DNA of 64,000 bases from Clostridia bacterium. GTDB taxonomy: Bacteria > Bacillota > Clostridia > TANB77 > CAG-508. Where the stretch lies: the NCBI GenBank assembly GCA_017430135.1, contig JAFRNM010000008.1, positions 1 to 64,000 on the forward strand, read 5' to 3'. Both the position numbers and the translations under genes were made by a program. Shown here one piece after another: positions 1-64,000 of the stretch. How positions within the stretch are numbered: position 1 is the first letter of the stretch; every line of letters starts with the position of its first letter. Below the pieces are notes generated by a model. That model had not been told where the DNA came from. It searched no databases and saw only the letters and a list, made by a program, of their open reading frames with translations.

Positions 1-641
1 ATATATTTAGTCGAAAGAATTTTATCTAATAATTCATAATTTTGAAGTATGTTTTCTTTCCTCTTTTTTAATATATCAATTCTAGTTTCTAATTCATATA
101 CAGAATCAAGGCAGTTTTGATACTCTTTCTTTAATTCATTATACTCTATTTCATCTTTTTCCTTTAATTTATTTAGGTCTTTATAAAATATGTCATGTCC
201 AATTTCAATTAAATTATGAGACATCACTGTTACAAGTTGAATTTCGCATTTAAAATTATTATATATTTCTGATTTTAATTTCACCGTTATATTATTTGCA
301 TTATAATCAAATCTTTGGTTCGTACAATAAACAATGTTAAAATTTTCATTTATAATATTATAAATAAAATCAAATTGCTTATTATCATATAGAACAATTC
401 TTATACCACATAAATCATTTAAATTTTGTATATCGTTATCCAATTGTTTTAATATATTAGGATTATTCATCAGTTTCAATTTTAGTGAATTTAAATCTTT
501 AATTCTACTTGTTAAATTCTGATATTTGATTTTATTTTCTATAATAAGATTTTCAATTTTATTTTTTATATATTTTTCAAAATCTACATATTTTAGTTGT
601 AAACTTAAGTATTGATTTAATAATTCTTCGATTAATTCCAA
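1..641 (-). CDS. RelA/SpoT-domain protein, divergent (C-terminus runs off the window)
   Basis: An open frame runs from a TTG at 641 (GGAGG 5 bases upstream) off the left edge, giving at least 213 residues. It has the layout of a RelA/SpoT nucleotidyltransferase domain: a charged N-terminal helix, LTSRIKDL near residue 43, then DLCGIRIVLYD (compare D-x-x-G-x-R-I/V in (p)ppGpp synthetases), CEIQLVTVMSH and the H-D-x-x-Y-K end motif (HDIFYKD). The usual GYRSLH substrate loop is replaced by a short DYNANN-like stretch, so activity cannot be assumed. No HD hydrolase domain is visible. It lies 17 bases after the DUF5677-like gene and is probably co-transcribed with it. Toxic small alarmone synthetases of phage-defence systems are the closest functional analogy; that role is inferred. 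Confidence 0.7.
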   Translation of the reverse strand, partial: MELIEELLNQYLSLQLKYVDFEKYIKNKIENLIIENKIKYQNLTSRIKDLNSLKLKLMNNPNILKQLDNDIQNLNDLCGIRIVLYDNKQFDFIYNIINENFNIVYCTNQRFDYNANNITVKLKSEIYNNFKCEIQLVTVMSHNLIEIGHDIFYKDLNKLKEKDEIEYNELKKEYQNCLDSVYELETRIDILKKRKENILQNYELLDKILSTKY

Positions 642-658
642 GGTAACCTCCTAATAAC

Positions 659-1558
659 TTATTTTTCATTTTTAATTTCACCTAGTTTTTCTCTTTCCTT
701 TTGGGTAAAATATTTGCTTAAGTAATAGTTACAAAACATATCCCATGTTTCTTTTTGTATGTCATTATTTACTATCTCTTTTTCACAATTCATAGCATAA
801 TGATTAATTAATTTCTTTTCACTATCAATTCTAATATTAAAAAGATCATCAGGTTCTCCAAATATATTTTTACTAAATTTGCTTAAATTTTCAATATTTT
901 TTTTATCATTTAATAAATTACTCATCATATCAGGCATCAATATCCCATTTAAAATAAATAACTCATCAGCTATTTTGTAAAATTTTATCTTGGTACATAC
1001 AGCATCTGTATAAATAAGAATAATAGAATAAATTAGAAAAACGAATAAAAAACTATTTAAGTATTCTTTTAATTCATTATTCTTTTGAATCAAATACATA
1101 AATTCATTCACTTTAGTTGCATGTGAATACTTACATAAGTATTCATATACATATGTTAAAATCCCTTTTCCTAAAATATTATCAAAATTTTCATCTTTTT
1201 CAATAATACTAAAATATTTATTAAAATCTTTTGCTATATACTCTCTTATAACACTCATTTTATCTTTTTCTTTACTTTTTATTATTTTATTATACGAATC
1301 TAATATTTCTTGGTTATCATCTAATACAATAGCTTTTAGTGTCATCTCATAAATATTTCTTAGACAAAGTAATGCTACATTTATTTGACCATTTTCCATT
1401 AATTTCATAGTATCAATAATTAGTTCCCCTGAAGCACATAAATTATTTTTGCAAGAATCATTTAAATTTTTTTTATTCTTAATTCTTTCAACAATTTTTT
1501 TTATTTGTCTAATATACATTTTGTTACATATTTTTATACATTGATTTATATTTTCCAT
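659..1558 (-). CDS. DUF5677-like protein
   Basis: 299 residues, mostly helical, with no signal peptide. The stretch around residues 60-90 (ALLCLRNIYEMTLKAIVLD) resembles the conserved helix of DUF5677 proteins, and YSHATKVNEF near residue 145 resembles their later conserved polar motif. A hydrophobic helix follows at about 170-190. DUF5677 proteins are often found in defence islands and have been compared with HEPN-type helical domains, but no biochemical function is known to me. It precedes the RelA/SpoT-domain gene by 17 bases on the same strand, so the two probably form a unit. The family assignment is tentative. Confidence 0.5.
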   Translation of the reverse strand: MENINQCIKICNKMYIRQIKKIVERIKNKKNLNDSCKNNLCASGELIIDTMKLMENGQINVALLCLRNIYEMTLKAIVLDDNQEILDSYNKIIKSKEKDKMSVIREYIAKDFNKYFSIIEKDENFDNILGKGILTYVYEYLCKYSHATKVNEFMYLIQKNNELKEYLNSFLFVFLIYSIILIYTDAVCTKIKFYKIADELFILNGILMPDMMSNLLNDKKNIENLSKFSKNIFGEPDDLFNIRIDSEKKLINHYAMNCEKEIVNNDIQKETWDMFCNYYLSKYFTQKEREKLGEIKNEK

Positions 1559-1628
1559 TTTTTTCCTTTCTTATATTAAAACTAAATAATTAACAAATAT
1601 AATTTGAAATTATATTTGTTAAATTTCT

Positions 1629-2123
1629 TTATTTATACATTAATAATTTATAAATAACATAAAACGATAAATTGAACAAAACCAAGAAGGTACATCTTAA
1701 TGTAACTGATTTATCACTTCTATCATTCCAAATACTTATTATCCTACAATTCAATTTTTTCAAGCTTTTTTCATGTATTTTACACAATATAGAAAATACT
1801 ATCATTACAATTTTTACAATAATGTTGGGTAAAATAAACTTTATAATTTCATATATTAAAAAAAAATACATTATATAAAATATATCTATTATATTTGTTT
1901 TATTTTTATATACTAATTTCAATATTAAGTAAAATTCTATTAATTTGACAAATATATAAATCCATTTTTCAAATAAATGATAAAAAAAGCATATCGATAA
2001 TTCACTTGCTAAAATCAAACTAAAAAAAAGAATATTTTTTTCTAGTTTTACGCCATCCTTATAACTTGAAACAATAATTACAAAACTAAATACAATAATT
2101 ATACTACTTACTATTTCCCTCAT
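1629..2123 (-). CDS. Small multi-pass membrane protein, unknown
   Basis: 164 residues, almost entirely hydrophobic, with about four transmembrane helices (roughly 4-20, 30-50, 55-70 and 80-110) and a final one at 145-162. A short basic loop (KLNCRIISIWNDRSDKS) lies between the last helices. I do not recognise the family. Its start overlaps the end of the upstream 133-residue gene by 20 bases, which implies translational coupling and a joint function. The position inside a defence island makes a membrane effector possible, but nothing in the sequence proves it. Confidence 0.6.
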   Translation of the reverse strand: MREIVSSIIIVFSFVIIVSSYKDGVKLEKNILFFSLILASELSICFFYHLFEKWIYIFVKLIEFYLILKLVYKNKTNIIDIFYIMYFFLIYEIIKFILPNIIVKIVMIVFSILCKIHEKSLKKLNCRIISIWNDRSDKSVTLRCTFLVLFNLSFYVIYKLLMYK

Positions 2124-2505
2124 AATCTTTTATCCAATCTTTATTCTCATCATTTATCCATTTAAAAGGAATTTCTTGCAGTTCTTTTACATTTATAGGT
2201 TTATTTTTTCTTACATTCATTACTATTTTTAAAAATTTTCTATCATTCCATAGTTTTCTCATATCTTTATCAGATGCCTCATTGATACATTTTTTAGTTT
2301 GTATTCTATATATCTCTCCCGTATAAATATTTAATTTTGTATCATCATCTAAAAAATGTGCATGTGGATATGATGGCCATATATCTTTATCATTTTCATG
2401 AATTTCTATTTTATGATTAAATATTTTATATTCTGTCCTATATAAAAAAGGATTAAAATCATAAATCAAATAAAATAACTTTTTAAAAAATTGTTTAAAT
2501 ATCAT
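2104..2505 (-). CDS. Unknown 133-aa protein with IWPSYPHAH motif
   Basis: 133 residues with a hydrophobic N-terminal segment (residues 2-20) that could be a membrane anchor. The most distinctive part is IHENDKDIWPSYPHAH followed by KLNIYTGEIY at about residues 35-65; three histidines and several acids there could bind a metal. I have seen similar WPSYPHAH...YTGE strings only in unannotated proteins and cannot give a function. It overlaps the downstream membrane gene by 20 bases, so the two act as a coupled pair. Confidence 0.6.
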   Translation of the reverse strand: MIFKQFFKKLFYLIYDFNPFLYRTEYKIFNHKIEIHENDKDIWPSYPHAHFLDDDTKLNIYTGEIYRIQTKKCINEASDKDMRKLWNDRKFLKIVMNVRKNKPINVKELQEIPFKWINDENKDWIKDYEGNSK

Positions 2506-2675
2506 ATATACCCTCTATCAAATTTTTTTCTTATTTTTTACCATACATTTGCTTTTCCTAATTAGTATATCTCTTTCCATTTGCAAAATCTGTCGAAACT
2601 TGTCATTAATTATCAAAATAGCAAAATAATTGTGTAATTCAAATTACATTATTATCTTGCTTTTCATAAGTATTT

Positions 2676-3608
2676 TTATATAAAACTATCTGGAACAAGT
2701 CCTAAATTATTAATTATTTCGTTTGATCGCTCCAAGCAATCATGCATTTCTATAACTTCTGTATAATTCCATGTTTTTAATTTTGTTTCAATATCTCTTA
2801 TTCCTTTTGATTCTCTTTTTATTTTTTCTATTTGCTTTTCATCTGATACAGCAACAATAGCTTGTACTGCAAAATTGTTAGTAGCTTTCTACAAATTTAA
2901 TATTAAACTATCTATACTTCCATGTGTTTGAACTTCGAAAGCATAAATTACCTTTCCCATATTTCCTATTTGTGCTTGCCAAATGGCATCAACAACTGCT
3001 CCATCTGCAATTTTAACCTCTGATTCACTTTCAAAACCTAGCCATTGCCCTATTTCTACTATTTGATTTATTATATCGTTATGAATAAATTGTTTTTCAT
3101 CCTTTTCTATTTGAATATCATCAATTATTTCTTCATTTTTCTCTTTTTTAGATAATGGATATACAATATCCCAAAACATATAATCAACTATGAGTAAATC
3201 TACATTTGTTACATTATTTTCATTAAGTTTTTCCTTTATTTCTTTAGCAATGGTACACAAATTCTTATAATTTTTTCCAGTATATTGATAATTATGAGAT
3301 GGAACATTTTCAACTTCTAAATATCTAAAACATTCACATGTAACTTTATTGCATATAACATATTCTTCTGAGTTAATATAACTTAATAATTCACTCATTG
3401 TTGATGGTCCAATTTGTTTTACATTTTTATAGAATTCATCCCATCTTTTAGCAATATCATCACTACCATATAATAGATCAATAAGTCGATTTTTTATATT
3501 TTCAAATCCATTTAACTCAATTATTTTGTCAGCAATATTCTTTTTATTTTCCCAGACAATCATTGACCAAAGTTTACCTATATATTCGGCAAATTCATCT
3601 TGTGTCAT
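2676..3608 (-). pseudogene. PD-(D/E)xK-like nuclease gene interrupted by in-frame TAG
   Basis: The frame opens at 3608 and reads 239 codons to a TAG at 2891-2889, then continues in the same frame for another 70 codons to a TAA at 2678. The part after the TAG is clearly coding (KATNNFAVQAIVAVS...) and completes a restriction-endonuclease-like core: VVDAIW, then YAFEVQTHGS, then a helix and AIVAVS, the usual D...E-x-Q/K layout. A GPSTMSELL helix lies near residue 68. The intact product would be about 310 residues. It follows the HNH endonuclease and methylase genes, so it was probably an accessory nuclease of that system. A CAG-to-TAG change is the simplest cause. General TAG readthrough is unlikely because the gene ending at 13459 stops with tandem TAG. 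Confidence 0.7.
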
Positions 3609-3766
3609 TTTTTAATTTTTTCTCTTGTCCACGATTTATAAGTATGCCTTCCTTTCGTTTCTCTCATTTATATCTCCAATATCTCCAACATCTGTTACAT
3701 GCTTTATGTACCTTTGTACTACATTACTTAATTTTATTTCATTCATATTAAGATCTCCATTCTTCT

Positions 3767-5155
3767 TTATTTTAACACTCTATTTTTATGAATTTCTAAA
3801 TAATTATGCATGCTTTCATTGTAATCTTTTTCATCTATATGAAAACTATTATCCAATATATATGGTTCTGACTCCTCGGCTACCATTGCAAATTTTTCTT
3901 CTATTTCCTCTTTAGGAGTATTAAATGTAATGCTTTTCACAAATCTTTTTTGCTTTTCATTTAGTTTATCCGAAATAATCATCTTATCATTTTCGAAATA
4001 TATTAATCCATATTCAAATAATTTATCATGATTTGAACATAACCAAAGTCCATTATCACCATCTACAGCCATAGCTCTTCTTTCTTTAAATGGTATTTCT
4101 AATTTATTAATATCACATACTCTATGAATATGAGAAGCAATAATTAAATTTTGAATATCACAATGACACAAATAACATCTCTTTGTGTCATCAACAATAA
4201 CTGGTTTTCCATTTGAAGCTAAAACCACATTACCATCGTCACCACGTTTACAATTGTACTTGTATAATAAATTTCTCATAAACTCTGCTTGATATCTTGC
4301 ATCTCTATTTTCATCAGAAAGATTTTCATATTCTTCATTTTCAACATATGTTATTGAATCAGCATAATAAACAACATTTAAATCCTTTAATACTCTTTTA
4401 AACTTTTGATTTTCTTCATTAGTAGATGATTCAAAAGCAAAAGTACCATTATCTGTCACTTCATATAAAAATATTTTTTTATCTTCTTTGAGTGCTAAAT
4501 TTGCTAAAACATACAGAATAAAAATACTTTCTCTACCATTTGCGCCAAAAGTTTTTCCATAAAAAACGTATGAATTATCATTTTCAATAACATAAGAAGG
4601 TTTATTTCCTCTATTTGTAGACGATACCTGATTTCTTGCTTTTTTCCATTCTTCAATTGATTCAAATGGAAAAGCAATACTTCTTCTAATATCTGTACTA
4701 AATTCAAATTCATTTAAAATTTTAATACCAACAGTTTTAGCTAATCTATAGTAAATTTGTTGTGCCTTTGTTTTTGCTCTATTATGAGTTGTTCCTTTTA
4801 AATATAATTCCATTGATTTATGTTTTACAGTTTGATCAAGGTAATATTCAGCAATAGCCATTGGTATAAATTGAGCAAAATATGCATTAGTAGAGCCTGT
4901 ATCTCCAGGTTTTATGGTATAGTCAGCACTTAGTGTAATCCATTTTTTATCCAAATCAGTTTCAACTATAATATATTGTCCATCACTTCTATTTTCAAAA
5001 ATAATCTCATAATCAGAAAATTGATTTCCAAGAGATAACGATATAATTTGGTCTAGTTCTTTTTTATTAATTTTAGAAACATCATTTGAAGCCTCTTTTG
5101 TATTAAAGTACGCATCAATATTATCATTATCTGTTGGTACATAAACTTTAATCAT
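3767..5155 (-). CDS. HNH restriction endonuclease (Type II candidate)
   Basis: 462 residues. The C-terminal third carries an HNH-type zinc/catalytic core: CYLCHCDIQNLIIASHIHRV at about residues 335-355, then DGDNGLWLCSNHDKLFEYG near 380-400, where the H of ASHIHR, the N of NGL and the H of SNHD are the expected residues. The N-terminal two thirds, including FGANGRESIFILYVLANLAL, is probably the specificity part and is not recognisable. The start overlaps the methylase end by 8 bases, so endonuclease and methylase are translationally coupled. HNH endonucleases beside adenine methylases are a standard Type II arrangement; the recognition site is unknown. Confidence 0.75.
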   Translation of the reverse strand: MIKVYVPTDNDNIDAYFNTKEASNDVSKINKKELDQIISLSLGNQFSDYEIIFENRSDGQYIIVETDLDKKWITLSADYTIKPGDTGSTNAYFAQFIPMAIAEYYLDQTVKHKSMELYLKGTTHNRAKTKAQQIYYRLAKTVGIKILNEFEFSTDIRRSIAFPFESIEEWKKARNQVSSTNRGNKPSYVIENDNSYVFYGKTFGANGRESIFILYVLANLALKEDKKIFLYEVTDNGTFAFESSTNEENQKFKRVLKDLNVVYYADSITYVENEEYENLSDENRDARYQAEFMRNLLYKYNCKRGDDGNVVLASNGKPVIVDDTKRCYLCHCDIQNLIIASHIHRVCDINKLEIPFKERRAMAVDGDNGLWLCSNHDKLFEYGLIYFENDKMIISDKLNEKQKRFVKSITFNTPKEEIEEKFAMVAEESEPYILDNSFHIDEKDYNESMHNYLEIHKNRVLK

Positions 5156-7016
5156 TTAAATCCCCCTTATTATAATTAACAATTATTACTTCTTTTCTTC
5201 CTCTTGCTTTTCCCTTATATTCTATTTTTCTATAATTTTTATGTTCTTGTAACCATTTTTTTAATATTTTATTTTCTTTACCTTTATGTTCTATAACATT
5301 TGAAAGCATGAATTTCCCTTTTACTTTATCAATTTTGTCCAAAAAATTCACTAATCTAATTTCATTTTCTTCATTCCATCCATTAAATCCTCTTTTCCCA
5401 TCATTATAACTTCCCAAAGTAATTAGATATGGAGGATCACAATAAAAGAATGTATCTTTTGCAATATATTTTTCTAATTGTTCAAAGTCTTCTGACATAA
5501 ATGTTATATTCTTTTCTTTTAGTCTTCTTGAAAAAGAAACTATTTTTTCTAAAATTTTATCGTTAAATCCTGATTGTCCAACTGGATTATTGTATTCTAG
5601 TGAAGAATTGAATCTGATTTGTTGTTGAAATCCGTATAATACTAAAACATAAAGCAATCTTGGATCCCTTATTGGTGGTTCAGGATGATTGTAATCTTTT
5701 CTAGCATTTACATATGCCTCTTTATCTTCTTTTTGCAATTTATATTTTTTTATAGTATTTATAATATATTTATATAAATCAAATGTATCAATATCCCTAA
5801 ACATTTGAATTAATTCTTTAACTTTAAAATTACAATCATTATATATTAATTCATTTACATCCATATTTACGCCAACATTAAATCCTCCTGCAAATAAATC
5901 AACAAAACGGTCAAATTTTTTTGGCATATTTTCTTTTAGAAAATCCATCATTTCTGATTTTCCACCCATATAGTTTAATGGTGAATAATAATTTATTTTA
6001 TTATCATCTTTTTTTTCTATATAGAAGATATATTCAAAATGTTCCCCGTCTTTTTTAGCTTTTGTATTTAAATATTTTTTGTATGTAAATTTCTTAAATT
6101 GATATGTTTCTTCTTTTCCATATCTTTTTAAAACACTTTCAATAAACTCTTTACTCATTATACCATCTGTGCTATAACTAACAATAATATATTTAAATTT
6201 AGCTTTAGCAATTATCTTTTCAAATTCAATATGCACCTTACCATCTTTTGAAAAATCTGACGTTTGAGAACTTGTATCTCTTGCTCCTGTTTTTCCTTTT
6301 ATTTCTGGATTATCATATTTAGCTATTGTTTCTAAAAGATGATATTGAACGGAATATTGATTTTTAGTGTATGGAGGGTCTAAATATAAAATATCTCCTT
6401 CGACATTTTCAATCAAATCTTCTATTTTCTTATTATAAACTATATTTTTTGTTCTAGCACATTCATTTGTTATTTGTACAGGTATATATTTCATAGGTTT
6501 TACTGCTCTTGGGTCCCAATCTTTTAAGTAAGCTCCATACACACCTGCAACATTTGCAACTTTTGAAATAGATTCAAGAAGTGATGCAATTAGAAAATAG
6601 TATTCTTCATCTGTTATTAATTGTTTTTGTTTCCACTCTTCTATTTTCCATCTTATATAATCAATCTTTCCGGCATTTTCTTTACAAAAATATTTTCGCT
6701 GAGATCCCCCTGGAGAATAATTCTTATATATGAACCCCTCTGCTATTTCATTACTTGAATTAAAATATTCAAAAGGATCAACTCCCAAGTTTTTATATTT
6801 CCCATCTGGTGTATTTAATTTTGCTTGACTTATAACATATGACATATATAAATTATCATTTGCTATTATTTTAAATCTATCCTTAAAAAATTCCCCGACA
6901 GTTGATGTCCCACTAAATGCATCAAAAAAAGATTTACACTTTTTATCAAGTTTATTATTAACAATAACTTCTTCAATTTCTTTTAAAATTTTTTCCTTAT
7001 TACCTATATATCTCAT
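5148..7016 (-). CDS. Fused two-domain D12-class adenine-N6 DNA methyltransferase
   Basis: 622 residues containing two D12 methyltransferase units. Unit one begins MRYIGNKEKIL with an SAM motif FFDAFSGTSTVGEFF and a catalytic DPPY (ILYLDPPYTKNQYS) near residue 215. Unit two begins NYMGGKSEMMDFL near 350, with SAM motif FVDLFAGGFNVG and DPPY (FYCDPPYLITLGS) near 530. Head-to-tail fusion of two such domains is known from M.FokI, where each unit modifies one strand of an asymmetric site, so an asymmetric target is likely here. It sits between the small HTH gene and the HNH endonuclease and protects the host from the latter. Confidence 0.88.
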   Translation of the reverse strand: MRYIGNKEKILKEIEEVIVNNKLDKKCKSFFDAFSGTSTVGEFFKDRFKIIANDNLYMSYVISQAKLNTPDGKYKNLGVDPFEYFNSSNEIAEGFIYKNYSPGGSQRKYFCKENAGKIDYIRWKIEEWKQKQLITDEEYYFLIASLLESISKVANVAGVYGAYLKDWDPRAVKPMKYIPVQITNECARTKNIVYNKKIEDLIENVEGDILYLDPPYTKNQYSVQYHLLETIAKYDNPEIKGKTGARDTSSQTSDFSKDGKVHIEFEKIIAKAKFKYIIVSYSTDGIMSKEFIESVLKRYGKEETYQFKKFTYKKYLNTKAKKDGEHFEYIFYIEKKDDNKINYYSPLNYMGGKSEMMDFLKENMPKKFDRFVDLFAGGFNVGVNMDVNELIYNDCNFKVKELIQMFRDIDTFDLYKYIINTIKKYKLQKEDKEAYVNARKDYNHPEPPIRDPRLLYVLVLYGFQQQIRFNSSLEYNNPVGQSGFNDKILEKIVSFSRRLKEKNITFMSEDFEQLEKYIAKDTFFYCDPPYLITLGSYNDGKRGFNGWNEENEIRLVNFLDKIDKVKGKFMLSNVIEHKGKENKILKKWLQEHKNYRKIEYKGKARGRKEVIIVNYNKGDLND

Positions 7017-7029
7017 AACGTACCTCTTT

Positions 7030-7257
7030 TTATTTATTTTTCTTTTCCCATTTAATATCGTAGCCTAATATATCCGCAATTTCTTTTATTTCAGAATATT
7101 TTATTGTACCTCTTGTAAGTTTATTAGACAAATTTTGTAAAGTCGTTCTGCCTTCATCATCAAGCAAATCAGCTATTTTTTTCATTGTGAAACCTTCCTT
7201 TACAATGTAGGACTTCACTTCATTTTTTATAGTCCTTGGTTCTTCTTTTCTTTTCAT
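7030..7257 (-). CDS. Small HTH regulator of the R-M cluster (controller-like)
   Basis: About 75 residues with a lambda-repressor-type helix-turn-helix (FTMKKIADLLDDEG...NLSNKLTRGTIKYSEI, about 25-60). The second of two close ATGs (7257) is preferred: it stands 7 bases from AGGAG, while the first (7263) is almost on top of it. It is the first gene of the restriction-modification cluster and lies 13 bases before the methylase. Two identical inverted repeats stand directly upstream, as expected for autoregulatory controller proteins that delay endonuclease expression. The controller role is inferred from this layout. Confidence 0.7.
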   Translation of the reverse strand: MKRKEEPRTIKNEVKSYIVKEGFTMKKIADLLDDEGRTTLQNLSNKLTRGTIKYSEIKEIADILGYDIKWEKKNK

Positions 7258-7283
7258 AGTCATTCTCCTATTTAACTATTTTC

Positions 7284-7365
7284 TATATTATACTTTATAG
7301 TATATTTTTTTGCAATATATTTTAATAATATTTATTATAATTTTATATTATACTTTATAGTATAT
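7284..7365 (-). promoter_or_regulatory. Paired operators upstream of the R-M controller
   Basis: An identical 22-base sequence occurs at 7284-7305 and 7344-7365. Each copy contains the inverted repeat TATACT-TTAT-AGTATA (7289-7304 and 7349-7364), with centres 60 bases apart. They stand immediately upstream of the small HTH gene, within the expected promoter region. Duplicate palindromes at a controller gene are typical operators for a dimeric HTH protein binding its own promoter. Confidence 0.6.
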
Positions 7366-7608
7366 ATTTCAAAATCAGGTGCAAAAAACTCCAGCACCTA
7401 TTGAAGCTATTGATATTACAATATCAAATCACATTATTTATAACTTTAATTTGCCATTTATGTAATAGATTTTAATGCTTTCAAATTTATTTCAATGTTC
7501 TTTAAAATGCTTATATATCATGTTATTTATATTTTTAATTGTTAGTTATTAATCTCTTGGGTTTTAATAAAAAAGCTCTCAGCTCTAGGCTGAAAGCTTT
7601 AATTTTAG
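7366..7608. other. Intergenic region with a terminator-like hairpin beside a tRNA relic
   Basis: No open frame worth calling is seen. Near 7570-7603 an imperfect hairpin (AAAGCTCTCAGC / GCTGAAAGCTTT) is followed on the minus strand by a T-run. It stands directly downstream of the tRNA 3'-half relic on that strand and looks like the terminator that once served the tRNA gene. Confidence 0.4.
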
Positions 7609-7653
7609 TGGTTGTGTGGGTAAGACTCAAACTTACGGCCTTCGGTTTATGAG
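7609..7653 (-). pseudogene. tRNA 3'-half relic (CAT anticodon loop to CCA)
   Basis: Read on the minus strand, 45 bases match the 3' half of a tRNA: anticodon loop CTCATAA, stem ACCGA, variable AGGCC, T-stem GTAAG / CTTAC around loop TTTGAGT, acceptor CCACACA, then A and CCA. The T-loop has lost the usual C56, and no 5' half lies beside it. Tyrosine recombinases commonly integrate at the anticodon loop and duplicate the tRNA 3' end, so this is best read as a decayed attachment site of a mobile island. The truncated integrase gene at 8505-8981 is close by. Confidence 0.6.
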
Positions 7654-7873
7654 AATTAAATTATCCATTTTTGAAGTTTATTGAAATGTTTAGTTTTTAT
7701 TGAAATATAAGTATTTATAGCACTTTTCTTTTACTGAACTCTTTAGTACATTTTTGTGGGCTTTTGTCCCCTTTCCGTCCCCAAGATTTTGAAAGTCTTG
7801 TCGCACAAGATGTTCAAATATACATTTGCAAATTGGGGACATTTTTGAATTTTATATAATTGGGAGTTTATTT

Positions 7874-8167
7874 ATGAATAATTTTTGAGAAGTTAATGAT
7901 GATATAATTAAAGAATGGTTAGAATTTAGAGAGGAAACTGCATTTTGCAATATGATTCCTCAAGATAAAAAATATTGTATATGTTTTGATGAATTGGCTG
8001 AAAAGATTTTGAATACTATGCCAAAACAAAATAAGAAATATGTTCAGAAACAATTAGATCAGCTCGATAAAAATTTCATGGATTATCTTTGCTACTGGAA
8101 TGAGAAATATTATAGAAATGGATTTGTAGATGGTTCACAGTTGGTTATGGGTTGCTTTGATAAATAA
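7874..8167 (+). pseudogene. Small protein gene interrupted by in-frame TGA at codon 5
   Basis: An ATG at 7874 with GGGAG upstream opens a frame that meets TGA at 7886-7888 (codon 5) and then stays open to 8167. Codons between the TGA and the next ATG (7952) are plainly coding-like (EVNDDIIKEWLEFREE). The full product would be 97 residues, acidic and soluble, probably helical, with a central PKQNKKYVQKQLDQLDKNF segment. TGG to TGA is the simplest cause. The shorter frame from 7952 has no evident ribosome site. I do not recognise the family; its location suggests mobile-element cargo. Confidence 0.5.
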
Positions 8168-8229
8168 TTTTGACATAGTGAATAATACATTGAGGAGATA
8201 GACAAACTATCTCCTCTCTCTTTGTACTT

Positions 8230-8499
8230 TTATTTAATTACTTTCATATTTTCATCTAATACTTTTATCAATTTCCAAGAATATGTATTATCAGCTGGAA
8301 GATATCCACTAAAAGTATTTCCATTTGCATATTTAATATATCCATAAGGATTACAATGTTTACCATCAGGTCTGATTTTTATTGTGTTAACAATACACCA
8401 ATTTCCAGTATTCCAACTATCTCGCATAATCATTATCTTTTTAAAATTGCTTTTTCTAGCCAAAGATAAAATAGTATCATATTCAGTTTTATCACTCAT
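8230..8499 (-). CDS. Hypothetical protein, 89 aa
   Basis: 89 residues with no signal peptide or membrane segment. The middle (NTIKIRPDGKHCNPYGYIKYANG) is rich in aromatic residues and glycine, and looks like a small beta-rich fold. It starts five bases after the stop of the truncated integrase gene on the same strand, so the two are probably co-transcribed. Family not recognised. Confidence 0.5.
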   Translation of the reverse strand: MSDKTEYDTILSLARKSNFKKIMIMRDSWNTGNWCIVNTIKIRPDGKHCNPYGYIKYANGNTFSGYLPADNTYSWKLIKVLDENMKVIK

Positions 8500-8504
8500 A
8501 ATAA

Positions 8505-8981
8505 TTACTTTTTTCTATTCCAAATTTTGTCTAAACTATTTGTTAGCCTGATTTTTTGAAAATTATTAATTTTATCTTGTAATTCCTTTAAATTAATTCT
8601 TTCATTTTCATTTACTTTTTCTTTAGCAATACAATTATAATCTTTATCAAGTAAATTCCATCTAATTGCAGCTTTTAATAATTGATTGAGAACATTCATT
8701 ATTTCATTAATTGTTTTATTTGATGGTTTAAAGGTATAGTTCCATCTTCTTTCATTATTGAGATAATTTTCAAAATTATTAATCCTATCCTTTCTAAAAT
8801 CCTTTAATTTTATATCTCCCAAATATTCATTTATTATTTCTAGTCTATCTTGATAAGTACCATAACTATTTAATGATATTCTATTATATTTATTTTCAAG
8901 AAAAAGTAGACTTAACTCGGATACTGTCATATTTGAATCAATAATTATTTCTTTTCTTTTATTGGAAACCATACTTCGCAC
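8505..8981 (-). CDS. Truncated tyrosine integrase (core-binding domain only)
   Basis: 158 residues. Residues 18-130 match the SAM-like core-binding domain of phage-type integrases: MTVSELSLLFLENKY, YGTYQDRLEIINEYLGDIKL, and later INEIMNVLNQLLKAAIRWNLL. The catalytic R...HxxR...Y domain that should follow is absent; the protein instead ends KIWNRKK. It could be a decayed integrase or a DNA-binding remnant. The frame starts inside the end of the AraC-type gene (overlap 37 bases); the second ATG, three codons later, is also possible. Together with the tRNA relic at 7609-7653 it marks past integration here. Confidence 0.6.
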   Translation of the reverse strand: MRSMVSNKRKEIIIDSNMTVSELSLLFLENKYNRISLNSYGTYQDRLEIINEYLGDIKLKDFRKDRINNFENYLNNERRWNYTFKPSNKTINEIMNVLNQLLKAAIRWNLLDKDYNCIAKEKVNENERINLKELQDKINNFQKIRLTNSLDKIWNRKK

Positions 8982-9808
8982 CTCGTTATTGGATCATTAT
9001 TGTCAAAGTATTCATTATTATAACATTCAAAAGCTATTTCATAATTATCATCAAGTTCATATTCTTTATGTTTTTTTAACCATTCATTATAAAAATATGA
9101 TTTTATAGCACTTATAATAAAAAATTTATCATCAATTCCTTCGGCATTTAAAGCAATCCATTTTTGTTTCGGAACTTTAATAATTCTAAATTCTTTAGGA
9201 TAGTAGCTAAATGGGGTATAATAATTTGCATAAAATGTATCTCTTAATTTTTTTTCGTTATCTAATATATAAGATAATTCAAATCTTTTACCATTTTCAT
9301 TAATAATAGACATATATTCAAAATCATTTTCTATTTTTTCAATATTATCTGAAAGTATATCTATATCAGAAATTCCTATAAACTTCATTTCTTCTATTTC
9401 TCTAATTACAAAATCCTTAGGTTCACTAATGTATTGTGAATAATCCTCAATGTAGATAGGATTCATAAAATTATCAATTAGCACCTCTGTTTTTTCTTTA
9501 CGTTTTAATTGAATTGGTGTTATTCCAAAAGTATCTTTAAAAGCCTTTGTAAATCCATCCGCACTATATAAATATTTTTCTGCAATATCTGCGATATTTT
9601 TCTTTGATGTTACTAAATCGCCAAAAGCAAATGACATTTTTCTTCTTTTTATATATTCTTGAATATTCATATTAGCATATTTTTGAAAAATCTTTGAGCA
9701 GTAATGTTGCTCATAACCACAAACATCTGCTACATCTTTATTAGTTATTTCCTCACTATTTTTTATTTTTTCTTCAATAAATTCTATTGCTTTATTAAAA
9801 TTATTCAT
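8945..9808 (-). CDS. AraC-family regulator with GyrI-like effector domain
   Basis: 287 residues. Residues 1-105 form an AraC/XylS double helix-turn-helix (DVADVCGYEQHYCSKIFQKY, then IADIAEKYLYSADGFTKAFK and FGITPIQLKR). Residues 125-285 resemble the GyrI-like small-molecule-binding domain found in Rob- and BmrR-type regulators, including KQKWIALNAEG and a C-terminal CEVWFPI strand. Such proteins activate drug or stress responses on binding hydrophobic ligands. A perfect palindrome TCAAATATATTTGA at 9831-9844 lies 23 bases upstream of the start and could be its own operator. Target genes are not evident locally. Confidence 0.85.
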   Translation of the reverse strand: MNNFNKAIEFIEEKIKNSEEITNKDVADVCGYEQHYCSKIFQKYANMNIQEYIKRRKMSFAFGDLVTSKKNIADIAEKYLYSADGFTKAFKDTFGITPIQLKRKEKTEVLIDNFMNPIYIEDYSQYISEPKDFVIREIEEMKFIGISDIDILSDNIEKIENDFEYMSIINENGKRFELSYILDNEKKLRDTFYANYYTPFSYYPKEFRIIKVPKQKWIALNAEGIDDKFFIISAIKSYFYNEWLKKHKEYELDDNYEIAFECYNNEYFDNNDPITRCEVWFPIKEKK

Positions 9809-9830
9809 CTTTTCCTCCTTTCAAGTATGA

Positions 9831-9844
9831 TCAAATATATTTGA
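9831..9844. promoter_or_regulatory. Palindrome upstream of the AraC-type gene
   Basis: TCAAATATATTTGA is a perfect 14-base palindrome directly upstream of the ribosome site of the AraC-type gene. It may be an operator; in such AT-rich DNA it could also be chance. Confidence 0.3.
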
Positions 9845-10058
9845 CTACATATATAATATCAAAATTTTCATTACAAATCTCGAAGATAATATGCTTTATT
9901 TTATAATTATAATATTTTTGCCATTTAAAGTAATTTGTTGATATTTAAGCGTTTTTGTAATTTTATAAATGTGTGAGCCGATTCAAATGAATATTTTTAA
10001 GTCGGATTATATAACGATTTAATTAATAAGTCAATTTGTAAACATTATTATATTGACT

Positions 10059-10089
10059 ATCTTAAAGTGCAATTTTTGCACTTTAAGAT
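10059..10089. repeat. Perfect 13-bp hairpin in intergenic region
   Basis: ATCTTAAAGTGCA at 10059-10071 and its exact complement at 10077-10089 enclose a 5-base loop, ATTTT. A partial third copy (TTGCACTTAG) follows near 10096. There is no long T-run, so it is not a clear terminator. The rest of 9845-10112 shows no coding frame or RNA gene I can recognise. Confidence 0.45.
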
Positions 10090-10112
10090 GTAAAATTGCA
10101 CTTAGAAATACA

Positions 10113-10146
10113 AAAAGTAATAGATAGTTTTCCATCTATTACTTTT
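10113..10146 (-). terminator. Terminator of the DUF2828/RHH operon
   Basis: Arms at 10113-10125 and 10134-10146 (AAAAGTAATAGAT and complement) form a 13-bp hairpin followed by T-rich DNA on the minus strand. It overlaps the stop codon of the small RHH-like gene. Confidence 0.6.
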
Positions 10147-10291
10147 GTTTTTTAAAATATTCATCTACTAGTTCGTCTATTACTTGTGCAAGAGAAACTA
10201 TTTTTTTCTCCTTCATAGACTTATCCATTCTTACTTGCTCAAGTTTATCTTTTGTTTCTTCCCACATTCTAACTGTTATAAAACGTTTCAT
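10139..10291 (-). CDS. Small ribbon-helix-helix-like protein, 50 aa
   Basis: A short frame starting MKRFITVRMWEETKDKLEQV and ending VIDELVDEYFKKQK, preceded by GAGGAGG at a good distance. The layout of one basic strand (residues 2-9) followed by two amphipathic helices fits ribbon-helix-helix DNA-binding proteins of antitoxin or repressor type. Its ATG begins one base after the stop of the DUF2828 gene, so it is in the same transcript. It may repress the promoter at 11958-11986, where ACACAATGTGT lies between the -35 and -10 elements. Fold and role are inferred. Confidence 0.6.
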   Translation of the reverse strand: MKRFITVRMWEETKDKLEQVRMDKSMKEKKIVSLAQVIDELVDEYFKKQK

Positions 10292-10292
10292 C

Positions 10293-11735
10293 TTATGCTA
10301 CCTCCTCTTGAAGAATTTTTACATATTTTTCAAGAGTATCTAACATAATATCAATTGGTGTGTAGTTTTCAAGTGTTAATATGTTTTCTAGAATAGCTGT
10401 AGAAAATCCACTCACCATAGCAACATCATTATCAAATTTTGTTGCTGGTACTCCCATTGTATTTCCTGCAACATTCCAGAATATTATCTTAGGTAGTTTA
10501 TATCCTTTTTCTTCAAATACTTTTTTCCATCCATCAAAATTTGTTCCTTGTTTTGAATATACACCTTGATCGAATTCCATATCTGAAATAATTATTAAAT
10601 GTGATGGTAATTCCTCCTGTTTTGTTCTATTTTGTTCTGCTGTATTTAATAATAATTCAAACACTTTATCTATATCTGTATTTGCAACTTCCCATTCAAA
10701 ACTACTAACTTTATCAACAATATCTTTACCAACAATATGTCTCATTTGTGGATTTTCAGAAAATGTTATAAAGTGATCTTTAAATGCTCCATTATTTCTT
10801 TCTGCTATATATATAGCTAAACCAACTGCATTAGATAATGGTAAATTATTAGGGAATTGCATTGAACCTGATGTATCAGCAATTATCATTATATTTTTGT
10901 CATATCCATTTAGTATATCTTTTTGATTTTGCCACATAACATTAAGTAAATCTCTATCTACTGGTAATCCTAGAATTATATTTCTAACTATTTCATAGCA
11001 ATATAACCCAGTTGTATTTATCTTCTTTTCTCCCCTTTTTACTGCCTCTAAATATTGAAGATATTTTTCATTGCAATTTCTATTAAAACTTTCTTTATAC
11101 TTTAGCATTGCTTTTGTAGGCACGCTTTCAAAATTGATATTTTCATAATCTTTATTAGTAAGATTAGTTTCTATCAATTTTAATTTTTTTCTTATTTCTG
11201 TTAAAGTTTTTCTGTATTCTTTTTCATTAATTTCTAATTTTTTAATTAGATCTTTGGCTATTTCATTTTTTACATTATGAGTTCTATGAGATGGTAACCA
11301 TTTAGCTAACAAAGATGGATTTTCACTTGTTTTGTCTTTTTCTAATTGTTCTTTTATCATTGCAACAACTTCTTTATCTACTAATGTATCCAATCCTTCT
11401 AAAATGTAATCCCATCTACCAAATTTAGGAATTTTAGGCAACACTATTAAAGCCAAATCTTTTTCATTTTTGCATAAGTATCTAAAAATTGTTTTAAATA
11501 ACAATCTTTCACCTTTTCCATTTCTTATATCTAATAAATATAACAAATTAGCAAGAGCTAGAGTTTTATCTTCAGCTAATGCTTTTTTGAATTTGTTTAT
11601 TATTTCATCTGTATCATTATATCTAGATATTCCTGCAAAAATATCTAAATTGGCATCATATGTACTAGCGTAATATTTTCCGCCTTTTGTGTTCGTTATT
11701 GTAGTATTTTTTTCAAGATTTTCTAAATAACTCAT
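10293..11735 (-). CDS. DUF2828 (TROVE-vWA, Ro60-like) protein
   Basis: About 480 residues. Residues 30-280 are helical repeats of the DUF2828/TROVE kind, including LLYLLDIRNGKGERLLFKTI and LPKIPKFGRWDYILEGLDT. Residues 285-460 form a von Willebrand A domain with an intact MIDAS start (IIADTSGSM) and IIISDMEFDQG. Relatives of this architecture include Ro60, a ring protein that binds Y RNAs and misfolded RNA. The ATG at 11735 is preferred to an upstream GTG at 11744 that almost touches the AAAGGA ribosome site. It is followed at once by the RHH-like gene and preceded by a folded leader RNA. A role in RNA quality control or defence is inferred. Confidence 0.85.
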   Translation of the reverse strand: MSYLENLEKNTTITNTKGGKYYASTYDANLDIFAGISRYNDTDEIINKFKKALAEDKTLALANLLYLLDIRNGKGERLLFKTIFRYLCKNEKDLALIVLPKIPKFGRWDYILEGLDTLVDKEVVAMIKEQLEKDKTSENPSLLAKWLPSHRTHNVKNEIAKDLIKKLEINEKEYRKTLTEIRKKLKLIETNLTNKDYENINFESVPTKAMLKYKESFNRNCNEKYLQYLEAVKRGEKKINTTGLYCYEIVRNIILGLPVDRDLLNVMWQNQKDILNGYDKNIMIIADTSGSMQFPNNLPLSNAVGLAIYIAERNNGAFKDHFITFSENPQMRHIVGKDIVDKVSSFEWEVANTDIDKVFELLLNTAEQNRTKQEELPSHLIIISDMEFDQGVYSKQGTNFDGWKKVFEEKGYKLPKIIFWNVAGNTMGVPATKFDNDVAMVSGFSTAILENILTLENYTPIDIMLDTLEKYVKILQEEVA

Positions 11736-11766
11736 TACTCTCACTTTCCTTTCATAAAATAAAAAC

Positions 11767-11845
11767 GAGCCACATTATATACTGGCGCGAATTGTATAGG
11801 CAACTGACATACCAATTCCTGATAATTTGTTGCTGTTAGTGGCTC
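11767..11845 (-). ncRNA. Candidate structured RNA upstream of the DUF2828 gene
   Basis: On the minus strand a 7-bp helix GAGCCAC / GTGGCTC (11845-11839 with 11773-11767) closes two hairpins: GCAAC / GTTGC (11833-11829 with 11804-11800) and TATAC / GTATA (11798-11794 with 11782-11778, loop 11 bases). This makes a three-way junction of 79 bases. It contains GAATTGGTATG, which looks like a tRNA D-loop, and an ATTCGCG segment that resembles a T-loop. GTTTTTATTTT follows. It lies in the leader of a Ro60-like gene, so a Y-like RNA or a cis-regulatory element is plausible. Pairings were found by eye. Confidence 0.45.
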
Positions 11846-11957
11846 TAACACAAGACACAATATCGGACCTATAAACTTACCTATACGTTTATTTTCCTGA
11901 ATTATAAATATAATTTTCATAATCTTTTAAGGTTTGCTGTTCGTGTCTATGTTTCAT

Positions 11958-11986
11958 ATTATAACACAATGTGTCATTTGTGTCAA
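11958..11986 (-). promoter_or_regulatory. Consensus sigma-A promoter of the DUF2828 operon with operator in spacer
   Basis: TTGACA (11986-11981), a 17-base spacer and TATAAT (11963-11958) match the consensus exactly. Inside the spacer lies ACACA-A-TGTGT (11964-11974), an inverted repeat well placed to block polymerase. The leader from here to the gene start is about 220 bases and holds the candidate structured RNA. Confidence 0.8.
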
Positions 11987-12035
11987 TATTATTTTTAAAA
12001 AAATTACCAGAAGCAAACTCTTCTGGCATTTTATA

Positions 12036-12329
12036 TTAATTTTCAAGTTCTTCATCTTCATTTTCGAACTCTACATCATTATCATGTTTTTCTCTATTAC
12101 AATGTCTATGTAGTAATTGTGCATTTTCTTTAATTGTTTCTCCTCCAGATACAAATGTTTCTATATGATCAACTTCAGCATCTTTTATCCTTAATATTTC
12201 ATTTCCACAATATGAACAAACATATCCGTCATGCCATAATTCTTCTTTTGTTTCTTTAGAAAATGTTCTTTCGACTCCATAGTCACCTTTTTTACCAATA
12301 ATTTGAGAAAGTAATTCATAAACTTTCAT
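12036..12329 (-). CDS. Small HNH endonuclease-domain protein
   Basis: 97 residues with a clear HNH core: CSYCGNEIL near residue 37, then AEVDHIETFVSGGETIKENAQ and LLHRHCNREKHD, so both CxxC/CxxK zinc positions and the catalytic DHI histidine and N are present. The C-terminus is acidic. Similar cores occur at the ends of larger DUF262-type defence proteins; here it stands alone. Upstream on the same strand GGAGG is followed by a ten-codon frame (from about 12374), which could be a leader. The gene is followed by the DUF2828 promoter, so it is transcribed separately from that operon or reads into it. Confidence 0.75.
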   Translation of the reverse strand: MKVYELLSQIIGKKGDYGVERTFSKETKEELWHDGYVCSYCGNEILRIKDAEVDHIETFVSGGETIKENAQLLHRHCNREKHDNDVEFENEDEELEN

Positions 12330-12580
12330 AATTTTTCCAATAACTCTAACTTTTGCCTTCCTGAAATTCCATATACATTCCTCCTTTCTTTTGAAATTTT
12401 ATCTTCTTTGTTGACAACTTATCTTTTGTGTAGTAAGTTATTGTTGCAAATAATCAATTACTTGTTTTGTGCCGTAATTTTACTTAAAAGTCAAGTTCTG
12501 ACTGTTTTTTGTTTCTATGATTGGTTTTATATAATAATCACTTACAATGATTTTTATATAAATTTTTAGGAGGTATTCGT
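12330..12580. other. Intergenic region between divergent genes
   Basis: 251 bases holding the start regions of two divergent genes. It contains an inverted pair ACAACTTA ... TAAGTTATTGT near 12415-12445 and AGTCA-AGTTC-TGACT near 12488-12502, which may be operators. No further gene is seen. Confidence 0.3.
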
Positions 12581-13459
12581 ATGAGCCTTAATTTTAGTGC
12601 ATTTGAAGGAAAAAATATTTTTAAATTTGCTAAATATGAAATTAAAGAAATAGGCAAAATTAAATATATAGTTCCAGATAGTATAAATAAAAAGCACTCT
12701 AGTGGTGCTCCATTAATTGATATAGAAAAAGACTTTGAAGAATCTATTTTGATAGATTTATTAAATATTGGTAAATTAGCTTTTTATAATGAAACTGATA
12801 TAGAAAAAAATGTTTTAGACTTTGTAAATAAATATTCTACATTAGGATTAATAAATGATTTACCTTTAAATAAATACTTTTTCTTAGATGATAGAATTGT
12901 TTTAAAAGAATATAACTATATTGGAAATTCTGATTTAACAACAGTAGTAGATAGAAAGAAATATTTTAAATTATTCTTCCCTACTTGTGATGATAGTCAG
13001 ATTAAAGAATTAATTAATGAAGTAACTAAATTAGCAGAAACTCCTGCAATGGAGAAATACATTTTGTCTGATGTAAATAAATTATTAGTAGGATCAAATT
13101 TATATTGTGAACCTTTAGATATGTTTATTCAATATGCTAAATATTTATATAGTTTATTAAATAATATTTCTAATGAAGATAATTACAATATAGATGAGTT
13201 ATTAAAACAATTTGAAATTAACAATATTAAAATGACTTTATATAGAAAAGAAACTTTATATGTTGAATTTCAAATTACTTGTTTAAAGCAATATATTGAT
13301 TATTACTTTGCTAAAACAGTAGCACAAGATATTAATCTATTAAAGATATGTAAATTCTGTAATAAAGCTTTTCTTGCTGTTAATCCTAAAGCTGAATATC
13401 ATACTCCTCAATGTAAGAATAAAGCTAATGTTTATAAAAATAGAGTAAAAAATAAATAG
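12581..13459 (+). CDS. DUF6076-like protein with C-terminal zinc finger
   Basis: 292 residues with a strong AGGAGG ribosome site. The C-terminus carries CKFCNKAFLAVNPKAEYHTP followed by QCKNKANVYKNR, a treble-clef-like finger similar to those of CGNR and DUF6076 proteins (C-x2-C ... C-x3-[A/N] and a basic tail), which probably binds nucleic acid. The rest is soluble and mixed alpha/beta with no recognisable motif. It ends in tandem TAG codons, showing that TAG is a working stop here. It converges with the Thoeris-associated gene through a shared hairpin terminator. Confidence 0.6.
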   Translation: MSLNFSAFEGKNIFKFAKYEIKEIGKIKYIVPDSINKKHSSGAPLIDIEKDFEESILIDLLNIGKLAFYNETDIEKNVLDFVNKYSTLGLINDLPLNKYFFLDDRIVLKEYNYIGNSDLTTVVDRKKYFKLFFPTCDDSQIKELINEVTKLAETPAMEKYILSDVNKLLVGSNLYCEPLDMFIQYAKYLYSLLNNISNEDNYNIDELLKQFEINNIKMTLYRKETLYVEFQITCLKQYIDYYFAKTVAQDINLLKICKFCNKAFLAVNPKAEYHTPQCKNKANVYKNRVKNK

Positions 13460-13484
13460 TAGCATTTATGTGCTACTATTTATT
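13451..13484. terminator. Bidirectional terminator between convergent genes
   Basis: AATAAATAGTAGCA at 13451-13464 pairs exactly with 13471-13484 across a 6-base loop. It overlaps the 3' ends of both flanking convergent genes. Confidence 0.7.
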
Positions 13485-14029
13485 TTATCAATTGTATCAA
13501 TATTTTCTAATAATAGTTTATTATAGTCTTCAAAATCAAATATTTTAAGATATCCTTTATCTAAACAAATATCTGTAATTTCTCCTTCAAAGACCAAGAA
13601 ATCTTTAGTAACTATCTTACATTTTTCATTAAGTAAATTTTCAAGTTTTTTTAAATCTATTTTATTTTTACCTTTTAAATAATCTAAAAATCCATTATGC
13701 ATGTAATCATAAACATCATATAAATTACTATTTAAATTCCTGTATGAAGTAACATTCGTAGGCTTTACGTGTGCATTAACTATATTATCTTTATATTGAG
13801 AATATAATTTATTATTATGTATATATTTCCAATTTTTAGCTTTCTCATATTCCCTGTATTCATTTTTTAAATTATCTCTTATTTCTTTATATATAGACAT
13901 CGCATCTTTTTTATTTTTTTCTGCAGTATCTAATGCTATAAGTACTTTGGTATAATAGTATCTTACATGATTATGTATTTGATCTATTGATACATTCTCA
14001 TTAGAAAAATCAAAACAATCCAATTTCAT
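13466..14029 (-). CDS. Thoeris-operon associated protein, unknown (187 aa)
   Basis: 187 residues from the ATG at 14029, which has AGGAGG at ideal spacing; longer frames begin inside the previous gene and are unlikely. The first two thirds are charged helices with coiled-coil character (KVLIALDTAEKNKKDAMSIY, then EIRDNLKNEYREYEKAKNW). The last third looks like a small beta domain (VFEGEITDICLDKGYLKIFD). No signal or membrane segment. It follows the macro-domain effector by 25 bases as the last gene of the operon. I do not recognise the family; it may be an additional Thoeris component or simply cargo. Confidence 0.55.
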   Translation of the reverse strand: MKLDCFDFSNENVSIDQIHNHVRYYYTKVLIALDTAEKNKKDAMSIYKEIRDNLKNEYREYEKAKNWKYIHNNKLYSQYKDNIVNAHVKPTNVTSYRNLNSNLYDVYDYMHNGFLDYLKGKNKIDLKKLENLLNEKCKIVTKDFLVFEGEITDICLDKGYLKIFDFEDYNKLLLENIDTIDKINSST

Positions 14030-14054
14030 TATATACCTCCTAATAGTATATAAA

Positions 14055-14936
14055 TTAAATATTATAATTATCATACTGATACTTACAAACATAATCTATA
14101 TACTCTACAATAGTAGAAATATTAATCTTATATTTTTTTATATCTTCTTTTCTTATGCAAATTATTAATTCTTCAGCTATTTTTTTAGTATTATTATTAG
14201 CTACAAAAGAAAAAATAATTTGTTTTAATATTTCTTCACGAGAATTCGTAATTCCCATTCTTCCTGTCCCTAATAATGGAATAGCTAAAGTTTCTACATG
14301 TGCACATTCACTAATGAATTGCCATACTCTTGATAAAGCATCTGTAATATTGGTTAGATTTGGATCAACAGTCTGACCATTTGCGTTTATATTTGAATCT
14401 GCTAAAAAATAAAATCTTCTATCTTTATAATTAATTTCAACAGTAGTTCCAATCTCATATTGATTCTTCTTACTATCTTTTCTATCTTTTAATTTAATAT
14501 AATTCTTATTATTTTTTAACCCTTTCTGAATTAGAACATCTAATACATTTATGTTGTTTTTAAAATATTTATTTTGTACTTGTCCTTGTACACTTTTTAA
14601 ACTAATAAAATCATTTTCCATCTTGGTATCAAAAGTTGAATTTGTAGGAACAATTATACTTGCATTCTGTTTTAGCAAATCTCCTATAACCAATTTTATT
14701 TTTATGTCTTTATTTTTTATTAAAAAGCTATATTTTTTAGGCGGAATATTTTTTATTATTATAATTATTATTCCTAGCAAAAGAATACTAAATACTATTA
14801 TTTTTTCATATTTTTCTTCTGGTTGATAAAATAGTTTTAATAACTCATCTGCTGAACATATAATACCTATAAATGCAAAAACTTCCACAATATCTTTTTT
14901 TAATATTGGCCAAATATTTTTAAAAAAATATTCCAT
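14055..14936 (-). CDS. Type II Thoeris effector: two TM helices plus macro-like domain
   Basis: 293 residues. Two N-terminal membrane helices (about 16-34 and 44-62) are followed by a macro-like domain: IKLVIGDLLKQNASIIVPTN, later RRFYFLADSNINANGQTVD and ETLAIPLLGTGRMGITNSRE, matching the phosphate-binding loops of macro domains and of DUF6430 proteins. Type II Thoeris effectors with this 2TM-macro architecture sense a TIR-made ADP-ribose-type signal (reported as histidine-ADPR) and disturb the membrane of infected cells. The start overlaps the stop of the TIR gene by one base, so the two are coupled. Assignment to Thoeris rests on both architecture and neighbour. Confidence 0.85.
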   Translation of the reverse strand: MEYFFKNIWPILKKDIVEVFAFIGIICSADELLKLFYQPEEKYEKIIVFSILLLGIIIIIIKNIPPKKYSFLIKNKDIKIKLVIGDLLKQNASIIVPTNSTFDTKMENDFISLKSVQGQVQNKYFKNNINVLDVLIQKGLKNNKNYIKLKDRKDSKKNQYEIGTTVEINYKDRRFYFLADSNINANGQTVDPNLTNITDALSRVWQFISECAHVETLAIPLLGTGRMGITNSREEILKQIIFSFVANNNTKKIAEELIICIRKEDIKKYKINISTIVEYIDYVCKYQYDNYNI

Positions 14937-15436
14937 TATAATCCTAATTTTTGGTATACAGAATCATTATAAAAATATGCACAATGATCACCTTTTCTCT
15001 TATGTTGCTCTTCAGAATCTGGCCAATTTTCTAGAGCATATTGTAATATTTTAGCATTAAAGCTAATATGCATAGCTAAATGATCCCTAATTATTGCTGG
15101 ACATCTAATTTCATCTATTTTTCTTTTTCCATTCAAATTAACTACTATACATGGGATATCTCTTTTTATAGCTTGTTCTATCTCCCATCTTACATATTTG
15201 TATAAATATTTTGTATGTTCTCCAACTAAAAGAACAAATACTTTTGTATTTCTAAATCTTTCTTGTAATCCTGCTTTTATCGAATCCTCACTCTTATCTA
15301 AAATAGTATTTATGTCATGTGCATCATAAAAATTAAAAGAGCTGTTATCATTTTGTTTCCAAGCTTTCATTAATTCATAATATCTTAAGTCATTATCTGC
15401 ATCCATTGAAACATATACTTTATTTCTATAACTCAT
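14936..15436 (-). CDS. thsB: Type II Thoeris TIR-like sensor (ThsB family)
   Basis: 166 residues from the ATG at 15436 (AAGGAGG upstream; a longer frame would start inside that ribosome site). The fold is of the MTH538 TIR-like type (DUF1863): RNKVYVSMDADNDLRYYELM opens the domain, FYDAHDINTIL follows, then KVFVLLVGEHTKYLYKYVRW EIEQA with the conserved glutamate of the catalytic helix, and IPCIVVNLNG. ThsB proteins detect infection and make a cyclic or amino-acid ADP-ribose signal from NAD+. It sits directly before the 2TM-macro effector, which makes this a type II Thoeris system. Confidence 0.85.
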   Translation of the reverse strand: MSYRNKVYVSMDADNDLRYYELMKAWKQNDNSSFNFYDAHDINTILDKSEDSIKAGLQERFRNTKVFVLLVGEHTKYLYKYVRWEIEQAIKRDIPCIVVNLNGKRKIDEIRCPAIIRDHLAMHISFNAKILQYALENWPDSEEQHKRKGDHCAYFYNDSVYQKLGL

Positions 15437-15450
15437 TTTTTCCTCCTTCA

Positions 15451-15480
15451 TAACATAGGGAGATGACTCTCCCTATGTTA
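15451..15480 (-). promoter_or_regulatory. Intercistronic hairpin in the Thoeris operon
   Basis: TAACATAGGGAGA at 15451-15463 is exactly complementary to 15468-15480, with a 4-base loop. It covers the stop codon of the DUF3892-like gene and ends just before the TIR ribosome site. No T-run follows on the minus strand, so it probably tunes mRNA stability or coupling and does not terminate. Confidence 0.5.
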
Positions 15481-15690
15481 TCCTAAATTATTCTTTTCAT
15501 TTCCATCTGGTTTTGAAACAGGAGTATCTAAGCCATTTATCTTTCTTACATAATACTCTTCATAGTTTCCTTTTTTTATTTCTCTTACAAACTGATTTCT
15601 TGTCATTTCATGTCCGTTTGTACAATCCTTAAATCTTTCATTTCTTCCAGAATCATTTTCTTGAGTAACTTTTACTCTATGATTTTTCAT
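15478..15690 (-). CDS. DUF3892-like small protein, first gene of the Thoeris operon
   Basis: 70 residues. HRVKVTQENDSGRNERF at the start and REIKKGNYEEYYVRKING in the middle resemble DUF3892, a short beta-rich domain of unknown function often annotated near defence genes. The C-terminal tail is polar. It is the first gene after the strong promoter at 15827-15855, with AGGAGG about 12 bases before the ATG. The 5' leader of this mRNA is overlapped by an antisense small RNA. Confidence 0.6.
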   Translation of the reverse strand: MKNHRVKVTQENDSGRNERFKDCTNGHEMTRNQFVREIKKGNYEEYYVRKINGLDTPVSKPDGNEKNNLG

Positions 15691-15726
15691 CTTTTTTACA
15701 CTTCCTCCTGCTCTATAATTTGCCTA

Positions 15727-15755
15727 TTTACAAAAAGATTCTTTAATGCTATAAT
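15727..15755 (+). promoter_or_regulatory. Promoter of the antisense small RNA
   Basis: TTTACA (15727-15732), a 17-base spacer and TATAAT (15750-15755) form a strong sigma-A promoter on the plus strand. It lies inside the leader of the oppositely oriented Thoeris operon. No coding frame follows; a terminator hairpin begins 36 bases downstream. Confidence 0.65.
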
Positions 15756-15760
15756 TCAAA

Positions 15761-15813
15761 GTGTAGGATCGCAACTACAATTTTTGTTATAGCTCTGGCA
15801 GCAGAGCTTTTTC
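15761..15813 (+). ncRNA. Candidate antisense small RNA over the Thoeris leader
   Basis: Transcription from the promoter at 15727-15755 would begin near 15761 and give an RNA of about 50 bases. It has a first hairpin TGTAG / CTACA (15762-15766 with 15775-15779, loop of 8 bases) and a textbook terminator AGCTCTG-GCAG-CAGAGCT (15791-15808) followed by TTTTCTTTTT. The whole RNA is complementary to the 5' leader of the Thoeris mRNA, which starts near 15820 on the other strand. Its layout resembles countertranscribed regulators of toxic or copy-number genes. Its existence is inferred from signals only. Confidence 0.6.
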
Positions 15814-15826
15814 TTTTTGCATTTTT

Positions 15827-15855
15827 ATTATACATCTATTTGTTTGGCTTGTCAA
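15827..15855 (-). promoter_or_regulatory. Consensus promoter of the Thoeris operon
   Basis: TTGACA (15855-15850), a 17-base spacer and TATAAT (15832-15827) on the minus strand. The transcript would have a leader of about 130 bases before the DUF3892-like gene. Confidence 0.75.
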
Positions 15856-15908
15856 TAATATTAAATATTTTATTCATTATTTTTGCCATTTTTGAATAAT
15901 ATTTACTA

Positions 15909-15934
15909 AATTTGTTAAAAATATTTAACAAATT
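15909..15934. promoter_or_regulatory. Inverted repeat upstream of the ATPase gene
   Basis: AATTTGTTAAA (15909-15919) and its exact complement (15924-15934) flank a 4-base spacer. It lies about 40 bases before the ATPase start and on the far side of the Thoeris promoter, so it could be an operator for either gene set. Confidence 0.4.
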
Positions 15935-15976
15935 GTTTAATATTTATTGACTTTTTGAAAAGAGAGGTGTATAATT

Positions 15977-17281
15977 ATGATACAAAAATTAATAAATATA
16001 TGGAGTGAAAATATGGATATTAAAAGGATAAAAATTGACGGATTTAAAAATTTAAAAGATATTGATTTAACTCTAAATAACATAACTAGCTTATTGTCTA
16101 TTAATAGTTATGGAAAAACAAATACTTTGACTGCAATTATTTTTGGAATTGACTTTATTATCAGGAACAATGAAACTAGAAAAAATCAGATGATGTATAA
16201 TCCTGCAATTCCAGTAAATAAAAATTATCTTAGTAAAACATTTTCATTTGAAATAGAAGCAACTGTAAACAATGAAGAGATAATCTATGGATATTCTTTT
16301 TTGTGGTCTAAAAACAGTGAAAATGGAAAAATTATAAAGGAATATTTAAAAGTTAAGGAACCTAGTGAGTCACAAAAATTTACATTTTATATAAAAAGAG
16401 AAAATGAATCTTCCTTTTTTAAACCTTCAAAAACAGGAGCTTGCAATAAATCAATATTAATAGAAAACTATGAATTAATTTTAAATAAGATAAAAGCATA
16501 TGATGATTTATTTTATATGGAAATTATTAAAAATCTTAATCATTTAAGAATTTTTATTGATCATGATTTTAATGCTGCTACACCTTATGGAATTGCTCCT
16601 ATTTTAGATGGTGAAGTTTTTAATTATGACTTAAGTGGAAAAAACAATATTCCTACTATATTATACGATATTCAACAAAAAAGACCAGACAGATTTAATT
16701 TAATAATCAATACTTTTACTGATATCTTCCCTTCTATAGAAAAAATAGATGTTGTACAAATTCCTATTACAGTTGAGCAAAATATTAATCCAAACAATCT
16801 TGAACCTTCAAAAGTTGCTGGTAAATTTTATGCTCTAATTGCAAAAGATAAAAATTTATCTTCACCTATAGATTTTAATAATATGTCTGATGGTGCCAAA
16901 AGAATATTAAAAGTACTTACTAACCTAGAGATAGCATCTAACAACAATTTTTCAATTGTAGCAATAGAAGAACCTGAAAATTCTCTAAATCCTAAAGTAT
17001 TACAACAATATTTAATTGCTTTAAATGGTTTCGCCAAAAATATAAAAATTATTATTACAAGTCACTCTCCATACTTAATGAATTATATTGAGCCATCTAA
17101 AATATATGTAGGTTTACCACATGATAATGGTATTGCTACATTTTCAAAAATAAAAGATAAATCTGCAAATAAACTAATGGATGATGCAGAAAGTCTTGAC
17201 TTGCGTGTTGGTGATTATCTTTTTGATTTAATGAGTGGAGATGCTAGTGACTTAGAAACACTTGCTAAATATACGGAGTAA
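15977..17281 (+). CDS. OLD/PARIS-like AAA ATPase of a two-gene defence system
   Basis: 434 residues. The N-terminus IKRIKIDGFKNLKDIDLTL with the P-loop LLSINSYGKTN is typical of SMC/ABC-like AAA_15 and AAA_21 ATPases, though the first P-loop glycine is serine. Near the end come MSDGAKRILKVLTNLEIA (signature), IVAIEEPENSLNP (Walker B) and IITSHSPYLM (H-loop). Two starts have ribosome sites: the one given, and ATG at 16013 giving MDIKRIKIDGF, which matches where relatives begin. It stands three bases before a TOPRIM-like gene. Such ATPase/nuclease pairs (split OLD, RloA/RloB, PARIS) act in phage defence; the exact type is unclear. Confidence 0.8.
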   Translation: MIQKLINIWSENMDIKRIKIDGFKNLKDIDLTLNNITSLLSINSYGKTNTLTAIIFGIDFIIRNNETRKNQMMYNPAIPVNKNYLSKTFSFEIEATVNNEEIIYGYSFLWSKNSENGKIIKEYLKVKEPSESQKFTFYIKRENESSFFKPSKTGACNKSILIENYELILNKIKAYDDLFYMEIIKNLNHLRIFIDHDFNAATPYGIAPILDGEVFNYDLSGKNNIPTILYDIQQKRPDRFNLIINTFTDIFPSIEKIDVVQIPITVEQNINPNNLEPSKVAGKFYALIAKDKNLSSPIDFNNMSDGAKRILKVLTNLEIASNNNFSIVAIEEPENSLNPKVLQQYLIALNGFAKNIKIIITSHSPYLMNYIEPSKIYVGLPHDNGIATFSKIKDKSANKLMDDAESLDLRVGDYLFDLMSGDASDLETLAKYTE

Positions 17282-17284
17282 TCT

Positions 17285-17911
17285 ATGAAAAAATGTGTAG
17301 TAATATATACAGAAGGCGAAACTGATGATGAATTTTATAAGAAAGTATTGTCTACTATAAAAAGTAAAATACCAGGAAATAGGTTTAAAGTAGATGTTTT
17401 AAAATCTTTTTGTATTACAGGAATAGGAAAATTTCAAAATAAATTATTAAATAAATTCGAAAAAGAAATTGTAAATAAATATTTGAAAACTCATGAGCTA
17501 ATTGTTGTGCTTTGTTATGATACTGATGTATTTGAATTTGGAGTGCATCCACCAATTAACAGATTAAAACTCGAAAAAGATTTGATTGATAAAGGAGCTT
17601 CTAAAGTTATTCATATAAAAGCTAAGAAAAGCATAGAAGACTTTTTTATGTACGATCTTGATGGAATAATTAACTATTTAAAAATAGTAAAACCAAAGAG
17701 TTTAAAGGGTTCAACTGGATTAAAAAAATTAGAAACATTATTCTTAAATGCCAATAGAATATATCAAAAAGGCCATAAATGTTCAGGATTTATTGATTCG
17801 CTTGATATGAATACTATTTTTCCATGTATATGTGATGATATAAAACCTCTATGCACAGAATTAGGACTTGAATCAAATTGTAATTCATGTAAAAAATATG
17901 TCTCAAAATGA
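17285..17911 (+). CDS. TOPRIM/RloB-like partner with C-terminal cysteine cluster
   Basis: 208 residues. VVIYTEGETDDEFYKKVL near residue 5 and VVLCYDTDVFE near 75 give the E...DxD spacing of TOPRIM-like nucleases. SIEDFFMYD near 117 resembles the acidic helix after the DxD strand in RloB-type proteins. The C-terminus has an unusual cluster of cysteines (HKCSGF, PCICDDIKPLC, SNCNSCKKY) that may bind zinc or a cluster; I do not know it from the standard families. It is coupled to the upstream ATPase and is likely its nuclease effector. It ends with TGA, so TGA is a normal stop here. Confidence 0.65.
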   Translation: MKKCVVIYTEGETDDEFYKKVLSTIKSKIPGNRFKVDVLKSFCITGIGKFQNKLLNKFEKEIVNKYLKTHELIVVLCYDTDVFEFGVHPPINRLKLEKDLIDKGASKVIHIKAKKSIEDFFMYDLDGIINYLKIVKPKSLKGSTGLKKLETLFLNANRIYQKGHKCSGFIDSLDMNTIFPCICDDIKPLCTELGLESNCNSCKKYVSK

Positions 17912-17921
17912 GGCATATTTT
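17894..17921 (+). terminator. Terminator of the ATPase/TOPRIM operon
   Basis: AATATG-TCTC-AAAAT-GAGG-CATATT followed by TTTTTATT overlaps the end of the TOPRIM-like gene. Confidence 0.55.
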
Positions 17922-18089
17922 TTATTACATTTTATCTATTTTTTTATTGTTCTATATTAGTTATTTTATGAATCTTATTGTAATCTTTGTAACACTTGAA
18001 AAATAAACAGAATCTACTAGTAACCATCAATATTTAGATGTATAATTATCACAATTAAATATGAAACTCTCACCCATGATTATGCCTGA
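17922..18089. other. Intergenic AT-rich stretch
   Basis: No gene, RNA or clear repeat seen. It leads into an integrase relic and probably represents the decayed edge of the mobile island. Confidence 0.3.
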
Positions 18090-18218
18090 CTAGAGCATCC
18101 TAGATTAATAAGTGCAATGCTACACAAGGCAGTATATTGGCAACTTACACCTTATAATCCTGCTGAAAGAGTCCAACCACCTAAAGTATCTAGAGCAAAA
18201 CGTAAATTTTATTATGAA
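18090..18218 (+). pseudogene. Integrase relic (end of core-binding domain)
   Basis: After a TGA at 18087 the frame reads LEHPRLISAMLHKAVYWQL and then TPYNPAERVQPPKVSRAKRK. This is the highly typical end of the core-binding domain of Tn916/phage-type tyrosine recombinases (AVxWxLxxxNPAxRVxPPK). Nothing before or after it is integrase-like. It mirrors the truncated integrase at 8505-8981 and marks the right side of the defence island. Confidence 0.65.
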
Positions 18219-18292
18219 ACAGTTCTAACAAGCTATTTGTACAAGCTGATGGCAAACTTATGCATCCTTCACAATTATGAGAAAAACTCCCC

Positions 18293-18625
18293 TTATTCCT
18301 CCAAATAATTAACCACTTTCCCATGTTCCTTAGCATATTTAATTTCTGATTTTGTACTATCGCCAATATACCCATTAACATTAATAACAAAAATTTCATC
18401 TGCCATATCAATTTTTCTTTTATGCATATCATCTAGCATTTCTTTAGTTTTAGTTAAAGTACCTTCATCCATATTTTCCCATACTTCCTGGTCACCAGAA
18501 TGACCAAAAAGACCTACAGAAATAACTATATATCCTTTTAAAGTTAAATCTTTTTGAGCTTTCATAAATTGATCCTTAAATTTTGTTGAACCACATAATG
18601 TTACAACTTTATATTTTCCTACCAT
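18293..18625 (-). CDS. Nucleoside 2-deoxyribosyltransferase-like protein
   Basis: 110 residues. KVVTLCGSTKFKDQFMKAQK at the start is the signature of a family related to nucleoside 2-deoxyribosyltransferases and DUF4406 proteins. KRKIDMADEIFVINVNGYIG and STKSEIKYAKEHGK in the second half match its conserved D...E layout. These proteins cleave or transfer sugars of nucleosides, but the substrate is unknown here. It has GGAGG before the ATG and is followed by the right-hand integrase relic. Confidence 0.7.
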   Translation of the reverse strand: MVGKYKVVTLCGSTKFKDQFMKAQKDLTLKGYIVISVGLFGHSGDQEVWENMDEGTLTKTKEMLDDMHKRKIDMADEIFVINVNGYIGDSTKSEIKYAKEHGKVVNYLEE

Positions 18626-18650
18626 ATTTTACCTCCCATCAATATATCAT

Positions 18651-19178
18651 CTACACATGATTAATATATTTATTAAATTCTTTAAAACTAATTCCCACTG
18701 GCACTTCAAAAAACTCTTTTGTAGGACTATCTTTTCCCCCTCTTAATTTAATATAATAATCAACTATTGTTTTTATTGCTTCTTCTTCTGAATTATATTC
18801 AAAAATTCCTTTTTTCTCAAAATTCGGATGTTCCATATGATATACCTTACCATTTTCATAATAAAGTATAAAACAATGCATATGTTCTTCTTCCTCTAAA
18901 TTACCATAATTATCTGGTTCAAATATTCTACAGCAAAACATTTTATTTTTTACATTTATTTTATTTAATAAATAATTCATCAGATTAACTTGATCAATGC
19001 ATGTACCTATTTTGTTTTCAAGTATTTCTTCAATCGACATCGTTCTATATATTCTACGAAATTCTTTCATAGTATTTAGATGTTTATTTCCATAACAATC
19101 AATCCAGCCATATTCAATATTTGCATCTATAAATTTGTAAACGTCTTCTGCTGTTTTTAATTCCATTATATTTTCCAC
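18651..19178 (-). CDS. Transglutaminase-like protein
   Basis: 175 residues from a GTG with AGGAGG-like spacing. It shows the cysteine-protease/transglutaminase triad order: IGTCIDQVNLMNYLL (catalytic C near 72), EEHMHCFILYYENGK (H near 115) and VYHMEHPNFEK with a following acid. No signal peptide, so it is cytoplasmic. Such small proteins are common in Firmicutes without known substrate. Confidence 0.65.
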   Translation of the reverse strand: MENIMELKTAEDVYKFIDANIEYGWIDCYGNKHLNTMKEFRRIYRTMSIEEILENKIGTCIDQVNLMNYLLNKINVKNKMFCCRIFEPDNYGNLEEEEHMHCFILYYENGKVYHMEHPNFEKKGIFEYNSEEEAIKTIVDYYIKLRGGKDSPTKEFFEVPVGISFKEFNKYINHV

Positions 19179-19226
19179 AGCACTTCCTCCAAAATTTAAT
19201 CTTCATAATCTGTTATTCCATAAAAA

Positions 19227-19643
19227 CTAATATCCATTCCTCAAATACACCTTAATCTGTCTAATAATATGAGGAATATTATAATTACCTGCAAATTTTT
19301 CATTATTTAACAATTGCTCATTTAAATCTACCCATTCCAGCTTATTCTTCTCTTCTACTAAATCCACATCATGTTTTAAAATCCCATAATAAACTTGTAA
19401 ATTATTATCATATTTAAAATAATTCAAATCCATAAAATGGTCTAACTCTATATCATTTTTTGTTATCCCAGTTTCTTCAAACAATTCTCTATATGCTGCA
19501 TCATCATTAGATTCGCCATCTTCTACTTTTCCGCCCACAAAATTATATAAGCCTTTATATGGTTCTTTAGCTCTTATGCAAAAAAGGCATTTATCTAAGT
19601 TTTTATTAAATACTGCTATTATATTTAGTTTTTTCATTTTCAT
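19227..19643 (-). CDS. Nudix hydrolase
   Basis: 138 residues. The Nudix box is complete: GGKVEDGESNDDAAYRELFE followed by ETG (G-x5-E-x7-REUxEExGU) near residue 37-60. It probably hydrolyses nucleoside diphosphate derivatives; the substrate cannot be told. It lies between a YjbR gene and a transglutaminase-like gene on the same strand and starts six bases after the YjbR gene's stop. Confidence 0.88.
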   Translation of the reverse strand: MKMKKLNIIAVFNKNLDKCLFCIRAKEPYKGLYNFVGGKVEDGESNDDAAYRELFEETGITKNDIELDHFMDLNYFKYDNNLQVYYGILKHDVDLVEEKNKLEWVDLNEQLLNNEKFAGNYNIPHIIRQIKVYLRNGY

Positions 19644-19649
19644 AACCCC

Positions 19650-19979
19650 TTATTTTTTAGTTAAATCATAGCTTTGTTCTAATAATTCTTCAACTAATTC
19701 TCTATCACATTTATCGCTTAAAATTATTGTGTTCCAGTGTTCTTTGTTCATATGATATGCTGGAATTATATAGTCATAAGATTTTCTTAAAAGTTCAGAA
19801 TATTCTGGGTCAGTTTTTATATTTAAATAATCTTTTCCATCCACCTTCATTAATAAAGCAAACCATTTATTGTTCTTTTTATGTTTCATTGTAGCTGAAA
19901 TATTATCATCTGGAAATGGATAATCTTCGTACACATCTGGCAATTCTAAACAATATTTTATAACATCTTCTCTATTCAT
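19650..19979 (-). CDS. MmcQ/YjbR family protein
   Basis: 109 residues covering the whole YjbR (DUF419) domain: MNREDVIKYCLELPDVYEDY PFPDD at the start, WFALLMKVDGKDYLNIK in the middle, and YHMNKEHWNTIIL near the end. The fold is a small DNA-binding-like double-wing domain of unknown role. It forms a run of small same-strand genes with the Nudix and YgjV genes. Confidence 0.85.
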   Translation of the reverse strand: MNREDVIKYCLELPDVYEDYPFPDDNISATMKHKKNNKWFALLMKVDGKDYLNIKTDPEYSELLRKSYDYIIPAYHMNKEHWNTIILSDKCDRELVEELLEQSYDLTKK

Positions 19980-19997
19980 ATTATTTCACTCCTATAT

Positions 19998-20522
19998 CTA
20001 TTTTTTTATCATCTTTTCTTTATTTTTAGAATTTTTTATTACAGCAGCCAAAACTCCAAAAAGTGTTACTACTTCAAAAACTATTCCCGTATGTGATCCA
20101 TATACTATTGCATATATTAACCAACAAACAGCAGAAATAACTCCAATCTCTCTTATTGCTGCTTCATTATCAGTTATAAATGATATTATAACAATTACTG
20201 AAGCTATCATTGGGAAAATTGAATAAATATTTTGGAAAGTTTGAACATTTATTAATATAATTAATATTATAAAAATCATAGCCATTATTTTTTTATTTTT
20301 AAATTTATATTTATCAAATAAATATATTGTTATAAGCGCAACTAATCCCACTAAATTACATATAGCACCTGTAAATCCACTTAATAAATAATAATGTATT
20401 GTAAACATTATATAAGCAAATATTTGCATAAATAGTATTTGCTTTTTTTCTTTTTTAAAATAACTTAAAGCTAATAAAGTATAACCTATAGCCCCTATAA
20501 ATTGTACCAAAATATAATTCAT
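19998..20522 (-). CDS. YgjV family membrane protein
   Basis: 174 residues with about six membrane helices. FIGAIGYTLLALSYFKKEKK at the start and FTIHYYLLSGFTGAICNLVG are typical of the YgjV (Imp-YgjV) family. Function unknown. It begins a run of four or five small minus-strand genes. Confidence 0.8.
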   Translation of the reverse strand: MNYILVQFIGAIGYTLLALSYFKKEKKQILFMQIFAYIMFTIHYYLLSGFTGAICNLVGLVALITIYLFDKYKFKNKKIMAMIFIILIILINVQTFQNIYSIFPMIASVIVIISFITDNEAAIREIGVISAVCWLIYAIVYGSHTGIVFEVVTLFGVLAAVIKNSKNKEKMIKK

Positions 20523-20644
20523 AAATTACCCCTTTATATATAAAATTCTTTTTAGTTATTATACATTATTTTTACTAAAAATAATAGATTTTTTTATAAT
20601 TTTGATGTATATTATTTATATAAAATTTAAACTCGGAGGTAATT

Positions 20645-21730
20645 ATGAAAAAATATTTTATTATTATAATACTAATTTTAATTGTATTTTTTATTATTTT
20701 TAATTTCACACCAGTTTTCGCTCCACATAACGAAAATACTGAGAATAAAGAAAATGTTTCAAAAGATGAAAATACTGTTACTACAGAAAATGAAGTTAAA
20801 GAAGAAATTGTTAAACCAACTCCTTATGTGTCTTACAATGGCTGGCTTAATGTTGAAAATACAAATCTAAAAAATAGTAAAAATGAAACTTTTACTTTAA
20901 AAGGTATTAGTAGCCATGGTTTACAATGGTATCCTGATGTGCTAACTTATGATAATTTAAAAAATTTAAAAGAAACATGGAAAATTAATGTTTTCAGAAT
21001 TGCAATGTATACTGACGAAAATGGCTATATTTCTAAAAAAGAAGAAACTAAAAACAATCTAATTAAAGTTGTAAATGATTTAATTGATTTAGATATGTAT
21101 GTAATTATTGATTGGCATATTTTAAAAGATAATAACCCACAAATTTATAAAGAAGATGCAAAACAATTCTTTACAGAAATTTCTGAATTATATAAAGATA
21201 CACCAAATGTTATTTACGAAATTTGCAACGAACCAAATGGAAATAATGTTACATGGGATAATGATGTAAAACCTTATGCTGAAGAAATTATTCCAGTTAT
21301 TAGAAAAAATAGTCCAAAATCTTTAATTATTGTTGGAACTCCATTTTGGTGTCAACAATTACAACCAGCTGCAGATAATCCTTTAAATTTTGATAATTTA
21401 TTATATTCTTGTCACTTCTATGCTGGAACTCATAAGCAAGAACTTCGTGATGAAGTTTCTAAAGCATTAGCAAAAAATTTACCTATAATAATTTCAGAAT
21501 TTGGAACAACAGATGCCTCTGGTAATGGAAATGTTGATATTGAAGAATCTAAAAAATGGATTGACTTTTTAAATGATAAAAATATTAGTTATATTAATTG
21601 GTCTTTCTCATATAAAAATGAATCTTCTGCTTTACTTTTAGAAAGCTATGGTAATAATTTAACACAAGATTTTAATAATTACCTTTCTGAATCAGGAAAA
21701 TTTATTAAATCAATAATAAATGTATATTAA
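20645..21730 (+). CDS. Secreted GH5 endoglucanase (cellulase)
   Basis: 361 residues. A signal peptide or anchor (residues 4-25) and an acidic linker precede a GH5 subfamily-2-type catalytic domain from about residue 62. The acid/base glutamate is in VIYEICNEPNG near 190 and the nucleophile in IIISEFGTTDASGNG near 285; VIIDWH and SCHFYAGTH supply further active-site residues. It would cut beta-1,4-glucans outside the cell, as a gut fibre degrader would. It is a single-gene unit with GGAGG before the ATG and a terminator just after the stop. Confidence 0.92.
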   Translation: MKKYFIIIILILIVFFIIFNFTPVFAPHNENTENKENVSKDENTVTTENEVKEEIVKPTPYVSYNGWLNVENTNLKNSKNETFTLKGISSHGLQWYPDVLTYDNLKNLKETWKINVFRIAMYTDENGYISKKEETKNNLIKVVNDLIDLDMYVIIDWHILKDNNPQIYKEDAKQFFTEISELYKDTPNVIYEICNEPNGNNVTWDNDVKPYAEEIIPVIRKNSPKSLIIVGTPFWCQQLQPAADNPLNFDNLLYSCHFYAGTHKQELRDEVSKALAKNLPIIISEFGTTDASGNGNVDIEESKKWIDFLNDKNISYINWSFSYKNESSALLLESYGNNLTQDFNNYLSESGKFIKSIINVY

Positions 21731-21756
21731 AAAAATTCGGTATAAGCCGAATTTTT
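21731..21756 (+). terminator. Terminator after the GH5 gene
   Basis: AAAAATTCGG-TATAAG-CCGAATTTTT followed by TT. It would also stop minus-strand transcription coming from the chrA pair. Confidence 0.75.
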
Positions 21757-21853
21757 TTATATCTCATCTACATTTAATACTTCAATTCCATTTTCAATTA
21801 AAATTTCTGCTAAAAAGCCATTTCCATCAACTAATTGCCCATCAAAATTGCCG

Positions 21854-22391
21854 CTATAAATTTTTTATCACAATTTTTATTATTCCGTAAGATTAATGCA
21901 ATTAAAATTATATAAATACTTGAAATATTCAGAAAAATTGATAATATTAGACTCATAATAAATATATAAATTGTAAATTTATTTATTAATACAACTTTTC
22001 CCATTGAAATTGTAGATTTTATTAACATTACTCCAATACAAACCAAACTTCCCTTTAAAGCTGATGCAATAAATTGATATTGTAACAAATTTTCTATACA
22101 ACATGATATAGAAATAATTATAATTAAAGGACCAAGTGTATAAAAAAATGTTGCAAAAAATCCTCCCCAGAATCCTGCAATTTTATTTCCCAAAAAAGCT
22201 ACAGCATTCGCAGTAACAGCTCCAGGTCCTAACCTTGACATAGAAACAGCATCAATAATATCTTCCTGTGTTACTAATTTATTCTTTTTCATTAAATTAT
22301 CTTCTAGAACGGCTGTAACAGCTGACATATTTCCAAGTGATTCCAATCCAATGATAAAAAAAATATAAATAAATTTAATTGATTTTTTCAT
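21854..22391 (-). CDS. chrA: Chromate transporter half (ChrA), apparent +1 frameshift at CGG
   Basis: A short CHR-domain protein with about six helices (RLGPGAVTANAVAFLGNKIA is the conserved loop). In the zero frame it ends in a polar tail (NNKNCDKK...) unlike the family. The switch occurs at TTA-CGG-AAT: skipping the C of CGG (plus-strand 21887) gives TTA-GGA-ATA and the tail LGIIKIVIKNL, stopping at TAG 21856-21854. This matches the end of its paralogue next door (SGLFAGIINL). The corrected protein has 178 residues. It pairs with the 187-residue half as in split chromate transporters and may move chromate or another anion. Without the skip the frame would run to 21831. Confidence 0.75.
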
Positions 22392-22409
22392 TTAAATAAT
22401 TCCCCTTTC

Positions 22410-22973
22410 TTATAAATTAATAATTCCAGCAAAAAGTCCAGAAATAATTATTAAAAAGATAGAATTAATTTTTTTATTTTTACTTATATAGTAAATTACA
22501 ATGCCTAAAAAAATACTTCTATAATTAATTAAAAATAATAAATTATTTAAATTAATTATTTCTGAATTATTTAAAAATGCAATTTTAAATATACTTGCAG
22601 AACTCGTAATTATTATTGATAATGTTGCTGCTCTTATAATTATTATTATTTCATTTATTTTTTTATTTTTCTGTATTTTATTAAAGAACTTATATATTAC
22701 TCCCATAAATATAATTGCTGGAATTACAAAAGCTAAATTACAAATTAATGCTCCAATTACTCCAAAAGTTTTAAATCCTACAATTGTGCCAATATTACAA
22801 GCTATAGGGCCTGGAGTAACTTGAGAAACAGATATTAAATTTGTAATTCTTTCTTCTGTAATCCAATGTGTATTTTTAGCCATTTCATAAATATATGGTA
22901 GAGTACTCATTCCACCTCCAAATGAAAATGTACCTACTTTTAAAAATTCTAAAAATAAATTTAATAAAAGCAT
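22410..22973 (-). CDS. chrA: Chromate transporter half (ChrA)
   Basis: 187 residues, six helices. LKVGTFSFGGGMSTLPYIYE at the start and SVSQVTPGPIACNIGTIVGF are the diagnostic CHR-domain motifs. Short-chain ChrA proteins act as pairs; the second half follows 18 bases downstream. A LysR regulator lies upstream on the same strand, separated by a strong terminator, so the pair must have its own promoter in the 100-base gap. Confidence 0.88.
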   Translation of the reverse strand: MLLLNLFLEFLKVGTFSFGGGMSTLPYIYEMAKNTHWITEERITNLISVSQVTPGPIACNIGTIVGFKTFGVIGALICNLAFVIPAIIFMGVIYKFFNKIQKNKKINEIIIIIRAATLSIIITSSASIFKIAFLNNSEIINLNNLLFLINYRSIFLGIVIYYISKNKKINSIFLIIISGLFAGIINL

Positions 22974-23001
22974 TTCTTCTCCTTTCTTTTCAATAAAAAA
23001 A

Positions 23002-23033
23002 CTTGTTATAATTTCTATAAAAATTATAACAAG
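23002..23033 (-). terminator. Terminator between the LysR gene and chrA pair
   Basis: CTTGTTATAATTT (23002-23014) and its exact complement (23021-23033) with loop CTATAA; a T7 run follows on the minus strand. A second inverted repeat, CAATTATAAC / GTTATAATTG (23068-23092), overlaps the LysR stop. Confidence 0.75.
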
Positions 23034-23076
23034 CGTTTTTATAAATTTGAAATGCTTTTATTTTATTCAATTATAA

Positions 23077-23961
23077 CTATTTGTTATAATTGAAATTATT
23101 TTTTATTATTTTTATTAAATTTTTTAATTCATTAGAACTATTATCTCTTCTATAATAAATACCAATTTCTGTTGATGGAATTTTAAATTCTGTATTTAAC
23201 TCTGTAAAAAGTTTTTCTTGAATTTCTTGACTTAAATACTTGCAATTAGCTATTCCTACACAATTATCATATTGTTGAATAATCTGAGCCATACTTAAAG
23301 AATCTATTCTTTTAATTTCATTATTTAAATTGTTTTTTTGTAATTCTTGTAAAAAAACATCGGTTGAATTATTTTCTCCTCTAGGCATATAAATAATTTG
23401 ATTATCTAAATCACTAATTTTTATTTTATTTTTACTACATAATTTTGATTTATTGTTAGCAATTAAAACATATTCAAAATACCCCAAACTAATAAATTTA
23501 TACTTTTTACTGTCATATTCATTTTCTTTAAATTTTCTTAAAATTGCTATATCAAAATTTTCATCATTTAAAGGAAAATTCAATACCTTAGAATTATCCG
23601 TAATTGTAATAATTTTAGCATTTTTATTTTTTAAATAAAATTCTGCAATTGATTTGCTTAAAAGTTTACTGAGCATTGTAGCATATGTTCCTAATCTAAT
23701 TTCGCAAATATTTAAATATTTTTTATCTATTTCCACAATTTTATCAATAGATGGTGATATCTCATTAAATAATTTATTTCCAGCTTCAGTTAATTCCATT
23801 CCTTTTTTTCTATTAAATAAAACTAAATTTAATTCATTTTCAAGATTTTTAATATGTCTTGTAACAGCTGGTTGAGAAATATTTAAATTTTCACTTGCTC
23901 TTGTAATATTTTGTACTTTTGCCACTTCAATAAATATTTTATATAATTCTAAATTGGCCAT
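23077..23961 (-). CDS. LysR-family regulator
   Basis: 294 residues. The N-terminal winged helix reads FIEVAKVQNITRASENLNIS then QPAVTRHIKNLENELNLVLF, which is standard for the family. The C-terminal effector domain (from about 90) has IRLGTYATMLSKLLS and YEYVLIANNKS. It lies just upstream of the split chromate transporter and may control it, although LysR targets are usually divergent. The effector is unknown. Confidence 0.9.
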   Translation of the reverse strand: MANLELYKIFIEVAKVQNITRASENLNISQPAVTRHIKNLENELNLVLFNRKKGMELTEAGNKLFNEISPSIDKIVEIDKKYLNICEIRLGTYATMLSKLLSKSIAEFYLKNKNAKIITITDNSKVLNFPLNDENFDIAILRKFKENEYDSKKYKFISLGYFEYVLIANNKSKLCSKNKIKISDLDNQIIYMPRGENNSTDVFLQELQKNNLNNEIKRIDSLSMAQIIQQYDNCVGIANCKYLSQEIQEKLFTELNTEFKIPSTEIGIYYRRDNSSNELKNLIKIIKNNFNYNK

Positions 23962-24041
23962 TTCTTCTCCTTTTAAATTATTTTATTATACTTTTATTAT
24001 TTTACATAATTATATGATAAATTACTTATTTTGTAAATAAT

Positions 24042-25136
24042 TTATGCTTTTCTAATTACTATAGTTACTTCAAAAATATTATTTTCTTTTATTTTTGCAA
24101 ATATATCTCCGTCCATTTTATGCATTAATTGTTTACAAATGTATAATCCAAGTCCGCTTCCTTCCTGTTTTTTAGAATTACTTCCTCTATAAAAAGAATC
24201 AAAAATGTGTGGTAAATCTTCTTCTTTTAATTCACATCCAGTATTATATATTGATACTAATTTACAATCTTCTTCCTCAGAAAAATTAATTTTTATTTCT
24301 TTCCCGTTACCATATTTAATTGCATTTTCGATAACATTTTGTATTACTTCAATAACTCTATCTCTATCACCTTTTAATAAACAATTATTATAATCTTCAA
24401 CAGAAAATAGTGTGTGAATTGTTTCTAATTTATCTGTATAATATGTATCTATTTTATTTATAACCTCATTTAAATAAAAACTTTCATTTTTAACTGGAAG
24501 ATCTAAGAAGTCTTCTCTAGAATTCTTTACTATTTCATTTACATAGTGTTCGATTTCATCTGCATTTTTTAAAATTCCTTCTATCACTTCTTTTTTCTTT
24601 TCTTCTGTATTATATAAATTTTCTTTTAATGCTTTTGAATATAATTTAATTGCAGATAGAGGAGTTTTTATATCATGTGATAATGATAATATTAATGTCT
24701 TTTTTTCTTTTTGATATTTTATTTCTCTTTTTTTATTATCTTCTAAATTTTCTCTAAGCATATCCATGCCCCAAGTAAATTTTCCAAAATATTTATTTTT
24801 CTGTTCTTTTATTGGAATATTTAAATTTCCTTTTGCAAGTTCATAAGGCATTTCTTTTATATCAGTAAATGGTTTTATTATTTTTTTATTAATATAAATA
24901 TATGTAATTACTGATAATATTACAATTACAGCTAAAGAGCCATTTATTAAAAATAAATTATAATTATCTTTATTCCCACTATAATCTATTTTATATATTA
25001 TTTGTCCATTCTTTTCTTCTCTTGATATTTGAGTTTCATCTTTTTTTGAATTTTGAATATATATATAATTTGTAATTGCTATTATTAATATTTCTAAAAT
25101 AATTACTACAATAATAAATTTCCTAAATTTTTTCAT
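24042..25136 (-). CDS. Sensor histidine kinase
   Basis: 364 residues. Two membrane helices (about 6-26 and 58-80) flank a short extracellular loop; a HAMP-like linker follows. The H-box is LILSLSHDIKTPLSAIKLY with the phosphorylated histidine near 153, the N-box QNVIENAIKYG near 268 and the G-box EGSGLGLYICKQL near 325. The small sensor loop is typical of kinases that detect peptide antibiotics through an ABC exporter. It overlaps the response-regulator gene by four bases and is the last gene of a four-gene set with an ATPase and FtsX permease. Confidence 0.92.
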   Translation of the reverse strand: MKKFRKFIIVVIILEILIIAITNYIYIQNSKKDETQISREEKNGQIIYKIDYSGNKDNYNLFLINGSLAVIVILSVITYIYINKKIIKPFTDIKEMPYELAKGNLNIPIKEQKNKYFGKFTWGMDMLRENLEDNKKREIKYQKEKKTLILSLSHDIKTPLSAIKLYSKALKENLYNTEEKKKEVIEGILKNADEIEHYVNEIVKNSREDFLDLPVKNESFYLNEVINKIDTYYTDKLETIHTLFSVEDYNNCLLKGDRDRVIEVIQNVIENAIKYGNGKEIKINFSEEEDCKLVSIYNTGCELKEEDLPHIFDSFYRGSNSKKQEGSGLGLYICKQLMHKMDGDIFAKIKENNIFEVTIVIRKA

Positions 25137-25795
25137 TCAAATCTATACCCCACTCCCCAAACTGTTAATATATGTTTTGGTTCTTTTGGATTTTCTTCTA
25201 TTTTTTCTCTTAACCATTTTATATGTACTGTTAAAGATTGAAATTCAGTCTCACTATCACTTCCCCAGATAGTATTAAATAAATATTCTTTTTTTAATGT
25301 AGTATTTTTATTTTCTATTAATATTTTTAATAATTCACATTCTTTTGTTGTTAATTCATATTCTTTTTTATCGACTGTTAGTAATTGCTTAGCCGCATTT
25401 AATGTTAAATTTCCTTCAACTATTTTTTCTATGTCATATCTTCTTTTAAAAATACCTTTTATTTTTGCTATTAAAATATCTATGTCTATTGGTTTTTCTA
25501 TATAATCATCTGCTCCCAATATTATTCCATTTAGTTTATCTTCTTTGTCTGTTTTGGCACTTAAAATAATTATTGGTGTATTGGAATTTTCTCTAATTTT
25601 TGAGCATACATTAAAACCATCTATACCTGGTAACATTATATCAAGCAAGACTAACCTTGCTCCGTATTTTTCATACAAAGTCAAGGCTTTTTCTCCATTA
25701 TCTGCAACACTCACTATATAATTTTCCTTGGTTAAAAAATCTTTAAGTAATGTTGCAATTTCTTTATTATCTTCAACAATTAAAATATCTATCAT
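25133..25795 (-). CDS. OmpR-family response regulator
   Basis: 220 residues from the ATG at 25795, where AAGGAG stands 5 bases upstream and the standard DILIVEDNKEIATLL begins; a longer frame would add an unconserved tail. The receiver domain has the phospho-acceptor in LVLLDIMLPGIDG and the K in IILSAKTDK. The C-terminal winged helix ends LTVHIKWLREKIEENPK. It is coupled with the kinase gene. A 12-bp hairpin of the GGGGACA type lies directly upstream of its ribosome site. Confidence 0.93.
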   Translation of the reverse strand: MIDILIVEDNKEIATLLKDFLTKENYIVSVADNGEKALTLYEKYGARLVLLDIMLPGIDGFNVCSKIRENSNTPIIILSAKTDKEDKLNGIILGADDYIEKPIDIDILIAKIKGIFKRRYDIEKIVEGNLTLNAAKQLLTVDKKEYELTTKECELLKILIENKNTTLKKEYLFNTIWGSDSETEFQSLTVHIKWLREKIEENPKEPKHILTVWGVGYRFE

Positions 25796-25807
25796 AAATC
25801 TCCTTAT

Positions 25808-25838
25808 GTACATTTTGGGGACACTTCCCAAAATGTAC
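25808..25838. repeat. GGGGACA-type hairpin repeat, copy 1
   Basis: GTACATTTTGGG (25808-25819) and exact complement (25827-25838) with loop GACACTT. A related hairpin with the same TTTTGGGGACA core occurs at 62846-62872. It sits between the ABC ATPase gene and the response regulator. Confidence 0.6.
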
Positions 25839-25906
25839 AAAACAAATATAATTCTTATCAATATTCTACTATAAACATGCTTAAAAAGCAAGATTTCTCT
25901 TGCTTT

Positions 25907-26674
25907 TTACCATCCTAGTTCCATAAGCCAATTGTTTAATTCTCTTTCTCTTTCCATTTCTTCTTTTTCAGAAGAAGTATTAGGTAATTTATATTCTCCT
26001 TGTATATTTCCATCAACTATATATAAAACTCTAGAACATTTTGCAGCTATTTTTGCATCGTGTGTTACCATCATTATTGTTGTTCCTTCTTTATTTAGTT
26101 TTATTAGTTCATCCATAACTTCTTTTGAAGATGTGCGGTTTAGAGAGCCTGTTGGTTCATCTGCAAATATTATTTTAGGATTGTTTATCATGCTTCTACA
26201 TATACAAGCTCTTTGAAGTTGACCACCTGATACTTCGTTTATATCGTTATCAGCAATTTGAATTATTCCAAGTTTTCTCATTAGATCTTCGCCATGTTTT
26301 ATTTTTTCCTTTTTGGATTGTTTAGTTTTATTACTTCTCATGGCTGGAAGTACGATATTATCTAATACTGTCAAATTTTTCATCATATACATTTGTTGGA
26401 ATATAAATCCCATTTCATTTAATCTTAATTCTGCTAATTTTTTTTCTTTTAATTTTGCAATATTTTTCCCATTGAATTTAATATCTCCACATGTTGCATT
26501 GTCCATACCAGAAACTGTGTATAGTAATGTTGATTTTCCTGAACCTGATGGTCCCATTATTGCCACCATTTCTCCTTCTTCTATTGAGAAATTAACATTT
26601 TTTAATACATTATTTTGTCTTTTGTTAATTACATATGTTTTACATAGGTCTTTTACTTCTATTATTTTAGACAT
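25907..26674 (-). CDS. ABC transporter ATP-binding protein (antimicrobial-peptide exporter type)
   Basis: 255 residues with Walker A GPSGSGKSTLL, signature VSGGQLQRACI, Walker B IIFADEPTGSLN and H-loop MMVTHD. The overall pattern is that of MacB/LolD-like ATPases that pair with FtsX permeases. It follows the 791-residue permease by 20 bases and precedes the two-component genes, so it most likely powers an exporter or resistance module controlled by them. Confidence 0.93.
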   Translation of the reverse strand: MSKIIEVKDLCKTYVINKRQNNVLKNVNFSIEEGEMVAIMGPSGSGKSTLLYTVSGMDNATCGDIKFNGKNIAKLKEKKLAELRLNEMGFIFQQMYMMKNLTVLDNIVLPAMRSNKTKQSKKEKIKHGEDLMRKLGIIQIADNDINEVSGGQLQRACICRSMINNPKIIFADEPTGSLNRTSSKEVMDELIKLNKEGTTIMMVTHDAKIAAKCSRVLYIVDGNIQGEYKLPNTSSEKEEMERERELNNWLMELGW

Positions 26675-26694
26675 TTTACTATCTTCCTTTCCTT

Positions 26695-29070
26695 TTACTC
26701 AATATTTGCAGTATCACTGCTCTTAATTTTCTTAGTTGAAAGTGCTGCAACAAATGCTGTAATAATTGTTACTCCAAGCACTATTCCTGGATATACTAAG
26801 AATAACTTCACCGGATTGATTAAGAAATTAATATCATTTGCTCCCATCATTCCAAATACAGGATTACACCATGCTTTTGTTATTGGAATAACAAATATTG
26901 CTGATAAAATTTCTGCAATTATTGTTGCTATCATAAATCTATATATATGCCATTTTATTATTTGAATATTTTTAAATCCTATTGCTTTTAATAAAGCTAT
27001 TTGAGATTTTTCATTTGTTACAAATGATAATTCCATAAGTAATGTAACAAGTATTACAACTATAATTGTTATTGTTAATAATAAATATTGCACTGCTTCC
27101 ATTGTATCAACTACTCCAATGCAATCTGCGATAAATTTTTCGGGATTGCATACATCTTCTGTATCTAATATTTCTTTTAATCTTCTAACTCTGTTATTTA
27201 TTTCTCCATCACTCAAATTATCTTTAAAATCTACTTGGAACCATTGAGAACCAACTAAATTTTTAACATTGTCTGGTGCTTTTTCATTTAATCTTATCAA
27301 TTGTCCCATATTATTTAATGATTGGAAAATAGCTGTTACTATTAATTCTTGTTCTCCATCTCCAAAATCTATTTTTATCTTATCTCCTATTTTTGCTTCT
27401 AACATATTTGCTACTTTATCTGTTATTGCTACTTCATTTTCTTTTATTGGTGCAATTCCTTCTTGATATAAATATTCGTCAGCCTTTGAGTTTACTCCTT
27501 GTATACATTTAATATTGTATGTAGTTCCATTAAATGACACTTTATAACTATATAGTAATTCTATACTCAATCTTGCTGGCATCCCATTTTCTTCAAATAT
27601 TTTTTCATATTTATCAATCTTACCTTTTTTGAATTCTTCTTTTGATGGATATTTAAACATATCCATAGCATCACTTGGAGTAAAGTATGCATTACATTCA
27701 ATTCCAAAAGTTGATTGTAAATTTTTGCTCTTCATCGTATCTGTTGTTATTACAACTCCTAATGCAAATATTAAACATACAAATAATGAAATTATTATTG
27801 TTATAAATCTCCTTGGTGCGCTTAATATATCGTTTATTGCCATATATAAATTTAACCTTATATGACTATTCTTCATCTTATATATTGTTTTTACTTTATA
27901 TCTTTCACCTGTTTGGCCATTTCTTATTGCATCTACTGGTGAGGCTTTTTTTACTTTTCTTGTATAAATATAGGCAAATAAAACTGTTACAATTACAATA
28001 AATACTGCACCTATTATATTTAAGCCAAATCCTGTTGTATTTCCAAGTACCATGTTTTTAGTTGTTGATTCTATCATCATATTTCCAAATGGTACACTTA
28101 GGAAACCTCCTGTAATTGCGCCTACAATTGCAAGTGTTAAGTATTTTATAATATATAAATTTCTTATCTTTTTATTGTTTATTCCTATTGCTTTCATTAC
28201 GCCTATTTCTCTGTATTCTTCATTTATTGTAAATGTAATTGTAAATTTCAATATTAATAATGCAACAATTACTAAGCATACACTTAAGATTAACACAACG
28301 AAAGCTACTATCATATCCATTACATAGCATAATTTCAGCATATCTCTTGGTCCACTAAATATTACTGATGATACTTCACTTAAAGCTTTTGATATTTCAT
28401 TTGGATTATCTGTTTCTACATATATAATTTTATTTCCTAAAGCCGCAACATTTTCTCCCTTTTCTTTATCTTTATAAAAGTGATCATAAATATCTTTATA
28501 ATCTTCCTTATTTAAAAGAAATCTTTTATTTCCCATAAACTTTGAACCTAAGAATGCATCTTTTGCCACTCCTGCGATTTTAAAATCTATTTTTTTGTTT
28601 TCTAAATCTACTGTTATATAATCTCCTGCAGATAGTTTATTATCCTCTAGAAAATCTCCTGTTATATATACTTCACCTTTTTTAATATTTGTTAATACAT
28701 TGTCATCTTTATCAAAGAATTTCATACTTGAATTTTCTAAGCTTTGGAAAATAATATTAAAGTTTGTATCAACTTTTTCTCCTTTTATTTTTATATTATT
28801 TTTTGTTCCTAATATACAAGTATCATATTTATAGCTTTTTACAGCCTTTTCTTTGTCTAATACTCCAAAAATTTCATCATTATTCGTTGTAATAATTGCA
28901 TAATCTCCTACTTCTGCTTTGTCAAAATAATAATCTGTACCATTCATTACTGTTACTATATTATTTAAGCCACTTGCTGAAAATATTGATGCTAAAATAA
29001 TGAATAATAACAATAAAAAGTTCATTACTTTTTTCTTTTTTAAGTCTAATTTTAAAATTCTAAAAAACAT
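26695..29070 (-). CDS. FtsX-like ABC permease
   Basis: 791 residues. A first helix (16-36) and large extracytoplasmic domain lead to three helices at about 255-370 (FtsX domain one, with EYREIGVMKAIGINNKKIRN), a helix at about 425, a second extracytoplasmic domain, and three final helices (FtsX domain two, with KSQIALLKAIGFKNIQIIKW). It is the first gene of the exporter/two-component set. Such permeases export lipids or peptides, or confer resistance to cell-wall antibiotics. Confidence 0.9.
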   Translation of the reverse strand: MFFRILKLDLKKKKVMNFLLLLFIILASIFSASGLNNIVTVMNGTDYYFDKAEVGDYAIITTNNDEIFGVLDKEKAVKSYKYDTCILGTKNNIKIKGEKVDTNFNIIFQSLENSSMKFFDKDDNVLTNIKKGEVYITGDFLEDNKLSAGDYITVDLENKKIDFKIAGVAKDAFLGSKFMGNKRFLLNKEDYKDIYDHFYKDKEKGENVAALGNKIIYVETDNPNEISKALSEVSSVIFSGPRDMLKLCYVMDMIVAFVVLILSVCLVIVALLILKFTITFTINEEYREIGVMKAIGINNKKIRNLYIIKYLTLAIVGAITGGFLSVPFGNMMIESTTKNMVLGNTTGFGLNIIGAVFIVIVTVLFAYIYTRKVKKASPVDAIRNGQTGERYKVKTIYKMKNSHIRLNLYMAINDILSAPRRFITIIISLFVCLIFALGVVITTDTMKSKNLQSTFGIECNAYFTPSDAMDMFKYPSKEEFKKGKIDKYEKIFEENGMPARLSIELLYSYKVSFNGTTYNIKCIQGVNSKADEYLYQEGIAPIKENEVAITDKVANMLEAKIGDKIKIDFGDGEQELIVTAIFQSLNNMGQLIRLNEKAPDNVKNLVGSQWFQVDFKDNLSDGEINNRVRRLKEILDTEDVCNPEKFIADCIGVVDTMEAVQYLLLTITIIVVILVTLLMELSFVTNEKSQIALLKAIGFKNIQIIKWHIYRFMIATIIAEILSAIFVIPITKAWCNPVFGMMGANDINFLINPVKLFLVYPGIVLGVTIITAFVAALSTKKIKSSDTANIE

Positions 29071-29143
29071 TTTTCATACTCCTTTTTTATTAATCTGAAA
29101 TAATTATACAGGTGAAAATATTAAATAATCATTAAATAAAATA

Positions 29144-29167
29144 AAAATCCGGCTTTCACCGGATTTT
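29144..29167 (-). terminator. Terminator after the flavodoxin gene
   Basis: AAAATCCGG-CTTTCA-CCGGATTTT, followed on the minus strand by a T-rich run. Confidence 0.7.
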
Positions 29168-29174
29168 CCCCTAT

Positions 29175-29654
29175 TTAACTAGCATTTTCTCCTATCCAAT
29201 TATAAACTTCTCTTGGATAAAATGCTCCACTAAATCTTTTTCCACTAATAAATGTTATATTAGGATATGTTTTTTGTAAATCTTTAAAGCTTCTATCTAC
29301 ACTATTTACTCCACTTGTTACGAAAATATAAATTGGTTTTCCTTCTAAATTATTTTCTTCTATAAATGTATTTATGATTGTAGGAGCAGTGTAGTACCAT
29401 ACTGGAAATCCCAAAAACACCTCATCGTATTCATCAATGTTGCTTATTTTGTTTAAAACACCTGGCCTGAAATTTTTATTTTTCATTTCAATACATGACC
29501 TATTATTTCTGCTTGGCCACTTTAAGTCATCATTGGTGTATTTTGTTGCTGGCTCTATTTCGAATATATCTGCATTTAAGGTATTTGCAATTCTTTCTGC
29601 CAGCCTTTTGGTCGCCCCTGTTGCCGAAAAATATGCAACTAAAGTTTTGTACAT
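29175..29654 (-). CDS. Flavodoxin
   Basis: 159 residues from the ATG at 29654, eight bases after AAGGAG; a GTG at 29663 touches that site. LVAYFSATGATKRLAERIAN is the FMN phosphate loop, and EVFLGFPVWYYTAPTIINTF the second flavin loop. The class resembles flavodoxin_4 proteins found as single genes in Clostridia. It would act as a cytoplasmic electron carrier or FMN oxidoreductase. A repeat AGTGATG-TG-CATCACT (29704-29719) upstream could be an operator. Confidence 0.9.
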   Translation of the reverse strand: MYKTLVAYFSATGATKRLAERIANTLNADIFEIEPATKYTNDDLKWPSRNNRSCIEMKNKNFRPGVLNKISNIDEYDEVFLGFPVWYYTAPTIINTFIEENNLEGKPIYIFVTSGVNSVDRSFKDLQKTYPNITFISGKRFSGAFYPREVYNWIGENAS

Positions 29655-29811
29655 ACTAACCACTCCTTTTCTTTATATTTTTTATAAATAAAAGCGAATA
29701 GATAGTGATGTGCATCACTTTCCACCCGCTTATTACTTACTATCTTATTTTAGTTAATATATCATAAATTCTTATTTTTGTCAATTTGTTTTAATCTAAT
29801 TTTTAAAATTT

Positions 29812-30609
29812 CTATTTAACATTAATATTTCCCATGTCAGAATCTATTTTTAGTATTACATTAGATTTAGTATTATTATTTGATATATTACATTTTCCTA
29901 AATCTACATGTCCCATTACATGAATATCTTTTGTTTCATCTATATCTACATTTCCCATATCAGTTTCTATTGTTGAGTTTTCTTTTATTTTCATTTTTTC
30001 AACATTTAAATTACCACAGTTTAGTTTTATATCACATTGTCCCAAAATCTTTCCTATTTTTACATTTCCTGCATCACACTTAATTTTAGCTTGATTTATT
30101 TCTCTAATTTCAACATTTCCTGCATCGCAATCAATATCAATATTTGCCTCTCCAAGTTTCTTTGCTTTTACTTGTCCTGCATCATTCTTTACTTTTATAT
30201 TTCCTTTAAATGTTTCAGGAATAAATACCTTTATATCTCCAGTAACTTTACCAAAATTAAAGAAACCACCTTTATTGTTTTTTGTATAGTCTATTTTTAA
30301 TTCATTTTCATTTAATTCTACTTCAAAATCTTCTCTATTATCTCCATATATTTCAACTTTTATATTATTTTCTTCTGAATTTTCAAAAATAATATCTCCT
30401 GCATCTTGTTTAATATCAATCATATTAATTGTTTCTATATCATAAGTTTCATTAAAAATTAAGTTTTCACTTTTTCTAGTTCCAAAACTTATTTTAAAAT
30501 TATGAAAATCAATAGTGCCATTTAAACATAAAACTAAAAAACTTGTTAAAGCAACAATTATTATTGTAAGCAAAATAATTAAAAAAATTATTATTCCTCT
30601 ATTTCTCAT
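29812..30609 (-). CDS. DUF4097-type beta-repeat protein, membrane anchored
   Basis: 265 residues with one N-terminal membrane helix (5-29) followed by a repeated beta structure: IKVKNDAGQVKAKKLG, IDIDCDAGNVEIREI, IKCDAGNVKIGKI, IKLNCGNLNVEKM. This is the right-handed beta repeat of DUF4097 adhesin-like proteins. Its frame overlaps the end of the XRE gene by 11 bases. The pair XRE-membrane protein plus DUF4097 is common in Firmicutes and may sense envelope state. Confidence 0.8.
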   Translation of the reverse strand: MRNRGIIIFLIILLTIIIVALTSFLVLCLNGTIDFHNFKISFGTRKSENLIFNETYDIETINMIDIKQDAGDIIFENSEENNIKVEIYGDNREDFEVELNENELKIDYTKNNKGGFFNFGKVTGDIKVFIPETFKGNIKVKNDAGQVKAKKLGEANIDIDCDAGNVEIREINQAKIKCDAGNVKIGKILGQCDIKLNCGNLNVEKMKIKENSTIETDMGNVDIDETKDIHVMGHVDLGKCNISNNNTKSNVILKIDSDMGNINVK

Positions 30610-31297
30610 TTTTTCTATCCTCCTTTAACATAAATAATAGTTTTATTATTTGACAAATTAAACCATTAATAATAAATATTACCCATGTTATATGCCATGC
30701 AAATGTTGTAAAGCTTACAATAAAGTAAATAACTACACAAATTGCTCCAATAATTCCATTTATTTGATTTAAGATTTCATCTTCTTTCTTTTCGTCTTCA
30801 GTTTTTTTAAATTTAGGTATAGACATAAAATGTCTAATTATATTTGTTACTCCTAAACCAATTAATAACAAAAATGTACATCCTACAAGTGCAGAATTCC
30901 ATCTTAATACTGTATCTCCAACTCCTACAAAGGCAATTGCAAATATGAAAAGAAATACTGACCCGCTTATTACTTCTGCCGATTTTCTTTTTATTTGATT
31001 TCTTGTCATATTTTCATAATCGTCATCTTTTCCTCTAAAAAATAGATTTTTCTTAATATTATTTTCTTTCCCTTCTATATTATTGTTTTTCTCTTCTGGT
31101 TTTTCTCCTGTTAATAATTCATTTGGTGTTATTCCATATAGCTCACATAATGGAACTATTTTATCAAAATCAGGTGTACTTTGATTTGTCTCCCATTTTG
31201 ATATTGTTTGTCTTGTTACATTTAATTGTTCTGCAACATTTTCTTGTGATAAATTTTTTGTTCTTCTTAATTCGTATAATTTTTCTCCTAAATCCAT
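30599..31297 (-). CDS. XRE regulator with membrane helices
   Basis: 232 residues. Residues 1-65 form an XRE helix-turn-helix (LRRTKNLSQENVAEQLNVTR QTISKWE). A linker follows and then four membrane helices (about 110-130, 135-150, 185-205 and 205-222). Fusing a DNA-binding domain to a membrane domain suggests a one-component sensor. It is coupled to the DUF4097 gene. Confidence 0.85.
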   Translation of the reverse strand: MDLGEKLYELRRTKNLSQENVAEQLNVTRQTISKWETNQSTPDFDKIVPLCELYGITPNELLTGEKPEEKNNNIEGKENNIKKNLFFRGKDDDYENMTRNQIKRKSAEVISGSVFLFIFAIAFVGVGDTVLRWNSALVGCTFLLLIGLGVTNIIRHFMSIPKFKKTEDEKKEDEILNQINGIIGAICVVIYFIVSFTTFAWHITWVIFIINGLICQIIKLLFMLKEDRKNEK

Positions 31298-31439
31298 TTT
31301 TAAATTCCTCCCTTTTCTTAGTTAAAATTATAGTATTTTTTCCGGTTGCGTTCTACCAATTTGGCTTGGAAATTCGTCAACTCAAGTTAACATTTCCTGA
31401 TTTTAAAGGCTTTTTATAATATTAATTTAAAATTTTTAT

Positions 31440-31916
31440 TTAATATATAGTTTTATCTTCTTTATTTGAAAAATTATCGAAAGTTTTTATTGTTTCATCT
31501 CTATCCATATTTTTTAAATCAAGTATTTGTATATCTTCATTATTATTTGCTAAATCTTTTATAAAATTATAAATATAATCATCTCTAAATCCAATATCTG
31601 CTGCATCTTCCTTTGTATTTCCGTAATATACTTTTTTTATGTTTGACCAAATTGTTGCAGATAGGCACATTGGGCAAGGATAACAAGAAGTATATAATTC
31701 AGCTCCACTTAAATCATATGAATTAATATTTTTACAAGCATCTCTAATTGCCATAACTTCAGCATGTGCAGTTGGGTCATTATTGCTTAAAACATGATTT
31801 GAACCTTTTCCTATTATTTTTCCATCTTTTATAATGCAAGCTCCAAATGGTCCTCCTACATTTGTTTTTAAATTATCATCAGCTAATTCTTTAGCAATTT
31901 CCATATATTTATTCAT
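31440..31916 (-). CDS. guaD: Guanine deaminase
   Basis: 158 residues, the length of bacterial GuaD. Zinc ligands and catalytic glutamate are in PTAHAEVMAIRDAC and YTSCYPCPMCLSAT. The C-terminal YYGNTKEDAADIGFRDDYIY is typical of guanine deaminase, as opposed to tRNA or cytidine deaminases. It turns guanine into xanthine in purine salvage. AGGAGGAA precedes the ATG. Confidence 0.88.
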   Translation of the reverse strand: MNKYMEIAKELADDNLKTNVGGPFGACIIKDGKIIGKGSNHVLSNNDPTAHAEVMAIRDACKNINSYDLSGAELYTSCYPCPMCLSATIWSNIKKVYYGNTKEDAADIGFRDDYIYNFIKDLANNNEDIQILDLKNMDRDETIKTFDNFSNKEDKTIY

Positions 31917-31925
31917 AATTTCCTC

Positions 31926-32063
31926 CTAGTTATATGTATTTTTAATTTTTAATAAATTGATTATATCATATATTTTTTGTTTTTTGCACAAAAAAAGAAA
32001 ATTAGAATAATAATTATCTAATTTTTCATTTACTATATAATTTTCTATTGATTTTTTATCCAA
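31926..32063 (-). CDS. Possible small protein, 45 aa
   Basis: A short frame from TTG at 32063, with AAGGAG eight bases upstream, to TAG at 31926, just before the guaD ribosome site. It begins DKKSIENYIVNEKLDNYY and has a helical, charged composition. No family is recognised. The good ribosome site, and the fact that it fills the gap before guaD, support it weakly. Confidence 0.35.
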   Translation of the reverse strand: MDKKSIENYIVNEKLDNYYSNFLFLCKKQKIYDIINLLKIKNTYN

Positions 32064-32160
32064 TTTTCTTACTCCTTTTATAAGACATCTTACATATAAA
32101 TAGTGTATTTAAATTAACAAAAGGTTACACATAAATTTTAAATTCTATTTATAATAACAT

Positions 32161-32197
32161 AAAAGAGAGATAATTATCAATTAATTACCTCTCTTTA
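32161..32197 (-). terminator. Terminator after the zinc-ribbon XRE gene
   Basis: AAAGAGAG ... CTCTCTTT hairpin with inner TAATTA pairing and a short T-run on the minus strand. Confidence 0.5.
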
Positions 32198-32210
32198 AAA
32201 TTATAATTTC

Positions 32211-32819
32211 TTATTTACTAATTACTTTTTTCTGCCAGCTTTTTTCATTGCATTTTGGGCATTTCATATATCTTGTTCTTCCAAAATGTTGTGCCCATAA
32301 TACACTTGAATATTTTGGAACATATTTATGATGACATTTTTGACATTCATAATATCCTGCAGTTTGTTCAATTTTAATTCCATAAAACATTCCTACTATA
32401 AAATTAATAAATCCAAAAGCAATTAATAAAATTCTAAGCCAATTTGGCATTTCTATATAAGAAGCTACAAATATTAAGGTTAAAAATGTTATCGATGCTG
32501 TATATCCTATTACCCATTCTAACTTTAACATTTTTTTATCTGACTCCTCTTTTTGTTTTACCATATCAATTAAATTTTTTTCTAATCTTTCATTATAATT
32601 ATTCATTTCTAAAACCTCCCCACTTAATAACTCATTTACACTTATTTTGAGTTCCTTACATAAATCAAGCATAATTCCTGAATCAGGCATTGATTTTCCA
32701 TTTTCCCATTTGGATATAGCTCTATCTGTAATATTTAATTTTTCAGCTAATTGCATTTGTGTTAAATTATTCTTTTTTCTACACTCAGCTATGAACTTTC
32801 CAATTTTAATCTGATCCAT
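32211..32819 (-). CDS. XRE regulator with membrane helices and zinc ribbon
   Basis: 202 residues from the ATG at 32819 (GGAGG upstream; the longer frame starts within it). An XRE domain (CRKKNNLTQMQLAEKLNITD RAISKWE) is followed by two membrane helices (about 105-125 and 130-150) and a C-terminal zinc ribbon (YECQKCHHKYVP, MKCPKCNEKSW). The design suggests a membrane-tethered regulator, a second one besides the gene at 30599. Target unknown. Confidence 0.85.
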   Translation of the reverse strand: MDQIKIGKFIAECRKKNNLTQMQLAEKLNITDRAISKWENGKSMPDSGIMLDLCKELKISVNELLSGEVLEMNNYNERLEKNLIDMVKQKEESDKKMLKLEWVIGYTASITFLTLIFVASYIEMPNWLRILLIAFGFINFIVGMFYGIKIEQTAGYYECQKCHHKYVPKYSSVLWAQHFGRTRYMKCPKCNEKSWQKKVISK

Positions 32820-32930
32820 CTTTTTTCCCTCCTTCAATTAAAGTGTAAAATATTTTTATTTAGAAGTCTACATACCATTGGTTGAGTGGGTAGGTTTTTT
32901 ATATATCAACAAATGGTTGAGTAATTTTTT

Positions 32931-33692
32931 CTACTTTATTCTTTTACTATCGCCTGTTGCATAGTCAATTTTTATACCAGGTTGTACATTATACACATAT
33001 ACATTAAAGCAAACTCCTTCGCCTTTATCTTCAACAGAAAATGCTTCCATTTGTACACCGCTTGCTACTAGATTATTTTCCTCATAAATTGGTGTAACTC
33101 TGTATAATACATGGTTTTTCTTATTTTTTAATATGTAATCATGAACCTCATTTTCAAAAGGTAACATTCCTGTAACATTGAAATATCTTGTTCCTGTAAT
33201 TAAATTTTTATTATTTGCATTTTCTGCCGCTAATTGATAACCTATTAAATGGCAACGATTATACAAATATTTATCTTCTATTAAATCATCATATCTTGCA
33301 GTTTTCCATCCTGATGGCTTAACTGCCCCTATAGCTTGTCGCTCTTCTCCATCTTTGGGCATTATTTCTTTACATATATTTGCATATGCAACTCCGCATC
33401 TTCCTAAGCTATCTAAATCACTATAATTTTCAAATGCATCTGTTGTCATATCTTCCTCTGTAAATGATGGCTTATTATCATTTATATGTACAAATGGTGT
33501 ATCTTTATATTCAGGAATACTGGATAAATCAAATGATATAATATTTTCTGCTGAATAATTTTTTTCATTTGCATTTGATAAATTATATTTTTCAGATATA
33601 TAACTATACCCTTGTAATATTAAAAATGTTAATACTACAATTACCAATTCTTTAAATAATGTTTTTGTCGATTTGTTTTTTCTTTTTTTCAT
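32931..33692 (-). CDS. Secreted DNA/RNA non-specific endonuclease
   Basis: 253 residues with an N-terminal membrane anchor (10-26). The beta-beta-alpha-metal active site is YNRCHLIGYQLAAENANNKN LITGTRYFN, where the H after RC is the general base and the later N binds the metal. It resembles streptococcal surface nucleases (EndA/Spd family). With comEA, dprA and comM elsewhere in the window, a role in DNA uptake is possible, but nutrient or defence use is equally possible. Confidence 0.85.
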   Translation of the reverse strand: MKKRKNKSTKTLFKELVIVVLTFLILQGYSYISEKYNLSNANEKNYSAENIISFDLSSIPEYKDTPFVHINDNKPSFTEEDMTTDAFENYSDLDSLGRCGVAYANICKEIMPKDGEERQAIGAVKPSGWKTARYDDLIEDKYLYNRCHLIGYQLAAENANNKNLITGTRYFNVTGMLPFENEVHDYILKNKKNHVLYRVTPIYEENNLVASGVQMEAFSVEDKGEGVCFNVYVYNVQPGIKIDYATGDSKRIK

Positions 33693-33799
33693 CTATCGTA
33701 TATTTCTCCTTTTAATTTTTATCGCAAGTTTAAGCATTTTTTATTATTCAAATTATATATTAAAAGACAAATAATATCAATAATTATTTGTCTTTTTTA

Positions 33800-34609
33800 C
33801 TATTCTTTTAACTTTGGTATATTACCATTAATATTTTGAATTTTATTTTCGGTATGAGCTAATGAATAAATTCCTTTATATTCGTTATTTAAAAATAATT
33901 CTACTATATGATTTTTATCTAATTCATCTTCTTGTTCATTTTTTATTTGGGTTAATATATATTCACTATTTGGTTTCATATTTAAAATTGATAATTTATT
34001 ATCTCTTTTATTTTTTCCAGGTGTTAGCATGTGAAGTGTAAATATAATTTTATCTTCATTCATTTTAACTTTACCACTTGATATTGTTATTTTATTAGGA
34101 ATATTTGATAAATTATCAAATAAATACATTTCCATTGGAATATTTTTTTGTTTAATTTCTTCCTCTTCATCATAACTAATATTTAGTATAGGAAGATCTG
34201 TACATATTAAATTATATATATGATATTCTTTTTCATTATATATCATTGTTTTAAATTGGTAATTACTTTTTACTTTTTCGTCAGTTATTTCATCTGACAA
34301 AATAGCTAATTTTACATTTGGGCTATTGGCATTATAACCTATTCTCGGGTTATACTTATTTTGACTATCATTTACAACAGAATAATATAATGTATTATTT
34401 TTTTCATCAATTATTAGTTTATAATCATTAAATTTGATATCCTCTAATTTCAGATTTTTATTTTCAATTCGAGATTCTTTTATACTATTCCACTTACTTT
34501 CATTTATTGATAGTTCCCTAAATTCACTACTTGGATTTAGCACAATTATTAAAATTATAGCTATAACAGTCAAAAGAATTACTGGTATTAATATTTTATT
34601 TTTATCCAT
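33800..34609 (-). CDS. CotH-like protein, short/degenerate
   Basis: 269 residues with an N-terminal membrane anchor (5-25). The extracytoplasmic part has LYYSVVNDSQNKYNPRIGYN and near the end VELFLNNEYKGIYSLAH, which is close to the NGEYxGxY motif of CotH protein kinases. The catalytic region that should follow is missing, so it is truncated or a divergent non-kinase. It stands 25 bases after the DUF4956 gene in a cluster (DUF4353-like, VTC, DUF4956, CotH) seen in other Clostridia. Confidence 0.5.
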   Translation of the reverse strand: MDKNKILIPVILLTVIAIILIIVLNPSSEFRELSINESKWNSIKESRIENKNLKLEDIKFNDYKLIIDEKNNTLYYSVVNDSQNKYNPRIGYNANSPNVKLAILSDEITDEKVKSNYQFKTMIYNEKEYHIYNLICTDLPILNISYDEEEEIKQKNIPMEMYLFDNLSNIPNKITISSGKVKMNEDKIIFTLHMLTPGKNKRDNKLSILNMKPNSEYILTQIKNEQEDELDKNHIVELFLNNEYKGIYSLAHTENKIQNINGNIPKLKE

Positions 34610-34634
34610 AGAAATACCTTCCTTTTTTAACGCT

Positions 34635-35294
34635 TTAAACTATGTCGTCAGCATCATACTCTATAATTGAATATTTGCTAATGCTTTCATTTTTAGATAA
34701 TTCATTATTTAATTCTTGAATATTTTTGTATGTAAGTTCTATTGCATAATCAAAGCCTTTTGAAGTATAATTTCTTGATTTAAATTTATGGCTTATTTTT
34801 CTATCTTTAAATATTTTTGTTAAACTTGTTTCTACATCTTCTTTAGCTCTTACAATTAAAACAAATGATTTTCTACCAAAATTTATATGTTCTAAAGCAA
34901 TCAAAACTAATGTTACTACAATTGATGTTAAAACACCTACTTCAAATAATTGACATCCACAAATTATTCCAATAAATACACTCCATAATAAGTATAACAT
35001 ATCAACCGGATCTTTAACAGAGGTTCTAAATCTTATAATTGCAAGTGCTCCAATTGTACCTAATGTTATTACTAAATTTGATTGTAAGCAAAGAATTATT
35101 GTTGCTATAAAAAATGGTAAAATTGCTGTTGTTATATTAAAAGATTTATTATAAAATGACCTGTGAGAAACCATTCTATATACAAAAAACTCATATATTG
35201 CAAGTATTGCAACCATTAATAATACTGCCAATATTGTACTTGTGGTTATGCTTTCATTAGCATAAGAATTAATAATATTTTCAAAAATTCCCAT
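34635..35294 (-). CDS. DUF4956 membrane protein
   Basis: 219 residues. Four helices in the first 135 residues (with YRMVSHRSFYNKSFNITTAI and GALAIIRFRTSVKDPVDMLY, the conserved DUF4956 motif) and a cytosolic C-terminal domain with an ACT-like pattern (FVLIVRAKED...). It is regularly paired with VTC polyphosphate-polymerase-like genes. It may export or sense the product of that enzyme; the function is unproven. Confidence 0.88.
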   Translation of the reverse strand: MGIFENIINSYANESITTSTILAVLLMVAILAIYEFFVYRMVSHRSFYNKSFNITTAILPFFIATIILCLQSNLVITLGTIGALAIIRFRTSVKDPVDMLYLLWSVFIGIICGCQLFEVGVLTSIVVTLVLIALEHINFGRKSFVLIVRAKEDVETSLTKIFKDRKISHKFKSRNYTSKGFDYAIELTYKNIQELNNELSKNESISKYSIIEYDADDIV

Positions 35295-35326
35295 AACTTT
35301 TTATTCCTTTCATTTATTTTCAAAGT

Positions 35327-36077
35327 CTATCTCATATAACAATCCAATATCTTCCTTCCAAAATAATATTTCGAAAAAGAACCTTGTTTAAAATTATATG
35401 ATTCAACAATATTTCTAATATATGATGGTAAAATATCATCAAATTTTACTTCCAATACATTCAATCCACTTGGTAAAACATAAAAGTTTTGATAATCTCC
35501 ATCCAAAAAGTTTTCTAATTCGTATGAAGCTGAAATTTTCATATCAAATGTAATTCTTACATTAGTTATTTCTTCTACAAAAGCAATTCTTTCATAATCC
35601 ACAATAACTTTGGGTTTGTAATTATGTATTAGCATATCAACTGCCAATTCTTTTATTAATTTCTTTTGTGTTTTAAATATTAAATCTGTTTCATCTCCTG
35701 AAATTATTTCATTATATTCTTCTACTGTTATGTTACAAGATTCTTTATGACATCTACCTTCTATTTTTTCTTTTCTTTCTAGCTTTATATAACTTAAGTC
35801 ATCTCCATAATATCTAATTCTCCACTTAAATCTTTTTGAAAGTCCTGAATCTGTTGTATAAATAGATGTATCTTTGTAATCATCAAAATATAAAGAGTGT
35901 ATTATATATCTTCCGTCCAGGAGGTGTATGGGAATCTATCTCCATTACTTCAGATAATCTTGATTTTAATAGAGATAGTTCCTGATTTGTTAAAGTATAT
36001 TTCCATTCACTACGATAAACTTTTATAATAATCCCCTCCTTTTCTTTATATTTTTTATCTACTTTTTCTTCCGCCAT
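35327..36077 (-). CDS. VTC polyphosphate-polymerase domain protein, apparent +1 frameshift at CGG
   Basis: The zero frame from 36077 reads VYRSEWKYTLTNQELSLL ... DSHTPPG and then stops soon after a CGG. Skipping the C of CGG (plus-strand 35915; GGA-CGG-AAG becomes GGA-GGA-AGA) gives GGRYIIHSLYFDDYKD, the conserved VTC start, and stays open to 35327 with KRFKWRIRYYGDD, YIKLERKEKIEGRCHKES, KVIVDYERIAF and LEVKFDDILP. All basic and acidic tunnel residues appear present. The corrected protein has about 249 residues. The codon where relatives start (before KVYRSEW) is ATA, eight bases after AAGGAGG; the ATG at 36077 lies inside the previous gene and may serve instead. Confidence 0.75.
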
Positions 36078-37278
36078 TCATCTGCATTTGTCCACCATTT
36101 TGCATTTGTCCACCAAATGGCATTTCTCCATTTTGATTCATTTCTCCAGGCATTCCGCCTCTCATTCCGCCGCCCATCATTTGGTTTGTAATTGTATTTG
36201 TTTCAGTTCCATTTACAATGATTTTTCCGCCATTATTTTGTGCTGTTCCATCATAATCAAATGCTGAGTTTCCAGTAATATTTATTGTTCCTCCATTTAT
36301 ATATATATTTCCATTTGCATCTATTCCGTCTGTATCTCCTTGTCCCATATTAATTGTAATATTTCCACCATTTATTTCGACTGTTGGAGTACTAATACTA
36401 GATTTATTACTTGCATTTATACCATCATCACTTGCTTCTATATTTATTGTTCCATCATCTATTTTTACATAGGTTGCTTCAATTCCTTCACTTGATTTTA
36501 TATTAAATGTTCCTCCTGTAATTGTAACTTTTGTTATTCCTTGTATTCCGTCACTTTCTGCAGTTATATCAAATTTTCCTCCTGATATAGTTACATATCC
36601 TAAACTTGTATCTTCATCATTAGATGCTTTTATTGCGTCTCCACCTGCATTTATTTTAAATGTTCCGTCTTGTATTTCTACACTATCTTTTCCTTTAATT
36701 GCATCATCATCTGAATTTATTGTGTATGTTCCATTTTTTATTACTAAAGTATCTTTTGAAACAATACCATCATAATTTGATTTTACTTCTATACTTCCAG
36801 TTCCAGAAAATTCCAAATCAGCTTTTGAATAAATTGCTCCGTCTAAATCTTCTGTTGTTGTAGCAGTTGCTTTATTTTCTCCTGAAAGGACTATTGTAAC
36901 TTTTTTTGCCTTTTCAACATTTATTGCTGGACCATTTGAATTTGTTATTTCTACTCCATTTAAATTAAGTGTTACTTCTTCACTTGTGTTTACTGTAATG
37001 CTTCCATATTCTCCTGTTAAATCATAATTTCCGCCAGATGTTATATTCATAGTATTAGCATTCGATGTGTTTGCTGAAATGCTTGAACTAGAGCTTTTAC
37101 TTGAAACATTACTACTATTAGTTGAATTTGACTCTATTGCATTTGTTTGATTATTTGTAGCTTTTGTATTGTTATAAGCAATTACAAAACATACAACAAC
37201 TCCCGTAATTACTCCCACAGCAATTATTCCTATAATTATCTTTTTTACATTTTTATTTTTATTTTTTTCTTCTTCCAT
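36055..37278 (-). CDS. Carbohydrate-binding-domain (DUF4353-like) protein with Gly/Met-rich tail
   Basis: 407 residues. One membrane helix (12-34), a Ser/Asn-rich linker, then a right-handed beta-helix-like array in which short units repeat (GAIYSKADLEFSGTGSIEVK, KDTLVIKNGTYTINSDDD, GKDSVEIQDGTFKINAGGD). This is the carbohydrate-binding DUF4353 type. The tail is rich in Gly, Met, Gln and Asn (GGMRGGMPGEM). It overlaps the VTC frame by 23 bases. Likely a surface protein of the CotH/VTC cluster. Confidence 0.85.
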   Translation of the reverse strand: MEEEKNKNKNVKKIIIGIIAVGVITGVVVCFVIAYNNTKATNNQTNAIESNSTNSSNVSSKSSSSSISANTSNANTMNITSGGNYDLTGEYGSITVNTSEEVTLNLNGVEITNSNGPAINVEKAKKVTIVLSGENKATATTTEDLDGAIYSKADLEFSGTGSIEVKSNYDGIVSKDTLVIKNGTYTINSDDDAIKGKDSVEIQDGTFKINAGGDAIKASNDEDTSLGYVTISGGKFDITAESDGIQGITKVTITGGTFNIKSSEGIEATYVKIDDGTINIEASDDGINASNKSSISTPTVEINGGNITINMGQGDTDGIDANGNIYINGGTINITGNSAFDYDGTAQNNGGKIIVNGTETNTITNQMMGGGMRGGMPGEMNQNGEMPFGGQMQNGGQMQMNGGRKSR

Positions 37279-37357
37279 AATTAATTCCTCACTTTCTTAA
37301 TATAATTTAATTATAATAGTTAAATATTGAAAATAAATTGAAATTTTATATTTTTTC

Positions 37358-38470
37358 TTAAACCATAGATTTAGGGATTTCATTAACCTTAGTTCCATTT
37401 ACTATTATTGTACCTCCCGTAAATGTTGCTGTTCCATCATAATCAAATGTTGAACTACCTGTTACATTTATTGTTCCTCCAGATACTTTAATATCTCCAT
37501 TTGAATCTATACCGTCCGTGTCCCCATCTGCCATAATAATTGTAATTTCTCCTCCTGCTATTTCTATAGTCACATTATAACTTTCTGATTTTCTTCCTGC
37601 ATTTATTCCATCACCTGTTGCATTTATATCAATTGTACCTCCATTTATTTGAACATAAGTACCTTCAATTCCTTCAGCCCCATTTAGTTCTAAAACTCCA
37701 TCATCTATTTGAACAACTGATGTACCATGAATACAATCATCAGTAGCTTCAATTTTTATGGTTCCTTTAGCTATAAATACATATCCTTTAGTATCATCAC
37801 TACTATTTTCTGCATGTAATCCATCTGTTCCAGCTTTTATATTTAGATTTCCATCTGCTATTCTTATCGAATCATTTGCTCTTATCGCTACCGCTTCTGC
37901 ATTTATATTAAATGTTCCACCTGTTATTTTAACATCATCTTTTCCTGTAATACCATTTTGAGAAGATTCAATATTTAAATTTCCTGTTCCATTAAATGTT
38001 ATATCTTGTTTTGAGAATATTACTGCATTTAAATTGTTAGTATCATCTTTTGCAAATGTCCCTGTTACCTTTAAAGAATTGTTTCCTGTTTGAGTTACAA
38101 ATACCTTATCCGCTGTTTTTACATATACAACTGGCATTGTTTCATTTGTAATTGAAAGATTTTCTAAAATAATTTGTACTTTGTCTACATCTTTTGCTTC
38201 TACAAAAATAGTAACATTTTTAGCAGATCCTGATATAACATAAATTCCTTCTGTTGTAATATTTATATTTTTTCCATCTGATACTGTATACCTTGTTGCA
38301 TTAGCTGTATTTATATTCTGTTCAAGATCTCTTTGCGTAAATAATTCACTACTTTCATAAATTTTTAAGGTAGTAGTTGTTGTTGACACATTATTATTTT
38401 TTAACATGCTTAAAGCAATCACTATTGTAATTAAAACAACCACTCCAATTATTGAATAAATTTTTTTCAT
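37358..38470 (-). CDS. Carbohydrate-binding-domain (DUF4353-like) protein
   Basis: 370 residues, a paralogue of the next gene. Membrane helix 5-22, then the same repeated beta units (KDDVKITGGTFNINAEAVAI, NDSIRIADGNLNIKAGTDGL) ending with FDYDGTATFTGGTIIVNGT. It lacks the Gly/Met tail. The two paralogues are tandem, 79 bases apart, suggesting duplication. It is the first gene of the cluster that continues with VTC and DUF4956. Confidence 0.85.
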   Translation of the reverse strand: MKKIYSIIGVVVLITIVIALSMLKNNNVSTTTTTLKIYESSELFTQRDLEQNINTANATRYTVSDGKNINITTEGIYVISGSAKNVTIFVEAKDVDKVQIILENLSITNETMPVVYVKTADKVFVTQTGNNSLKVTGTFAKDDTNNLNAVIFSKQDITFNGTGNLNIESSQNGITGKDDVKITGGTFNINAEAVAIRANDSIRIADGNLNIKAGTDGLHAENSSDDTKGYVFIAKGTIKIEATDDCIHGTSVVQIDDGVLELNGAEGIEGTYVQINGGTIDINATGDGINAGRKSESYNVTIEIAGGEITIIMADGDTDGIDSNGDIKVSGGTINVTGSSTFDYDGTATFTGGTIIVNGTKVNEIPKSMV

Positions 38471-38685
38471 TTTTATTATCCTCCTTGTTTTACCAAAAAT
38501 TTCTTTATATTATTTTTACATCAGTTTTATTGAAAATAGATTGAACTATCAAAAAATATTTGCTTAATATTTTTTATTATGGTATAATCTTTTTATATTA
38601 TAAATACTAAGGGGATTTTAGAAATCGGAGTAAAATTTGATATTACAAATCCAAAATAATTAACTGTATAAAGGAAGGAATAAAA

Positions 38686-40131
38686 ATGTCCCAAAAAAGT
38701 ATTAAAAAAAATTATATTTACAACTTAATATATCAATCTTTAACATTAGTATTACCACTTGTTACAACACCATATCTATCCAGAATATTAGGTTCAGAAC
38801 CAATTGGAATTTATAGCTATACATATTCAATTGTATCGTATTTCCTATTATTTGGTTCATTAGGTGTAAGTTTATATGGTCAAAGAGAAATTGCATATGT
38901 TAATGAAGATGTGAAAAAGAGGAAAAAAATATTCTGGGAAATTGTTGCTTGTAGATTTGTTACAATGTTTATAGCAATTTTAATATATTTTATTTTTCTT
39001 GCCAGAATGGGAGAATATGCAATATATTATAGAATTTGGCTTATAGAACTAATTGCAATGGCCTTTGATATTAGCTGGTTCTTCCAAGGAATGGAAGATT
39101 TCAAAAAAACAGTTATAAGAAATGTTATAGTTAGACTTGCTAGTGTTACTTTAATATTTGTATTTGTAAAAAGTCCAGAAGATTTAATAAAATATATTAC
39201 TATATATTCAATTGCAGACTTAGTTGGAAATTTATCATTATGGAGATATCTACCAAGATATTTTAAAGGAATAAAGATTGGAAAAATAAAACCATTTTAT
39301 CATTTACACGCAATAATTCTTTTATTTATTCCACAAATTGCAAACCAAGTATATAATCTATTAGATAAAACTATGATAGGAAAAATAATTACAGATAAAT
39401 CTGAAGTAGGATTCTATGAACAAGGTCAAAAAGTAATTAGAGTTTTACTTACTGTTGTAACATCTCTTGGAATTGTTATGATTCCTAGAATGGCAAGTAC
39501 ATTTGCCTCTGGAAATAAAAAACAAATTATTGAATATATGAAAAAATCCTTTAAATTTGTATTTTTCTTAGCATTTCCAATTGTTTTAGGACTAATTAGT
39601 GTTTCTAAAAGTTTTGTACCATTATTTTTTGGAGAAGGATATGATAAAGTTGTTACATTACTAATTGTAATTTCTCCAACAATTATTCTTACAGGAATGG
39701 CAAATGTTATAGGAACACAATATTTGCTTCCAATTAAAAGACAAAAAGAATATACAATTACAATAACATTGGGATTAGTTATAAACTTTTTCTTAAATTA
39801 TATTTTAATTACTTATTATGACTCAGTTGGTGCTTCTATTGCAACAGTAGTTTCAGAATTAATAGTCGTAATAGCTCAATTATATGTAATTAGAAAGGAT
39901 ATTAAAACAAAAGAAGTTTTAAAACTAAGTATTCCATACATTTTTGCTAGTCTTGTAATGTTTGCAATAACAATGATTGAAGGTTTTGTTTTAGAAACTA
40001 GCACAAAAACATTAATTATTCAAATAATTTCAGGTGGCTTAGTATATGTTCTAATGCTTTGGATTTTAAAAGATGAGTTTTTAAAAATGTTTTTAGAAAA
40101 AGGAAAAAGTATTATTAAAAGAAAAGCTTAA
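38686..40131 (+). CDS. Polysaccharide flippase (Wzx/RfbX type)
   Basis: 481 residues with 12-14 membrane helices. KKNYIYNLIYQSLTLVLPLV TTPYLSRILG at the start and FPIVLGLISVSKSFVPLFFG EGYD in the middle are typical of oligosaccharide flippases of the MOP superfamily. It would move lipid-linked repeat units across the membrane for surface polysaccharide. No glycosyltransferases are nearby, so it is an orphan. A terminator follows the stop. Confidence 0.9.
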   Translation: MSQKSIKKNYIYNLIYQSLTLVLPLVTTPYLSRILGSEPIGIYSYTYSIVSYFLLFGSLGVSLYGQREIAYVNEDVKKRKKIFWEIVACRFVTMFIAILIYFIFLARMGEYAIYYRIWLIELIAMAFDISWFFQGMEDFKKTVIRNVIVRLASVTLIFVFVKSPEDLIKYITIYSIADLVGNLSLWRYLPRYFKGIKIGKIKPFYHLHAIILLFIPQIANQVYNLLDKTMIGKIITDKSEVGFYEQGQKVIRVLLTVVTSLGIVMIPRMASTFASGNKKQIIEYMKKSFKFVFFLAFPIVLGLISVSKSFVPLFFGEGYDKVVTLLIVISPTIILTGMANVIGTQYLLPIKRQKEYTITITLGLVINFFLNYILITYYDSVGASIATVVSELIVVIAQLYVIRKDIKTKEVLKLSIPYIFASLVMFAITMIEGFVLETSTKTLIIQIISGGLVYVLMLWILKDEFLKMFLEKGKSIIKRKA

Positions 40132-40162
40132 AAAAAGAAGATTTTATAAATCTTCTTTTTTT
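40131..40162. terminator. Terminator between the flippase and aminotransferase genes
   Basis: AAAAAAGAAGATTT-TA-TAAATCTTCTTTTTT hairpin with T-runs on both strands, between convergent genes. Confidence 0.75.
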
Positions 40163-40186
40163 ATATTATAATTTCAGCTATTGTTC

Positions 40187-41440
40187 CTATTTAGAAATTA
40201 CTTCTTCAAAAACTTCTTTTAAAATATTTAAACCATCATTTAAAACTTCATCTTCTATTACCAATGGTGGCATAACTTTTACAACTTCGTTGTTTCTTCC
40301 TGCACGTTCTACTATTAAGCCTTTTTCAAATGCTTTAATAGATATTTGTTTTGCAATTTTTTCATCATGTACATCAATTCCCCATATAAAGCCAATTCCT
40401 CTTATTTCCATATTTTCTTTTAATGGTTTTATATTTTTATTTAAGAATTCTTCTATAATTTTTCCTTTTCTTTTTGTTTCTTGTTCTAAATTATTATCAT
40501 TAAAATATTCTAATCCAGCTTTAGCAGAAACCATTGCAATTTGATTTCCCCTGAATGTTCCGTTGTGCTCACCTGGTTTCCAAATATCTAATTCTCTTTT
40601 AAATAAAGTTAATGCAAGAGGGAATCCATATCCTCCAATAGATTTAGATAAAGTTACCATATCTGGAACTATATTTGCTCTTTCAAAAGAGAAAAATGTT
40701 CCTGTTCTGCAGCATCCAACTTGAATATCATCTACTATTAATAATATATCATTATCATCACAGAATTTTCTTAAAGCTTGTAAAAATTCAGGTTCAAATA
40801 CCATTATTCCACCTTCAGCTTGAACTGTTTCAAGTATTATAGCTGCTGGTTTTTCAACTCCTGAGTGATCATCATCTAATAGTGTTTGCATATATTTAAT
40901 TGTATCTAATCCTTCAAACATGTATGGAGCTGGTATATGTGTTACATTATTTAATGGAACACCTGCTCCTTCTCTTGCTTCTCTTTCTGTTGTTAATGCT
41001 AAAGTTCCTAAAGTCATTCCATGGAATGCTCCCATAAAGCACCAAATGTTATTTCTTTTCTTTACTTTTCTTGCTAACTTTAATGCACTTTCAACAGCAT
41101 TTGTTCCTGTAGGTCCAGGGAATTGTATTTTATAATCTAAATTTCTAGGTTTTAAAATATTTTCTTCAAAATATCTAATAAAATCACATTTTGCCTTTGT
41201 ATACATATCTAGTGCATGTATAATTCTATCTTCTTGTAAATATTCAATTACTTTTTCTTTTATATATGGATTATTATGACCATAATTTAATGCTCCTGCA
41301 CCACAGAAAAAGTCTATATATTCTTTTCCATTTACATCTCTTATTTTTGAATTTTTGGCATAATCTAATTCCTCATTAAAAATTCTGCAATAACTTCTTA
41401 CTTCTGATTCATAATTTTCAAAAACTTCTTTATCATTCAT
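40187..41440 (-). CDS. Class III aminotransferase, diaminobutyrate (EctB/Dat) type
   Basis: 417 residues, close to EctB length. KIRDVNGKEYIDFFCGAGAL NYGHN opens the PLP fold; the phosphate loop is FPGPTGTNAVESALKLARK; DDIQVGCCRTGTFFSFE carries the aspartate that binds the PLP nitrogen; the lysine is in VTLSKSIGGYGFP. These motifs fit 2,4-diaminobutyrate:2-oxoglutarate aminotransferases, which make diaminobutyrate from aspartate semialdehyde. ectA and ectC are absent. It begins 14 bases after the GatD-like gene, so its product may feed the MurT-like ligase encoded in the same operon. Confidence 0.82.
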   Translation of the reverse strand: MNDKEVFENYESEVRSYCRIFNEELDYAKNSKIRDVNGKEYIDFFCGAGALNYGHNNPYIKEKVIEYLQEDRIIHALDMYTKAKCDFIRYFEENILKPRNLDYKIQFPGPTGTNAVESALKLARKVKKRNNIWCFMGAFHGMTLGTLALTTEREAREGAGVPLNNVTHIPAPYMFEGLDTIKYMQTLLDDDHSGVEKPAAIILETVQAEGGIMVFEPEFLQALRKFCDDNDILLIVDDIQVGCCRTGTFFSFERANIVPDMVTLSKSIGGYGFPLALTLFKRELDIWKPGEHNGTFRGNQIAMVSAKAGLEYFNDNNLEQETKRKGKIIEEFLNKNIKPLKENMEIRGIGFIWGIDVHDEKIAKQISIKAFEKGLIVERAGRNNEVVKVMPPLVIEDEVLNDGLNILKEVFEEVISK

Positions 41441-41454
41441 TTTTCTAATCTCCT

Positions 41455-42180
41455 TTATTGTAAATAATCTGTTTCCTTTTTTTCAAATTCTTCCAGTCTT
41501 TTATTATAGCACTCCATTGCTTCTTCTTCAAATTGTAATTTAGGATTTTCTTCTCCCAGCAATTTCATAATATATTTTGTAAATACTGGATTCAATACAA
41601 GTAATGGACCAATTAAATATGTTCCAAAACAATTATTTTTTCTTATACCTTCTAATTCAGATTCTTTATTTATTCCGCATCCTCTTATTGATTTAAATAA
41701 ATAATTGTCTTGTTTTTCTGAATAGCAGAAACTAAAAGTAGATTTAAATCCTAAAACTTTTATTTTTTCACTATCTTCAAATTCACCTAAAAACAAAGTA
41801 TTAAATCTATGTTTCATATCTCTTTTGGCATAAAAATCAAATAATCCTAAAGCTTCAATTTTGTTGCCATTATCTTCTTCTATATAATTGCCTAAAACTT
41901 CCATAGCATTTCCAGTAAATAAAGCAACCTTATTTTTAGAAATATAATTTTCTAATTCAGTCTTATAATTTTTTAATTTCTCTATAACCAATTCTTGTGA
42001 TTTTTCTGACATAGAACCTAAATATATCATATCTACATCTTCAGTTATAAATTTTGGTGTATCTGTTAAAGATGTTTCAATAACTTCTACATCTTGCAAA
42101 CTATTTTTAAGATATTTTACGTTAAAAGGTTCTCCAAAAAGATTAGCTATTTCTGGAAATAAAAATTCAATTTTAATCAT
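41455..42180 (-). CDS. GatD-like glutamine amidotransferase lacking catalytic residues
   Basis: 241 residues from the ATG at 42180, seven bases after GGAGG; it overlaps the MurT-like stop by eight bases. The family is shown by IEFLFPEIANLFGEPFNVKY and FGTYLIGPLLVLNP. In canonical GatD the latter reads GTYLHGPxLxxNP with the catalytic histidine; here it is isoleucine. The nucleophile elbow reads ALFTGNAMEVLG, with threonine-glycine where cysteine-glycine is expected. Both catalytic positions thus appear lost. It may be a structural partner only, or part of a new pathway. Confidence 0.7.
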   Translation of the reverse strand: MIKIEFLFPEIANLFGEPFNVKYLKNSLQDVEVIETSLTDTPKFITEDVDMIYLGSMSEKSQELVIEKLKNYKTELENYISKNKVALFTGNAMEVLGNYIEEDNGNKIEALGLFDFYAKRDMKHRFNTLFLGEFEDSEKIKVLGFKSTFSFCYSEKQDNYLFKSIRGCGINKESELEGIRKNNCFGTYLIGPLLVLNPVFTKYIMKLLGEENPKLQFEEEAMECYNKRLEEFEKKETDYLQ

Positions 42181-43615
42181 TTTTTTCACCTCCAGAATTT
42201 TCTTTTTCATTAGATATTTTTAAAATGTTATCTTTAATTTGTTTATTTACATTATCTACAGCTGTTTGTTGATACATGTCATATAAAACATAAATTGTAT
42301 TGTCCTTATTGTATGATAAATATTCAGCTGCTGTACTTTCATCATCTAATGCAACTATTTTTTCTTTATCTACCCCAGCTATCAATAATCTCAATTCAAT
42401 ATCTTTAGATCTTGTACCTGGAACTATTATTTTTTTAATAGATTCATCATTTAAAAATTCAAAGTCACAATCATAAATCCAAGCAGGGTTTGCGCTAGAG
42501 GCTTTATTATCATGATGATCTTCTATAAGTAGAAAAATTTCCTTATTTCCTTTTACATTTTTTACATACTTAAATACTATTGAGCATGCAATTGGATTAT
42601 AACCTTTTGCTAAATGATTTATTATTTTATAACCATTTATATTTTCTTCTAAATATCTATTTTTTGTAATTTTAATTTTTTGCAATGCATTTTGTATGTC
42701 TTCGTCTTTTATTCCAATCTCTTTTAATAGTGCTACTGTTGCAATTTGATTATATATATTAAAAATACTATCAGATAACATATTTAATTTAAATTGTTTA
42801 TCTTCGTAAGCTACATTTATTTCATTTGCTTCATTATCTATACTCTTTACGCTATAATCAGCTTTTGGAGATTTATAATTACAATTCTCACAATATGCTC
42901 TTCCAATATGATGATATCTAACAAAATCATATTTAAGTTTTGAACCACAGTTAGGGCAAATTCTTGCATCATTTACTATATTAAGTGATTCTTCTGTATC
43001 TGTTTCTAGTTTATCAATTCCAAAATAAACTTTTTTATTATCATTTTCAGCTTTTAATTTATTGCTTATTAAATCATCTGCATTTAAAATCATTGTAGAA
43101 GTATCTGGCAATGCATTGTTTATTATGTCAAAAATATATTCCGAATGTGCATTTCTTTTTAGTGAATCCCTAAATAAATTAGTTACTACAACATAATCTG
43201 GTTTTACATGTTTGAAAATTTTTGGAGTACTCTTTTCATCAACTTCTATAACTGCAATATCTTGTCTAGCTTTATTTCTAAAGCTTACTCCACTTAAGAA
43301 AGTTGTAGTTATACCACCTAAAACATTTGAACCCAAATTATTGTTTAAAACATTATATCCTAAATCTTTTAAAGAATCTGTTATAAGATTACAAGTAGTT
43401 GTTTTTCCATTTGTACCTGTAACCGCAATTATTTTTTTAGGTTTGTCTACAATACTTAAAAAATTCGGGCAGATTTTGTTTGCCAAATTTCCTGGCACAT
43501 GGCTACCATTAACTTTTAATACTTTTCCAAACATTTTTAGAATATTTTTTGTTGTTTTTGCAGAAAATAATGCTAAATAAAATTTAAAATTGCTTTTATT
43601 ATTTGTTTCACTCAT
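42173..43615 (-). CDS. MurT-like Mur ligase, divergent
   Basis: 480 residues from the ATG at 43615. The ATP site is IIAVTGTNGKTTTCNLITD, and a four-cysteine ribbon is inserted (CPNCGSKLKYDF ... YCENCNYKSPK), both as in MurT. The C-terminal DUF1727 domain is recognisable (KGYNPIACSIVFKYVKN, PAWIYDCDFEFL, VPGTRSKDIELRL), but the usual D-G-R-D-x-S-W active-site segment is replaced by a longer DNKASSANPAW. MurT/GatD normally amidates lipid II glutamate. With a catalytically degenerate partner and a diaminobutyrate-type aminotransferase in the operon, another ligation reaction is possible. Confidence 0.75.
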   Translation of the reverse strand: MSETNNKSNFKFYLALFSAKTTKNILKMFGKVLKVNGSHVPGNLANKICPNFLSIVDKPKKIIAVTGTNGKTTTCNLITDSLKDLGYNVLNNNLGSNVLGGITTTFLSGVSFRNKARQDIAVIEVDEKSTPKIFKHVKPDYVVVTNLFRDSLKRNAHSEYIFDIINNALPDTSTMILNADDLISNKLKAENDNKKVYFGIDKLETDTEESLNIVNDARICPNCGSKLKYDFVRYHHIGRAYCENCNYKSPKADYSVKSIDNEANEINVAYEDKQFKLNMLSDSIFNIYNQIATVALLKEIGIKDEDIQNALQKIKITKNRYLEENINGYKIINHLAKGYNPIACSIVFKYVKNVKGNKEIFLLIEDHHDNKASSANPAWIYDCDFEFLNDESIKKIIVPGTRSKDIELRLLIAGVDKEKIVALDDESTAAEYLSYNKDNTIYVLYDMYQQTAVDNVNKQIKDNILKISNEKENSGGEKND

Positions 43616-43744
43616 TATTACGATCCAAGCTCCTTCTAAAATCATTTTCCCTAATGTAAAATTAGTTTTTAGTCAGTTCGAATTATATCACAAAATATTA
43701 TAACATGTCTATAAAAATAAGGAAAAAAATCTTGCCCAAAATAC

Positions 43745-43773
43745 TTGACAAAATCAAATTTTAGTGTTACTAT
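43745..43773 (+). promoter_or_regulatory. Promoter of the initiator tRNA
   Basis: TTGACA (43745-43750), 17-base spacer, TACTAT (43768-43773), 12 bases before the tRNA. Confidence 0.65.
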
Positions 43774-43785
43774 AAATGAGTACAT

Positions 43786-43861
43786 CGCGGGGTGGAGCAG
43801 TTGGCAGCTCGTTGGGCTCATAACCCAAAGGTCGGAGGTTCGAGTCCTCCCCCCGCAACCA
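43786..43861 (+). tRNA. Initiator tRNA-Met (CAT)
   Basis: 76 bases including an encoded CCA. Acceptor C1...A72 is unpaired (CGCGGGG against CCCCGCA), and the anticodon stem has three G-C pairs flanking CTCATAA (GGG / CCC). Both are hallmarks of bacterial initiator tRNA. D-loop AGTTGGCAG and T-loop TTCGAGT are regular. Confidence 0.95.
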
Positions 43862-43862
43862 C

Positions 43863-43896
43863 AAAAAACGCAAATCATAAATGATTTGCGTTTTTT
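43863..43896 (+). terminator. Terminator after the tRNA
   Basis: A perfect 16-bp hairpin, AAAAAACGCAAATCAT and complement, with a 2-base loop and flanking A and T runs; works in both directions. Confidence 0.85.
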
Positions 43897-43907
43897 CAAT
43901 ATACTAT

Positions 43908-44324
43908 CTAAAATAAACTTACATAACTACTTCTAACTGTAACAATATATAAAATCATTATAATTACTTCTATAATTCCAACTACAATTCCAGCTACAGC
44001 AAAACCTTTTCCAGATTCCTCTGGGAAATATTTTGTTCTACTTAAGCCTACAGCACCAAAGCAAATTGCTAGTATTCCCATAACTAAACCAAATACAACA
44101 ATTCCAACCATTGAACATACAAAGCTTGTAACTGCAAGACCATTAGTTTTTTTAGTTCCACCTTGCACTACATTATTATTATTTGCTTGCGCATTGCTGT
44201 AGTTTTGTTGTACTACATTATTTTGCACAGGAGCAGCTTCTGTATTACTATCTGCTCCACAATTTGGGCAAAATCTATCTGTTTCATTCATTTTTGTTCC
44301 ACAATTAGTACAATATTTTTCCAT
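43908..44324 (-). CDS. Zinc-ribbon DUF4190 membrane protein
   Basis: 138 residues. An N-terminal zinc ribbon (CTNCGTKMNETDRFCPNCG), a Gln/Asn-rich linker, then two membrane helices with the DUF4190 pattern (GLAVTSFVCSMVGIVVFGLV; GKGFAVAGIVVGIIEVI). Function unknown. It is followed by the tRNA terminator and preceded by another zinc-ribbon gene 18 bases upstream. Confidence 0.82.
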   Translation of the reverse strand: MEKYCTNCGTKMNETDRFCPNCGADSNTEAAPVQNNVVQQNYSNAQANNNNVVQGGTKKTNGLAVTSFVCSMVGIVVFGLVMGILAICFGAVGLSRTKYFPEESGKGFAVAGIVVGIIEVIIMILYIVTVRSSYVSLF

Positions 44325-44342
44325 TTTCTGTTCCTCCTTATA

Positions 44343-44741
44343 TTATTCAGTTTTAACTGATTCAATTGTTGGTGAACCTGATACAAGTCCCATCTTCATT
44401 ACTACTGTTATAGTTACCTTATTAATGTCTGGTGTGAGATTTAAAACTCTATCAGTAAATTCTCCAAATGTTTCAATAAGTAATTTATGCTCACCTATTG
44501 GTAAATCTATTTCAACAGATTCGCTATTTTTTAATGACCCTATTTTATTGCCATCAATATGAACTTTCATAGCAATACCACATCCAATTAATTTTTTTGT
44601 CCTAATAATAACAACTTTAACAGTTTTAGAATTCTTATTTTCTAAATTTTGTTGTGTATTATTAGTTTCAATTTTATAGCCACATGCTGTGCAAAAATTA
44701 CTTGAATCTGGTAATTCTTTACCACATTTTGGACAAAACAT
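44343..44741 (-). CDS. Zinc-ribbon plus PEGA-like domain protein
   Basis: 132 residues from the ATG at 44741 (GGAGG upstream; the longer frame adds an unconserved tail). Zinc ribbon MFCPKCGKELPDSSNFCTAC, a linker, then a beta-sandwich with VHIDGNKIGSLKNSESVEID and LPIGEHKLLIET, resembling PEGA-type domains. It pairs with the DUF4190 gene; both are probably cytosolic-facing sensors or scaffolds of unknown role. Confidence 0.7.
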   Translation of the reverse strand: MFCPKCGKELPDSSNFCTACGYKIETNNTQQNLENKNSKTVKVVIIRTKKLIGCGIAMKVHIDGNKIGSLKNSESVEIDLPIGEHKLLIETFGEFTDRVLNLTPDINKVTITVVMKMGLVSGSPTIESVKTE

Positions 44742-44930
44742 TTTTCTCCCTCCTCTTTGTATATAATTATACATTATAAACATACAAATTGCAACTAAAT
44801 CCGTAATTATTTATATTTCATATTCTTGACATAATCAAAAAAACATGTTATAACTATTTTAATTTTATCAAACTTTTTTAGCATTATATTTTCTCCTATT
44901 ATTTCCCAAATAATAGCATAGGAGGAAAAA

Positions 44931-46476
44931 ATGTTATCTATTATAAAAAGTATGTCATTATTAGGTTTAAATGGCTACCTTATTTCTGTAGAAGTTGATG
45001 TTTCCGCAGGTATTCCATGCTTTGAAATCGTTGGTCTTCCAGATACAAGTATAAAAGAATCTAAAGAAAGAGTTCAAACTGCAATTAGAAATTCAAATAT
45101 TCAAATTTTAAGTAAAAAAATAATCGTAAATTTAGCTCCTGCAAACATTAGAAAAGAAGGTTCAATGTTTGATTTACCAATGGCAGTAGGGGTTTTAATT
45201 GCAACTAAAAATATTAAAAATAAACAAATTAACAATATTCTAGAAAATACTATTTTTATTGGAGAGCTTTCTTTAGATGGAACCTTAAATAAAATTTCTG
45301 GCATTTTACCAGTTTGCATAGAAGCGAAAAAAATGGGAATAAAACAAATTGTTCTACCTCAAGAAAATGCAAAAGAAGCTTCAATTATAAGCGGATTAAA
45401 AATATTACCTGTAAAAACCCTGCAAGATGTTATTTCTTACTTAAATAACGATTTAGAAATAAAACCAGAAGAAACTTCTCAAAATAGCTCACCAGATTTA
45501 ATCAATTATGACATTGATTTTTCTGATGTAAAAGGTCAAGAAAATGTTAAAAGAGCTATGGAAATATCAGCTGCGGGACGGACACAACTGCCTTTTAATA
45601 GGTTCTCCCGGTAGTGGCAAAACCATGATTTCTAGGCGCTTACCAACAATATTGCCAGATATGACCTTTGAAGAATCATTAGAAGTAACAAAAATTCATT
45701 CAATTGCTGGAATATTATCAGCACATACCCCTTTAATATCTCAAAGACCATTTAGGCACCCACACCACACAATATCTGGCATTTCCTTAGTAGGCGGAGG
45801 AAAAATCCCCAAACCTGGCGAAATAAGCCTTGCTCATTTTGGTGTTTTATATTTTGATGAATTGCCTGAATTTAATAAAAATACATTAGAAACTTTAAGA
45901 GGACCTTTAGAAGACAAAGAAATTACCATTAGTAGAGTAAACGCATCAATTACATATCCCTGTAATTTCATGTTTATTGCTAGTATGAATCCTTGCCCAT
46001 GTGGCTATTATGGTTCTAAAGAAAAACCTTGTAGTTGTACACCTGATCAAATAAAAAAATATATTGGAAAAATTAGTGGTCCACTATTAGATAGAATAGA
46101 CTTACATATTGAAGTTAGTCCCGTAAAATTTGACAACTTTGATAATTCAAAAAATACAACAGATTCTAAAACCATTAAGGAAAGAGTTAATTCTGCAAGA
46201 AAAATTCAACAAGAAAGATATAAAAATATTGGTATTTTTTCAAATTCAGAATTAACTCCGAAATTGATTGAAAAATATTGTATTTTAGATACCGAAAGTA
46301 AAAAAATTCTAAATGCGGCTTTTAGTAGTTTGGGATTAAGTGCTAGAGCTTATTCAAGAATTTTAAAAGTTGCTAGAACTATTGCAGATTTGGACAATTC
46401 TGAAAATATTAAAGTACATCATTTAACTGAGGCAATTCAGTATAGAAGTTTGGACCGCAAGTATTGGGGCAATTAA
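44931..46476 (+). CDS. comM: ComM/YifB Mg-chelatase-like AAA ATPase, apparent +1 frameshift at CGG
   Basis: The zero frame from 44931 gives the N-terminal ChlI domain (MSLLGLNGYLISVEVDVSAG; NLAPANIRKEGSMFDLPMA) up to AMEISAAG and then fails after GGA-CGG-ACA. Skipping the C of CGG (45579) gives GGA-GGA-CAC, that is AAGGHNCLLIGSPGSGKTM, the exact family motif with Walker A. The frame then runs to 46476 with VLYFDELPEFNKNTLE (Walker B), the cysteine-rich NPCPCGYYGSKEKPCSC and LGLSARAYSRILKVARTIAD. The corrected protein has about 514 residues. ComM is a branch-migration helicase in natural transformation; dprA follows. Confidence 0.88.
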
Positions 46477-46566
46477 CTTTGGTTGGAAAACAATTACAAT
46501 TTTGATAAAGAAGATTTAATTTTTTCAACCTTTACTGATATATAAACGAAAGGAATGATCTTAAGA

Positions 46567-47436
46567 ATGAAACTAATTGAATTTAATTCAGAAAAATATC
46601 CAACTTTTTTAAAAAATATTAAAGATCCACCACAGCAATTGTATGCAGAAGGAAATTTAGAATTGTTAAATACAACATCCATTTCAATAATTGGCTCTAG
46701 AGCATGTTCTGTTTCTGGAATAAATGCAGCAAAGCAGTTTGCAAAAGATTTAGCTAGCAATGAAATAACAATCGTAAGCGGTATGGCTGTTGGAATAGAC
46801 ACAGCAGCTCATACAGGATGTTTAGAAGTTGGTGGAAATACTATAGCAGTACTTGGAAGTGGCTTGAATAGAATTTTTCCAAAAGAAAATGTAAAATTAT
46901 ATCATGAAATAATTGAAAATAATGGATTGGTAATTTCCGAATACCCACCAGAAACACCAAAAAATTCTAAGCAATTTTTGGAAAGAAACAGAATTGTAAG
47001 TGGTTTATCTGTTGGCGTTCTTGTTATAGAAGCTGCACACAGAAGTGGAACAAGCGTGACTGCTGCTCTTGCCAAAAAGCAAGGAAAAGAAATTTTTTGT
47101 ATACCACATGAATTAAACGATAAACATGGAGTTGGAACAAATAGACTAATTAAAAATGGTGCACATTTAGTAACATGTGCAGATGATATTTTAAATAAAC
47201 TAAATAATTTAGAAAATGTAAATCGACAGGAAGAAGAACCTTTTGAACAATTAGAATTTTGTGAACCTGAACAATATTTAGATGTCTACAATGCCCTGAT
47301 TGGTCCGCCTGCAAATGTAGACGAACTATGTGAAAGGATTAATAAAACAGCTCAATATGTTAATACAGCATTATTCACACTGGAATTACAAGGCTTTATT
47401 ACAAAAACACAATATGGATACCAGGTTAAAATATAA
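46567..47436 (+). CDS. dprA: DNA-processing protein DprA
   Basis: About 289 residues from the ATG at 46567, where family members begin (MKLIEFNSEKYPTFLKNIKD PP). The Rossmann core has ISIIGSRACSVSGINAAKQF, IVSGMAVGIDTAAHTGCLE, and later NRIVSGLSVGVLVIEA and RSGTSVTAALAKKQG. A C-terminal winged helix (residues 230-290) is present. DprA loads RecA on incoming single-stranded DNA. It lies between comM and yraN, a common Firmicutes order. Confidence 0.95.
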   Translation: MKLIEFNSEKYPTFLKNIKDPPQQLYAEGNLELLNTTSISIIGSRACSVSGINAAKQFAKDLASNEITIVSGMAVGIDTAAHTGCLEVGGNTIAVLGSGLNRIFPKENVKLYHEIIENNGLVISEYPPETPKNSKQFLERNRIVSGLSVGVLVIEAAHRSGTSVTAALAKKQGKEIFCIPHELNDKHGVGTNRLIKNGAHLVTCADDILNKLNNLENVNRQEEEPFEQLEFCEPEQYLDVYNALIGPPANVDELCERINKTAQYVNTALFTLELQGFITKTQYGYQVKI

Positions 47437-47457
47437 TTTAAAAAGGACGTTTTAAAT

Positions 47458-47814
47458 TTGTATTTTAAAAAAGAAACTGGAAACAAAGGCGAAAACTTAG
47501 CTTGTGAATTTTTAAGAAAAAATGGCTATATAATTATTGAGCAAAATTTTTCCTGTAAACAGGGAGAAATAGATATTATTGCAAAATCACCAACAAATTA
47601 TTTAGTATTTATAGAAGTAAAAACTAGAAATTCTTTAAAATATGGCATGCCGTGTGAAGCAGTTACACCTTATAAACAAAAACATATAAAACTAACTTCT
47701 AAATATTATATTTATAAAAATTTTCTATATAATATTGACATTAGATATGATGTAATTGAAATTTTAAAATTAAATAATAAAATTTATATAAACCATTTAA
47801 AGTCAGCATTTTAA
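47458..47814 (+). CDS. yraN: YraN family endonuclease-like protein
   Basis: 118 residues from a TTG with AAAGGA upstream. GNKGENLACEFLRKNGYIII opens the UPF0102 domain; GEIDIIA and VFIEVKTRNS give the E...D...ExK nuclease-like core. It is the third gene of the comM-dprA-yraN set and may process DNA during recombination. It converges with comEA through a shared terminator. Confidence 0.9.
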   Translation: MYFKKETGNKGENLACEFLRKNGYIIIEQNFSCKQGEIDIIAKSPTNYLVFIEVKTRNSLKYGMPCEAVTPYKQKHIKLTSKYYIYKNFLYNIDIRYDVIEILKLNNKIYINHLKSAF

Positions 47815-47819
47815 AAAAA

Positions 47820-47852
47820 GCCCCAAAATACTCTTAGTAGAATATTTGGGGC
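47820..47852. terminator. Bidirectional terminator yraN / comEA
   Basis: GCCCCAAA ... TTTGGGGC hairpin with inner ATA..TAT pairing; a T7 run follows on the minus strand. Confidence 0.7.
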
Positions 47853-47857
47853 ACATC

Positions 47858-48544
47858 TTATTTTATAGTAATAAATTCTTTTATTTTTTCAAATTTACTA
47901 TCTCCTATTCCCTTTACATTTTTTATATCATCAACAGAATTAAATTTTCCATTTTCATTTCTATATTCTATAATTTTTTGAGCAGTCGAATCTCCTATTC
48001 CTGGAAGTTTATCTAATTCATTAATATTAGCTGTATTTATATTTATTTTCATATTACCTATCTGATTATTATTTTCTGAATTTTCCATTATTGTATTCAC
48101 CCCACTTTCTTTGGTTATGTAGATATTTGTTTTATCTTCATTTTTATTATTACTTTCTTTATCTTTTATATTTGGAATATAAACCTTCATTCCATCAGAA
48201 AGCACAAATGATAAATTTATTTGTGTTAAATCTGCCCCTTCTGTTAATCCTCCTGCTTTTTCTATTGCATTAGATATTCTACTATTTTCATCAAGTTCCA
48301 AAATTCCCTCATTTGCTATACTCCCGCTAATATGAATTACAATTTTATTTTTTTCTTCTATTTTATTATTTAATTCAATATTCTCACTTTTATTATTTTC
48401 ATCTTGAGTTTTTTCTATTCCATCTTCATACGAAAAAATTTGTGTTTCGTCTGTTTTTGAATATACGAAATAAATTCCTAAAGACAATATTATCGAAACA
48501 CACAATATTATTATTATTTTGTTTTTTTTACTAAAATTATTCAT
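47858..48544 (-). CDS. comEA: ComEA-type DNA-binding competence protein
   Basis: 228 residues. N-terminal membrane anchor (9-27), an SLBB-type domain (about 68-120, with VIHISGSIANEGILELDENS and GGLTEGADL), a linker and a helix-hairpin-helix repeat at the C-terminus (INTANINELDKLPGIGDSTA; NVKGIGDSKFEKIKEF). ComEA binds double-stranded DNA at the cell surface and delivers it to the ComEC channel. Its presence beside comM and dprA suggests a natural-transformation capacity. Confidence 0.92.
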   Translation of the reverse strand: MNNFSKKNKIIIILCVSIILSLGIYFVYSKTDETQIFSYEDGIEKTQDENNKSENIELNNKIEEKNKIVIHISGSIANEGILELDENSRISNAIEKAGGLTEGADLTQINLSFVLSDGMKVYIPNIKDKESNNKNEDKTNIYITKESGVNTIMENSENNNQIGNMKININTANINELDKLPGIGDSTAQKIIEYRNENGKFNSVDDIKNVKGIGDSKFEKIKEFITIK

Positions 48545-48680
48545 GTTAACCTCCTTTAAAATATTTAAAATATGTATTGTAATTTTTTTTAAAATAATAT
48601 AATATATTTAATATGTCAGTATAAAAATATTTAACAATGCACTTTTATATTATATTAAAATTTGAACTAGGAGAAGAAAA

Positions 48681-49964
48681 ATGAAACACATTAAAATACT
48701 TACAACACTGATAATATCAGTAGTTTTCACAATAATTCTACCAATAATTTCAGTATTTGCGGAAGATAATACACCCCAAATATACTCAGAAGCAGCTTTA
48801 CTCATAGACGCCAAAACAGGAAAAGTTTTATATGCAAAAAATGAAAAAGAGCACAAATATCCAGCAAGTACAACTAAAATTTTAACAGCAATATTAACAA
48901 TTGAAAATTGTAATTTAGATGATGTTGTAACTGTAGACTATGATTCTATTATGCAAGTTCCAGCAGGCTATACAGTAGCCGCGTTACAAGTTGGAGAACA
49001 ACTTACTGTAAAACAACTTTTAGAAGTTATGCTAGTTCATTCGGCAAATGATGCTGCAAATGTTTTAGCCAAACATGTTAGTGGTTCAATAGAAAGCTTT
49101 GCAAGCATGATGAATTCTAAATTAGCTGAAATTGGCTGTGAAAATTCACATTTCACAAACCCTTCTGGGAAACACGATAAAGATCATTATACAACCGCAG
49201 AAGACATGGCTAAGCTAATGAATTATTGTATGAAAAACGAAACCTTTCGCGAACTATCAGCAAGTAAAAACTGCATAATACCTGCTACAAACAAATACGA
49301 GCAAAGGATTTTTACAAATTCAAATGAATTGCTTATTAAAGATACCAGAGAGATTTCCACTAATTACTATTACCCTTATGCAATAGCTGGAAAAACTGGT
49401 TATACTGCAGAAGCTAAAAATTGCTTTGTCTCTGTTGCTTTAAAAGACGACTTACAATTGACATGCGTTATTTTAGGTGGGCTTAGAACTGATGATGGAC
49501 TTAGTGCAAGATTTGTAGATACAAAGACACTTTTTGAATATGGCTATAATAACTATACACTTAGAAAAATAGCTGATAGAGGCTCAATTAGCAAACATAT
49601 TGAAGTATCTAAGGCAACTCAAGATACCAAAGAATTAGATTTGATAACAACAGATGAAATTATAGCCTTAATAAATCAAAAAGATTTAGAAAAAGAAATT
49701 GAGCCAGAAATTGTTTTAAACGAAAACATTGAAGCTCCAATAACACAAGGTGATACACTTGGTAAAATAACATATAATATTGAAGGTATAGAATATACTT
49801 CTAATTTAGTTGCCTCACATAGCGTAGAAAAAGATAATGGTTTATTATTTTTTATACACACAATTTTAATTATTATAATTATTTATATTTTATACAAATT
49901 GATGTATAGTGATAATAAGAAAAAAAGACATAAAATACATAATAAATATACTTTCAAAATATAA
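48681..49964 (+). CDS. D-alanyl-D-alanine carboxypeptidase (PBP5/DacF family)
   Basis: 427 residues. Signal peptide (1-27), then the three penicillin-binding motifs: PASTTKILTA (S-x-x-K), HSANDAANVLAKH (S-x-N), and IAGKTGYTAEAKN (K-T-G). A C-terminal membrane helix (about 390-408) and basic tail anchor it. It trims the terminal D-Ala of peptidoglycan stem peptides; in sporeformers such enzymes also act in cortex formation. Single-gene unit with AGGAG before the ATG and a terminator after. Confidence 0.93.
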   Translation: MKHIKILTTLIISVVFTIILPIISVFAEDNTPQIYSEAALLIDAKTGKVLYAKNEKEHKYPASTTKILTAILTIENCNLDDVVTVDYDSIMQVPAGYTVAALQVGEQLTVKQLLEVMLVHSANDAANVLAKHVSGSIESFASMMNSKLAEIGCENSHFTNPSGKHDKDHYTTAEDMAKLMNYCMKNETFRELSASKNCIIPATNKYEQRIFTNSNELLIKDTREISTNYYYPYAIAGKTGYTAEAKNCFVSVALKDDLQLTCVILGGLRTDDGLSARFVDTKTLFEYGYNNYTLRKIADRGSISKHIEVSKATQDTKELDLITTDEIIALINQKDLEKEIEPEIVLNENIEAPITQGDTLGKITYNIEGIEYTSNLVASHSVEKDNGLLFFIHTILIIIIIYILYKLMYSDNKKKRHKIHNKYTFKI

Positions 49965-50010
49965 TTTTTGTAAAATTAGAATAAGAAAATAATACATTAC
50001 AATTAAATAA

Positions 50011-50045
50011 AAAAAGGGCTAATTTAAATCTAATTAGCCCTTTTT
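50011..50045. terminator. Terminator between the carboxypeptidase and LCP genes
   Basis: AAAAAGGGCTAATT-TAAATCT-AATTAGCCCTTTTT, flanked by A and T runs; shared by convergent genes. Confidence 0.8.
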
Positions 50046-50046
50046 A

Positions 50047-51327
50047 TTATTCTCTTTCTTCATAATCTTTTCCTAAAATTATTTTAACATCATAACTTGA
50101 TTTTTCTGTTTTATTATTAGAAATTATGCCTTTTTGAAGTGTATCTTTTATACCTTGCATTTCTTCTTCTTCAACATTTGATAAATTAACTATCATTGTT
50201 TTTTCTACAGTATTAGAATTTATAGTATCAACTTTATAACCTAAACTCTTTATTTCATGTAAAGCTATTTGAAGTTTGTTATCATCACCTGAAGAATTAA
50301 TTATTTGTACCTTTAAATCACTCAGTTTTTTATTTTCTTCCTCACTTGTTGAAGATTGCCTATGTAAAAACATTTCATCTATTATTTTTTTTGTTCCTGT
50401 TTTGCTAGGTACAAATACCCATGTTCCACTTGCATTTTTATTTGTATTTTCACCTGGTAATACTTCTGTAATCAAGTCATCCATATTTAATTCAACAGCA
50501 TAAGGCACATAATCTTTGGCAACATCGAAATTTATGTTAGTTTCCAAACACTCTTTAGCAATATCCAAAATATCAAAAATCTTCCACATATTTTCTGCCT
50601 TAAGTGTCTGTTTTAAAGTTTGAGTAATAAACTCCCTTTGTGTTCTCATTCTTCCTGTATCATTATCTCCATATTCAACTGGATAAGATGTACCATTATT
50701 ATTATGTCTAAATCTTACAAGTTGTTCAGCCTTGTCCCCATCAAGATGCTGTTCTCCAGCTTTTAAATGAATATGTAAATCTTGTGACGAATCATCATAA
50801 TCCATATCTATAGGAACATTGAAATCTATTCCACCATTTACATCTACTAATTTTATTAATGCTTCTGTTTTTACAACAACATAATATTGAAGATCCAATC
50901 CTGTTATTTTATTTACAGCCTCCAATGTTTCGTCTGGTCTATGTTTTCTACTATACATTGCATTTATTTTATCATATGCAGTTGCTCTAGAAGGATTTGT
51001 GCCTGTAAACGTATCTCTTGGTATAGATAATAATGCAGCTGTTTGGTTCGCTGGATTGTATGAAGCAATCATTATTGTATCTGTTAAATCTACACCAGTT
51101 TGGTCAGTACTAATACCTAAAATAAGAAAATTAAGCTCTCCTAAATTTTTTCTAGTATTTTCATCATGTCCAGCAAGTGTAGCAAGCATTCCACTCACTC
51201 CGCCACCATTTTTTTCAACTTTATAAATAAACCAACCTATAAATATTGCTAAAAGCAATAAAATAACAAGCAGTATTTTTTTCCATAATTTCATTTTTTT
51301 CTTCTTTTTAACTTTTGTTTTATTCAA
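50047..51327 (-). CDS. LytR-CpsA-Psr (LCP) family protein
   Basis: 426 residues. A basic N-terminus and one membrane helix (14-34) precede the LCP domain (about 65-250: TDTIMIASYNPANQTAALLS IPRDT; AGEQHLDGDKAEQLVRFRHN; DTGRMRTQREFITQTLKQ). A LytR_C domain follows (about 325-425, LKVQIINSSGDDNKLQIALH). LCP enzymes attach teichoic acids or capsule to peptidoglycan. The conserved arginines of the lipid pocket (SIPRDT, VRFRH, RMRTQR) are present. Confidence 0.93.
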   Translation of the reverse strand: MNKTKVKKKKKMKLWKKILLVILLLLAIFIGWFIYKVEKNGGGVSGMLATLAGHDENTRKNLGELNFLILGISTDQTGVDLTDTIMIASYNPANQTAALLSIPRDTFTGTNPSRATAYDKINAMYSRKHRPDETLEAVNKITGLDLQYYVVVKTEALIKLVDVNGGIDFNVPIDMDYDDSSQDLHIHLKAGEQHLDGDKAEQLVRFRHNNNGTSYPVEYGDNDTGRMRTQREFITQTLKQTLKAENMWKIFDILDIAKECLETNINFDVAKDYVPYAVELNMDDLITEVLPGENTNKNASGTWVFVPSKTGTKKIIDEMFLHRQSSTSEEENKKLSDLKVQIINSSGDDNKLQIALHEIKSLGYKVDTINSNTVEKTMIVNLSNVEEEEMQGIKDTLQKGIISNNKTEKSSYDVKIILGKDYEERE

Positions 51328-51373
51328 TTATTTCACTCCTAATTTTTCACCTTTTTTGTGAATCTAGTATAAC

Positions 51374-51400
51374 AAAAAACTTGCCATTTGGCAAGTTTTT
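51374..51400 (-). terminator. Terminator between CvpA and LCP genes
   Basis: AAAAACTTGCC-ATTT-GGCAAGTTTTT, reading both ways. Confidence 0.7.
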
Positions 51401-51410
51401 CACAAATTTT

Positions 51411-52022
51411 TTACAAAAGAATATTTAATATATTATTTTCATACATTGTCTTTCCTATATTAGATTGTTCTACTGTTTTATGTAATACGCTTGTGTCATC
51501 TACTTTTCCAATAAAGCTAATCAATAATAAACAAGCATAAACAATTACAATTCCACGAATCAAACCATAAATAAGTCCTCCAACTTTATTTAATTTATTC
51601 AAAATTGGAAGTTTTGCAACAGCATTTGCTAAAGCTGTTACAAATCTTAATGCTATTTTAATTCCAAAGAATAATATTAGAATTACCGCAATATTTATTA
51701 TTTGTATTGAAAGTTCCCTAGAAGTATGTTGAATTCCTGCTAATTTTGCACCTTCTACAATATCTGTTTCAGGATTTTCATTATTTGTTTTTTGTTTTGC
51801 TACATCATATGCTCTTTCATAAATTGAATTTTGTATTGTTTCATCAATATCTGTATTATTAATAATGAAATTTGCAACAGGTCTATAGAACAACAAAGTT
51901 GCTATAACAGCTATTATTACTGCGCACAACTTAATAGCCTGTGCCACCAATCCTTTTTTATAAGCTAAAAATGTTGAAAGTACTACTAATGCTATAATTA
52001 TTACATCAACTAAAATCCCCAT
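51411..52022 (-). CDS. CvpA family membrane protein
   Basis: 203 residues with four helices (about 2-20, 27-47, 100-125, 150-175). ILVDVIIIALVVLSTFLAYK KG at the start and NKLNKVGGLIYGLIRGIVIV near 145 are the CvpA hallmarks. The family is linked with colicin V export, and in Firmicutes with envelope homeostasis. It follows the DUF5711 gene by 19 bases. Confidence 0.87.
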   Translation of the reverse strand: MGILVDVIIIALVVLSTFLAYKKGLVAQAIKLCAVIIAVIATLLFYRPVANFIINNTDIDETIQNSIYERAYDVAKQKTNNENPETDIVEGAKLAGIQHTSRELSIQIINIAVILILFFGIKIALRFVTALANAVAKLPILNKLNKVGGLIYGLIRGIVIVYACLLLISFIGKVDDTSVLHKTVEQSNIGKTMYENNILNILL

Positions 52023-52041
52023 TTTTTCTCCTCCTTTTATT

Positions 52042-53217
52042 TTATAAATTTATTATTTCTATTTTATCTCTGTAAACTATTCCAGCTATTGAATTAGAAA
52101 TAACCACATTTGTAATTTCTTGTTTAGAAATAAATCTCTTAACAAGCCATCCATCAGTATTTAAAAACTCTATTTCTGAGCCTAAATTTAATGCAATTAT
52201 ATTTTCATATGTATATATTTCTTTTGTTACTTCATCTGTGGTATATGTTTTTAAGTTTTTATTTTCTGTACTAATTATATTAACAATTGAATCTGCTGTA
52301 AATAATCCAGAAGACTGTTCTTTAACATTTACTACATTATTACTAAGTTCAATTGATGTTGCAGTTATTTTTTGGTCATCATATTTTACTAATACTTCAT
52401 CATTATCATTATCAATAATATGTATTGAATTATCGTACATGCAAACTAATTTATTATTATTTTGATATTTAATATTTGTAATTAAATCATTTCCATTTCC
52501 TTGATATGTTTTTATCATTGAGTTTTCTGGATCACTTTGAGCTTTTTCTACTGATATTATTTTAATGTTGGATTGAATAATTGTCCCTGAAGTATCTACC
52601 TCCGCCAATGCCAAAAATCTATTATCATTTGAAATGCTTATATCTGTTAGTCTTGTACTAGATAAGAATTTTTTAAATAACGATTTTCCATTATTATCAA
52701 AAAGATTTATTACAGATTTATAACTCGTTCCAGAAATAACAACCGCTACATATCCATTTTTGTTAATATGTAATTGTGAAATTTCTCCTTCAATTTGAGC
52801 TTCCCAAGATATTTTTCTATCTTCAATTACATAAATTTTTTGTCCACCTTTTTCTGCAATTGCAAGGAACCTATTACTTGAACAAAATATTGGATTTGTT
52901 ATTTCAATATCTAAAGTTGAATCTTTTCCACCAGAACTATTATAAATTGTAAATTTGTTTTTATTTAAGACTCCTATACTTTTATTAAATGCACAAATCT
53001 TTGCGGTTTCACTTTCAATATCAATAGTAGCAACAGAATCTTGAGAAACTTGTTTACCAAGTATATTTACATCTACCCATTCCCTAAAATCTGGAGATGT
53101 ATTATAAACTATTACCATCGAAAGTGCAATAAGAGCAACAATAACTATTAAAACAATTATTACAACTTTTCTTTTATTTATTTTTTTTAATTTTTCCTCA
53201 TTCCAAAAATCTACCAT
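52042..53217 (-). CDS. DUF5711 family protein
   Basis: 391 residues. One membrane helix (19-41), then a beta-propeller-like extracytoplasmic domain with repeated strands (IGVLNKNKFTIYNSSG; RFLAIAEKGGQKIYVIED; GYVAVVISGTSYKSVINLFD; RFLALAEVDTSG). The W-x-E/DF start and propeller fit DUF5711 proteins of Clostridia. Function unknown; it is coupled with CvpA. Confidence 0.82.
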   Translation of the reverse strand: MVDFWNEEKLKKINKRKVVIIVLIVIVALIALSMVIVYNTSPDFREWVDVNILGKQVSQDSVATIDIESETAKICAFNKSIGVLNKNKFTIYNSSGGKDSTLDIEITNPIFCSSNRFLAIAEKGGQKIYVIEDRKISWEAQIEGEISQLHINKNGYVAVVISGTSYKSVINLFDNNGKSLFKKFLSSTRLTDISISNDNRFLALAEVDTSGTIIQSNIKIISVEKAQSDPENSMIKTYQGNGNDLITNIKYQNNNKLVCMYDNSIHIIDNDNDEVLVKYDDQKITATSIELSNNVVNVKEQSSGLFTADSIVNIISTENKNLKTYTTDEVTKEIYTYENIIALNLGSEIEFLNTDGWLVKRFISKQEITNVVISNSIAGIVYRDKIEIINL

Positions 53218-53305
53218 TTGGACTTTCTCCTTTTAGTTTGTTTATTTAGTTATATCAGTTTTTTTGATTTTTTTCAAGAGTTTTTAAATTTATTATATAT
53301 AAATA

Positions 53306-53436
53306 AAATATATTAATTTTCAATACCCGCGTAAGCGACCAACCGGAGCGAAGCGCAGGGCGACTGGAGCAACTTACAGGCTAGTATTTTAAAATCTGGA
53401 AATTGCTACACCAAGGGTTTGAAAATTAGTATATTT
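53306..53436. repeat. GC-rich element with terminal inverted repeats
   Basis: About 130 bases with imperfect terminal inverted repeats: left AAATATATTAATTTTCAA (53306-53323) plus TACCC, right GGGTTTGAAAATTA plus GTATATTT (53415-53436). The interior (53326-53380) is far richer in G and C than anything nearby and contains GGAGCGAAGCGC. It has no coding capacity. It looks like a small non-autonomous element or large hairpin between the DUF5711 and YkvI genes. Confidence 0.5.
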
Positions 53437-54467
53437 TATTGTTTTATTATATAAAAAATCTGAACTAACCCTAAATATCCAAAAATTGGATAAAGTAAAT
53501 TAACTAAATTTGCAAAGCCAAAATTAGAAATTCCAACAGCAATTATGCACATTATTCCCGCAACTTGTGGAAAAACATTTTTATTTTTACACACATTGTT
53601 TAAAAAACTTGTGCCAAGTGAAATTGAGGTTGTAAAAATAGAAGAAATTATAACAAATCCATATACATATTTTAAATTTATAAATAATTTTTCTACAACA
53701 TAAACAACAGGCATTTCCACTTTAGAAATATCTGTATCTACATTTCCTAAAATTGAAAATAATATTATTGATAATAGCAAAACAATAAAAACAGTTAGCA
53801 TGGTAATTGCAATATTTTCTTTTTTATTATTTACATATTTATTTAAAGCAATTATGCTTGGAATAAGTAAAATACTATTATAGCTACAATACAAAATTGC
53901 ATTTATAAACCAATTAGAAGAATTGTTTTGTATTAAATTATTAGAAAATTCTATAAAATTTAAATGCGAAAAATTTAAAATTCCAACAATAAAAATTAAT
54001 CCTATTAAAATGGGAATTAAAATCTCGTTTACTTTCACAAGACCCTTTACACTTGATAAAAAAACAATAAAGCTTAAAACTGCCAAAATTGCACTTCCTA
54101 AAAAGTGATTTATTCCCAGACTTTGTTCAAAATATGCACCAAATCCTGCAATCATTATAAAAAAAGTTATTAAAATAAAAATATTAATAATAATTTCAAA
54201 AATATTTTTTATATTAAAATATTTTCTTTTAAATGATTTATTAACTATTACATTTAAAAACTCTTTATAATTGGTAATATTATATTTTTGTATCATTTTA
54301 AGAACTTTAAAAATAATAATACCCATTAGCAAAGTTGAAATTACTAATCCAAATAATCCATTAAATCCATAGGAATAGAAAAAAATATACATCTCTTGTC
54401 CAGATGCAAAACCAGCCCCAATAAGAGTACCTATAATTACAAAAGTTACTTTAAAAACATTTCTCAT
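53436..54467 (-). CDS. YkvI-like membrane protein
   Basis: 343 residues from the ATG at 54467, eight bases after GGGAG. Ten or so membrane helices; FKVTFVIIGTLIGAGFASGQ EMYIFF near the start is the diagnostic motif of the YkvI family, distant relatives of LeuT-fold transporters and GerAB. The substrate is unknown. The ribosome site lies inside a perfect 14-bp hairpin that also looks like a terminator of the upstream gene. Confidence 0.82.
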   Translation of the reverse strand: MRNVFKVTFVIIGTLIGAGFASGQEMYIFFYSYGFNGLFGLVISTLLMGIIIFKVLKMIQKYNITNYKEFLNVIVNKSFKRKYFNIKNIFEIIINIFILITFFIMIAGFGAYFEQSLGINHFLGSAILAVLSFIVFLSSVKGLVKVNEILIPILIGLIFIVGILNFSHLNFIEFSNNLIQNNSSNWFINAILYCSYNSILLIPSIIALNKYVNNKKENIAITMLTVFIVLLLSIILFSILGNVDTDISKVEMPVVYVVEKLFINLKYVYGFVIISSIFTTSISLGTSFLNNVCKNKNVFPQVAGIMCIIAVGISNFGFANLVNLLYPIFGYLGLVQIFYIIKQ

Positions 54468-54470
54468 AGC

Positions 54471-54502
54471 AAAAACTCCCATATTATTATATGGGAGTTT
54501 TT
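54471..54502 (-). terminator. Hairpin covering the ykvI-like ribosome site (terminator or attenuator)
   Basis: AAAAACTCCCATAT (54471-54484), loop TATT, exact complement to 54502. On the minus strand it ends ATATGGGAGTTTTT, so it has the form of a Rho-independent terminator for the Gld cluster, while GGGAG also serves as the ribosome site for the next gene. Confidence 0.6.
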
Positions 54503-54522
54503 GTTATTTATACTTTTTCAAT

Positions 54523-56028
54523 TTATTTTCTCCTGCGGCGAACAATCCATACAATTATACCAGCTAAAATAATTATCCCTGGTACGCCAAATATTACAAC
54601 TTTAATAATACTATCTTGTTGTTTTGTAACAGTATATGCAACATTTCCATTTGCTTTTCTTACTATAATATCTTCTTCTCTATCTACTAAATATGCCATA
54701 GAATTTAGTATTAAATCTTTGTTTCTTGCCAATGTTAAAACCGCTTGGTTCATATTTCCTATTGGATAATCTGTTATAAAATCGTTGTCTCCTAGTATTA
54801 TCATTTTAGATTTTACAGCAGATTTTCCTTCTTCTTCATTTGCATCTGAAATTGTTTTTACAAGTTCAGCACCTACTACAAATTCACCTTCTTCATCTTT
54901 TTCAGTTTTTGAAATAGTTTGTATAGAAAAATCGCTTCTAAAGAATGATTTTGAACTTGTACTTAATAATATTTGTTTAGAAATATTTAAATTAGATAAT
55001 TCCTCTTCGCTTAAAGTATTAATCTTAGTAGCATTTATAAATATTACTCCTTCTGTATTATATATAGTTTTTGTAGGTACTGAATTATTTACAGTTGGAA
55101 ATATTATATTAGGTGCTTCTGCTAACATTTTATCCGGATCTGTTTCAATTATTGTTCCAACTTCAAATGGTTTTACACCGTACACTGCCAATACTTTATT
55201 AACATTTGAAAAATCCTGTTTTCTTGTTACCTCAGAATTTAACCATAATATATTCCTTCCTGAATTTATATAATCAATTATCGCATTTGTTGCCATATCA
55301 TCAAAATCTTTTTCAGGAGTACATATAATTAATGTATCACAATCATCTGGCACTTTTCCTGTAGATAATATATTTAATTGATTAATTTCATTTACTTCAT
55401 TTGCTAAATAGCCTCCCAAGAAATACATTTGATTTGCTATAGAGTAAGTACTATATCCCTCTAAAAAGTAAATTTTAGGTATTTTATTTGATGTAACTGT
55501 AATTATTGAACTTGTAAGTTTTTCTTCTGCTATATTTATTCCTTCATATGTCTTCGCATCATATGTGTATAAATCATTATTTACTAAAAACTTGCTTTTT
55601 TCTCCACACTCTATAATTATTGCTTGTGAACCGGGTTGTATCTGATATTTTTGTACTAAATCTGGTCTGTTTTCCGCTGTTACAATTTCTGTTTTTATTT
55701 TTTCATTAACAGAATGATATTGTTTTGATAGTTCAGCATTTGGGTCATCTACCGTATAACCAACAAAATAAATATTAACATCTTTATTTATATTTCTTAC
55801 TTTATCTTTACTTGCTTCAGATAATGTGAATAACTGCTCTTGACTTAAATCTATCGGAGTTAATTCCAAATTATGCATAAATATATTTAAACAAATAAAT
55901 GCTGCAATTATAATTGATACAAGTGCAAGTGTTGTAGTCCCTTCTATTAGCCACTTTTTCTTTATTATTTGAATAAATTTATTTTCTTTTTCCACATCTT
56001 CTTTTTTTACTTTTTCTTTTTTACTCAA
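54523..56028 (-). CDS. GldG-like ABC auxiliary protein
   Basis: 501 residues. A membrane helix near 34-55, a long extracytoplasmic domain typical of ABC_transp_aux/GldG (FTLSEASKDKVRNINKDVNI YF; YLDP-type repeats lost; RNILWLNSEVTRKQDF; KMIILGDNDFITDYPIGNMN QA), and a final helix near 475-495 with a basic RRRRK tail. It is the third gene of an ATPase-permease-GldG operon (12-base gap). In Bacteroidetes this set supports gliding; in Clostridia its role is unknown. Confidence 0.85.
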   Translation of the reverse strand: MSKKEKVKKEDVEKENKFIQIIKKKWLIEGTTTLALVSIIIAAFICLNIFMHNLELTPIDLSQEQLFTLSEASKDKVRNINKDVNIYFVGYTVDDPNAELSKQYHSVNEKIKTEIVTAENRPDLVQKYQIQPGSQAIIIECGEKSKFLVNNDLYTYDAKTYEGINIAEEKLTSSIITVTSNKIPKIYFLEGYSTYSIANQMYFLGGYLANEVNEINQLNILSTGKVPDDCDTLIICTPEKDFDDMATNAIIDYINSGRNILWLNSEVTRKQDFSNVNKVLAVYGVKPFEVGTIIETDPDKMLAEAPNIIFPTVNNSVPTKTIYNTEGVIFINATKINTLSEEELSNLNISKQILLSTSSKSFFRSDFSIQTISKTEKDEEGEFVVGAELVKTISDANEEEGKSAVKSKMIILGDNDFITDYPIGNMNQAVLTLARNKDLILNSMAYLVDREEDIIVRKANGNVAYTVTKQQDSIIKVVIFGVPGIIILAGIIVWIVRRRRK

Positions 56029-56040
56029 TGTTCTTACCTC

Positions 56041-56721
56041 CTATCTCACACTTTTTCTTCTTTGTAATACAACTAACGTTAATAAAATGCATGTAATCGT
56101 AAATGCTATAAATGTTATTGTATCTGCAATATCTATTCTTCCTTCTGGAAATTTAGAGTATAAATTTATTAACGAAAAATTGCTATATACAGGATTTAAT
56201 CTTGGTAAGAACCATATTAAAATATTAAATCCAACTGATAAAGCTCCTGCAGTTATTTGATTTTCTGTTAAACTTGATGCTAAAATTCCAAATGCAATAT
56301 AGCTAATTGCTAATAATAAAAATCCTAATAGTGTTGCAAAAGCAGTTGTTACTTGTGGTGTTCCAAAGAAACACAAAATGCCAAAATATAGTAGTGTAAA
56401 TAATTCAGTAATAATAACTATTAAAGTTGCTGCAATAAATTTACCTAAAACAACTTTAGTTAAGCTAATTGGAGATGTTAGTAATAATTGCTCTGTTCCG
56501 GTTTTTCTTTCATCTGCAAATGTTCTCATTGTAAGTATTGGTACAATAAATGTTAAAATTGTTGCCCCTGAATAGAAAATGAATTCGAAATTTGTGTATC
56601 CATCTTGAAGTACATCTATATGAAAAAATAAACTAAACATCAATAAAAATAACCCTATAAATACATATCCAATGGGTGATAAAAAATATGATTTGAATTC
56701 TTTTTTAATTACTGATAACAT
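56041..56721 (-). CDS. ABC permease, GldF/NosY-like
   Basis: 226 residues with six helices. LSVIKKEFKSYFLSPIGYVF IGLF at the start and LTMRTFADERKTGTEQLLLT SPIS are the signature of GldF-type ABC-2 permeases. It begins exactly where the ATPase gene stops and is followed closely by the GldG-like gene. Confidence 0.9.
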   Translation of the reverse strand: MLSVIKKEFKSYFLSPIGYVFIGLFLLMFSLFFHIDVLQDGYTNFEFIFYSGATILTFIVPILTMRTFADERKTGTEQLLLTSPISLTKVVLGKFIAATLIVIITELFTLLYFGILCFFGTPQVTTAFATLLGFLLLAISYIAFGILASSLTENQITAGALSVGFNILIWFLPRLNPVYSNFSLINLYSKFPEGRIDIADTITFIAFTITCILLTLVVLQRRKSVR

Positions 56722-57662
56722 TATTTTTTACCTCCTTCTATTAATTTCATAAACGCATCTTCTAAAGTTACACTTTCTTTTTTCATTTCATAAATTGTTA
56801 TATTTTCTTTTGCAAACTCAGCAAATATTGTTTTTCTCAAATCTGTATTATCTTCAGACTCTATACAATAACGCTTTGTTCCATCTTCATTTTCTTCTAC
56901 TAATTTTATTTCTTTAATTCCTTTAATTTTTTCTTTCATTCCATCAATTTTATTATCTGGATCTTCTATTGTTAAATAAATATTATTATTTGTCGCTACG
57001 CTTGCCTCAAGCTTTTCTGGCGTATCTATTGCAACAATTTTTCCTTTATTTATAATAATAACTTTACTGCATATTTGGCTTACTTCAGACAAAATATGCG
57101 AACTTAAAATAACTGTATGTGTTTTTCCAAGTTCTTTAATTAAACTTCTAATTTCTGTGATTTGTTTTGGATCTAGCCCAACTGTTGGCTCGTCCAATAT
57201 AAGTATTTTAGGTTCTCCAACTAAAGCACCTGCCATACTTGTCCTTTGCTTATATCCTCTAGATAGATTCTTAATCAATTTTCTTTGAACGTCTTTTAAA
57301 CCTGTTTCTTCAATTACTTTTTGAACTTTTTCTTTTCTTACTTTTCTATCCACTTTTTTTAGTTCTGCCATATATGTAACAAATTCTTTTACTGTTAAAT
57401 CTGAATAAAGTGGCACTCCCTCTGGCATATAGCCTATTTCTCTTTTTGCTTTTTTAGGTTTTTTTAGCATATTATAACCATCAATTATAATATCACCTTC
57501 AGTTTGTTCAATAAAACCTGTTAGCATATTCATTGTTGTACTTTTACCAGCTCCATTTGGTCCAAGAAGACCAATTATTTCTCCATCTTTAATTTCAAAG
57601 CTGATATTATCTACGGCAGTAAAGCTTCCGTATTTTTTTGTAACATTTTTTACCTCAATCAC
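56721..57662 (-). CDS. ABC transporter ATP-binding protein, GldA-like
   Basis: 313 residues with Walker A LLGPNGAGKSTTMNMLTG, signature NLSRGYKQRTSMA, Walker B ILILDEPTVGLDP and H-loop ILSSHIL. The C-terminal 90 residues form the accessory domain of GldA-type ATPases. First gene of the three-gene set. Confidence 0.93.
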   Translation of the reverse strand: MIEVKNVTKKYGSFTAVDNISFEIKDGEIIGLLGPNGAGKSTTMNMLTGFIEQTEGDIIIDGYNMLKKPKKAKREIGYMPEGVPLYSDLTVKEFVTYMAELKKVDRKVRKEKVQKVIEETGLKDVQRKLIKNLSRGYKQRTSMAGALVGEPKILILDEPTVGLDPKQITEIRSLIKELGKTHTVILSSHILSEVSQICSKVIIINKGKIVAIDTPEKLEASVATNNNIYLTIEDPDNKIDGMKEKIKGIKEIKLVEENEDGTKRYCIESEDNTDLRKTIFAEFAKENITIYEMKKESVTLEDAFMKLIEGGKK

Positions 57663-57796
57663 AAAAATTTCCTCCTTTGGTAATTTTTTCTACGGATTTA
57701 ATATTATCACTACGTTTTTTAATTGTAAAGATTTTCACAAAAAATTCACATTTTATTTTATATTATAACTAGCATTATTAATAAAAATTTAAATTA

Positions 57797-58333
57797 TTAG
57801 AAAACTAACCTGCAAACAACTACACTCACAATCATTCCCACAATATCTGCTATTAGTGCTGGAATTATTATATTTCTTGTCTTTTTAATTCCAACAGAAC
57901 TTGTATATATTGCTATGGTATATAAAGTTGTTTCTGTTGAACCCATTATTACAGAAGCAATTAAACCTATATTTGAATCGACGCCAAAATTTTTCATAAT
58001 ATCTGTAGCTATTGCCATTGAACCACTACCAGATATTGGCCTTAATAATGCAAGTGGCATTACTTCACTTGGGAACTGGATTATTTTTAAGACTGGATTC
58101 AAAAAATTCACCATTGCATCTATTATTCCAGAACTTCTAAGTGCTCCTATTGCTACAAACAATCCAATTAGTGTTGGAAAAATATTAAATACAATTTCTA
58201 GACCTTCTTTTGCCCCATCTAAAAAAGTATCAAATACCTTATTTCTTTCAATTAAACCAAATACTACTATTAAAAAAATTATAAATGGCATTGCAAGATT
58301 TGATAAATAATTTATTATTTGCATAAAAATCAC
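57797..58333 (-). CDS. spmB: Spore maturation protein SpmB
   Basis: 178 residues with the nucleoside-recognition (Gate) fold: LIERNKVFDTFLDGAKEGLE IVF near residue 28, then LALLRPISGSGSMAIATDIM and IMGSTETTLYTIAIYTSSVG. SpmB with SpmA is needed for spore core dehydration and heat resistance. It follows spmA by 35 bases. Confidence 0.93.
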   Translation of the reverse strand: MIFMQIINYLSNLAMPFIIFLIVVFGLIERNKVFDTFLDGAKEGLEIVFNIFPTLIGLFVAIGALRSSGIIDAMVNFLNPVLKIIQFPSEVMPLALLRPISGSGSMAIATDIMKNFGVDSNIGLIASVIMGSTETTLYTIAIYTSSVGIKKTRNIIIPALIADIVGMIVSVVVCRLVF

Positions 58334-58368
58334 CTTTTATTTAAAATATATGAATTTTACCTTAAATA

Positions 58369-58948
58369 TTATTTTTTAACTTTAATTAAAATTTTTGTCG
58401 CAATCACACCTGCAACTGCAGCACAAATTGTTGCAATCCAAACAGGAAAAACTATTACTGTTGGATTATTTGAACCGCATTGAACTTCTTATAGCTATTA
58501 CAGTTGTTGGAATTATTTGAAGTGATGCGGTATTTAAAACAATAAAAAGCATCATATTATCTGTTAAAGTATCTTTTTTACTGTTTTCTTTTTGCATTGA
58601 CTTCATTGCTTTTAAACCAAGCGGAGTTGCTGCATTTCCAAGTCCTAACATATTTGCCACAATATTCATAGATATTTCTTTATGTACTTGACTATTTCTT
58701 CTAATATTGGGAAAAATAAATTTCATAAGAGGTCCTAATATTTTAGTTAATTTTTCTATTACGCTTGTTTTATTCGCAATGTGCATAATACCATTCCATA
58801 AACACATTGTTCCAAGCAAAGTAATACATAGTGTTACAGCACTTTCTGCACTAGAAAAAATTGATTCATTTAATTTGGATAAATTACCAGAAAAAATTGA
58901 ATATCCAAAAGATATAATTATAAAAATTGGCCATATTAGATTTAACAT
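58369..58948 (-). CDS. spmA: Spore maturation protein SpmA, apparent +1 frameshift at CGG
   Basis: In the zero frame the protein breaks off after IPTTVIAIRSSM at CGG (minus strand; plus-strand 58477-58475), reaching TAA two codons after it. Skipping the C of CGG (ATG-CGG-TTC becomes ATG-GGT-TCA) gives RSSMGSNNPTVIVFPVWIAT and continues to TAA at 58371-58369, the normal SpmA end and length (about 192 residues). Earlier motifs are regular: MCLWNGIMHIANKTSVIEKL, MNIVANMLGLGNAATPLGLK. The ATG at 58948 is preferred (AGGTG six bases upstream) to a GTG at 58957. It forms an operon with spmB. Confidence 0.88.
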
Positions 58949-59110
58949 TTTATTCACCTAAATAATAATATTTTTCAAAAAAATTTTTATGATTTTTTAA
59001 ATCCATAAAATAAGAATACTCTTTTTCCAAACAAATTCATTCAAAAAATTTTATCAATTATTTTATTTTACTTAAAAGTAAACCTTTAACATTTTTTTGC
59101 ATTTTTTTAA

Positions 59111-59139
59111 TTGACATAAGATTATATTTGTGGTATAGT
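59111..59139 (+). promoter_or_regulatory. Promoter of the AbrB-type gene
   Basis: TTGACA (59111-59116), 17-base spacer, TATAGT (59134-59139), 45 bases before the ATG. Confidence 0.7.
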
Positions 59140-59184
59140 GTGTTTGAAAAGGATGTCGAATTATGAAATTTAAGGAGGTATTTT

Positions 59185-59436
59185 ATGAAAGCAACGGGAA
59201 TAATAAGAAAAGTTGACGAATTAGGTCGAATTGTAGTACCTGTAGAACTTAGAAAAAAATTAAATATAAGTATTAAAGACGAAGTTGAAATATATGTTGA
59301 AAAATCTTCTATAATTATAAAAAAATATGATCCTAGCTGTATTTTCTGCGGAAAATCTAAGGATTTAAATGAATTTGAAGACAAACTTATATGTAACACT
59401 TGTCTAGAAAAAATTAAAAATATTGAAAATAAATAA
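59185..59436 (+). CDS. AbrB/SpoVT-type regulator with zinc-ribbon tail
   Basis: 83 residues. The swapped-hairpin AbrB domain is complete: MKATGIIRKVDELGRIVVPV ELRKKLNI and DEVEIYVEKSSIIIKKY. The C-terminus has CIFCGKSKDLNEFEDKLIC NTC, a zinc ribbon used by transition-state regulators of Clostridia. It probably controls entry into stationary phase or sporulation. Strong GGAGG ribosome site and its own promoter. Confidence 0.9.
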   Translation: MKATGIIRKVDELGRIVVPVELRKKLNISIKDEVEIYVEKSSIIIKKYDPSCIFCGKSKDLNEFEDKLICNTCLEKIKNIENK

Positions 59437-59465
59437 AGATTTTAACTTTTTTAGTTAAAATCTTT
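59435..59465. terminator. Terminator between the AbrB-type gene and rsmI
   Basis: AAAGATTTTAACT (59435-59447), loop TTTTT, exact complement to 59465; shared by convergent genes. Confidence 0.75.
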
Positions 59466-59471
59466 ATTATT

Positions 59472-60296
59472 TTATTTATTTACAAATTGCATATAAATTT
59501 CATTTTTACTAACATTTCTGTCCTTTGCAATTTTTTTAATTATTTCTTTTTTATCTAATCCCATTTTTTCATAATATCTATAGTGCTCTTCTAAACTCAA
59601 ATTTATTAAATCATTTTCTTCTTGTTCTATCTCTCCGCCCTCTATTATTAAAACAACTTCTCCTTTTAAAGTTTCAGATAAAGTAATTAAGTCATCTATA
59701 TCCTTTCTAATAAACTCTTCGTGAATTTTTGTAAGTTCCCTTGCTAGCACTATTTTTCTATTTTCTATTATATCTTTCAAATCTTTTAAAGTTTCCTTTA
59801 ATTTATGTGGAGCTTCGTATAAAATAATAGTTTTATTCGATTTTTTTATTTCCTCTAGCTTTTGCTTTCTGTTATTTTTATTAAGTGGTAAAAATCCTAA
59901 AAAATTAAATTCTTTAGTATCTATTCCAGAACAAATTAAAGCATTTACAAAAGCACATGGACCTGGAATTGGAACAACATTTATACCTTTTTCTATACAT
60001 GTTTTAATTACAACTTCGCCTGGATCACATATACCTGGAGTTCCCGCATCAGAAACTAGTGCTATATTTTGACCTTCCTCCAATTTTTGTATTATTATAT
60101 CTTGCCTTGTTTCCTCATTGTGTCTATGATAACTAATTAGAGGTTTTGAAATTTCTAAATGATTTAATAATTTTAATGTATGCCTTGTGTCTTCTGCTGC
60201 AATTAAATCAGCTTCTTTTAATATTCTTATTGCTCTTAAAGTAATGTCCTCCAAGTTTCCTATCGGAGTAGCTATTACATATAAATTTCCATTCAT
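59472..60296 (-). CDS. rsmI: 16S rRNA C1402 2'-O-methyltransferase RsmI
   Basis: 274 residues. LYVIATPIGNLEDITLRAIR, AAEDTRHTLKLLNH, ALVSDAGTPGICDPG and PGPCAFVNALICSG are all diagnostic of RsmI (YraL). It methylates the ribose of C1402 in the decoding centre of 16S rRNA, together with RsmH. It follows the trmN6-like gene, a common Firmicutes pair. Confidence 0.95.
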   Translation of the reverse strand: MNGNLYVIATPIGNLEDITLRAIRILKEADLIAAEDTRHTLKLLNHLEISKPLISYHRHNEETRQDIIIQKLEEGQNIALVSDAGTPGICDPGEVVIKTCIEKGINVVPIPGPCAFVNALICSGIDTKEFNFLGFLPLNKNNRKQKLEEIKKSNKTIILYEAPHKLKETLKDLKDIIENRKIVLARELTKIHEEFIRKDIDDLITLSETLKGEVVLIIEGGEIEQEENDLINLSLEEHYRYYEKMGLDKKEIIKKIAKDRNVSKNEIYMQFVNK

Positions 60297-60321
60297 CTAA
60301 TTCCCTCCTAATATTTTCCTT

Positions 60322-61062
60322 CTAATTACTTTTGTTGTAAATTTTTAATAGCTCCTCCGTATAGGAACCATCTTCATTATAAACATATAAAATATTATCA
60401 AATTTCAAAAATTCCTTAGCATTTTTCACACCTTTAATAAGTACCAAATTAGGCTCTTTGCTTGGTTTTGGGGCTACAAATCTAATTTGCTTTGGCTCTA
60501 TTTTATATTTTCTCATTAAGTAAATAATATCAACAAGTCTTTCTGGTCTGTGCACCATATAAAATTCGCCTTTATCTTTTAACATATCTTTGGAAACTTT
60601 TATAAAATCTTCTAAATTAGCTGTTAATTCATGCCTTGAAATAAGTTTTTTCTCGCTTTCATTTTGAAGTCCTGTATTTATTTTTTTATATGGTGGATTT
60701 GTAACAATAGCATCTACACTACCTTTTTCAAAAATATTTTCTAAATTTAAAATACTATCATTTACTATTTTTACTTTATCTTGCAATGAATTTAATTTAA
60801 CACTTCTTTTTGCCATATCTGCTACCTCTGGCTGAATTTCAATTCCATAAATTTCTTTTAAATTAGTTTTTCCTGAAAGCAAAATACACAAAATCCCTGT
60901 ACCTGTTCCTAAATCCATTACTCTACTATTATTTCTTATGTCTTTTGCAAAATCAGATAAAAGAACACTATCAATTCCAAAACAAAAACCTTCAGAATTT
61001 TGTATAATTTTATAGCCTTTAAATTCTAAATCATCTATTCTTTCATTTTCTTTTAATTCCAC
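60322..61062 (-). CDS. TrmN6/YabB-like methyltransferase
   Basis: 246 residues. SAM motif VMDLGTGTGILCILLSGKT, NPPY catalytic motif VDAIVTNPPYKK, and QNSEGFCFGIDSVLLSDFA at the start match tRNA1(Val) A37-N6-methyltransferase-like proteins (YabB family in Bacillus). It probably modifies tRNA or another RNA. It precedes rsmI by 25 bases. Confidence 0.9.
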   Translation of the reverse strand: MELKENERIDDLEFKGYKIIQNSEGFCFGIDSVLLSDFAKDIRNNSRVMDLGTGTGILCILLSGKTNLKEIYGIEIQPEVADMAKRSVKLNSLQDKVKIVNDSILNLENIFEKGSVDAIVTNPPYKKINTGLQNESEKKLISRHELTANLEDFIKVSKDMLKDKGEFYMVHRPERLVDIIYLMRKYKIEPKQIRFVAPKPSKEPNLVLIKGVKNAKEFLKFDNILYVYNEDGSYTEELLKIYNKSN

Positions 61063-61127
61063 TTTTATTTTCCCTTCTTTATCTTAATTATTATACAATA
61101 AAATAGGTGATTTTTCAAGAAAAAATA

Positions 61128-61158
61128 GATAAATGCTAGGTTTAGCCTAGCATTTATC
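61128..61158 (-). terminator. Terminator after the GerM-like gene
   Basis: GATAAATGCTAGG-TTTAG-CCTAGCATTTATC, followed by T-rich DNA on the minus strand. Confidence 0.7.
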
Positions 61159-61705
61159 CATTTTTTCTAATATAAACATCCTTGAACTGTTCATTTTCTT
61201 GACCATCTATTAAAAATTTTACACTATTTACTTCTGTAAGTTCTGTTAAAGTATTTACAATAGAATTAACCATATTTTCCTTTGCATTTTCTTTATCCTT
61301 ATTAAAATCCAGAAATTCCTTAGATAAATCCAGAACTAAACAATCTTTATCTAAATATGTTTTTAGTACTTTTGTATTTTGCGGAATAATTCCCTCTAGC
61401 TTTTCATTCTTTGGTCCTTCCTTTAACATATTAAATATTTTTTCATAAGGTATATTCATTAATTCTTTTACATCTACAAGCCTTGCTTCTGGCATTAATT
61501 CATGGCTTTCTTTTCCTGGAAAATATAAGCTTACAATAGTTTGTCTTGCTTGGTCCTCCGTAATTTCAGCCTCCGGAGTATAATCTCCAACTAATGTTTC
61601 ATTTTCTTCATTTGCATCCTTTAACCACTTAATTACAAATACTCCTACTACAACAATAACAATAGCAATTGCACCATAAATAATTTTCATTTTTGCCTTT
61701 TCCAT
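61154..61705 (-). CDS. GerMN-domain protein (GerM-like)
   Basis: 183 residues. A membrane helix (7-24) and a GerMN domain at about 55-180: ARQTIVSLYFPGKESHELMP, LMNIPYEKIFNMLKEGPKNE, GIIPQNTKVLKTYLDKDCLV LDLS. GerM-type proteins act in sporulation and germination at the septum. Single gene with AGGAGG upstream. Confidence 0.85.
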   Translation of the reverse strand: MEKAKMKIIYGAIAIVIVVVGVFVIKWLKDANEENETLVGDYTPEAEITEDQARQTIVSLYFPGKESHELMPEARLVDVKELMNIPYEKIFNMLKEGPKNEKLEGIIPQNTKVLKTYLDKDCLVLDLSKEFLDFNKDKENAKENMVNSIVNTLTELTEVNSVKFLIDGQENEQFKDVYIRKNG

Positions 61706-61851
61706 AAGTACCTCCTATAAAATTTATTTATTAATGTATATTACTTGTTTGTCCGATTTATTCATTAAAAAAAGGTCGCAATTTACGACCTCAAATTTTT
61801 ATTATTTAATTTCTAAGATAACAAATTGTGATCTTAACTTTTTATTAAAAA

Positions 61852-62763
61852 TTACATTTCAATAAACTTATTAATAATTTCTTCATCTTCAATTCTGTTT
61901 ATTCCAAAGCATTTGTTGCCTAAATCTTTTATAGATGCTCCGCAATGGTATAGTTCTTTGTCGTCAATTACAATAAACCTATCATGAAATTTTTTTGTTT
62001 TTGCTACTTTTAATGTTGGGTATTCTTTATTAAATTTTTGTATATCTAAATTTTGAATATTACTTTTATTTGATGTTAATATTACTACTTCTACATCTTT
62101 ATTTTTCTTCGATAACATTTTTAATACGCTATCATCTATGTAATTATCTATTATAAGAATTTTCTTTTTTGCTTTTTTTATAATATCCACAATTAAGCTA
62201 TAACTATCCCATATTTGACCTTCGAAAAATATTTTTTGCTTAATGTTTTCTTCATGTTGTAATTCATTAAATATCTCATCAAATTTCTTGTCATGTTCTA
62301 ATAACTTTCCTTTTATATTACTTATCTCTTGAAAAATATGACCATTATTATTTAAAAACTTTCTCATTTCTATAAAAGAATTTACAATCTTTATACTAAC
62401 ACTTATCGCAATATCACTTGTTAATAAACCTGCAAGCATTGTCGTTCCGTGTTCTGTAAACACAAATGGCATATATTTTCTATGCTCTCCTCTTCCATTT
62501 TTCTTTAAGGTGACAATTTGGCACCTTAAAGAATTATATTCAGCTTCATTTAATTGGAAACAATATTCTTGAGGGAATCTTTCTATATTTCTTTTTACAA
62601 CACGATTAATATACTTTGTTTCACAATGATATAACCTAGCTATATCACTATCAAGTATTACTTGCTTTCCTCTTATAGTATATATAATACTTTTTATATC
62701 AAAATCAGCATCTAAATATTCTATAACATTGTTATTTTCAACTTTTTGTAATTCTTTCTCCAT
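61852..62763 (-). CDS. ORF6N domain - phospholipase-D-like fusion protein
   Basis: 303 residues from the ATG at 62763, just downstream of a consensus promoter that excludes the longer frame. Residues 15-125 form an ORF6N domain (YTIRGKQVILDSDIARLYHC; VKRNIERFPQEYCFQLNEAE), a DNA-binding domain of phage origin. After a coiled linker the C-terminal third has a single PLD-like HxK-type motif variant (KFHDRFIVIDDKELYHCGAS IKDLG). This fusion is known in many gut bacteria; the role is unclear, perhaps regulatory or DNA processing. Confidence 0.8.
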   Translation of the reverse strand: MEKELQKVENNNVIEYLDADFDIKSIIYTIRGKQVILDSDIARLYHCETKYINRVVKRNIERFPQEYCFQLNEAEYNSLRCQIVTLKKNGRGEHRKYMPFVFTEHGTTMLAGLLTSDIAISVSIKIVNSFIEMRKFLNNNGHIFQEISNIKGKLLEHDKKFDEIFNELQHEENIKQKIFFEGQIWDSYSLIVDIIKKAKKKILIIDNYIDDSVLKMLSKKNKDVEVVILTSNKSNIQNLDIQKFNKEYPTLKVAKTKKFHDRFIVIDDKELYHCGASIKDLGNKCFGINRIEDEEIINKFIEM

Positions 62764-62793
62764 AATATCAACATCCTTTGTTTCATTTTTATA

Positions 62794-62822
62794 ATTATAG
62801 AATATGTGTTTGTATTTGTCAA
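62794..62822 (-). promoter_or_regulatory. Consensus promoter of the ORF6N-PLD gene
   Basis: TTGACA (62822-62817), 17-base spacer, TATAAT (62799-62794), 31 bases before the chosen ATG. Confidence 0.75.
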
Positions 62823-62845
62823 TAGTTTTATAAAAATTTACTCCC

Positions 62846-62872
62846 AACTTTTGGGATGTGTCCCCAAAAGTT
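62846..62872. repeat. GGGGACA-type hairpin repeat, copy 2
   Basis: AACTTTTGGG (62846-62855), loop ATGTGTC, exact complement 62863-62872. It stands between two divergent promoters. A further half copy (TTCCCAAAAGTTT) follows near 62878-62890. Confidence 0.6.
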
Positions 62873-62907
62873 AAAAGTTCCCAAAAGTTTTTCCCACCAT
62901 TTTCCAT

Positions 62908-62936
62908 TTGACAAAAAGCCAATTTCCGTATACAAT
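62908..62936 (+). promoter_or_regulatory. Promoter of the dehydratase-activase gene
   Basis: TTGACA (62908-62913), 17-base spacer, TACAAT (62931-62936), 67 bases before the ATG. Confidence 0.7.
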
Positions 62937-63003
62937 AGAGGATGAAAAGTTGGGGCTAATATATAAATTTTAGTTTCAAACTTAGTCGAAAGGATTAGGA
63001 AAT

Positions 63004-64000
63004 ATGGATACTTTACATGTAGGATTGGATGTTGGTTCAACAACAGTCAAAATCATAGTATTAAATGAAGAAAAACAAGTTATTTATAAAGATTACCAAA
63101 GACACTATTCAGACACAAAAAACACTGTATGTACAGTTCTTGAAAATTTAATAAAAATGTACCCAAATAACACATTCACACTAGCCCTAACAGGTTCTGG
63201 TGCTATGAGTGCTGCTAAATTTTTAGGTGTTAACTTTATACAAGAAGTTGTATCTTGTAAAAGATCAGTTGAAAAATACATACCTCAAACTGATGTCGTA
63301 ATAGAGCTTGGTGGAGAAGATGCAAAAATTATTTATTTTGATAAAACAATAGAACAACGTATGAATGGTACTTGTGCTGGTGGAACTGGTGCATTTTTAG
63401 ACCAAATGGCATCATTATTACACACAGACACAGCAGGTTTAAATGAACTTGCAAAAACTTTTAACACAATTTACCCAATAGCTTCTCGTTGTGGAGTTTT
63501 TGCTAAAACAGATATACAACCTTTAATTAACGAAGGTGCTGCAAAAGAAGACATTGCTGCATCTATTTTCCAAGCAGTTGTAAACCAAACAATAAGTGGT
63601 TTAGCATGTGGTAGACCAATTAGAGGAAATGTAGCATTTTTAGGTGGACCATTAAATTATCTATCTGAATTAAGAAAAAGATTTATTGTAACTTTAGATT
63701 TAAAACCAGATGAAATAATAGTTCCAGAAGAAGCTCACCTATTAGTTGCAAAAGGAGCAGCACTTGATTCATTAGAAGCTACTCCAATAACTGCAGAAGA
63801 ATTAGAAAAGAAAATAGAAAATCTAAAAATATCAAAAGATAACACAACGAAGCCAATTGCTCCACTTTTTGATAATGATGAAGATTATAAAAAATTCAAA
63901 GAAAGACATGAAAAAAATAAAGTAACAAGAAAAGACCTAGCTACTTATGAAGGAGACTGCTATTTAGGAATAGATGCTGGATCTACTACAACAAAACTTG
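63004..64000 (+). CDS. 2-hydroxyacyl-CoA dehydratase activase-like protein (3' end beyond window)
   Basis: The frame opens at 63004 with AGGA upstream and runs past the window end (332 codons seen). LHVGLDVGSTTVKIIVL is the ASKHA phosphate loop; MNGTCAGGTGAFLDQMA and IASRCGVFAKTDIQPL carry the two cysteines that bridge a [4Fe-4S] cluster between subunits. A second copy of the phosphate loop (YLGIDAGSTTTKL) starts at the window end, so this is the large two-domain form (over 1,000 residues, with DUF2229). It activates 2-hydroxyacyl-CoA dehydratases or acts in related ATP-driven electron transfer. Confidence 0.9.
   Translation, partial: MDTLHVGLDVGSTTVKIIVLNEEKQVIYKDYQRHYSDTKNTVCTVLENLIKMYPNNTFTLALTGSGAMSAAKFLGVNFIQEVVSCKRSVEKYIPQTDVVIELGGEDAKIIYFDKTIEQRMNGTCAGGTGAFLDQMASLLHTDTAGLNELAKTFNTIYPIASRCGVFAKTDIQPLINEGAAKEDIAASIFQAVVNQTISGLACGRPIRGNVAFLGGPLNYLSELRKRFIVTLDLKPDEIIVPEEAHLLVAKGAALDSLEATPITAEELEKKIENLKISKDNTTKPIAPLFDNDEDYKKFKERHEKNKVTRKDLATYEGDCYLGIDAGSTTTKL

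Follow-up and report, generated by a model that had tools for sequence, protein, structure and literature searches.

A stretch of 64,000 nucleotides (hereafter the window) from the small, AT-rich genome of a Clostridia bacterium (1.74 Mb, 21 contigs) probably carries a cis-antisense RNA gene at positions 15727-15819, within the leader of an operon whose first gene encodes a DUF3892 protein. Judging from the sequence, this gene would restrain the operon in cis. Furthermore, the leader, the antisense RNA, and DUF3892 would together constitute a mobile control cassette located ahead of exchangeable defense cargo, which in this instance is a type II Thoeris system.

The antisense promoter (TTTACA-17-TGCTATAAT; 15727-15755, plus strand) is formed by TTTACA at 15727-15732 and TATAAT at 15750-15755 with a 17-nt spacer, and scores 11 of 12, in agreement with an earlier note on this DNA. 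It also has an extended -10 element (TGC, 15747-15749) that is absent from that description. The perfect terminator that the earlier note placed downstream, AGCTCTG-GCAG-CAGAGCT at 15791-15808 followed by the T-run TTTTTCTTTTT, is indeed present, although its stem begins 35 nt after the -10 element rather than the claimed 36 nt. The opposing sense promoter of the operon (15855-15827, minus strand) is, as had been asserted, a consensus TTGACA-17-TATAAT (12 of 12), and it is the top-scoring site between 12 and 20 kb.

When start sites are set by rule approximately 7 nt past each -10 element, the two transcripts in the window begin about 58 nt apart. The predicted antisense RNA is then about 50-55 nt long (15762-15815, plus strand), with its ends estimated from the -10 element and the T-run, respectively. 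With starts so placed, it lies entirely within the 5′ leader of the operon mRNA, which extends from the promoter to the DUF3892 start (approximately 15820-15691, minus strand), and is fully complementary to it, as had been proposed for an RNA of about 50 bases. Two hairpins are predicted for this RNA (-15.8 kcal/mol, z -2.8): hairpin I, TGTAG-GATCGCAA-CTACA, at 15762-15779, and hairpin II, which is the intrinsic terminator with its T-run, at 15791-15819. The unit therefore has its own promoter and terminator opposite an mRNA leader, the arrangement by which a cis-antisense RNA gene is recognized. Rfam covariance models gave nothing above the gathering score at this leader, either in the window or in nine relatives.

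The operon itself includes the Thoeris genes, as the earlier note stated, but the first gene was overlooked. This gene (15478-15690, minus strand; PF13031, E 2.7e-7) encodes a DUF3892 protein of 70 amino acids, and thus the leader is that of a DUF3892-ThsB-ThsA-ORF4 operon. ThsB is a Thoeris TIR protein (14936-15451, minus strand; PDLC00429, E 1e-74; PF08937 above the cut-off), and ThsA is a type II Thoeris effector (14055-14936, minus strand; PF20016, E 1e-45, 155.9 bits; PDLC00414) that carries a Macro domain and hydrophobic N-terminal segments, the latter read from the translation by inspection. A TIR-like ThsB together with a Macro-domain ThsA bearing such segments identifies the system as type II Thoeris. 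ORF4, the last gene (13466-14092, minus strand), has no Pfam or PADLOC match. A 14-bp palindrome without a T-run occupies the DUF3892/ThsB junction (15450-15481, minus strand).

On the other side of the leader, an AAA_21 ATPase gene (15977-17281, plus strand) that is a conserved partner of the group A cassettes described below is transcribed divergently, and is followed by a second divergent gene (17285-17911, plus strand) to which no family was given. The promoter of the AAA gene, TTGACT-17-TATAAT (window 15947-16013), ends 1 base ahead of the first ATG, and the ATG at 16013, preceded by GGAGTG, is the likelier start. Beyond the operon are a gene of unknown function (12581-13459), which has a C-terminal cysteine motif and 88% DNA identity to the CBASS cassettes L140 and L141, and a gene (12036-12329) whose small HNH product weakly matches PtuB.

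AT-rich DNA is expected to yield promoter-like and terminator-like strings, and the 60 promoter-like sites scoring at least 9 of 12 in 8 kb do not exceed the number in shuffled sequences. However, the strength of both sites, the scarcity of such pairs, and their recurrence in related cassettes make chance a barely credible explanation for the unit. Matches to TTKACA-N14-TGNTATAAT with at most one mismatch number eight in the 64 kb where 0.59 is expected, and the antisense promoter is one of only two exact matches. A terminator scan of 8 kb found six where 1.1 are expected. The window has two strong facing promoter pairs whose start sites are separated by 40-80 nt. One is the pair at the antisense unit; the other, at 23919-24037, has its start sites 48 nt apart and lies just upstream of a LysR-type gene. 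A 34-nt match to the antisense promoter elsewhere in the same genome falls inside a helicase-like gene and so was attributed to chance, and comparison of the leader DNA with plasmids and phages returned only AT-rich chance matches.

Facing promoters and an antisense terminator are present in 10 distinct DUF3892 leaders, which fall into two sequence groups and derive from two bacterial families within one order, and four of which are closely related. In each leader, an antisense TTTACA-17-TGnTATA faces a sense TTGACA-17-TATAAT, the latter in weaker form in L122 and L245, and the spacing between start sites is 57-66 nt throughout. Both elements are thus kept with their target in all ten leaders, and the assignment of an antisense RNA gene, read from the conservation of both promoters and the antisense terminator, is well supported.

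Group A includes the loci L120-L123, in which DUF3892 is 87-93% identical to that of the window and the entire leader is kept, including hairpin II and the loop core of hairpin I (L120 and L121 are the same over the stretch compared). In this group, the antisense promoter is unchanged at its 15 core positions, and approximately a fifth of the remaining leader positions vary. The window and L123 differ at 8 of 17 fourfold sites and, among the discriminator positions, at 4 of 6. Because the group A sequences are close, promoter invariance alone is modest evidence. Moreover, each antisense hairpin of L123 contains a single C-A mismatch, which in hairpin II weakens the terminator, and on the mRNA strand both positions would pair as G-U. 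Thus, the conserved element in group A could be an mRNA hairpin.

Some other DUF3892 genes do not share the full arrangement. It is absent from L124, whereas L242 has a terminator without a clear promoter and L125 has only a variant promoter. Phage DUF3892 homologs lack it at the threshold used, save for one weak antisense site in L154, and a search for DUF3892 in plasmids gave no match. Given that phage genes and some other bacterial DUF3892 genes are without this layout, it is a property of the cassette type and not of the DUF3892 family.

Group B comprises L126-L131, whose DUF3892 proteins are 40-44% identical to that of the window, and L245, which comes from another family of the same order. 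Their leaders cannot be recognizably aligned with those of group A. Nevertheless, they have both promoters: the sense one is TTGACA-17-TATAAT, except in L245, where it reads TTGAAA-17-TAAAAT, and the antisense one combines TTTACA-17 and TGn with TATATA, TATATT, or TATAAA. The predicted antisense RNA is about 90 nt long and consists, in most leaders, of a short hairpin (TACAAAA-GAAA-TTTTGTA or similar), then a long stem whose loop contains an invariant GCCA, and U-rich sequence. When six leaders are aligned, both partners have changed in 6 of the 13 pairs of the terminator stem, and pairing holds in 88.5% of cells. The covariation score of this stem is attained by none of 500 shuffles and exceeds that of every slid version.

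This stem spans the sense start site, such that one of its arms is the sense -35/-10 region. Because that arm is upstream of the sense start, the mRNA cannot form the group B stem, whereas the antisense RNA can. The stem is therefore the best evidence from these alignments that the antisense transcript, rather than mRNA structure, is likely to be under selection. Wobble pairs in the stem favor the antisense strand by 9 to 4, too weak a strand bias to add to this argument. Several of the L126-L130 leaders also have, just ahead of the DUF3892 ribosome-binding site, an inverted copy, CTATTTAC, of the antisense -35 region, which reads GTAAATAG on the sense strand; the mRNA could pair there.

A search of 390 genomes of the family for CTATTTACAA-N10-TAATGNTATA found eight exact sites outside DUF3892 leaders, all eight of them without a facing promoter, and most are ordinary promoters ahead of a ribosome-binding site and a gene. 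This indicates that the motif is a promoter type of these bacteria, and that the facing layout is what is particular to DUF3892 leaders. As a marker for the cassette, the antisense promoter motif was discarded, since it matches many ordinary promoters and is unspecific alone.

The earlier note read the unit as a dedicated antisense regulator of Thoeris, and a type II Thoeris operon does follow the leader in the window. A ThsB alignment scanned against 84,980 genomes yielded 80 loci. The criterion applied was a pair of facing promoters with scores of 11 or more and a start-site separation of 40-80 nt. None of the 79 related ThsB loci has such a pair upstream of ThsB, whereas the pair in the window passes, although this is a strict test because the threshold misses four weaker group B pairs. 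The closest relatives (L039, L040, L041, and L051; ThsB 75-82% and ThsA 54-64% identical) have neither DUF3892 nor such a leader, and in L039-L041 a promoter-like stretch is seen by eye immediately ahead of ThsB. Absence of the promoter and terminator from related loci that keep the operon had been named beforehand as the outcome that would count against a Thoeris regulator, and this is what the survey found. Together with the other cargo located behind the identical type of leader elsewhere, these observations leave a dedicated Thoeris regulator very improbable, and a Thoeris-wide antisense feature is, at the level of sequence, already refuted as a general rule. That antisense pairing governs a membrane-killing effector, as the earlier note put forward, is an inference. 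Four other Thoeris loci (L095, L102, L103, and L109) each have two neighboring TIR genes resembling ThsB.

The genes that follow DUF3892 differ among the cassettes. Window positions 15479-17993 are 80-88% identical to L132, L134, and L135 across DUF3892, the leader, the AAA gene, and its neighbor, but the match breaks off at the DUF3892 stop codon, beyond which the cargo is different. In L120-L123, the place held by Thoeris in the window is occupied by a gene of about 298 codons without a Pfam or PADLOC match, which is broken in some copies. The conserved 298-amino-acid protein behind DUF3892 in L132-L135 is a candidate new defense gene. Group B cargo includes CBASS in three layouts: a type II-like system with CD-NTase, E1-like, and JAB-like proteins and a SAVED membrane effector (L143, at locus L131), a SAVED-HNH effector with a CD-NTase (L140 and L141, at L128 and L129), and a SLATT-like two-transmembrane effector with a CD-NTase (L249, at L245). 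The remaining group B cargo consists of an unknown gene with a SIR2 protein of the candidate system PDC-S25 (L142, at L130), an unassigned gene that appears HNH-like by eye (L138, at L126), and a gene for a small protein to which no family was given (L139, at L127). From these comparisons, the antisense element is seen to travel with DUF3892 as the cargo is exchanged. With regard to the idea that the 3′ end of DUF3892 serves as a recombination point, its last 40 bases are identical at 31-39 of 40 positions everywhere.

Phage-type integrase genes adjoin L132, L133, and L139-L141, and the window has an integrase remnant at 18090-18346. On this basis, the DUF3892 cassette loci probably represent the cargo regions of integrative elements. 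Pieces of the remnant within 17918-18346 of the window match the intact integrase next to L132 at 65% and 40% identity, and at the DNA level the same segment is 86-92% identical to the ends of the elements in L140 and L141.

A second structural feature is found at many DUF3892/cargo junctions. L126, L128-L131, and L245 carry a strong hairpin there, whose apex is CTTCAT...ATGAGG and which in most is followed by a T-run, and terminator-like hairpins of other sequence are found at this junction in L242 and L125. These hairpins are described from single folds, since MAFFT misaligned one row. The distance from the hairpin to the cargo start is just some tens of bases in L126, L128, and L131, which leaves little or no room for a promoter, and hence the cargo would be reached by readthrough. 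No hairpin with a U-run follows DUF3892 in the window or in L120-L123, and the gate is therefore not universal. Unlike the window, L120-L123 also have no palindrome at the junction.

We propose that the antisense promoter and its RNA, if transcribed as predicted, would restrain the operon in cis at two levels. Polymerases from the facing promoters would collide, and start sites only about 58 nt apart imply that they would interfere with each other. In addition, the antisense RNA would pair with the mRNA over its first 50-60 nt, such that the message would be lost early. Because the antisense RNA stops short of the DUF3892 ribosome-binding site, simple blocking of this site is unlikely. In most group B cassettes, the junction hairpin would act as a second gate before the cargo. 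Either less antisense RNA or more readthrough would then raise cargo expression.

Several other readings of the same elements must be weighed. The most plausible of these, though we consider it clearly less probable than antisense restraint, is that the facing promoters form a bistable switch operating by transcription interference, with the short RNA as a by-product. The constancy of the spacing and the location of the terminator at the sense start or -10 element are consistent with this possibility, and antisense reverse promoters behave in this manner in the EcoRI and Eco29kI systems (PMC12707154). However, the two hairpins and the conserved loop, GCCA in group B, suggest that the RNA itself matters. 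It is also conceivable, but unlikely, that selection acts on the structure of the mRNA leader, as 5′ stabilizing hairpins or a regulator-binding site, and that the antisense promoter is weak or accidental. The group A mRNA also forms both hairpins, the L123 substitutions retain G-U pairs on the mRNA strand only, and the hairpin I loop GTTGCGA is found again in an mRNA hairpin of L242. In contrast, an exact -35 element, 17-nt spacing, and extended -10 element are kept in the antisense orientation in two leader types, the antisense motif serves as a promoter elsewhere, and the stem of group B cannot form in the mRNA.

A still less probable alternative is that the RNA is not an antisense repressor but a functional component in its own right, such as a sensor RNA or ligand to which DUF3892 binds. 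The DUF3892 gene adjoins the RNA at every locus found, and for this domain a role in sensing RNA has been proposed, along with a meander-helix core in common with HPF and dsRNA-binding domains (PMC12419801). The order of elements in its AF2 model (pLDDT 90; three strands, a helix, and two strands) fits that description. Against this reading, phage DUF3892 genes occur without such an RNA nearby, and neither Foldseek nor VIA-align comparison of the AF2 model with solved structures produced a convincing match. In the literature searched, which covered few subscription titles, DUF3892 is mentioned in three papers. Even if antisense restraint is correct, as we favor, an action of DUF3892 on the leader or antisense RNAs is speculative.

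Control by cis-antisense RNA is already known as such, and a cassette that precedes varied defense cargo would be a variant of it. Type I toxin-antitoxin systems likewise have a small cis-encoded RNA with a terminator hairpin opposite its target mRNA (PMC6563280). The present arrangement differs in that the RNA overlaps the mRNA 5′ end and the first gene of the target encodes a soluble, hydrophilic 70-amino-acid DUF3892 protein instead of a small hydrophobic toxin. Plasmid copy-control antisense RNAs are also short, have hairpins with kept loops, and are complementary to a leader, but their target is a replication gene and not an operon of defense cargo.

Closer to bacterial immunity, the restriction-modification operons of EcoRI and Eco29kI contain reverse promoters that drive antisense transcription and interfere with a convergent promoter (PMC12707154). 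Those promoters are similarly within a defense operon, but are found in the endonuclease gene of a single system, whereas here a short terminated RNA is located in a leader that serves many systems. Fusions of DUF3892 to Min-Wnt effectors likewise place the domain in an immune setting, and a connection to RNA has been proposed for it (PMC12419801); here DUF3892 is instead a separate first gene behind an antisense RNA leader. The functionally closest known systems are CapW/BrxR, CapH+CapP, and CapK+CapS, DNA-binding protein repressors that are released by DNA damage (PMC9122588, PMC9122601, PMC13373217). As with the DUF3892 cassette, they are conserved control modules before varied immune operons, CBASS and Thoeris included. 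They differ in being protein repressors, whereas the conserved parts here are RNA elements and DUF3892, with no DNA-binding protein seen. There is a fair chance that the cassette is an RNA-based counterpart of these controllers.

By title or abstract, the literature searched (again with few subscription titles) describes no antisense RNA with Thoeris or CBASS. We suggest, as a tentative possibility about which we are slightly more doubtful than hopeful, that the cassette is a new immune controller, in which facing promoters, an antisense RNA, a possibly RNA-binding DUF3892, and a hairpin gate form a mobile RNA-based unit controlling unrelated and exchangeable anti-phage systems. If true, toxic immune systems would have a controller at the level of RNA, ahead of interchangeable CBASS, Thoeris, and other cargo. 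DUF3892, known thus far only by prediction, would gain a testable role, and the cassette would explain how a defense system newly acquired by a mobile element can be regulated immediately.
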